Shown: in pieces, positions 1 through 25,220 of the stretch | Position numbering within the stretch: position 1 is the stretch's first letter | Layout of the letters: the number at the start of each line of letters is the position of its first letter | NCBI GenBank assembly: GCA_021850485.1 | Contig: JAJZLY010000004.1 | Coordinates: 1 to 25,220 of the forward strand | Length of the DNA: 25,220 bases | DNA from: Bacillota bacterium | Lineage (GTDB): Bacteria > Bacillota > Sulfobacillia > JAJZYS01 > JAJZLH01 | Direction of reading: 5' to 3' | Position numbers and translations under genes: made by a program | The notes under the pieces: generated by a model | Databases searched by the model: none | Seen by the model: the letters and a program-made list of their open reading frames with translations, nothing else | What the model was told of the DNA's origin: nothing

Positions 1-876
1 GGCAGCATCGCTGTCTCGGCGGGCCACATCATCCTGCCCAGACTGGGGGCGATCCGCTCCAAGGAGGGAACCGACAAGTTCCGGGGCCGCATCCTGTCTG
101 CCACGGTCAGTCGCGAGGCAGATCGCTGGTACGCATCTCTGGCGGTGGAGGTGGAACGCGATGACCCGCAGCCCGTAGAAGGTCCGGTGATCGGTGTTGA
201 TCTCGGCCTGAATTGCTTCGCGGTGCTGTCGGACGGCACCAGGGTTGAATCACCTCAGCCGCTGGCCCAGGCGTTGCGCCGCTTGCGCCACCGACAGCGC
301 CTGCACAGCCGTAAGCAGCGTGGCTCCCGCCATCGGCGGAAGTCAGCTGCCGGGCTGGCTCGGCTGCATCGCCGCATCCGTTGCCAACGCGCGGACTTCC
401 TGCACAAGACGACCACAGACCTAGCGAAAACCAAGTCGGTCATCGTGGTCGAAGACCTGTCTGTGGCAGGCATGATCCGCAACCACTCGCTAGCCCGAAG
501 CATTGCGGACGCTGGCTGGTCGGAGTTCCGGCGGATGCTGGAGTACAAGACCCAGTGGTACGGGTCTCATCTGATCGTCGCACCACGCTTTTGTCCGTCT
601 ACGAAGACCTGCTCGGCCTGCGGGCAGGTGAAGACCGAGATGCTGCTTGGCGACCGGGTCTTCCGGTGTGAAGCGTGTGGGGCAACGATCGACCGAGACC
701 TGAACGCGGCCCGAAACCTCGCGTTGCTCGTCGCCGGGAGTTCCCCGGAGACACAAAACGCCTGTGGAGCGGAAGGCTCTGGCCGGGAGAACAGCCCGGC
801 GAAACCGGCTGCTACGAAGCAGGAACCTTCGAGTCAGAAACCGGTCGCTGCGGCGGACGGAAACAAAAGGCTATGA
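1..876 (+). CDS. tnpB: TnpB-family RNA-guided nuclease (5'-truncated by window edge)
   Basis: The frame is open from base 1 to the TGA-terminated end, and the true start lies outside the window. The three acidic RuvC motifs appear in order: GVDLGLNCFAV (Asp), VVEDLSVAGM (Glu) and DRDLNAARNL (Asp). A four-cysteine zinc ribbon (CSACGQ ... CEACGA) sits between motifs II and III, which is the OrfB_Zn_ribbon arrangement. Family knowledge: TnpB is an RNA-guided DNA endonuclease that acts with an omega RNA transcribed from the 3' end of its own gene and promotes retention of the element. All catalytic residues in the visible part are present, so activity is plausible. The last 45 or so codons are Ala/Pro/Gly-rich and overlap the structured RNA region. 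An internal GTG at 145 is not the start, because homologous sequence continues upstream of it. Confidence 0.93.
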   Translation, partial: GSIAVSAGHIILPRLGAIRSKEGTDKFRGRILSATVSREADRWYASLAVEVERDDPQPVEGPVIGVDLGLNCFAVLSDGTRVESPQPLAQALRRLRHRQRLHSRKQRGSRHRRKSAAGLARLHRRIRCQRADFLHKTTTDLAKTKSVIVVEDLSVAGMIRNHSLARSIADAGWSEFRRMLEYKTQWYGSHLIVAPRFCPSTKTCSACGQVKTEMLLGDRVFRCEACGATIDRDLNAARNLALLVAGSSPETQNACGAEGSGRENSPAKPAATKQEPSSQKPVAAADGNKRL

Positions 877-890
877 AAAGGGGAACGGTG
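745..890 (+). ncRNA. probable omega RNA (TnpB guide scaffold)
   Basis: The 3' end of tnpB contains successive short hairpins: GCCGGG (782-787) pairs with CCCGGC (795-800) around a 7-base loop, and CTGCT (809-813) pairs with AGCAG (818-822) around a 4-base loop. In characterised IS200/IS605 elements this position encodes the omega RNA scaffold, and the guide is read from DNA just past the right end. Function is inferred from position and fold only. The limits are approximate, and the guide would be the roughly 16-20 bases after about 885. Confidence 0.5.
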
Positions 891-1093
891 TCTATATGCT
901 CCGGCCAGCGCTGCGCCCCTATTGGGACCTTGCGGTCTACGTGAACACTCCGCGCAGCGTGCGTCAGCATCGGCTTCGCCAGCGCGCTCAGAACACTTCT
1001 GGGCGGATCCGGCGATGGTCTGCGGCCGAAGACGTCTACCTACGATTGGCGGATCCGGCAAATGCCGCAGACGTGGTCGTGCGCGGCTGGTGA
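886..1093 (+). pseudogene. C-terminal remnant of a uridine-kinase-like P-loop kinase
   Basis: Reading in the frame that ends with TGA at 1091-1093 gives GVYMLRPALRPYWDLAVYVN followed by an Arg-rich helix, then AEDVYLRLADPANAADVVV. This resembles the end of bacterial uridine-kinase-like proteins, where a conserved Leu-Arg-Pro, a Trp-Asp and a strand of type 'VFVDVP' precede a lid and a final 'YL...P...ADIVVDN'. The P-loop and the first two thirds are missing and the tnpB element sits where they should be. I infer that the element inserted into this gene. The family assignment rests on recalled motif similarity, so it is moderate. The fragment has no start or ribosome site of its own and is probably not translated. 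Confidence 0.55.
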
Positions 1094-1100
1094 CCCTGAG

Positions 1101-1131
1101 TTGACAGCACACCGGCGCCTGGCCCTATACT
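1101..1131 (+). promoter_or_regulatory. sigma-A-like promoter of yceD-rpmF
   Basis: TTGACA at 1101-1106 and TATACT at 1126-1131 are close to consensus but 19 bases apart, which is longer than the ideal 17. It directly follows the broken kinase gene and would start RNA near 1138, just ahead of yceD. Confidence 0.6.
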
Positions 1132-1159
1132 GATGGGCTCTCCCGGGGTGGTGCTGACA

Positions 1160-1639
1160 TTGTTGTGCGTGTCGACTGCGGCCATTGAACGCCAGCCGAT
1201 CGGCAGTGACGAAGTGTTTGCGCTGACGGTGAGTGATTGGCAGTCCGCGGCAGCGCCCTTTGTGTTGCAGGGCACCCTCACCCGGATGAACGACGGGCTG
1301 AGCGTCCGGATGGAAGGGCACTGGCAGGCCCAGGCAAGCTGCGATCGTTGCTTGCGTGCTGTGACGGTTGCCATCGGCGGCGAGACCACGGCGCTGACCA
1401 CAGAAGGCGCCCTGGGCGAGACCTGGTTGCCGGTCGTGGACCAAGAGATCGACCTGACACCCTTGGTCGAGGAGATTGAGATCCTCTCTTGGCCCACCAA
1501 GGTGCTGTGTGCCGACGACTGCCGGGGGCTTTGCCCCACCTGTGGGCAGGACCTGAACCAGAAGCGCTGTCTGTGCGCCGAAGTGCTGCCGCCGGGCCCC
1601 TTCGATCAGCTTCGAGATCTGCTTGGAAAGGACGATTGA
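1160..1639 (+). CDS. yceD: YceD/DUF177 family protein
   Basis: This is a small protein with the DUF177 signature. A central CDRC motif follows a beta-rich stretch, and a C-terminal cysteine cluster reads CADDCRGLCPTCGQDLNQ then CLC, probably a metal site. The family is almost always encoded just upstream of rpmF, as here (rpmF begins 1 base after the stop), and is linked to 23S rRNA/50S accumulation in bacteria and plants. The start is uncertain. ATG at 1133 lies only 1 base past the -10 box and has no Shine-Dalgarno. TTG at 1160 has GGGGTGGTG at 1145-1153 and gives a 159-residue protein of normal length; GTG at 1169 is also possible. Confidence 0.85.
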   Translation: MLCVSTAAIERQPIGSDEVFALTVSDWQSAAAPFVLQGTLTRMNDGLSVRMEGHWQAQASCDRCLRAVTVAIGGETTALTTEGALGETWLPVVDQEIDLTPLVEEIEILSWPTKVLCADDCRGLCPTCGQDLNQKRCLCAEVLPPGPFDQLRDLLGKDD

Positions 1640-1640
1640 G

Positions 1641-1817
1641 ATGGCCCAGCCTCGGCAGAAGAGTTCCAAGTCGCTGAAGAACAAGCGGCGCGCCAACTGG
1701 AAGTTGAAGCCCCTGCACTTGGCGGTATGTCCGCAGTGCAAGCACCCTAAGATGAGTCACCGGGTCTGCCCGAACTGCGGCCATTACGCCGGACGGACGG
1801 CAGTCACCGTCGAGTGA
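1641..1817 (+). CDS. rpmF: 50S ribosomal protein L32
   Basis: A 58-residue basic protein beginning MAQPRQKSSKSLKNKRRANW, with a C-terminal zinc ribbon of two CxxC pairs (CPQC and CPNC) and the ending CGHYAGRTAV typical of the zinc-binding (C+) form of L32. It is a component of the large subunit near the peptidyl-transferase region. The ATG at 1641 follows GGAAAGGA at 1624-1631. It is co-transcribed with yceD and followed at once by a terminator, so the pair forms its own short operon. Confidence 0.97.
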   Translation: MAQPRQKSSKSLKNKRRANWKLKPLHLAVCPQCKHPKMSHRVCPNCGHYAGRTAVTVE

Positions 1818-1820
1818 TCC

Positions 1821-1853
1821 ACAGGCGGGCCTGGTTGGCCCGCCTGTTCTCTT
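1821..1853 (+). terminator. intrinsic terminator after rpmF
   Basis: ACAGGCGGGCC (1821-1831) pairs perfectly with GGCCCGCCTGT (1837-1847) around a 5-base loop, giving an 11-bp GC-rich stem followed by TCTCTT. It lies 4 bases past the rpmF stop and separates yceD-rpmF from the fatty-acid operon. The T tract is short but the stem is very stable. Confidence 0.85.
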
Positions 1854-1881
1854 GAATCGCCGCTAGCGGTCGGTGTATAGT
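1852..1881 (+). promoter_or_regulatory. promoter of the fapR-fab operon
   Basis: TTGAAT (1852-1857) and TATAGT (1876-1881) are separated by 18 bases and lie immediately after the terminator stem. The -10 runs into ATAGTTGGTCCTAA (1877-1890), whose right half GGTCCTAA is the reverse complement of TTAGGACC, one base from the half-site TTAGTACC known for FapR. The site could therefore be an autoregulatory operator, but the left half is degenerate and the spacing is shorter than in the Bacillus operator. The promoter call is good; the operator call is weak. Confidence 0.7.
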
Positions 1882-1916
1882 TGGTCCTAAGACGTGCTGA
1901 TAGGCTGGAGGGCGCG

Positions 1917-2456
1917 ATGGACCTCAAGCAACGCCGGCTGCAACTCGTGCAGGCACTGAAACAGGATCCGCTGGTCACCGACCGGGATTTGGCCAATCGG
2001 CTGGCGGTCAGTGTCCAGACCATCCGCCTCGACCGGTTGGCACTGGGCATTCCGGAGGTGCGGGCGCGGGCCTGGCGGGTGGCGGAGCAGGTGCTTGAGC
2101 CGCGGCCGCTCAGGCCAGCTGGCGAACTTTTGGACATCGTGCCCGGGGAAAGCGCACTGTCCCGGCTGGTCACCGAGACGACGGGGGCCGACTTGGATCG
2201 AGGACTTCCGGCGCACTCGCTGTTCGCCCAAGCCGAGGCGCTGCTGCGTGAGCTGGTGCCACCTGGCAGTGAGACCGGACTGTGCCGGATGAAGTTTCGG
2301 CGAGCCGTTCGGCCGGGAGAGGTTCTGGTCGCTAAGGCAGAAGTGATCCGACGCCGAGAGGGACGGTGGGTGATCTTGGTCACCATCCGGTCCACCCAGG
2401 AGGAAGTGTTTCGCGGCAAGTTCGTGGTGGCCGTGGCAGTGGGGGAGTCGGCATGA
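1917..2456 (+). CDS. fapR: FapR, malonyl-CoA-responsive repressor of fatty acid synthesis
   Basis: The N-terminal DeoR-like helix-turn-helix contains VSVQTIRLDRLALGIPEVR (about residues 32-50), the diagnostic FapR motif. The rest is a hot-dog-fold effector domain (GELLDIVPGESALSRL ... HSLFAQAEALL), which in the family binds malonyl-CoA and releases DNA. The ATG at 1917 is preceded by CTGGAGGG at 1905-1912, giving 179 residues, close to the usual 185-200. It is the first gene of fapR-plsX-fabD-fabG-acpP-fabF-rnc and overlaps plsX by ATGA. It probably represses its own operon when malonyl-CoA is low. Confidence 0.95.
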   Translation: MDLKQRRLQLVQALKQDPLVTDRDLANRLAVSVQTIRLDRLALGIPEVRARAWRVAEQVLEPRPLRPAGELLDIVPGESALSRLVTETTGADLDRGLPAHSLFAQAEALLRELVPPGSETGLCRMKFRRAVRPGEVLVAKAEVIRRREGRWVILVTIRSTQEEVFRGKFVVAVAVGESA

Positions 2457-3457
2457 GGATTGGCGTCGATGCCATGGGCGGCGATTTCGGGCCGGCCGAG
2501 GCAGTGCCCGGTGCTGTCGCCGCTTGTCGGGACTTTCACCTGGCGATAACCTTGTTCGGTGATCGGGATCTGCTCGATCCGCAACTGGAGCAGGCCCAGG
2601 CCAGCGGCCTGGACATTCAGGTGGTGCACGCGCCAACTTGGGTCAGTGCCGACGAGGGACCGGTCCAGGCCCTGAAGAAGAAACCGGACTCTTCGATTGT
2701 CTGCGGCATGCAGGCACTGAAAGATGGCACTGTCGATGCCTTCATCTCGGCGGGCAACACCGGGGTGCTGGTCTCCGGCAGCATGCTGCTGGTGGGCATG
2801 ATGCCGGGGCTGAGACGGCCGGGGCTGGTTGCGCTGTTGCCCACGCTGAAGCGGCGGCCGCTGGTACTGGTCGATGCGGGAGCGTCGGTCGATCCCAAGC
2901 CAGAACAGTTGGTGGACTATGCGGTGGTGGGCAGCATCTACGCTGAGGAGATCTTGAAACGGACCAATCCGACCGTCGGCCTGATCAATATCGGCGCCGA
3001 GCCCGGCAAGGGAAACGAGCTTTCCCGGCAGGCCCACCAATTGTTGCAGGCGGCACCGGTGCACTTCATCGGCAACATCGAGGCCAGGGAGATGCTCAGT
3101 GGGGATGTCGACGTGGTGGTGGCGGACGGCTTTGTCGGCAACGTCATCCTCAAATTGGCGGAAGGGATGGGGATGGGACTGTTCGGGCTGATGGCAGCGG
3201 AGATGCGAAAGTCGACCTGGAGTCGACTCGGCGGCATGATGCTGCGCTCCCGGCTGCTGGGGCTGCGCGCCATGATGGACTATTCGGAATACGGAGGAGC
3301 GCCACTGTTCGGTCCCCGTCAGCCGGTGATCAAGTGTCACGGCGCCTCGCACCAAGACGCCTTCAAAAACGGCGCCCGGCTGGCGGCTGAATTCGTCCGG
3401 CTGGATGTGGTCGGACGCGTGCAAAGCCGCCTGCAGGAGGTGGCGCACGGTGAGTAG
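2453..3457 (+). CDS. plsX: phosphate acyltransferase PlsX
   Basis: Converts acyl-ACP and phosphate to acyl-phosphate, the donor for PlsY in phospholipid synthesis; it is peripheral at the membrane. The 334-residue protein opens with MRIGVDAMGGDFGPAEAV and carries the family motifs SAGNTGVLVSGSMLLVG, NIGAEPGKGNE and DVVVADGFVGNVILKLAEG. The start overlaps the fapR stop as ATGA, indicating translational coupling. In most Bacillota fabH follows plsX, but here fabD follows directly with an 8-base overlap. Confidence 0.97.
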   Translation: MRIGVDAMGGDFGPAEAVPGAVAACRDFHLAITLFGDRDLLDPQLEQAQASGLDIQVVHAPTWVSADEGPVQALKKKPDSSIVCGMQALKDGTVDAFISAGNTGVLVSGSMLLVGMMPGLRRPGLVALLPTLKRRPLVLVDAGASVDPKPEQLVDYAVVGSIYAEEILKRTNPTVGLINIGAEPGKGNELSRQAHQLLQAAPVHFIGNIEAREMLSGDVDVVVADGFVGNVILKLAEGMGMGLFGLMAAEMRKSTWSRLGGMMLRSRLLGLRAMMDYSEYGGAPLFGPRQPVIKCHGASHQDAFKNGARLAAEFVRLDVVGRVQSRLQEVAHGE

Positions 3458-4391
3458 GGTGGGCTTCTTGTTCGCTGGTCAAGGCGCCCAGCACCCAGGC
3501 ATGGGTGCCTACCTGGAGGCGGTTTCCGATGCCGTGCCCGCAGTTTGGCTACTGGGCGCGCAGGCGCTCGGTCAGGACTTGCGGCCGTTGCTCTTTGCCG
3601 GGCCGCAAGAGCGGCTGAACGAGACCGAGATCACGCAACCAGCCGTGCTGTTGACCGCATTGGCCACCTTGGCCGCCCTCCGCCAACGGGGTGTGGACTG
3701 CTCCGCTGCCACCGGCCTCTCGCTGGGCGAGTACGGTGCCTGGTTGGCAGCCGGGTCGCTGCTCCCCGAACAGGCCCTGCCACTGGTACGCGACCGCGGC
3801 CGCTTCATGCAAGAGGCGGTGCCGATCGGCAGCGGTGGCATGGTGGCGGTGCTGGGGCTAGCCGCCGACGAGGTGGAGGCCATCTGCGATCTGGTGCAAG
3901 ATGGGGTGGCCGAGGTAGCCAACTACAACTGCCCAGGGCAGGTGGTGGTTTCGGGAGACATGGCGGGCTTGGCCCAGTTTGAGCAGCTGGCTCGGGACCG
4001 AGGGGCGAGGCGATTGGTACGCTTGCCGGTCAGTGCCCCGTTTCACTGCTCTCTGCTGAAACCGGCCGAGCAGCGCCTAGCGGTTCGCCTTTGTGACGTG
4101 GAGATTCGGCCGCCCAAGGTGCCGGTCTACACCAACCGCACGGGCCAGCCGATCTCAGAACCCGCGCAGATCAGGGCCAACCTGGTCGCCCAGGTGTCTT
4201 CGCCGGTCCGATTCGAACAGGCCCTGCGGGCCATGCTTGACGCCGGAATCGACACCTTCGTCGAGGTCGGACCGGGCAAAGGGTTAGGTGGGTTTGTGCG
4301 CAAGATCGACGGCGACGCTAAGGTCTATCAGACCGACGACGAAGAAGGTTTCGAGACCACGATCGCGGCGCTAAAGGGGGTCTATCGATGA
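3450..4391 (+). CDS. fabD: malonyl-CoA:ACP transacylase
   Basis: Loads malonate from CoA onto ACP for chain elongation. The 313-residue protein shows FAGQGAQHPGMG near the N terminus, the nucleophile elbow GLSLGEY (Ser91), and APFHCSLL with the catalytic His199. All of these sit at the positions usual for FabD. I chose GTG at 3450 because AGGAGG at 3436-3441 is correctly spaced; GTG 3459 is an alternative. It overlaps plsX by 8 bases and fabG by ATGA. Confidence 0.97.
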   Translation: MSRVGFLFAGQGAQHPGMGAYLEAVSDAVPAVWLLGAQALGQDLRPLLFAGPQERLNETEITQPAVLLTALATLAALRQRGVDCSAATGLSLGEYGAWLAAGSLLPEQALPLVRDRGRFMQEAVPIGSGGMVAVLGLAADEVEAICDLVQDGVAEVANYNCPGQVVVSGDMAGLAQFEQLARDRGARRLVRLPVSAPFHCSLLKPAEQRLAVRLCDVEIRPPKVPVYTNRTGQPISEPAQIRANLVAQVSSPVRFEQALRAMLDAGIDTFVEVGPGKGLGGFVRKIDGDAKVYQTDDEEGFETTIAALKGVYR

Positions 4392-5131
4392 CGCTTGAAG
4401 GCCAGGTAGCCGTGGTCACCGGCGCCTCGCGCGGCATCGGCAGGGCGATCGCCATCGAGCTGGCTAGGCAGGGAGCCAAGGTGGTGGTCAACTATCATCA
4501 TCGCCAAGACTTGGCCGACGCGGTGGTCGAGACCGTCCGCCAGGCAGGCGGCAGTGCCAAGGCGTACGGCGGCGACGTTTCCGAGCCAGGTGTGGCCGAA
4601 GCGCTGGTCACCTTCGCCCAGGAGACCTTTGCCGGCCTGCAGGTGGTCGTCAATAATGCCGGAGTCGCCCGCGACCAGTTGTTGCTGAGAATGACCGACG
4701 AAGATTGGCGGGCGGTGATGGACCTCGACCTGGATGGCCCCTTCCGCTTGTGCCGGGCTGCCTTGCGGCCGATGCTGAGAGCCCGCTACGGGCGGATCGT
4801 GAACGTGTCGTCCGTGGCCGGTGTGGTCGGCAATCCCGGCCAGTCCAACTACGCTGCGGCCAAGGCGGGCCTGCTGGGACTGACCCGCACGCTGGCCAAG
4901 GAAGTGGGCTCTAGGAACATCACCGTCAATGCCGTTGCGCCGGGCTTGATCGAGACCGACATGACCGCAGAGCTGGGTCCGGCCAAGCAAACGTTGCTGG
5001 CCGCCATCCCGCTCGGTCGGGCGGGTAGCGCTGATGAGGTCGCTGCGGTGGTGGCATTTCTGGGATCCCCCCAGGCCAGCTACGTGAACGGCCAGACCAT
5101 TGCCATCGACGGTGGTATGACCTGTTGTTGA
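4388..5131 (+). CDS. fabG: 3-oxoacyl-ACP reductase
   Basis: NADPH-dependent reduction of 3-oxoacyl-ACP, the first reductive step of each elongation cycle. It is a short-chain dehydrogenase of 247 residues with the cofactor motif TGASRGIG, then NNAG, and the catalytic Ser142, Tyr155 and Lys159 (VSSVAG ... NYAAAKAG). The C terminus GQTIAIDGGM is the usual SDR ending. It starts inside the fabD stop (ATGA) and is followed by acpP after 33 bases with its own strong ribosome site. Confidence 0.97.
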   Translation: MTLEGQVAVVTGASRGIGRAIAIELARQGAKVVVNYHHRQDLADAVVETVRQAGGSAKAYGGDVSEPGVAEALVTFAQETFAGLQVVVNNAGVARDQLLLRMTDEDWRAVMDLDLDGPFRLCRAALRPMLRARYGRIVNVSSVAGVVGNPGQSNYAAAKAGLLGLTRTLAKEVGSRNITVNAVAPGLIETDMTAELGPAKQTLLAAIPLGRAGSADEVAAVVAFLGSPQASYVNGQTIAIDGGMTCC

Positions 5132-5164
5132 TTGGCCACGGAACCCGTGAAGGGAGGTGAGAGA

Positions 5165-5410
5165 GTGAGCGATCAGGAGCTGAAGGACAAGGTGACCCAG
5201 ATCATCGTCCAGCAACTGGGTGTCGAGGCAGACAAGGTGACCCCGGACAGTACCTTCATCGACGATCTGGGCGCCGACTCGCTGGACATCGTGGAATTGA
5301 TCATGGCCTTTGAGGAAGAGTTCAGCATCGACATACCAGACGAGGACGCCGAGAAGATCACAGCCGTCAAGAACGTCTTGGAGTACATCAAGGCGCACAG
5401 CGCCAGCTGA
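5165..5410 (+). CDS. acpP: acyl carrier protein
   Basis: An acidic 81-residue carrier protein. The phosphopantetheine attachment Ser39 lies in [19 protein letters not shown], the canonical DSL motif, and the helices around it match housekeeping ACP. The start is GTG at 5165 behind AGGGAGGTGA at 5151-5160, a very strong Shine-Dalgarno as expected for an abundant protein. It sits between fabG and fabF as in most bacteria. Confidence 0.98.
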
Positions 5411-5455
5411 AATCCGCCTAGATCCATCGCCAAAGACTTGCGAGGAGTGGTGATC

Positions 5456-6691
5456 GTGAAGCGACGGGTGGTCGTGACGGGCATCGGTGCCCTCACCCCG
5501 CTCGGTCTCTCCGCAGCCAGCAGCTGGCAGGGGGCGCTGAGCGGACATTCCGGCGTCCAGTTCCTACCCGACATGGCGGCAATCGGCCTCACTACGGCAA
5601 TCGGGGGCCGGATCGAGGGATTCGATCCGGCCCGCTTCCTGCAGCCTAAGCAGATTCGGCACATGGACCGTTTCGCTCAGTTGGCCATTGCCGCTGCCGA
5701 AGAGGCGATGGCCGACTCTGGGCTGCTCGGAGCTGGCTACGACTTGGAACAGGTCGGCGTGCTGTTTGGGTCGGGCATCGGCGGCATGGTCACCTTTACC
5801 GAACAGCACGAGGTGTTCTTGCGGCGGTGGGATCGGGTCAGTCCCTTCTTCATCCCGATGATGATTCCGAATATGGCCTCCGGTGAGGTGGCGATTCGGT
5901 GGGGCCTGATGGGTCCGAACTCCACAACGGTGACGGCCTGTGCATCTTCGGCGTCGGCCGTCGGTGAAGCCTTCCGGCTGGTCCAGCACGGCGACGCACC
6001 GGCGATGTTGGCCCTGGGTGCCGAGGCGGTGATCATTCCCTTCGCCTACGCCGGATTTTGCTCGATGAAGGCGCTGTCCACCCGCAACGACGCTCCGGCC
6101 GAGGCGTCTCGCCCATTCGACCAGGCCCGCGACGGCTTCGTGATGGGCGAGGGAGCCGGATGTCTGGTGATGGAGGAACTGGAGGCCGCACTGGCCCGCC
6201 ATGCGCCTATTTACGGTGAGATCGTGGGCTACGGGCAAAGCTCGGACGCCCACCATCTGGTGGAGCCGCGACCGGACGGCAAGGGCGCTCTGTTAGCCAT
6301 GCAGCGGGCCTTGGCCGACGCCGACTTGACTCCGTCCGATGTGGACTACATCAACGCCCATGCCACCTCGACGCCCAAGGGCGACGCTGGCGAAGCCAGG
6401 GCGATCGCCACCTTGTTCGGGGCCGATGGGGGCCAGGTGTCGGTCAGTTCCACCAAATCCATGACCGGGCATCTGCTCGGTGCTGCAGGGGTGGTGGAGT
6501 TATTGTTCTCCCTGCTGGCGATTCGCGATCAGGTAGTGCCGCCGACGATCAATCTGAGTCAGCCGGATGCAGACATTCATCTCGACCTGGTACCCAACGT
6601 GGCCAAGGCCCGGCCGGTGCGCGTCGCCCTGTCCAATTCCTTTGGCTTCGGCGGCCACAACGTCTCACTGGTGGTGGCCCGCCTTGCCTGA
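5456..6691 (+). CDS. fabF: 3-oxoacyl-ACP synthase II
   Basis: Condensing enzyme that adds malonyl-ACP carbons to acyl-ACP. The 411-residue protein has the thiolase-fold Cys-His-His triad: Cys162 in TVTACASSA, His in INAHATSTPKGD, and STKSMTGHLLGAAG. The C-terminal SFGFGGHNVSLVV is also typical. Start GTG 5456 follows GAGGAGTGG (5442-5450). It is the only condensing enzyme in this cluster, so initiation (FabH) must be encoded elsewhere. Its end overlaps rnc by 8 bases. Confidence 0.97.
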   Translation: MKRRVVVTGIGALTPLGLSAASSWQGALSGHSGVQFLPDMAAIGLTTAIGGRIEGFDPARFLQPKQIRHMDRFAQLAIAAAEEAMADSGLLGAGYDLEQVGVLFGSGIGGMVTFTEQHEVFLRRWDRVSPFFIPMMIPNMASGEVAIRWGLMGPNSTTVTACASSASAVGEAFRLVQHGDAPAMLALGAEAVIIPFAYAGFCSMKALSTRNDAPAEASRPFDQARDGFVMGEGAGCLVMEELEAALARHAPIYGEIVGYGQSSDAHHLVEPRPDGKGALLAMQRALADADLTPSDVDYINAHATSTPKGDAGEARAIATLFGADGGQVSVSSTKSMTGHLLGAAGVVELLFSLLAIRDQVVPPTINLSQPDADIHLDLVPNVAKARPVRVALSNSFGFGGHNVSLVVARLA

Positions 6692-8162
6692 GGTGCCGTG
6701 GGAAGACCCCCTGGTGCAACTGGCCCTCACCCATCCCTCATCGGTCTCCGAAGGAAGCGGCCAGGAGGACAATCAGCGGCTGGAGTTTTTGGGAGATGCC
6801 GTGTTGGGGCTGGCCATCGGCCAGACGCTCTTCCGGCAGCTGCCCACCGACCAAGAGGGTCCGCTCAGCCGACTGCGCTCGCGCCTCGTCAGCCGGGAGA
6901 TGCTGGCCGAGATGGGGGAGCAGCTGAATCTGGTCGACCGGCTGAAGGTCGGCCACGGCGAGCGCCTGATCGACCCGGCCGCCCGCCAGCGAGCTCTGAC
7001 TGATGCCTTCGAGGCATTGATTGGTGCCCTGTTTTTGATCTGGGGCTATCTGCCGACCCAGGCCTGGGTGCTTGAGGTGATGGCTGAACCGGTGGAGGCT
7101 GCGGTCAGTGGACTGGATGATGGCCGCGATCCTAAGTCGATGCTGCAAGAGGCCCTGCAACATCGCGGCACCAGCCCGATCTACGATGTACTTGAGAGTC
7201 TTGGCCCCGCCCACCGGCGGCGCTACCGCGTGGTGGTGAAGGCCGCTGGCAAGGTGATCGGCAGGGGCGAGGGTCGTACCAAGAAGGTGGCTGAGCAAGA
7301 CGCAGCCAGAGATGCACTGGAGCAACTGGCCAAGGCGGATCAGCCAAAGCGGCGGCGACCGGTGATCAAGAAGCCACCGGCCTCAGGCGTGTTGACCCTG
7401 GTCAAGACGGGACCTGAGCCGCCAGGCGGTCAGCCGCCAGCGGCGACAGAGCTGGAGCCCACCGCGCCTGTCCGCCCGAGCCGATCGCGCCGGCGGCGCA
7501 AGCCGACATCGGCCGTGCTGGTGCTGCCTGCAGCTCCGGCCGCAACGGAGCTTCGTCCGGCTGGGCCAGCGGTTGACGGCACGACAGCACCGGCACCAAG
7601 ACGCCGGCGCAGGCGCAGTGCGGCCAAAGCCGCTGTCAGTGAGACGGCGCGAGACGAGGCAAATATGTCCCCGCCCGATGCCGACCACGAAATGGCGCCA
7701 GACCCCGCTGTTGCCCTAGCGCCAGCCACGGCCGCAGCCAAGCGCCGGCGCAGGCGCTCTCGAGCCAAGCATCCGGCCCCAAGTGTGCCAGCACCGGCCC
7801 AGGTGGTGGTCGTCAGTACTGCAGCCGCGGTCCCGGCAGCGGCCGCTGCCGGCGGCACAGCCAGTGCGCCACGGCGGCGGCGGCGGCGGGCCAAGCATCC
7901 GGCGAGTCCGTCTGGCGCGGGGCCGAGCAGCGGATTCGTGCCCAAGGCATTGCTCGCTCAAGCGCCGGCAGCGCCCGGCCCAGATCCGATCGCGCCAGCA
8001 GCAGCCAGCGAAGGCCCGGCCGCACAGCCGGTTCACAAGAAGCGGCGCCATCGCGGCGGTCGCAGACGGCACAAGGCGGCAGGCGGTGCTCCGGCCGCCG
8101 CTGCCCCGGCGATGGCGCGGGAGCTAGAGGAATGGGAGGCCGAACGGCCGGAAGATGACTAG
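6684..8162 (+). CDS. rnc: ribonuclease III with a long basic Ala/Pro/Arg-rich C-terminal tail
   Basis: Cleaves double-stranded RNA in rRNA and mRNA maturation. Residues 1-140 or so hold the RNase III domain with NQRLEFLGDAVLGLAI (Glu34, Asp38) and DAFEALIGALFL (Asp and Glu near 107-110), so the four metal ligands are present. A double-stranded RNA binding domain follows (DPKSMLQEALQ ... GRGEGRTKKVAEQDAARDAL, to about residue 214). The remaining 278 or so residues are low-complexity, with five Arg/Lys clusters near residues 265, 306, 353, 395 and 452 separated by Ala/Pro linkers. Usual RNase III is about 230 residues, so the tail doubles it. Start TTG 6684 has GGTGGTGG upstream; GTG 6693 is an alternative, and both give a slightly short N terminus. 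Confidence 0.93.
   Translation: MPEVPWEDPLVQLALTHPSSVSEGSGQEDNQRLEFLGDAVLGLAIGQTLFRQLPTDQEGPLSRLRSRLVSREMLAEMGEQLNLVDRLKVGHGERLIDPAARQRALTDAFEALIGALFLIWGYLPTQAWVLEVMAEPVEAAVSGLDDGRDPKSMLQEALQHRGTSPIYDVLESLGPAHRRRYRVVVKAAGKVIGRGEGRTKKVAEQDAARDALEQLAKADQPKRRRPVIKKPPASGVLTLVKTGPEPPGGQPPAATELEPTAPVRPSRSRRRRKPTSAVLVLPAAPAATELRPAGPAVDGTTAPAPRRRRRRSAAKAAVSETARDEANMSPPDADHEMAPDPAVALAPATAAAKRRRRRSRAKHPAPSVPAPAQVVVVSTAAAVPAAAAAGGTASAPRRRRRRAKHPASPSGAGPSSGFVPKALLAQAPAAPGPDPIAPAAASEGPAAQPVHKKRRHRGGRRRHKAAGGAPAAAAPAMARELEEWEAERPEDD
7602..7902 (+). repeat. short direct repeats within the rnc tail
   Basis: CGCCGGCGCAGGCGC occurs at 7602-7616 and 7743-7757, and GCCAAGCATCCGG at 7764-7776 and 7890-7902. They encode the repeated Arg-cluster segments (RRRRR ... 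AKHP) in the same reading frame, suggesting the tail grew by internal duplication. Confidence 0.7.
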
Positions 8163-8746
8163 CGCCGACGCGGCGGTGTCGGCTCTGTGAGCAGGGTGAC
8201 GGCTGCCAGGATCGGTCCAATGACCGGCGGCAACGGCGGCTCTATCAGACGGCCAGTGCCTTCGTCCAACAGCAGCAGACGGTCGCCAAAGCTCAGCTGA
8301 CGGGCGATGCACGGTTGGCCGTGCACCCAGAGCAGGAGCGTACGGCTCAACTGACCCAGTACATCGCCGATCACCAGCCAGTCACCAGCCAGCACGACAC
8401 CGCCCGTGGGGGTTTCGGCCGGCAGGCGATAGAGCAGGCGAGCGCCAAACGGCCAGGTGAAGGGCGGCTCCTGGTCGCTGAGCAGGGGCACGCCGTCGGC
8501 GGCGAAGCCTTCCGCCACCACGGCCTGCCCGTAGGCGGCCAACGGCTGGCTGACCACGCCGAAGGTGAGTCCGAAGGCACCGGACAAGACCGCATCTTTG
8601 AACCCGTTGAAGGTGAAGCCATCTTTGCTCAACCAGTAGTAGACCGACTTCGGCTCGGCGTACCCGAGGGCCTTGGCCACGCGCCGGGCTGAGATCGACG
8701 GTTGCTGGCGGATCAGGGCGGCGATGCGGTGCGTAATCTGCTGCAA
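8159..8746 (-). CDS. helix-turn-helix regulator with LexA/S24-like C-terminal domain
   Basis: A 195-residue protein. Residues of about 14-50 (SARRVAKALGYAEPKSVYYW, then LSKDGF) form a helix-turn-helix of the type fused to S24 peptidase-like domains. The C-terminal part GGVVLAGDWLVIGD ... LLLWVHGQPCIARQLSFGDR resembles the beta-rich LexA core, but the Ser and Lys of the catalytic dyad are not at the expected places (Thr/Gly and Ala instead). It probably does not self-cleave. The start is TTG 8746 because AAAAGGAGA lies 5-13 bases upstream; an ATG 13 codons earlier (8785) has no ribosome site. Its stop shares CTAG with the rnc stop on the other strand. Targets are unknown, and spoVS and the gene itself are the nearest candidates. 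Confidence 0.7.
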   Translation of the reverse strand: MQQITHRIAALIRQQPSISARRVAKALGYAEPKSVYYWLSKDGFTFNGFKDAVLSGAFGLTFGVVSQPLAAYGQAVVAEGFAADGVPLLSDQEPPFTWPFGARLLYRLPAETPTGGVVLAGDWLVIGDVLGQLSRTLLLWVHGQPCIARQLSFGDRLLLLDEGTGRLIEPPLPPVIGPILAAVTLLTEPTPPRRR

Positions 8747-8883
8747 GGCCGTCTCCTTTTCCCTGAACCTACAAGCGCCTTCCATAGGCTCTGAGGGCTC
8801 CCCTGTGTCTTGGGCGTATCCAAAACACGCACCCGAACAGGGTATAGGTAACTGGGCAGGGGAAGCATTTCGGCTTGGCGAAC

Positions 8884-8916
8884 AGCCCGACCGTCCCAGC
8901 TGGGCGAGATCGGGCT
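8884..8916 (+). promoter_or_regulatory. nested hairpin in the spoVS leader
   Basis: AGCCCGA (8884-8890) pairs with TCGGGCT (8910-8916), enclosing the perfect palindrome CCCAGCTGGG (8894-8903). It lies about 50 bases upstream of spoVS, between two oppositely oriented genes. It could be an RNA hairpin or a binding site for a dimeric regulator; the sequence does not decide. Confidence 0.4.
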
Positions 8917-8967
8917 TCTCCGGGGAGGGGCGCTCGGGGCGGAGAAGCGGCTGTCGTGCCGGGCCTG

Positions 8968-9228
8968 ATGGCTATTGTCAAGGTGTCCACCCGTTCACAG
9001 CCGAAGGCGGTCGCCGGGGCTGTAGCGGGCATCATCCGCAGTGGCGAAAGCGTCGAGATGCAGGCGGTCGGGGCTGGCGCGGTGAATCAGGCAGTCAAGG
9101 CCGCGGCCGTGGCTCGGGTCTTTTTGACGGACGATGGGATCGACGTGGTGTGCATCCCCAGGTTCTTGCAGATTTCGATCGACGGTGAAGAGCGCATGGC
9201 CATCGAGATCTCCGTGGAGCGGCGTTAA
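8968..9228 (+). CDS. spoVS: stage V sporulation protein S
   Basis: An 86-residue Alba-fold protein of the SpoVS family: IVKVSTRSQPKAVAGAVAG, QAVGAGAVNQAVKAAAVARV and SIDGEERMAIEISVE match the conserved core along the whole length. In Bacillus it is needed for spore coat and core formation under sigma-H; homologues also occur in Thermus and Deinococcus. Start ATG 8968 gives the normal family length; the ribosome site is weak (GGAG at 8940-8943 is too far away), and GTG 8956 is an alternative. A TATAGG at 8843-8848 could be a -10, but no convincing -35 or sigma-H site was found. In Bacillus it sits near ymdB; here it lies before smc. Confidence 0.93.
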   Translation: MAIVKVSTRSQPKAVAGAVAGIIRSGESVEMQAVGAGAVNQAVKAAAVARVFLTDDGIDVVCIPRFLQISIDGEERMAIEISVERR

Positions 9229-9252
9229 CGTTATCAGCGAGGCTGTTGACTG

Positions 9253-12200
9253 GTGCATCTGAAGCGAATCGTGCTGCGCGGGTTCAAGTCCTTCGCCGAT
9301 CCCACCTCGTTGGAGGTGGGACCGGGACTTTGTGTTGTCGTGGGCCCCAATGGAGCAGGCAAGTCAAACATCGTGGACGCCCTGCGCTGGGTGCTCGGCG
9401 AGAGCCGTCCCCAGGACCTGCGCAGCCAGCGCGCTGAAGATCTGATCTTTCAAGGCAACGGTGAACGGCGGCCAGCCCAAGCGGCCGAGGTCGAATTGAC
9501 CTTTGCCGATGAGACCAGCCAGCTCGGTCTGCCCACCAGCGAGGTGGTCGTAGCCCGGCGGATCGAGCGCAGTGGCGACAGTGAGTGCCGGATCAACGGC
9601 CGCCCCTGTCGGCTGCGGGACGTCCAGCAGCTATTGCTGGGCACCGGCCTGGCACCCTCGGGCTATGCCTTCATCGCCCAAGGTTCGATCGAAGACGTGA
9701 TCAGCCAGGGACCGCACAGCCGCCGGCTGATGCTGGAGGAGGCGGCCGGCGCCTCAGGTTATCGGCAGCGACGGACCCAAGCCCTGGCCGAACTGGCCCA
9801 GGCCGACATCTTGGTGCAAGACCTAGCCGTCGACCTGGACCGCCTGGAAAGCGACAGCGCCCGCCTGCGCACTGAGGTGGAGCGCCTGGACCGCTGGCAG
9901 CGCCTGCGCGAGCAGATCTTGGCCGAGGAGATTGCCTGGGAGGGCCGCCGTCTGCGAGAACTGGAGCGGCGCCAGCGGCTGATCAGCGAGCGACTGGAGA
10001 GCCAGCGCACCGAGAGAGCAGGGCTCAAAGCGGCCGGCGAAAGACTGGAACAGGTGGTTGATCCCCTTTGGCAGGCCCGCCAAAGCGTCGACCTGGCTGC
10101 CCTCGAGACCGACGAGCGGCTGGCCCAGGTGGAGGCCAGGCTGGGGCGCCTGGGAGAACAGGCGCAAAGCCGCCAACAGCGCCTTTCCGACCTGACGGCC
10201 AGGCAGCAAAGAGCGGCCGAACAGGTGGATGCACTCACCGCCGCCCTGGCGCAGGTGTCCGCCCAGCGTGGCTTCGACCAGTCCAGCCTTGGTCAGATGG
10301 TCGCCCTGATCGAAGACGTGGAGGCACTGGGCGGCGCCGGTCTGCCTGTGCTCGACCCGGAACGCTGGGAACAGTTGCGCTCGGTCGCCCGCCAGGACCA
10401 CACGCCCGATGTAGAGGAGCAAGGACGTTGGCGCCTGCGTCTGCACGAGTTGGAGGCCGCCCAGGCTGCGGCTGAGGCGCACCTGGAGGAGATCCAGACG
10501 GAGGCTCAGGGCCGTCTCGCTGAGCGCCAGCAGCTTGCGCGTGAGATCACCCAAGTGGAGCGCCAACTGGCCCAGATTGACGAGGCAGAGCGCGCCAACT
10601 GGTCTGCAGGCCGACCCTTACGCGCCGGTGCCCGAGCGGTAATGGAGGCTTCTGATCTCGGTCACCTGCCAGGCGTGCTCGGCCCCTTAGGCGGTTTGAT
10701 CCAGTGCGAGGCGCGCTTTTCCACCGCACTCGGAGTGGCGTTGGGAGGCGCCTATGACAATCTGGTGGTGAGCAATGAGGCGGCGGCCCAGGCCGCGATC
10801 GACCATCTGCGCGCACACCGCCTGGGGCGGGCCACCTTCCTGCCACTGGATCGACTGCGGCCGAGTCCGCCGCCAACTGTGCTGCCAGAGCAACCCGGAT
10901 ACCTCGGCCTGCTCAGTGACCACCTGTCCTACTCGCCGGAGGTGGCGCCGGCTGTGGCCCTGATCTTGGGCCGGACCCAAGTCGCACAGACGCTGGAGGC
11001 AGCTCTGCGGCTGTCTCGGGCAGAGGGCCAAGTCAGCCGCTGGGTGACCTTGACTGGCGACTTGCTCCTGCCCGGTGGGGCCATCCAGGGCGGCGAGACC
11101 ATGGAGCGGCCACCGCGCCACGAAGTCGGACAGCTGCAAGCACGCCTGGCGCAATTGCGCCTAGCCGCCGAAAAGGTGGACCGACGGATGGAGGAGCTGC
11201 TCCACGCCCGCACCGACTTGCAGTTGGCCCTGGGCGAGCAGCGCCACGAGCTGACAGCCGCCAGAGACCGGGTGTCGGGTCTGCGCCTGGAGGCGGCCAT
11301 GGAACTCGGGTTGCGCCCCGCCCTGCTGGCGATCGACACCGACACCTACAGTCGGTGGCGGCAGGCTAAGGAGGAACGGGGTCGGCTGGAGGAACGACTG
11401 GTCGCCAGCGAGCGGCAGTTGGCTGATCTCAGCGAACGCCGACAGCTGGCCACCCATGAGCTGACCCAATGTCAGGCGCTGATTGCTGAACTGGAGCAAA
11501 CCGCCGGCGTGGAAGCCCACCCCTCCCGGGAATCCCATCTCCAGTCAGCGCTACTGCGGCACAGCCGCCAGGTGCTGCGGGCGCTGGCCAGGAACCTGGA
11601 ACTCCTGGAGCGACGGGGACGAGAACGGGCCAGCCGCATTGAGGCGCGTCTGCTGCGGCTCGACGACAGCGACGTGCGCCTGTCCGAGGAGGGCGAACAG
11701 GTGGTTGCAGATTTGGCCGCCTGCCAGCGGCGACTGTACATGGAGCTGGGGGCCAAGGCTGGGGTCCCGTTCGCTGCCCCGGCAGGGACTCTCGATGAGC
11801 TGGCGACGCTGCGCCACCAGCTCTCTGAACTGGAGCCGGTCAACGCTGGGGCCCGGCCCGAAGCAGAGCGGGTCGGAGCCCTGCGCCAGGAGCTGGCCGA
11901 GCGTCGCCAGGATGCGATGTTGAGTAAGGAACGGCTCCTGACCTTGGCGGCAGAGGCCGACCAGCAACTAGACAGCCACTACAAGGACGCACTCAGTGAA
12001 CTGCAAGCGCACTTTCAGCGGGTGTTCGCCGAGATGTTCCCAGACGGCGGCGGCGAGCTTGTGGCCAGCCCGGACGGCGTGGACTTTACCCTGACCTTGC
12101 CTGGCAAGCGCAGGGCATCACTGGCCTTGCTGTCCGGTGGAGAACGAGCCTTGGTCGCCCTGTGCTGGCTGATCAGTTTGGTAGAACTCAACCCAGCGCC

Positions 12201-12432
12201 GTTTTTATGCCTGGACGAAGTTGAGGCGAGCCTGGACGAGGAGAACATCCGCCGTCTGCTGTCTTACTTTGATCGACACCGTGAGCGCCAGGTCGTGATG
12301 ATCTCGCACCAGCGGATGACGATGGAGTGGGCGGACGTGCTGGTCGGCGTGACGATGGATCGCCCGGGCGAGAGCCGACTGGTTGAGGTTCGTCTGGAGG
12401 AGGCCTGGCGTGGCGACCTGGGAGCGGTTTAA
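9253..12432 (+). CDS. smc: chromosome segregation protein SMC
   Basis: Condensin ATPase that compacts and segregates the chromosome with ScpA/ScpB. The N-terminal head has IVLRGFKSFADPTSLEVGPG and Walker A GPNGAGKSN (from residue 31). Long coiled coils rich in Glu, Arg, Leu and Gln flank a hinge at about residues 460-540 (LPGVLGPLGGLIQ ... AYDNLVV). The C-terminal head has the signature LLSGGERAL (about 959-967) and Walker B FLCLDEVEASLDE (Asp988, Glu989). Length is 1059 against about 1190 usually, so the coiled-coil arms are shortened. The start is GTG 9253. It ends 23 bases inside ftsY, a coupling usual for this pair. Confidence 0.97.
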   Translation: MHLKRIVLRGFKSFADPTSLEVGPGLCVVVGPNGAGKSNIVDALRWVLGESRPQDLRSQRAEDLIFQGNGERRPAQAAEVELTFADETSQLGLPTSEVVVARRIERSGDSECRINGRPCRLRDVQQLLLGTGLAPSGYAFIAQGSIEDVISQGPHSRRLMLEEAAGASGYRQRRTQALAELAQADILVQDLAVDLDRLESDSARLRTEVERLDRWQRLREQILAEEIAWEGRRLRELERRQRLISERLESQRTERAGLKAAGERLEQVVDPLWQARQSVDLAALETDERLAQVEARLGRLGEQAQSRQQRLSDLTARQQRAAEQVDALTAALAQVSAQRGFDQSSLGQMVALIEDVEALGGAGLPVLDPERWEQLRSVARQDHTPDVEEQGRWRLRLHELEAAQAAAEAHLEEIQTEAQGRLAERQQLAREITQVERQLAQIDEAERANWSAGRPLRAGARAVMEASDLGHLPGVLGPLGGLIQCEARFSTALGVALGGAYDNLVVSNEAAAQAAIDHLRAHRLGRATFLPLDRLRPSPPPTVLPEQPGYLGLLSDHLSYSPEVAPAVALILGRTQVAQTLEAALRLSRAEGQVSRWVTLTGDLLLPGGAIQGGETMERPPRHEVGQLQARLAQLRLAAEKVDRRMEELLHARTDLQLALGEQRHELTAARDRVSGLRLEAAMELGLRPALLAIDTDTYSRWRQAKEERGRLEERLVASERQLADLSERRQLATHELTQCQALIAELEQTAGVEAHPSRESHLQSALLRHSRQVLRALARNLELLERRGRERASRIEARLLRLDDSDVRLSEEGEQVVADLAACQRRLYMELGAKAGVPFAAPAGTLDELATLRHQLSELEPVNAGARPEAERVGALRQELAERRQDAMLSKERLLTLAAEADQQLDSHYKDALSELQAHFQRVFAEMFPDGGGELVASPDGVDFTLTLPGKRRASLALLSGGERALVALCWLISLVELNPAPFLCLDEVEASLDEENIRRLLSYFDRHRERQVVMISHQRMTMEWADVLVGVTMDRPGESRLVEVRLEEAWRGDLGAV

Positions 12433-13279
12433 GGGAGCGCTAGTGCGCACCCGGCAGGCGCTGGCTCTCAGCCGGCGCGATGGCACGGTCACCTATTGGG
12501 AAGACGCGCTCCTCTCAGCCGACCTCGGATTCGAGCAGGCGTCCACCATCGCGGCCCGAGTCGGCCGGCTCAGTGCCACCGCCCAATTGGCCGCCTTGCG
12601 CCATGAGTTGGTGCAGCTTGCCGGTGCCGGCCATGCCATCGACTTGACCGCACGTCCGGCGGTGGTGGTGATGGTTGGGGTCAACGGTTCGGGCAAGACC
12701 AGCACTGCCGGAAAGCTCGCCTGCCGCTGGGGTGGAGAGGGGCGGCGGGTGGTGATGGCAGCCGCCGACACGTTTCGGGCGGCGGCCAGCGATCAGTTAA
12801 ATGTGTGGGCTCAGGCGGCCGGTGCCGAGCTGGTGGCGCAGAAATCTGGCGCCGACCCTGGAGCGGTGGCCTTCGACGGCCTGCAACGAGCCCGGGCCCG
12901 CGGTGCAGACGTCTTGGTGGTGGACACGGCTGGGCGGCTGCACACCCGCCAGCCACTGATGGACGAGCTGGAGAAAGTGGTACGGGTCTTGACCCGAGAG
13001 CTGGGGAGAGCGCCAGACGAGGTCTTATTGGTGTTGGACGGCACGATGGGCCAAAACGCCGTGGCCCAGGCCCAGGAATTTTGCCTGCGGCTGCCGGTGA
13101 CCGGCCTCGTGGTGACCAAGCTGGACGCCTCAGCCAGAGGAGGTGCCGTCTTGGCCGCACGTCACGCAGTCGGCCGGCCGGTGTCTTTAGTCGGTTGCGG
13201 CGAGCAGATTGAGGATCTGATTGACTTCGTGCCAGATGCCTATGTTGACGCCCTGCTGGCGGGACTCACCATCGCTTGA
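12410..13279 (+). CDS. ftsY: signal recognition particle receptor FtsY (NG domain only)
   Basis: GTPase receptor that docks SRP-ribosome complexes at the membrane. After a helical N domain (to about residue 85) come G1 GVNGSGKTSTAGKLA, ADTFRAAASDQL, G3 VVDTAGRLHTRQPLMDEL, G4 TKLDASARGG and GCGEQIEDLIDF. The 289-residue protein starts straight at the N domain and lacks the acidic A domain of longer FtsY proteins, as in many Gram-positives. Start GTG 12410 has GGAGGAGG at 12396-12403. It overlaps smc by 23 bases. Confidence 0.96.
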   Translation: MATWERFKGALVRTRQALALSRRDGTVTYWEDALLSADLGFEQASTIAARVGRLSATAQLAALRHELVQLAGAGHAIDLTARPAVVVMVGVNGSGKTSTAGKLACRWGGEGRRVVMAAADTFRAAASDQLNVWAQAAGAELVAQKSGADPGAVAFDGLQRARARGADVLVVDTAGRLHTRQPLMDELEKVVRVLTRELGRAPDEVLLVLDGTMGQNAVAQAQEFCLRLPVTGLVVTKLDASARGGAVLAARHAVGRPVSLVGCGEQIEDLIDFVPDAYVDALLAGLTIA

Positions 13280-13304
13280 CCGAAGGCGCCAAGAACCCTA
13301 GCAT
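13276..13304 (+). promoter_or_regulatory. promoter of the ylxM-ffh operon
   Basis: TTGACC (13276-13281), overlapping the ftsY stop, and TAGCAT (13299-13304) are 17 bases apart. It lies 36 bases before the ylxM start and is the only gap in the smc-to-lepB run large enough for a promoter. Confidence 0.5.
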
Positions 13305-13339
13305 TGGCTGGTAAGGGATTGCCCTTATCAGGAGGTGCC

Positions 13340-13696
13340 GTGGACCAACTCGGCCACTTGATGATGGTGTACGACGCCTATGGCGAACAGCTGACGCCTC
13401 GCCAGCGACAGGCGTTTGGCCTGCGCTACGCCGCCGACCTATCCCTGGCGGAGGTGGCGGCGGAACTGTGTACCTCCCGACCGGCTGCAGCCTATCTGTT
13501 GCGGCGGGCGCGGCAGACCCTGCAGCGACTGGAGAAGGAGATCGGAGCGGTGGCAGCCGCCAGCGCACACCGCCAGCTGCTGGAGGCATTGAACAGCCTG
13601 GTGAATGGCGACAGTGCTGACCTGGCCCAGGCCCGGGAACTGATTCGTGAGCAACTGCGGACGGGAGGTGAGGGCGCTGCTGGAATCACTGACTGA
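13340..13696 (+). CDS. ylxM: YlxM-like HTH protein, SRP-associated
   Basis: A 118-residue protein with a sigma-70-region-4-like helix-turn-helix: QLTPRQRQAFGLRYAADLSL, then AEVAAELCTSRPAAAYLLRR and a following amphipathic helix. YlxM proteins are encoded directly before ffh in Bacillota and are reported to associate with the SRP system. Start GTG 13340 follows GGAGGT (13331-13336). The 3' end overlaps ffh by 20-29 bases, depending on the ffh start. Confidence 0.88.
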   Translation: MDQLGHLMMVYDAYGEQLTPRQRQAFGLRYAADLSLAEVAAELCTSRPAAAYLLRRARQTLQRLEKEIGAVAAASAHRQLLEALNSLVNGDSADLAQARELIREQLRTGGEGAAGITD

Positions 13697-15035
13697 TCGT
13701 CTGGGGGCGGCCATCAAACGCATCTCCAGCCGCGGCCAACTCAGCGAGGCCGACCTGGACGATGCCCTGCGCCAGGTCCGCATCGCTCTGCTGGAGGCCG
13801 ATGTCCATTTCCTGGTGGTCAAGGACTTTATCGCCGATCTGCGCAAAAATCTCGCCGGAGCCCGCATCGCCGACAGCCTGACCCCGGCTCAGACGGTGGT
13901 TAAGGCGGTGCATCAGGCTCTGGTGGATCTGCTGACCGGACCGATCGTCACTGTGCCCGGTTCGGGCCCGGCGCCCAGGCGGATTTTGCTGGTCGGATTG
14001 CAGGGCGCAGGCAAGAGTTCGCTGGCGCAAAAACTGGCAGCCATGCTCAGCGGTCAAGGACTGCGGCCGATCCTGGCTGCCGCTGACCTGACTCGGGCCG
14101 CGGCGGTTGAGCAACTGGTCCAACTCGGCCATGCCGTATCCGTGCCAGTGGTGACGGTAGCCGGAGCGCTTGCGCCGCTGGCCGTAGTGCAGGCGGCGCG
14201 CATCCAGGCGGAGCGAGGTGGCTATGATCCCCTGATTGTCGACTCGGCTGGTCGGACAGACCTCAATCAAGCGTTGCTCGCCGAACTGGTGGCCATCCAT
14301 CAGGCGCTTGAGCCCACCTTGTGCCTGCTCGTGGCGGACGCCATGACCGGCCAGTCGGCCGTCGAGGTGGCCCGCACCTTTGCGAATGCGATGCGGGTGG
14401 ACGGTGTCGTCCTGACCAAGATGGACGGCGATGCCCGCGGCGGTGCAGCCTTGTCCATGCGGCAGGCCACTGGGCTGCCTGTGGTCTTGATGGCGAGCGG
14501 AGAAGGTCCGGCGGCACTGGAGCGGTTTCACCCGGACCGGCTTGCATCTCGCATCTTGGGCATGGGCGACATGCTGACCTTGATCGAGCGCGCTGAGCGG
14601 GCGTCCACCGACCAGGCGTCCAAGCAGGTGGCCGACTCTTTGCGCAAGGGCACCTTGACCTACAATGACCTGTTGATCCAGATCCGCCAGGTGACCAAGA
14701 TGGGGTCGATGGAAGAGCTGATCGGGATGATTCCAGGACTGAACCGACTGCGTGACAAGGCACCGGTCCCCGATCCACAGCAGATCCGCCGGCTGGAGGC
14801 GGTCATCTTATCGATGACGCCTGCGGAACGAGCCCAGCCCCAGTTGTTGAATGGACGCCGCAAGCGGCGGATCGCCCTCGGTGCCGGGGTCGAGGTGGCG
14901 CTGGTCAACCGACTGGCGAGACAGCTGGAAGAGATGCAACGGCTGGCCAAGTGGGGTCGCAAGCCGCACCTGCCCGGCGGTCTCGGTGGCCTCCAGCCAC
15001 CACCGCTGCCCCGCTCCAGGGCCCGCAGCCAGTGA
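13677..15035 (+). CDS. ffh: signal recognition particle GTPase Ffh (divergent)
   Basis: Binds signal peptides and 4.5S/6S RNA and delivers ribosomes to FtsY. The N domain LESLTDRLGAAIKRISSRG, G1 GLQGAGKSS, TKMDGDARGGAALS, ILGMGD and the M-domain MGSMEELIGMIPGLN place it firmly. Unusual features are GKSS for the usual GKTT, DSAGR for DTAGR, TRAAA for RPAA, and RIALGAGVE for RIAxGSG in the RNA-binding loop; the M domain is Met-poor and ends in a Pro-rich tail. The start is uncertain. GGGAGGTGA at 13663-13671 is ideally spaced for CTG 13677, giving LLESLTDRL, while GTG 13668 lies inside that site. Length is 452 residues. Confidence 0.93.
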   Translation: MLESLTDRLGAAIKRISSRGQLSEADLDDALRQVRIALLEADVHFLVVKDFIADLRKNLAGARIADSLTPAQTVVKAVHQALVDLLTGPIVTVPGSGPAPRRILLVGLQGAGKSSLAQKLAAMLSGQGLRPILAAADLTRAAAVEQLVQLGHAVSVPVVTVAGALAPLAVVQAARIQAERGGYDPLIVDSAGRTDLNQALLAELVAIHQALEPTLCLLVADAMTGQSAVEVARTFANAMRVDGVVLTKMDGDARGGAALSMRQATGLPVVLMASGEGPAALERFHPDRLASRILGMGDMLTLIERAERASTDQASKQVADSLRKGTLTYNDLLIQIRQVTKMGSMEELIGMIPGLNRLRDKAPVPDPQQIRRLEAVILSMTPAERAQPQLLNGRRKRRIALGAGVEVALVNRLARQLEEMQRLAKWGRKPHLPGGLGGLQPPPLPRSRARSQ

Positions 15036-15063
15036 CCCAGCCTGAGAAGGGAGGTGAGTGGAG

Positions 15064-15342
15064 ATGCCAGTGAAGATTCGACTTCGGCGCATGGGCGCCA
15101 AGCACCAACCGTTTTATCGGGTGGTCGTGGCTGATGGACGGTCACCGCAAGGAGGCCGGTTCATCGAAGAGATCGGAACCTACGACCCGACGCGCGAACC
15201 AGCCGAGGTGCACATCGTCGCCGAGCGCGCCTTGGCGTGGTTGGCGAACGGAGCACAGCCCTCCGAAACTGTGAAGGCGCTGTTGCGCCGACAGGGGATC
15301 GGAGTCGCCGCGCCGGCAGCGCAAGGGGAGGCAGCTAAGTGA
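15064..15342 (+). CDS. rpsP: 30S ribosomal protein S16
   Basis: A 92-residue small-subunit protein: [20 protein letters not shown], then [22 protein letters not shown] and [17 protein letters not shown], conserved over the full length with a short Ala-rich tail. ATG 15064 follows GGGAGGTGAG at 15049-15058. GTG 15058 is in frame but lies in the spacer. It overlaps khpA as GTGA. Confidence 0.98.
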
Positions 15343-15569
15343 AGAACATTTTGCTGTACCTGACGCAAGCCCTGGTCCAGCATCCAGACCAGGTGACAGT
15401 GGAAGAGCGCCGCGATGGCAACCGGGTGACCCTGGAGTTGCGCGTGCACCCTGACGACATGGGTCGAGTCATTGGCCGCCAGGGCCGCGTAGCCAAGTCT
15501 CTACGAACGGTACTCCAGGCCTTTGCCGGCCGGCACGGCGATCGGGTGCGCATGGATATCTTGGAGTAG
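15339..15569 (+). CDS. khpA: KhpA-type KH-domain RNA-binding protein
   Basis: A 76-residue single KH domain with the [18 protein letters not shown] loop (GxxG is GRQG). The family (YlqC) binds RNA and acts with KhpB/Jag in several Gram-positives. It is embedded between rpsP and rimM, its standard place. GTG 15339 overlaps the rpsP stop by 4 bases, and its TAG shares one base with the rimM GTG. Confidence 0.95.
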
Positions 15570-16063
15570 TGATCACTATTGCCCGGGTGGTCGGCGCCCA
15601 TGGCCTCAAGGGCGAGCTGACGCTCGCCCTTGAAAGTGACATGGTGGCCAGGTTCACTCCGCCCCTAGCCGTCACCGTCGGCTCAGAGCCGCCGATGGCA
15701 CTGACCATCACGGCGTTTCGGCTGTACGGACGGTTCGCTCTGGTATCGACCGCCCAGATCCACGACCGGACCGAGGCCGAGGCGCTGATCGGCTGCAGGC
15801 TGATGGTGCCAGACAGCGACCGTTGGCCATTACCGGCAGGACGCTACTACGCAGACGACCTTGTTGGTCTGGCTGTCGTCGCTGCCGACGGAAGGACTCT
15901 TGGCCAGGTCCGTCGGGTGTTGCCCGGAGTGGCCAACGATCTTTTGGAGTTGAGTTCCGGCCAATTGGTGCCCATGGTGCGCGCCTGGGTGGAGATCGAT
16001 CTAGCCACACGCCTGGTCACCGTTTTGCAGGCGCTGGAGAGTGTGACTGACCATGCGCATTGA
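15569..16063 (+). CDS. rimM: ribosome maturation factor RimM
   Basis: Assists 30S assembly around S19 and the 16S 3' domain. The 164-residue protein begins ITIARVVGAHGLKGELTL (RimM N-terminal barrel) and carries a PRC-barrel YYADDLVGLAVVAADGRTLG with the conserved RYYADDLVG equivalent, ending LVPMVRAWVEIDLATRLVTV. GTG 15569 shares a base with the khpA stop; the 3' end overlaps trmD by 11 bases. Confidence 0.95.
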   Translation: MITIARVVGAHGLKGELTLALESDMVARFTPPLAVTVGSEPPMALTITAFRLYGRFALVSTAQIHDRTEAEALIGCRLMVPDSDRWPLPAGRYYADDLVGLAVVAADGRTLGQVRRVLPGVANDLLELSSGQLVPMVRAWVEIDLATRLVTVLQALESVTDHAH

Positions 16064-16832
16064 TGTTCTGACGTTGTTTCCAGACGTGTTCGCTCCGCTG
16101 TTTTCGCACAGCATTGTGGGCCGAGCCGTGGCCCAGGGGCAGGTCGAACTTGCGGCAGTCGACATTAGACGCTATGCTCAGGACCGTCACCGCTCCGTTG
16201 ATGACACGCCGTATGGCGGCGGTCCCGGCATGGTGTTGCGAGTAGACGTCCTGGCCAGGGCGATTACAGCTGTTCGCAGTGAGCAAAGCCATGTCGTGTT
16301 GCTCAGTCCGGCCGGTCCGCCGCTGGTTCAAGAGACGGTGGTCCGCCTGGCTGGCAAGCCGCATCTGGTGCTCGTGGCTGGGCACTACGAGGGTGTCGAT
16401 CAGCGCATTGAGTCCGTCGTCGACGAGCAGATTTCGCTGGGGGACTTCATCCTCAGCGGCGGCGAAGCGGCGGCGTGGGCCGTGGTGGACGCCATCACCC
16501 GCTGTCTGCCGGGCGTGATCAGTGCGGAGTCGTTGCGGGAGGAGTCGTTCTCCCAGGCCGGATTGCTGGAGGCACCGCAATTCACCAGACCCCGCCGCTT
16601 CGGCGATCTGGAGGTGCCCGCCGAGCTTCTGACCGGCGACCATCAGGCCGTGGCGGCCTGGCGGCAACGGGAGGCGCTGCGCAGAACCTGGCTCATGCGC
16701 CCGGATCTGCTCCAGCGAGCCGAGTTGACTCCCTGGCAGAGAGCGCTGGTGGAGTCGTTCGAACAGACCATGGCCGCAGCGAGCCGGCTAGGAAGGGGCG
16801 ATCAGGATGGACATGAGAATTCAGGCGATTGA
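16053..16832 (+). CDS. trmD: tRNA (guanine-N1)-methyltransferase TrmD
   Basis: Methylates G37 next to the anticodon, preventing frameshifts. The 259-residue SPOUT enzyme shows [47 protein letters not shown] and [20 protein letters not shown], the trefoil-knot SAM-binding motifs. It starts inside rimM and its end overlaps rplS by 26 bases. Confidence 0.98.
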
Positions 16833-17154
16833 GGCAGCGCAGAAAAGACAGGATCTTCCGGCTTTTCGGGCCGGTGATGCAGTGCGGGTTTGGGTGAAAG
16901 TGCGAGAGGGGAACAGGGAGCGGTTGCAGGCCTTTGAGGGCGATGTGATCAGGCGACGTGGCGGCGGCTTGGGCGAAACCTTCACGGTGCGCCGAGTCAG
17001 CTACGGAATCGGCATCGAGCGAACCTTCCCCAGCCACTCACCGGCGATCGATCGAGTGGAGCTGGTACGCCAGGGCGATGTGCGGCGGGCTCGACTGTAC
17101 TATCTGCGGGAGCTGTCTGGAAAGGCGGCCAGGATCAAAGAGCGTCGCTCGTAG
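16807..17154 (+). CDS. rplS: 50S ribosomal protein L19
   Basis: A 115-residue large-subunit protein with [20 protein letters not shown], then [24 protein letters not shown] and the C-terminal [22 protein letters not shown] 16807 follows AGGAAGGGG at 16790-16798 and lies within the trmD end. MRIQAIEA after a second ATG (16813) is also possible. Confidence 0.98.
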
Positions 17155-17166
17155 GAGCGGAGACTG

Positions 17167-17745
17167 ATGGCCACAACACCTCCCGACCAGGACCTGAAGC
17201 CTCAGGCGGCCAAAGTCCGGCGCAGCGGGTGGCGGGAAACGCTCATCACAGTTGTGGTGGCGTTGATCGCCGCCTTCTTGTTGCGCACCTATGTGATCGC
17301 TCCTTACTACGTTTCCGGCTTTTCGATGGAGCCAACCCTGCACAACCAAGAGCGCCTGTTGGTGAATGAGATCGGCTTTAAGCTCAGTGGGCTGCGCACC
17401 GGGGACATTGTCGTCTTTCATCCGCCCCTGCCGGTCAGCATCGACTTCATCAAGCGGGTGATCGGTGTGCCCGGGGACACAGTCTCGATGGTGAACGGCC
17501 AGGTGTATATCAACGGCAAGCTGCTGGCGGAGCCCTGGGAGACGGTGGCCGGCAAGTCCTATCTCGACCACTTCAACCTGCCGCCGACTCTGGTAAAACC
17601 AGGCTACATCTATGTGCTCGGTGATAACCGGGCGCACTCTGACGACAGCCGCTTTTTCGGGCAGGTGCCGATCAGTTCGGTGGTTGGTCAGGCGGTCTTC
17701 GCCGTGTGGCCACCGAGCCAGTTCGGCTGGGTGCCCGTTCCCTAG
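17167..17745 (+). CDS. lepB: type I signal peptidase
   Basis: A membrane-anchored serine protease removing signal peptides outside the cytoplasmic membrane. The 192-residue protein has one N-terminal transmembrane helix (about residues 23-40), box B GFSMEPTL with nucleophile Ser53, box D DFIKRVIGVPGD with general base Lys96, and box E YVLGDNRAHSDDSRFFG. It is the single-span Gram-positive type. It follows rplS by 12 bases. In Bacillus rbgA would come next; here 127 bases lead directly to rnhB. Confidence 0.97.
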   Translation: MATTPPDQDLKPQAAKVRRSGWRETLITVVVALIAAFLLRTYVIAPYYVSGFSMEPTLHNQERLLVNEIGFKLSGLRTGDIVVFHPPLPVSIDFIKRVIGVPGDTVSMVNGQVYINGKLLAEPWETVAGKSYLDHFNLPPTLVKPGYIYVLGDNRAHSDDSRFFGQVPISSVVGQAVFAVWPPSQFGWVPVP

Positions 17746-17872
17746 TTCAACTCCCGAGGCCGTGGCCTCGCCCAGCCCTCCGCAGGCAGCGGCGCTGTGA
17801 ACGCCGGACCGCTAGGGCGTGGGACGAAGGTATGGCGAACGGCGCATTGGGCAAGGGGAAGGGTGGGTGGCC

Positions 17873-18637
17873 ATGGACCCAAGGCGTTGGCGGAGCCTGC
17901 AGCTACACCTACCGACCATGTCGGACGGCGGCGTCGAGACACTGGCCAGGGTACTGTCAGCGATGGCACCTGACCCCGAGCGGATGCAACGGGTCGAGCG
18001 CGAATTGAGGCGCCGACGGCGCGACCTCTGGCACTTCGACCGTCAGCTGTGCCCGCAGCGAGAGTTCCTGGCCGGGGTGGACGAAGTGGGCCGGGGGGCT
18101 CTCGCCGGCCCGATGGTGGCGGCAGCAGTGATCTTGCCGTGGAGCTTGCGCCTGGACGGCCTGGACGACTCCAAGCGACTGAGTTCCGAGCGGCGACTGA
18201 GCCTGATTCGTACGCTGATCCGCCACGGCGCCCTCTGGTCGGTCGCAGTCGCCACCCAGCAGGCAATCGACCGGCGCGGCGTTGGTGCGGTGAATAAGGA
18301 TCTGATGCGCGCTGCCCTAACCGGCCTGCCGCTACGTCCGACCGTGACTGTGGTGGACAGCGTCGATCTGTCCCCTTGGCCGGGGAAATTGGTCAGCTTG
18401 CCTCGGGCAGATGGGCAAAGTCGGGCTGTGGCGGCGGCCTCAGTACTGGCCAAAGAGGTGCGCGATCTGATGATGCGACGACTTGGAGAAGAAGCCTATC
18501 CCGGATATGGCTTTGAGCGCAACGTCGGCTACGGCGTCCCGGAGCACCTGCAGGCGCTGGGCGCGCTCGGCCTGACCGGACTGCACCGGCGGTCGTTTGT
18601 GGGTGGGCAGTTGATCGGAGGAGGCGAACTGGCCTAG
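17873..18637 (+). CDS. rnhB: ribonuclease HII
   Basis: Cuts the RNA strand of RNA-DNA hybrids and removes misincorporated ribonucleotides. The catalytic core begins AGVDEVGRGALAGPMVAAAV (Asp70, Glu71), with DDSKRLS, VVDSVDL, RADGQSRAVAAASVLAKEV and the C-terminal YGVPEHLQALGALGLTGLHR. About 65 N-terminal residues, partly an Arg-rich helix, precede the core, as in the extended Bacillus form. ATG 17873 has GGGTGGGTGG upstream; GTG 17867 is close. The stop TAG overlaps the stop of the convergent hydrolase gene within one CTAG. Confidence 0.95.
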   Translation: MDPRRWRSLQLHLPTMSDGGVETLARVLSAMAPDPERMQRVERELRRRRRDLWHFDRQLCPQREFLAGVDEVGRGALAGPMVAAAVILPWSLRLDGLDDSKRLSSERRLSLIRTLIRHGALWSVAVATQQAIDRRGVGAVNKDLMRAALTGLPLRPTVTVVDSVDLSPWPGKLVSLPRADGQSRAVAAASVLAKEVRDLMMRRLGEEAYPGYGFERNVGYGVPEHLQALGALGLTGLHRRSFVGGQLIGGGELA

Positions 18638-19515
18638 AGGCCGCTCACGTCTTTGGCCCCGATGAAGCGCGCACTCCAGTAGGAATTGGAAAGGCTCTGG
18701 ATGTGAACCTGCTGGCCGGAATCCGGAGCGTCCACGAACTGGCCGCCACCGATATAGATCGCTACGTGTGTCGCCCAGCCGTAAGTGTCGAAAAAGAGCA
18801 GGTCCCCAGGCATCAGGGCCGAGGCAGGTACCGGCACCCCGACTTGAAACTGAGCGGACGAGGTGCGGGGCAGAGAGATCCCGGCCAAGCCGGCGACATA
18901 TTGGACCAGACCAGAGCAGTCAAAGCCGGTGGCGGGCGACGTGCCACCCCAGTGGTAGGGGACGCCGATCTGCTTAAGGGCATCGGCCACCATCGTTGCC
19001 CGGATGGCGGAAGCCCCGGCAGTCGTGTTTGCGCTGGCCGTGGCCGGAATCAGTAACTGCTCACCGGGGCTGAGCACCGGCACCGGCAGGCTGTTGAGAC
19101 TGAGCAGGGCCGCAACGGTGGTGTGAAAGGTTTGGGCCAAGGACGCCATCGAGTCAGAGGGGGAGACGGTATAAAGGGTCGTAGAGGCCGGGGCCGATAC
19201 CCGGCGCTGTTGCGAGGTGGCTGCAAGGGTCAGGGCATTGCCCGTCTCTTGGTCGATCAACCCGTTGACGGAAAGGCCCTGTTGCTTCTGAAATGAGATG
19301 ACGGCCCGTTCGGTGGCTGGTCCGAACTGGCCGTTGGCGACGATCCCGTATCCGATTGCTTGCAGGTCTTGCTGGGCGACCACCACCTCGGCGTGATCGG
19401 GGGTTCCGGGCGCCAGGATGGGATCACCCAAGCCGCCGGCTAGGGCAACCGGACCGAATCCGAGGAGCATGGCGACAACGCCCAAAATGACCGCCGTCCA
19501 AAGGCCATAGCGCAG
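18634..19515 (-). CDS. secreted PG-binding/LysM/NlpC-P60 cell-wall hydrolase
   Basis: A predicted exported endopeptidase of peptidoglycan stem peptides. From the N terminus: a signal peptide (RYGLWTAVILGVVAMLLGFG ... ALAG), a PG_binding_1 domain (AQQDLQAIGYGIVANGQFGP, about residues 40-90), a LysM domain (TLYTVSPSDSMASLAQTFHT ... LLIPA), and an NlpC/P60 domain with GFDCSGLVQY (Cys200) and the THVAIYIG histidine. The best start is CTG 19515, which completes the positively charged signal peptide and has GAAGAGGGG 7-15 bases upstream. TTG 19485 would remove the charged n-region. It could act in growth or in spore germination; no cue decides. It occupies the place where dprA lies in Bacillus. Confidence 0.9.
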   Translation of the reverse strand: MRYGLWTAVILGVVAMLLGFGPVALAGGLGDPILAPGTPDHAEVVVAQQDLQAIGYGIVANGQFGPATERAVISFQKQQGLSVNGLIDQETGNALTLAATSQQRRVSAPASTTLYTVSPSDSMASLAQTFHTTVAALLSLNSLPVPVLSPGEQLLIPATASANTTAGASAIRATMVADALKQIGVPYHWGGTSPATGFDCSGLVQYVAGLAGISLPRTSSAQFQVGVPVPASALMPGDLLFFDTYGWATHVAIYIGGGQFVDAPDSGQQVHIQSLSNSYWSARFIGAKDVSGL

Positions 19516-19545
19516 GAGGATCCCCTCTTCCTGGAGGCTTCGGTC

Positions 19546-19573
19546 TTACGGTGTTGGCAACGGAGACTATAAT
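19546..19573 (+). promoter_or_regulatory. promoter of topA
   Basis: A perfect TATAAT at 19568-19573 with a weak TTACGG (19546-19551) 16 bases upstream. It lies about 80 bases before topA and overlaps a -10 for the opposite strand. Confidence 0.55.
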
Positions 19574-19596
19574 ACTCAAGGCGTCGCGGCCTGCAA
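19569..19596 (-). promoter_or_regulatory. promoter of the NlpC/P60 gene
   Basis: On the minus strand TTGCAG (19596-19591) and TATTAT (19574-19569) are 16 bases apart. The -10 shares bases with the topA TATAAT, so the two divergent promoters compete for the same DNA. Confidence 0.45.
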
Positions 19597-19651
19597 ATCC
19601 GGCATTTGCCGTCGATGCCAGGTCGTACCATTTTGGTGAATGGGGTGCACT

Positions 19652-21751
19652 GTGAAATCGTTGATCATCGTTGAGTCTCCGGCGAAAGCCAAGACCATTG
19701 AAAAATTTTTAGGCAGCCGTTATCAGGTGAAGGCCTCGCGCGGTCACGTCCGCGATCTGCCCAAGAGCCAGCTCGGTGTCGACCTTGACCAGCGGTTTGC
19801 CCCCAAGTACCAGATCATCCCCAGCCAGCGGACGACGATCAAAGAGCTGAAGGCTGCACTAGGAGCGGCGGATCAGGTGTACCTGGCCACTGACCCAGAC
19901 CGCGAGGGCGAGGCCATCTCATGGCATTTGGCCCATGCCCTCGGTCTCGACCTGACCAGCCCGCTGCGCATCGTGTTTCGCGAGATCACCGCCGACGCCA
20001 TCCGCAAGGCGGTCGAAGAGCCGCGCCCGATCGACCTGGCTTTGGTAGACGCCCAGCAGGCCCGGCGGGTGCTGGACAGACTGGTCGGCTATCAGCTGTC
20101 TCCGCTGCTTTGGCGTAAGGTGCGGCGGGGACTTTCGGCCGGCCGTGTCCAGTCTGTGGCGGTGGGATTGATCGTAGGGCGTGAGCGAGAGCGGCAGGCG
20201 TTTGTCAGCCAGGAATACTGGACCGTTTCGGCCACCTTCCTGACCGCAGCGGAGGTATCCCTGAGTGCGGAACTAGCCACCGTTGGCGGCGAGAAGCCGG
20301 ACCTGGGGTCACAAGAGTCCGTGGCTGCCATTTTGTCGCTCGTGCAGATGGATCAGCCGTTTTTGGTGGCGGCGGTCTCCGAGAAAAAACGCCGCCGGCT
20401 GGCTCCGCCGCCATTCACGACCAGCACCCTGCAGCAGGAGGCGTCGCGTAAGCTCGGATTTTCCGTCCGGCGCACCATGTCTGTGGCCCAGACCTTGTAC
20501 GAAGGAGTCGACCTCAGCGGCGGCGAGCGGGTCGGTCTGATCACGTACATGCGGACCGATGCCACGCGGGTGGCGGACGAGGCCAAAGCACAGGCCCATC
20601 AGTACATCCGCCAGCACTTCTCGGAGGCCTACGACCATCCGGTCGATCGTAGGGTCAAGGCCAAACCAGGCGTTCAGGACGCCCACGAGGCGATTCGCCC
20701 GACCTCCCTGGAGCGCACGCCGGACCAGGTGCAAAGCCACCTCAATCGCGACCAGTTGCGTCTATACCGCCTGATCTGGGAGCGGTTTTTGGCCAGCCGG
20801 ATGAGCCCGGCTGATTTGAAGGCCACTGCCGTCGACATCGCCCAGGGCCAAGTCGTCTTTCGGGCCACCGGCAGCGTCGTGCTGTTCGACGGCTTTTTGC
20901 GGGTGACGAATATCCCTGATGACGACGAGGAGCTGCGCACCATGCCAGCGGTCGCCGTCGGCGACCCGTTGACCATCGCCGCGATGACGCCGGACCAGCA
21001 TTTCACCGAACCGCCGGCGCGCTACACCGAGGCGTCCTTGGTCAAGGTCCTGGAGGAAAAGGGCATCGGCCGCCCATCCACCTATGCGCCGATCATCGAC
21101 ACCATCCAACAGCGCGGCTACGTCGAGCTGGTCGAGCGCCGATTCGCACCCACCGTTTTGGGCGAAGTGGTGGTGGATCTTCTCGCCGCACACTTCCCGG
21201 AGGTGGTGGACCCCGCGTTCACGGCTGATCTCGAACGGCGTCTCGACCGGATCGAGGACGGCAAACAGGTCTGGCAAGACGTGGTGGGCAGCTTCTACGA
21301 AGATTTTTCAGCCCGCCTGAAGACTGCCGACAAGGACATGGCGCGCGTCAAGATGCCGGTGGAACCGACTGACCAGATCTGTGAACTGTGCGGAAAGCCG
21401 ATGGTGATTCGCCAGGGCCGGTTCGGCCCGTTCCTCTCCTGCAGTGGCTTCCCCGAGTGTAAGAACGCCAAGCCCCTGGCCAAAGGGACCGGTGTCACCT
21501 GCCCGGTCTGTCATCAGGGTGAGATCGTGGAGCGCAAGGCCAAGCGGCGCCAGCGCGTCTTTTACGGGTGCAGTCGCTACCCAGCGTGCGACTTTACCTC
21601 GCCGTTGAAACCGGTGAACCGGATCTGCCCTCAGTGTGCCGCACCGTATCTGGTCGAACGGCGCCACGGTGGCCAGTTGACGGTCAGTTGTCGAGCCCCC
21701 GGCTGCAGCTTCCAAGAAGAGGTTGTGGTCGCAGCCAGTCATGACCAGTGA
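19652..21751 (+). CDS. topA: DNA topoisomerase I (type IA)
   Basis: Relaxes negative supercoils by single-strand passage. The 699-residue protein has the TOPRIM domain ([18 protein letters not shown] and DPDREGEA), the active-site Tyr299 in GLITYMRTD, and [15 protein letters not shown]. Three C-terminal zinc ribbons follow (CELCGKP ... CSGFPEC; CPVCHQG ... CSRYPAC; CPQCAAP ... CRAPGC). GTG 19652 is preferred because TopA normally begins directly at this strand; ATG 19640 would add MGCT with a poor ribosome site. It overlaps xerC by 11 bases. Confidence 0.97.
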
Positions 21752-22613
21752 CCACCGCAACCAGATTGAGGCCTTCAGTCAGCGGCTCCAGCTGAGTCAG
21801 TCGCCGCGCACGGTTGACGCCTATACCCGGGACGCGACCGCCTTCTTCGAGTTTTTGGACGACCGCCGCCTCAGCTTCGGCCTGGCTGCGGTGCGCAGGT
21901 ACCTTGTGGATCTGCAAGAGCGCCGGTTGAGCAGGCGGACGGTGGCCCGCAGACTAGCTGGCCTGCGGGCCTTCTGCCGGTTCCAGGAGGAAGCTGGGGT
22001 GCTGACCGCCAATCCCCTTCGTCTGGTTCGGTCGCCGAAATCCCGCCGTCTGCTGCCGCACCCCTTCAGTCGGGAAGAGATCGACCGCATGCTGACGGCT
22101 ACCGGTTCTGGCCCACAGGGTCTGCGCGAACGGGCCGTCTTGGAGTTGTTCTACGGGTCAGGACTGCGCATCAGTGAATTGGCATCACTGGACCTGGGGG
22201 CGGTCAACCTGGCGCAGCACTCGGCGGATGTGGTGGGCAAGGGCGGTCAGGCTCGCCGGGCCCTATTCGGCCAGCCGGCAGCCGACGCCATCGGCCGCTA
22301 TCTGCAGGATGCTCGGCCCTTGTGGGCGGGACCCGAGCAGCCTGCCCTGTTCGTGAACCGCACAGGCGGCCGGCTGAGTGTGCGGGGATTGCGCCGGATC
22401 GTGGCCACGCTGGCCGTTCGGGCCAAAGCCACCAGCACCAGCCCGCACGCCCTGCGCCACTCCTTCGCCACGCACCTGCTGGAGGGCGGCGCTGATCTCA
22501 GGGCCGTCCAGGAACTGCTCGGCCACCGTTCGCTCAGTTCCACCCAGATCTACACCCACATCGCCCTGACCCAGATGCAAGAACAGTACAAAAAGAGCCA
22601 TCCGCGGGCCTAG
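21741..22613 (+). CDS. xerC: tyrosine recombinase, XerC type
   Basis: Resolves chromosome dimers at dif with its partner. The 290-residue protein has an N-terminal SAM-like core-binding domain ([20 protein letters not shown]) and a catalytic domain with Arg143 (GLRISEL), Lys167, His236-x2-Arg239 ([15 protein letters not shown]), His262 (LLGHRSL) and Tyr271 (IYTH), the complete active set. Placement after topA matches xerC (codV) of Bacillus, although trmFO, usually between them, is missing. XerD cannot be excluded from sequence alone. Confidence 0.92.
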
Positions 22614-22651
22614 CCTGACGGCCTGGCCCGAAGAGAAGGGGAGACGACACT

Positions 22652-24445
22652 GTGGCACAGGCATCCGTTCCATCCAGGCAGGAGCTGCCCGTCGAAGAGT
22701 GCTGGGACCTGCAGGCGCTGTTCACTACTGAGCACGATTGGCAGCGACGGGGCGATGAGATCCTGAGTCAGGCTGAGGTGGTCGCCCAGTTCTCAGGACA
22801 GCTGGCCACCGGCCCAGCGCAGGTGGCTGCGGTCTTGGCCGCAGAGGACAAGCTCAGTCTGCTGGTCGAGCGATACCTCGGCTACGCTTCCTTTCGCCAT
22901 GACCAGGACACGCAGGACAGCGCCGGACTCAGCCTGGAGCAAAAGTCCCGGCAAGTGCTGGCCAAGGCCCAGGAGGCCGTCGCCTTCATCCGCCCGGAAC
23001 TGGTGGCGATGGCACCCGGCTTGTTGGAGGGATGGCTCCAAGCGGAAGCTGAACTGGCACCGTATCGGCACACCTTAGAGGAGATCTTGCGCCGTCGCTC
23101 CCACTGGCTGAGTCCGGATGTCGAAGCCGCCATCTCTGCACTTGGCCCGGCCTTGGACGGAGCCAGCCAAGCTGCCTCGCAGTTGTCCAACGCCGATTTC
23201 GACTTCGGAACGGTGCAAGACAGCGCCGGTGAGTCCCATCCGCTCAGTCACGGCCGCTACGGTCTGTACATGACCGGCCAAGACCGGGTGCTGCGCCAAA
23301 ACTCCTATCGCAAAGTCCAGCAGACCTACGCCGACCATCGCCACACCTTCGCCGCCACCTTGGCCCAGACCGCCGAGTTGGACGCCACCATCGCCCGACT
23401 CCGCCATTACCCCAGTGCGCTGGCGATGCGTCTGGATGAGCGCAGCCTGCCGGACGAGGTCTACCCGACCCTGCTGGCCGCCATCCACCGCAGCCTGCCC
23501 ACGCTTCATCGCTACCTAAGGTGGCGCAAAAAGCGCCTGGGCCTCGACGCACTGCACTTTTATGACCTGGCCGTACCGATCCAAGAAGACCCGGCCGTAT
23601 TTAGCTGGGAGGAGGCACAAAGCCTGGTGCGAGACGCCTTGGCACCGCTTGGCGACAACTATCAGCGCATGCTGAGCGCCTATTTGGGCAAGCACGCCAT
23701 TGACCACCTGGAGAACCGCGGCAAGCGGTCAGGTGCCTACAGTTCGGACGTCTACGACGTCCACCCTTACATCTTGATGACCTTCACCGGTGAGCGCCAA
23801 AGCGTGTTCACCCTGATCCACGAATTGGGCCATGCGTTGCACTCTTGCTTCAGCTCAAGCAATCAGTCCGTTCGTAACGCTCAGTACCCGATCTTCCTGG
23901 CAGAAGTCGCCTCCACCGCCAACGAACATCTGCTGCTCGAGCACATGGTCAAGCACGCCGCAAACGGCCAAGAGCGGCTGGTCCTGTTGGACAGCCTGGC
24001 CCGGGACTACCTGGGCACCGTCTACCGCCAGGCGTTTTTCGCCGAGTTCGAGCAAGCCTTCCACGCCGCCCACGAGGCTGGCAAGCCGCTTACCGCCGAG
24101 AGCATCTCGGCCATCTACCGGCAGACCATCGAGCGCTTCTACGGCGACGCCGTTGAGGTCGACGCCGAGACAGAGATGGAGTGGGCCCGCATCCCGCACT
24201 TTTACTTCAGCTTCTACGTATTCCAGTACGCCACCGGCTTTCTGGCCGCCTCCGCCCTGATGGAAGGGGTGCGGCGGGACCCGGGCGCCGCCCAGCGCTA
24301 CGTCGACTTTCTGGCCCTGGGCGGGTCCTTGGATCCGCTGCCCGCACTGCGGAAGGCAGGGGTAGACATGGCCGATGTCGCCTCGTTGGAAGCCGGACTC
24401 GCCGCCTTCGACCGCTTGGTCAGCGAATTGGAGGCGTCCCAGTAA
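22652..24445 (+). CDS. pepF: oligoendopeptidase F (M3 family)
   Basis: A cytoplasmic zinc metallopeptidase degrading oligopeptides. The 597-residue protein has the M3 zinc site HELGHALH (His390, Glu391, His394) and the third ligand Glu418 in LAEVASTANEH, with the usual helical N-terminal oligopeptidase-F region. Length is normal. GTG 22652 follows AAGGGGAG at 22637-22644 in a 38-base gap after xerC, with no visible terminator, so it may be read through from topA. Confidence 0.96.
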   Translation: MAQASVPSRQELPVEECWDLQALFTTEHDWQRRGDEILSQAEVVAQFSGQLATGPAQVAAVLAAEDKLSLLVERYLGYASFRHDQDTQDSAGLSLEQKSRQVLAKAQEAVAFIRPELVAMAPGLLEGWLQAEAELAPYRHTLEEILRRRSHWLSPDVEAAISALGPALDGASQAASQLSNADFDFGTVQDSAGESHPLSHGRYGLYMTGQDRVLRQNSYRKVQQTYADHRHTFAATLAQTAELDATIARLRHYPSALAMRLDERSLPDEVYPTLLAAIHRSLPTLHRYLRWRKKRLGLDALHFYDLAVPIQEDPAVFSWEEAQSLVRDALAPLGDNYQRMLSAYLGKHAIDHLENRGKRSGAYSSDVYDVHPYILMTFTGERQSVFTLIHELGHALHSCFSSSNQSVRNAQYPIFLAEVASTANEHLLLEHMVKHAANGQERLVLLDSLARDYLGTVYRQAFFAEFEQAFHAAHEAGKPLTAESISAIYRQTIERFYGDAVEVDAETEMEWARIPHFYFSFYVFQYATGFLAASALMEGVRRDPGAAQRYVDFLALGGSLDPLPALRKAGVDMADVASLEAGLAAFDRLVSELEASQ

Positions 24446-24466
24446 GCGGCACGAGGAGGTCACGGC

Positions 24467-25022
24467 CTGCCTACTGACGGCCAGCCGATTAGCCCAGCGA
24501 CGATCGTCTTGACCGGGGTCATGGCGGCAGGCAAATCCACGGTCGCAGCACTCTTGGCCGAGCGATTCAGCCACTCCGTACACCTGCGGCGACCTCTTCC
24601 GGCGCATGATTGTCAATGGGCGAGCGCCGGTGCGCCCAGGACTTTGGTCTGAGGATCACAGCCAGCTGCGGCTTCGCTATCGGCTGGCCGCCCAGGCTAG
24701 CGACGCATATGCTGAGGCCGGCTTCACGGTCGTGGTCCAAGACGTGATCGTCGGCAACTTCCTGACCGACTTCGTGCAGGCCTTGCACCATCAGCCGGTG
24801 TTCGTGGTGGTGCTGACCCCATCCGCCGATGCCGTGCAGCGGCGCGAGGCCCAACGCCCCAAGAAGGGTTACGTGGATGGCTGGACCGTGCCGGAATTGG
24901 ACCGAGTGCTACGGACGCAGACTCCGCCGATTGGGTTGTGACTGGACTCCTCAGAGCAAACGGCAGAACAGACGGCGGACGAGGCGTATCGACGGCTTTG
25001 GGCAGAGGCGCGGGTGCGTTAG
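24467..25022 (+). pseudogene. broken P-loop kinase (chloramphenicol-phosphotransferase-like)
   Basis: The gene begins behind AGGAGGT (24454-24460) with a CTG at 24467 and reads IVLTGVMAAGKSTVAALLAERF, a Walker A motif. At about 24587 the frame breaks: SVHL is followed in another frame by GDLFRRMIVNGRAPV, which fits loss of 2 bases or gain of 1. That second frame continues (FTVVVQDVIVGNFL ... PKKGYVDGWTVPELDRVLRT) to a TGA at 24939-24941, where relatives appear to have Trp, and then on in frame through LDSSEQTAEQTADEAYRRLW to TAG at 25020-25022. Two independent lesions make a functional product unlikely. The family is AAA_33/CPT-like small-molecule kinases; the substrate is unknown. Confidence 0.8.
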
Positions 25023-25144
25023 ACACTTTGGGTAGCCTTTAGGGTTCCGAGGATCCACCGGCCGGCCCTTTCACCAATCGTGGGCAAAGAGGTCGGCTCT
25101 AGGATGAAACCTGTGGGGTGAGTGGTGAGAGAGGGGGGAAATAG

Positions 25145-25197
25145 CGGAAGCAGCTCCAAATCTGGCGGTACTGGCCAACAGAAAAGGAGTGCTTCCG
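25145..25197 (+). repeat. imperfect inverted repeat before the last open frame
   Basis: CGGAAGCAGCTCC (25145-25157) pairs with GGAGTGCTTCCG (25186-25197) with one bulged base, leaving a 28-base interior. The right arm overlaps the ribosome site of the following frame. It may be the end of an insertion element or a leader hairpin; the window ends too soon to tell. Confidence 0.5.
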
Positions 25198-25198
25198 T

Positions 25199-25220
25199 GT
25201 GGATGAGCGTATCGCAGCGC
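25199..25220 (+). CDS. start of an unidentified gene cut by the window edge
   Basis: AAAAGGAG (25182-25189) precedes GTG at 25197 and GTG at 25199. The second gives VDERIAA, which would fit the start of some transposases, but seven residues cannot establish this. The stretch 25023-25144 before it shows no gene and no clear terminator. Confidence 0.3.

Follow-up and report, generated by a model that had tools for sequence, protein, structure and literature searches.

A genus-specific C-terminal tail with arginine blocks on an otherwise ordinary class-1 RNase III

The rnc gene of a Bacillota genome encodes a ribonuclease III (RNase III) in which a complete enzyme is followed by a long Ala/Pro/Arg-rich tail. 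This tail is genus-specific: all three known species of the genus carry it, and it was absent from every other genome sampled, most of which belong to Bacillota. As far as our searches go, it represents an undescribed genus-specific variant on an otherwise ordinary class-1 RNase III, and the open-licence papers searched describe no tail of such kind on a bacterial RNase III. The explanation that we favor, with a probability of about 0.6, is that the tail is a lineage-specific disordered arm acting as a multivalent RNA-binding tether on the enzyme.

The gene lies in a window of 25,220 nucleotides, the whole stretch of DNA analyzed, which belongs to a 1.6 Mb assembly that is 97% complete. Its frame (6693..8162, forward strand, 489 amino acids) is open throughout, from a GTG start at 6693 directly preceded by the fabF stop codon (6689-6691) to its own stop codon at 8160-8162. 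Residues 1-216 make up a complete RNase III with one catalytic domain (residues 6-130; 6708..7082; Pfam PF14622 and PF00636) and one double-stranded RNA-binding domain (dsRBD; residues 147-212; 7131..7328; PF00035), the latter folded with high confidence. These are the only families that pass the Pfam and NCBIfam cut-offs in the product, and TIGR02191 matches residues 7-212 above its equivalog cut-off. The signature of the catalytic domain, NQRLEFLGDAVLG, carries E31 and D35, with E55, D104, and E107 coming after; E31, D35, E55, and E107 are invariant in a 24-sequence alignment, and D104 is present in the window enzyme. Judged by its domains and catalytic acidic residues, the product belongs to the canonical class-1 RNase IIIs of bacteria, in line with the complete catalytic and dsRNA-binding part reported in a preliminary description of this DNA.

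Canonical bacterial RNase III (TIGR02191; PDB 2a11, 1o0w, 1yyk) shares these domains and catalytic residues as well as the gene neighborhood, but its sampled members stop at the dsRBD, whereas the window gene adds 275 residues. The gene order fabF, rnc, a small reverse-strand ORF, and smc is common to all three species, the small ORF separating rnc from smc within a fabF-rnc-smc-ftsY neighborhood. No Rfam match at gathering scores was found within the window. Among solved structures, those best matching the product in sequence are human Drosha and bacterial RNase IIIs, 2a11 among them. The similarity to Drosha covers the catalytic and dsRBD sequences, but the second RNase III domain, helicase, and PAZ domain of the Dicer/Drosha enzymes are missing. 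A doubled enzyme of the Dicer/Drosha type can therefore be rejected, and with a single RNase III domain and a single dsRBD the term "doubled," as used in the preliminary description, is misleading, since only the length is doubled; its judgment that the protein is unusual does stand among the RNase IIIs sampled. Membership in the RNase E family was also rejected, as the product has no RNase E/G catalytic domain and the RNase E/G of this genome is a separate gene.

From the rnc frame and its domain limits it follows that 7326-8159 is an in-frame extension beyond the dsRBD. The tail itself (residues 215-489; 7335..8159) has a net charge of +27, matches no Pfam family at E-values up to 1, and lacks a predicted fold. 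It begins with a small basic block, QPKRRRPV (block 1; residues 217-224, with KRRR at 219; 7341..7364), and continues with five large Arg/Lys blocks. Block 2 is SRSRRRRK (residues 263-270; 7479..7502), with RRRRK at 266 in the window, and is the block that is weakest in the species YP3; block 3 is RRRRRRSAAKA (residues 303-313; 7599..7631); block 4, which among the simple blocks is the best conserved, is KRRRRRSRAK (residues 350-359; 7740..7769); block 5 is RRRRRRAK (residues 394-401; 7872..7895); and block 6 is HKKRRHRGGRRRHK (residues 448-461; 8034..8075), which contains RRHRGGRRR. With block 2 counted from its RPSR start at residue 261, the spacing between the starts of successive large blocks is 42-54 residues. 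There are 15 six-residue windows holding 5 or more Lys or Arg, whereas 2,000 composition-preserving shuffles averaged 0.2 such windows and never exceeded 5; the five regularly spaced, in-frame basic clusters described earlier are thus borne out. A further element, GFVPK (residues 414-418; 7932..7946), is a candidate short linear motif.

An AlphaFold model built from a 24-sequence alignment separates the two parts clearly. The ten-residue blocks of the core have mean pLDDT values of 78-98 up to about residue 220, while the tail beyond residue 230 is modeled as coil without secondary structure, with pLDDT mostly 38-52, as would be expected of the disordered tail that the preliminary description had proposed.

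The genus comparison covers three species: the window genome, MAS3 (MAG MAS3.bin100; rnc at L005:3001-4458), and YP3 (MAG YP3.bin27; L006:3001-4467). Homologous tails occur in both congeners, whose rnc products are 485 (MAS3) and 488 (YP3) amino acids long versus 489 in the window. Identity among the three species is 93-94% in the core and 38-47% in the tail, yet the tail is nearly equal in length (271-275 amino acids), similarly charged (+27 to +31), and of the same Ala/Pro/Lys/Arg composition. The number of blocks is equal and their positions nearly so in all three species, although the linkers have diverged; the large blocks start at about residues 261/256/264, 303/313/302, 350/353/347, 394/394/391, and 448/453/447 in the window, MAS3, and YP3, respectively. 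GFVPK, surrounded by a divergent linker, and RRHRGGRRR (residues 451-459) are invariant in all three. The Arg runs are encoded by different codons in each species, which suggests selection at the protein level. Values of dN/dS are 0.05-0.09 for the core versus 0.28-0.42 for the tail, where synonymous sites are near saturation. Inside the tail, the blocks have a lower nonsynonymous divergence (pN 0.20-0.29) than the linkers (0.42-0.50), while synonymous divergence is similar in the two. This contrast arises partly by construction, because Lys/Arg content across the three sequences was the criterion for choosing block columns, and better evidence is for this reason provided by the conserved spacing and by GFVPK, which is invariant. 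The conservation evidence for a function of the tail comes from these three species.

In each of the three species the tail frame is free of stops, whereas both of the alternative forward frames are interrupted by them. A sequencing error in the frame, or a fusion of rnc to noncoding DNA, had been raised as a possible artifact, but three separately assembled genomes agree on the open frame and the tail, and both versions of this idea are therefore rejected. An antisense ORF (7430-7945) was likewise considered as the true gene and rejected, because its translation has no tblastn match to the congener loci (E <= 1e-3), while none of the three species has a stop in the sense tail.

The tail contains exact DNA repeats of 15 nt (at 7602 and 7743) and 14 nt (at 7764 and 7890), which the preliminary description had taken as a sign of recent internal duplication. 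The repeats exist, but the duplication is unsupported. When codons were exchanged at random between positions encoding the same residue, which keeps the protein and its codon usage fixed, a longest exact repeat of at least 15 nt arose in 7% of permutations (P = 0.07), and the longest exact repeats in the two congeners are 11-12 nt. The repeats are thus within chance, and as the three species have their blocks at corresponding positions, any duplication must predate the species split.

Outside the genus, RNase III matches were found in 10 of the 12 genomes from other families of the same order, and those read in the forward direction end at about 209-218 amino acids. The preliminary description had named a stop near residue 220 in relatives as an observation against the tail; such a stop is absent from both congeners, and it is the other families of the order that stop near 210-220. 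Across 136 RNase III ORFs, some of them redundant, the median C-terminal remainder past the match is 7.5 amino acids and the longest remainders outside the genus are 87, 64, 61, and 54 amino acids, a measure that comes out too short for some tails of the genus itself, where the match extended into them. The 87-residue remainder has no Arg blocks. A full-length profile searched against 141 genomes of the class found the whole tail free of stops in the three congeners only, and the same was true among the 150 matches listed for a sample of 398 genomes from the phylum. In the sampled loci and plasmids of other phyla, RNase III tails are short or absent, and in the plasmid collection the matches listed are to the RNase III core only, covering about 43% of the query.

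Shorter extensions were nonetheless observed on other RNase IIIs. Three from a single family of the same class (L151, L152, L163) also have an Ala/Pro/Lys-rich extension past the dsRBD, but it is only 61-87 amino acids long, lacks Arg blocks, and is probably independent of the tail described here. The three extensions end alike in an AGAxVAAAxxPR motif, and that of L151 contains tandem KGPAIKGPAVKGPAV repeats. Two other Bacillota RNase IIIs (L107 and L113) have Arg/Lys-rich ends of 16-19 amino acids (GSRRRRQVHKK and RFRGNRKRHKK) that are possible small-scale parallels to the tail.

Within the genomes of the genus, a profile of the tail matched only rnc and no second protein in the three species, and over nine genomes of the order it matched nothing except the rnc of the genus. 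Searching with the single tail sequence gave just weak matches, in asparagine-synthetase-like and ribonucleotide-reductase loci, and a DNA pattern for the Arg runs gave matches not above a reversed-pattern control. With no other protein matching the profile, the tail is, as far as searched, particular to RNase III in these genomes. Other ribonucleases of the genus are differently built: RNase E/G is a short form in all three species, with a conserved domain past the catalytic part and no disordered tail, and RNase Y is also present, with no C-terminal extension in the window genome, where its end coincides exactly with that of the family model.

The RNase E-type tail is the textbook case of a disordered arm that organizes an endonuclease, and the likeness to RNase E drawn in the preliminary description holds at the level of architecture; the recruitment of RNA or partner proteins, which it also proposed, is inferred. 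The noncatalytic region of RNase E combines disorder, biased composition, and repeats with short conserved microdomains, of which AR1 and AR2 are Arg-rich and bind RNA, and such microdomains are also used for partners (PMC4435900). In Caulobacter RNase E, Arg-rich charge blocks together with RNA drive condensation (PMC10412687). Like the RNase E enzymes that carry the gamma-proteobacterial AR1/AR2 region or the Caulobacter BR-body tail, the rnc product is an endoribonuclease whose C-terminal region is long, disordered, and biased in composition, with short Arg-rich elements conserved amid fast-evolving, divergent linkers. The catalytic families differ, however, and the rnc tail has no membrane helix or known partner motif, its blocks being separated by largely neutral Ala/Pro linkers. 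The likeness between the tail and the RNase E noncatalytic region is most likely one of analogy and not of homology.

On the basis of this matching anatomy and the Caulobacter condensation, multivalent RNA binding that retains substrates close to the dimer is the most likely role of the tail. The catalytic dimer (dimerization is taken from the family) and its dsRBDs would recognize and cut dsRNA, while the two 275-residue arms per dimer would hold structured RNA (for example, rRNA precursors or sense/antisense duplexes), with the evenly spaced blocks making electrostatic and Arg-phosphate contacts to it. The arms could in this way raise the local concentration of substrate and perhaps drive RNA-dependent clustering, with GFVPK and the HRGGRRR element being the best candidates for specific contacts. 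Against this reading, the RNase III of relatives has no such tail, which is therefore dispensable for basic enzyme function.

A less probable reading is that the tail serves as a scaffold, its blocks together with GFVPK and HRGGRRR docking ribonucleases or helicases, so that RNase III would be the organizing center of a condensate or of a complex resembling the degradosome, the RNase E/G of this lineage having no scaffold tail. RNase E recruits partners through microdomains of this kind (PMC4435900), and the invariance of GFVPK amid a divergent linker would suit such docking, as would the short RNase E/G of all three species and the lack of an extension on RNase Y in the window genome. No RNase E partner motif was identified in the tail, however. 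RNase Y, a known scaffold in Bacillota, is moreover present in the genome, and we consider it doubtful that RNase III, rather than RNase E or RNase Y, scaffolds an RNA-processing body in this genus. Were this the case, two Arg-block arms per dimer would condense structured RNA and recruit partner enzymes, and the RNase E tail strategy would have been invented independently on a dsRNA-specific nuclease.

Counting against the RNA tether, DNA, ribosomes, acidic proteins, or membrane lipid would be equally plausible ligands of poly-Arg blocks. The tail might then target RNase III to ribosomes, to the nucleoid in a histone-like manner, or to acidic membrane lipid, near nascent pre-rRNA. Its charge and composition suit any polyanion, but the AlphaFold model predicts no amphipathic helix or other secondary structure and Pfam gives no match to a DNA-binding family, and we regard this targeting role as quite unlikely. 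Very improbable is a nearly neutral low-complexity extension with little function, produced by loss of a stop codon and expansion in a GC-rich genome. The fast-evolving linkers and the confinement to one genus would fit, as would the scarcity of stops in GC-rich sequence, though a base-shuffled tail of the same composition was open over 275 codons in just 1.5% of cases; the length, block number, and block positions kept in three species, and the two invariant elements, speak against it.

With RNase E/G tail-less in this lineage, a genus-wide tail of the RNase E style on RNase III would mean that such an arm has arisen independently. Its function can be probed because the tail-less relatives provide natural controls, and deleting or transplanting the tail could reveal what such arms do.

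Several other features were observed in these genomes. A 554-aa ORF without a Pfam match (1784-3448, reverse strand) adjoins the fatty-acid synthesis genes in the window. A 208-aa ORF (8159-8785, reverse strand) runs convergently to rnc and shares 4 bases with the 3' end of that gene; it has no Pfam or NCBIfam match, an N-terminus that by eye resembles a helix-turn-helix, and 81% and 69% identity to its two congener counterparts. Elsewhere in the window genome (L053; contig C2 near 164,200), a ribonucleotide-reductase ORF carries what by eye is an apparent in-frame intein-like insert, starting with CVTGDTLVAT and ending with VHNC ahead of SEYLFLDNSACNLAS.
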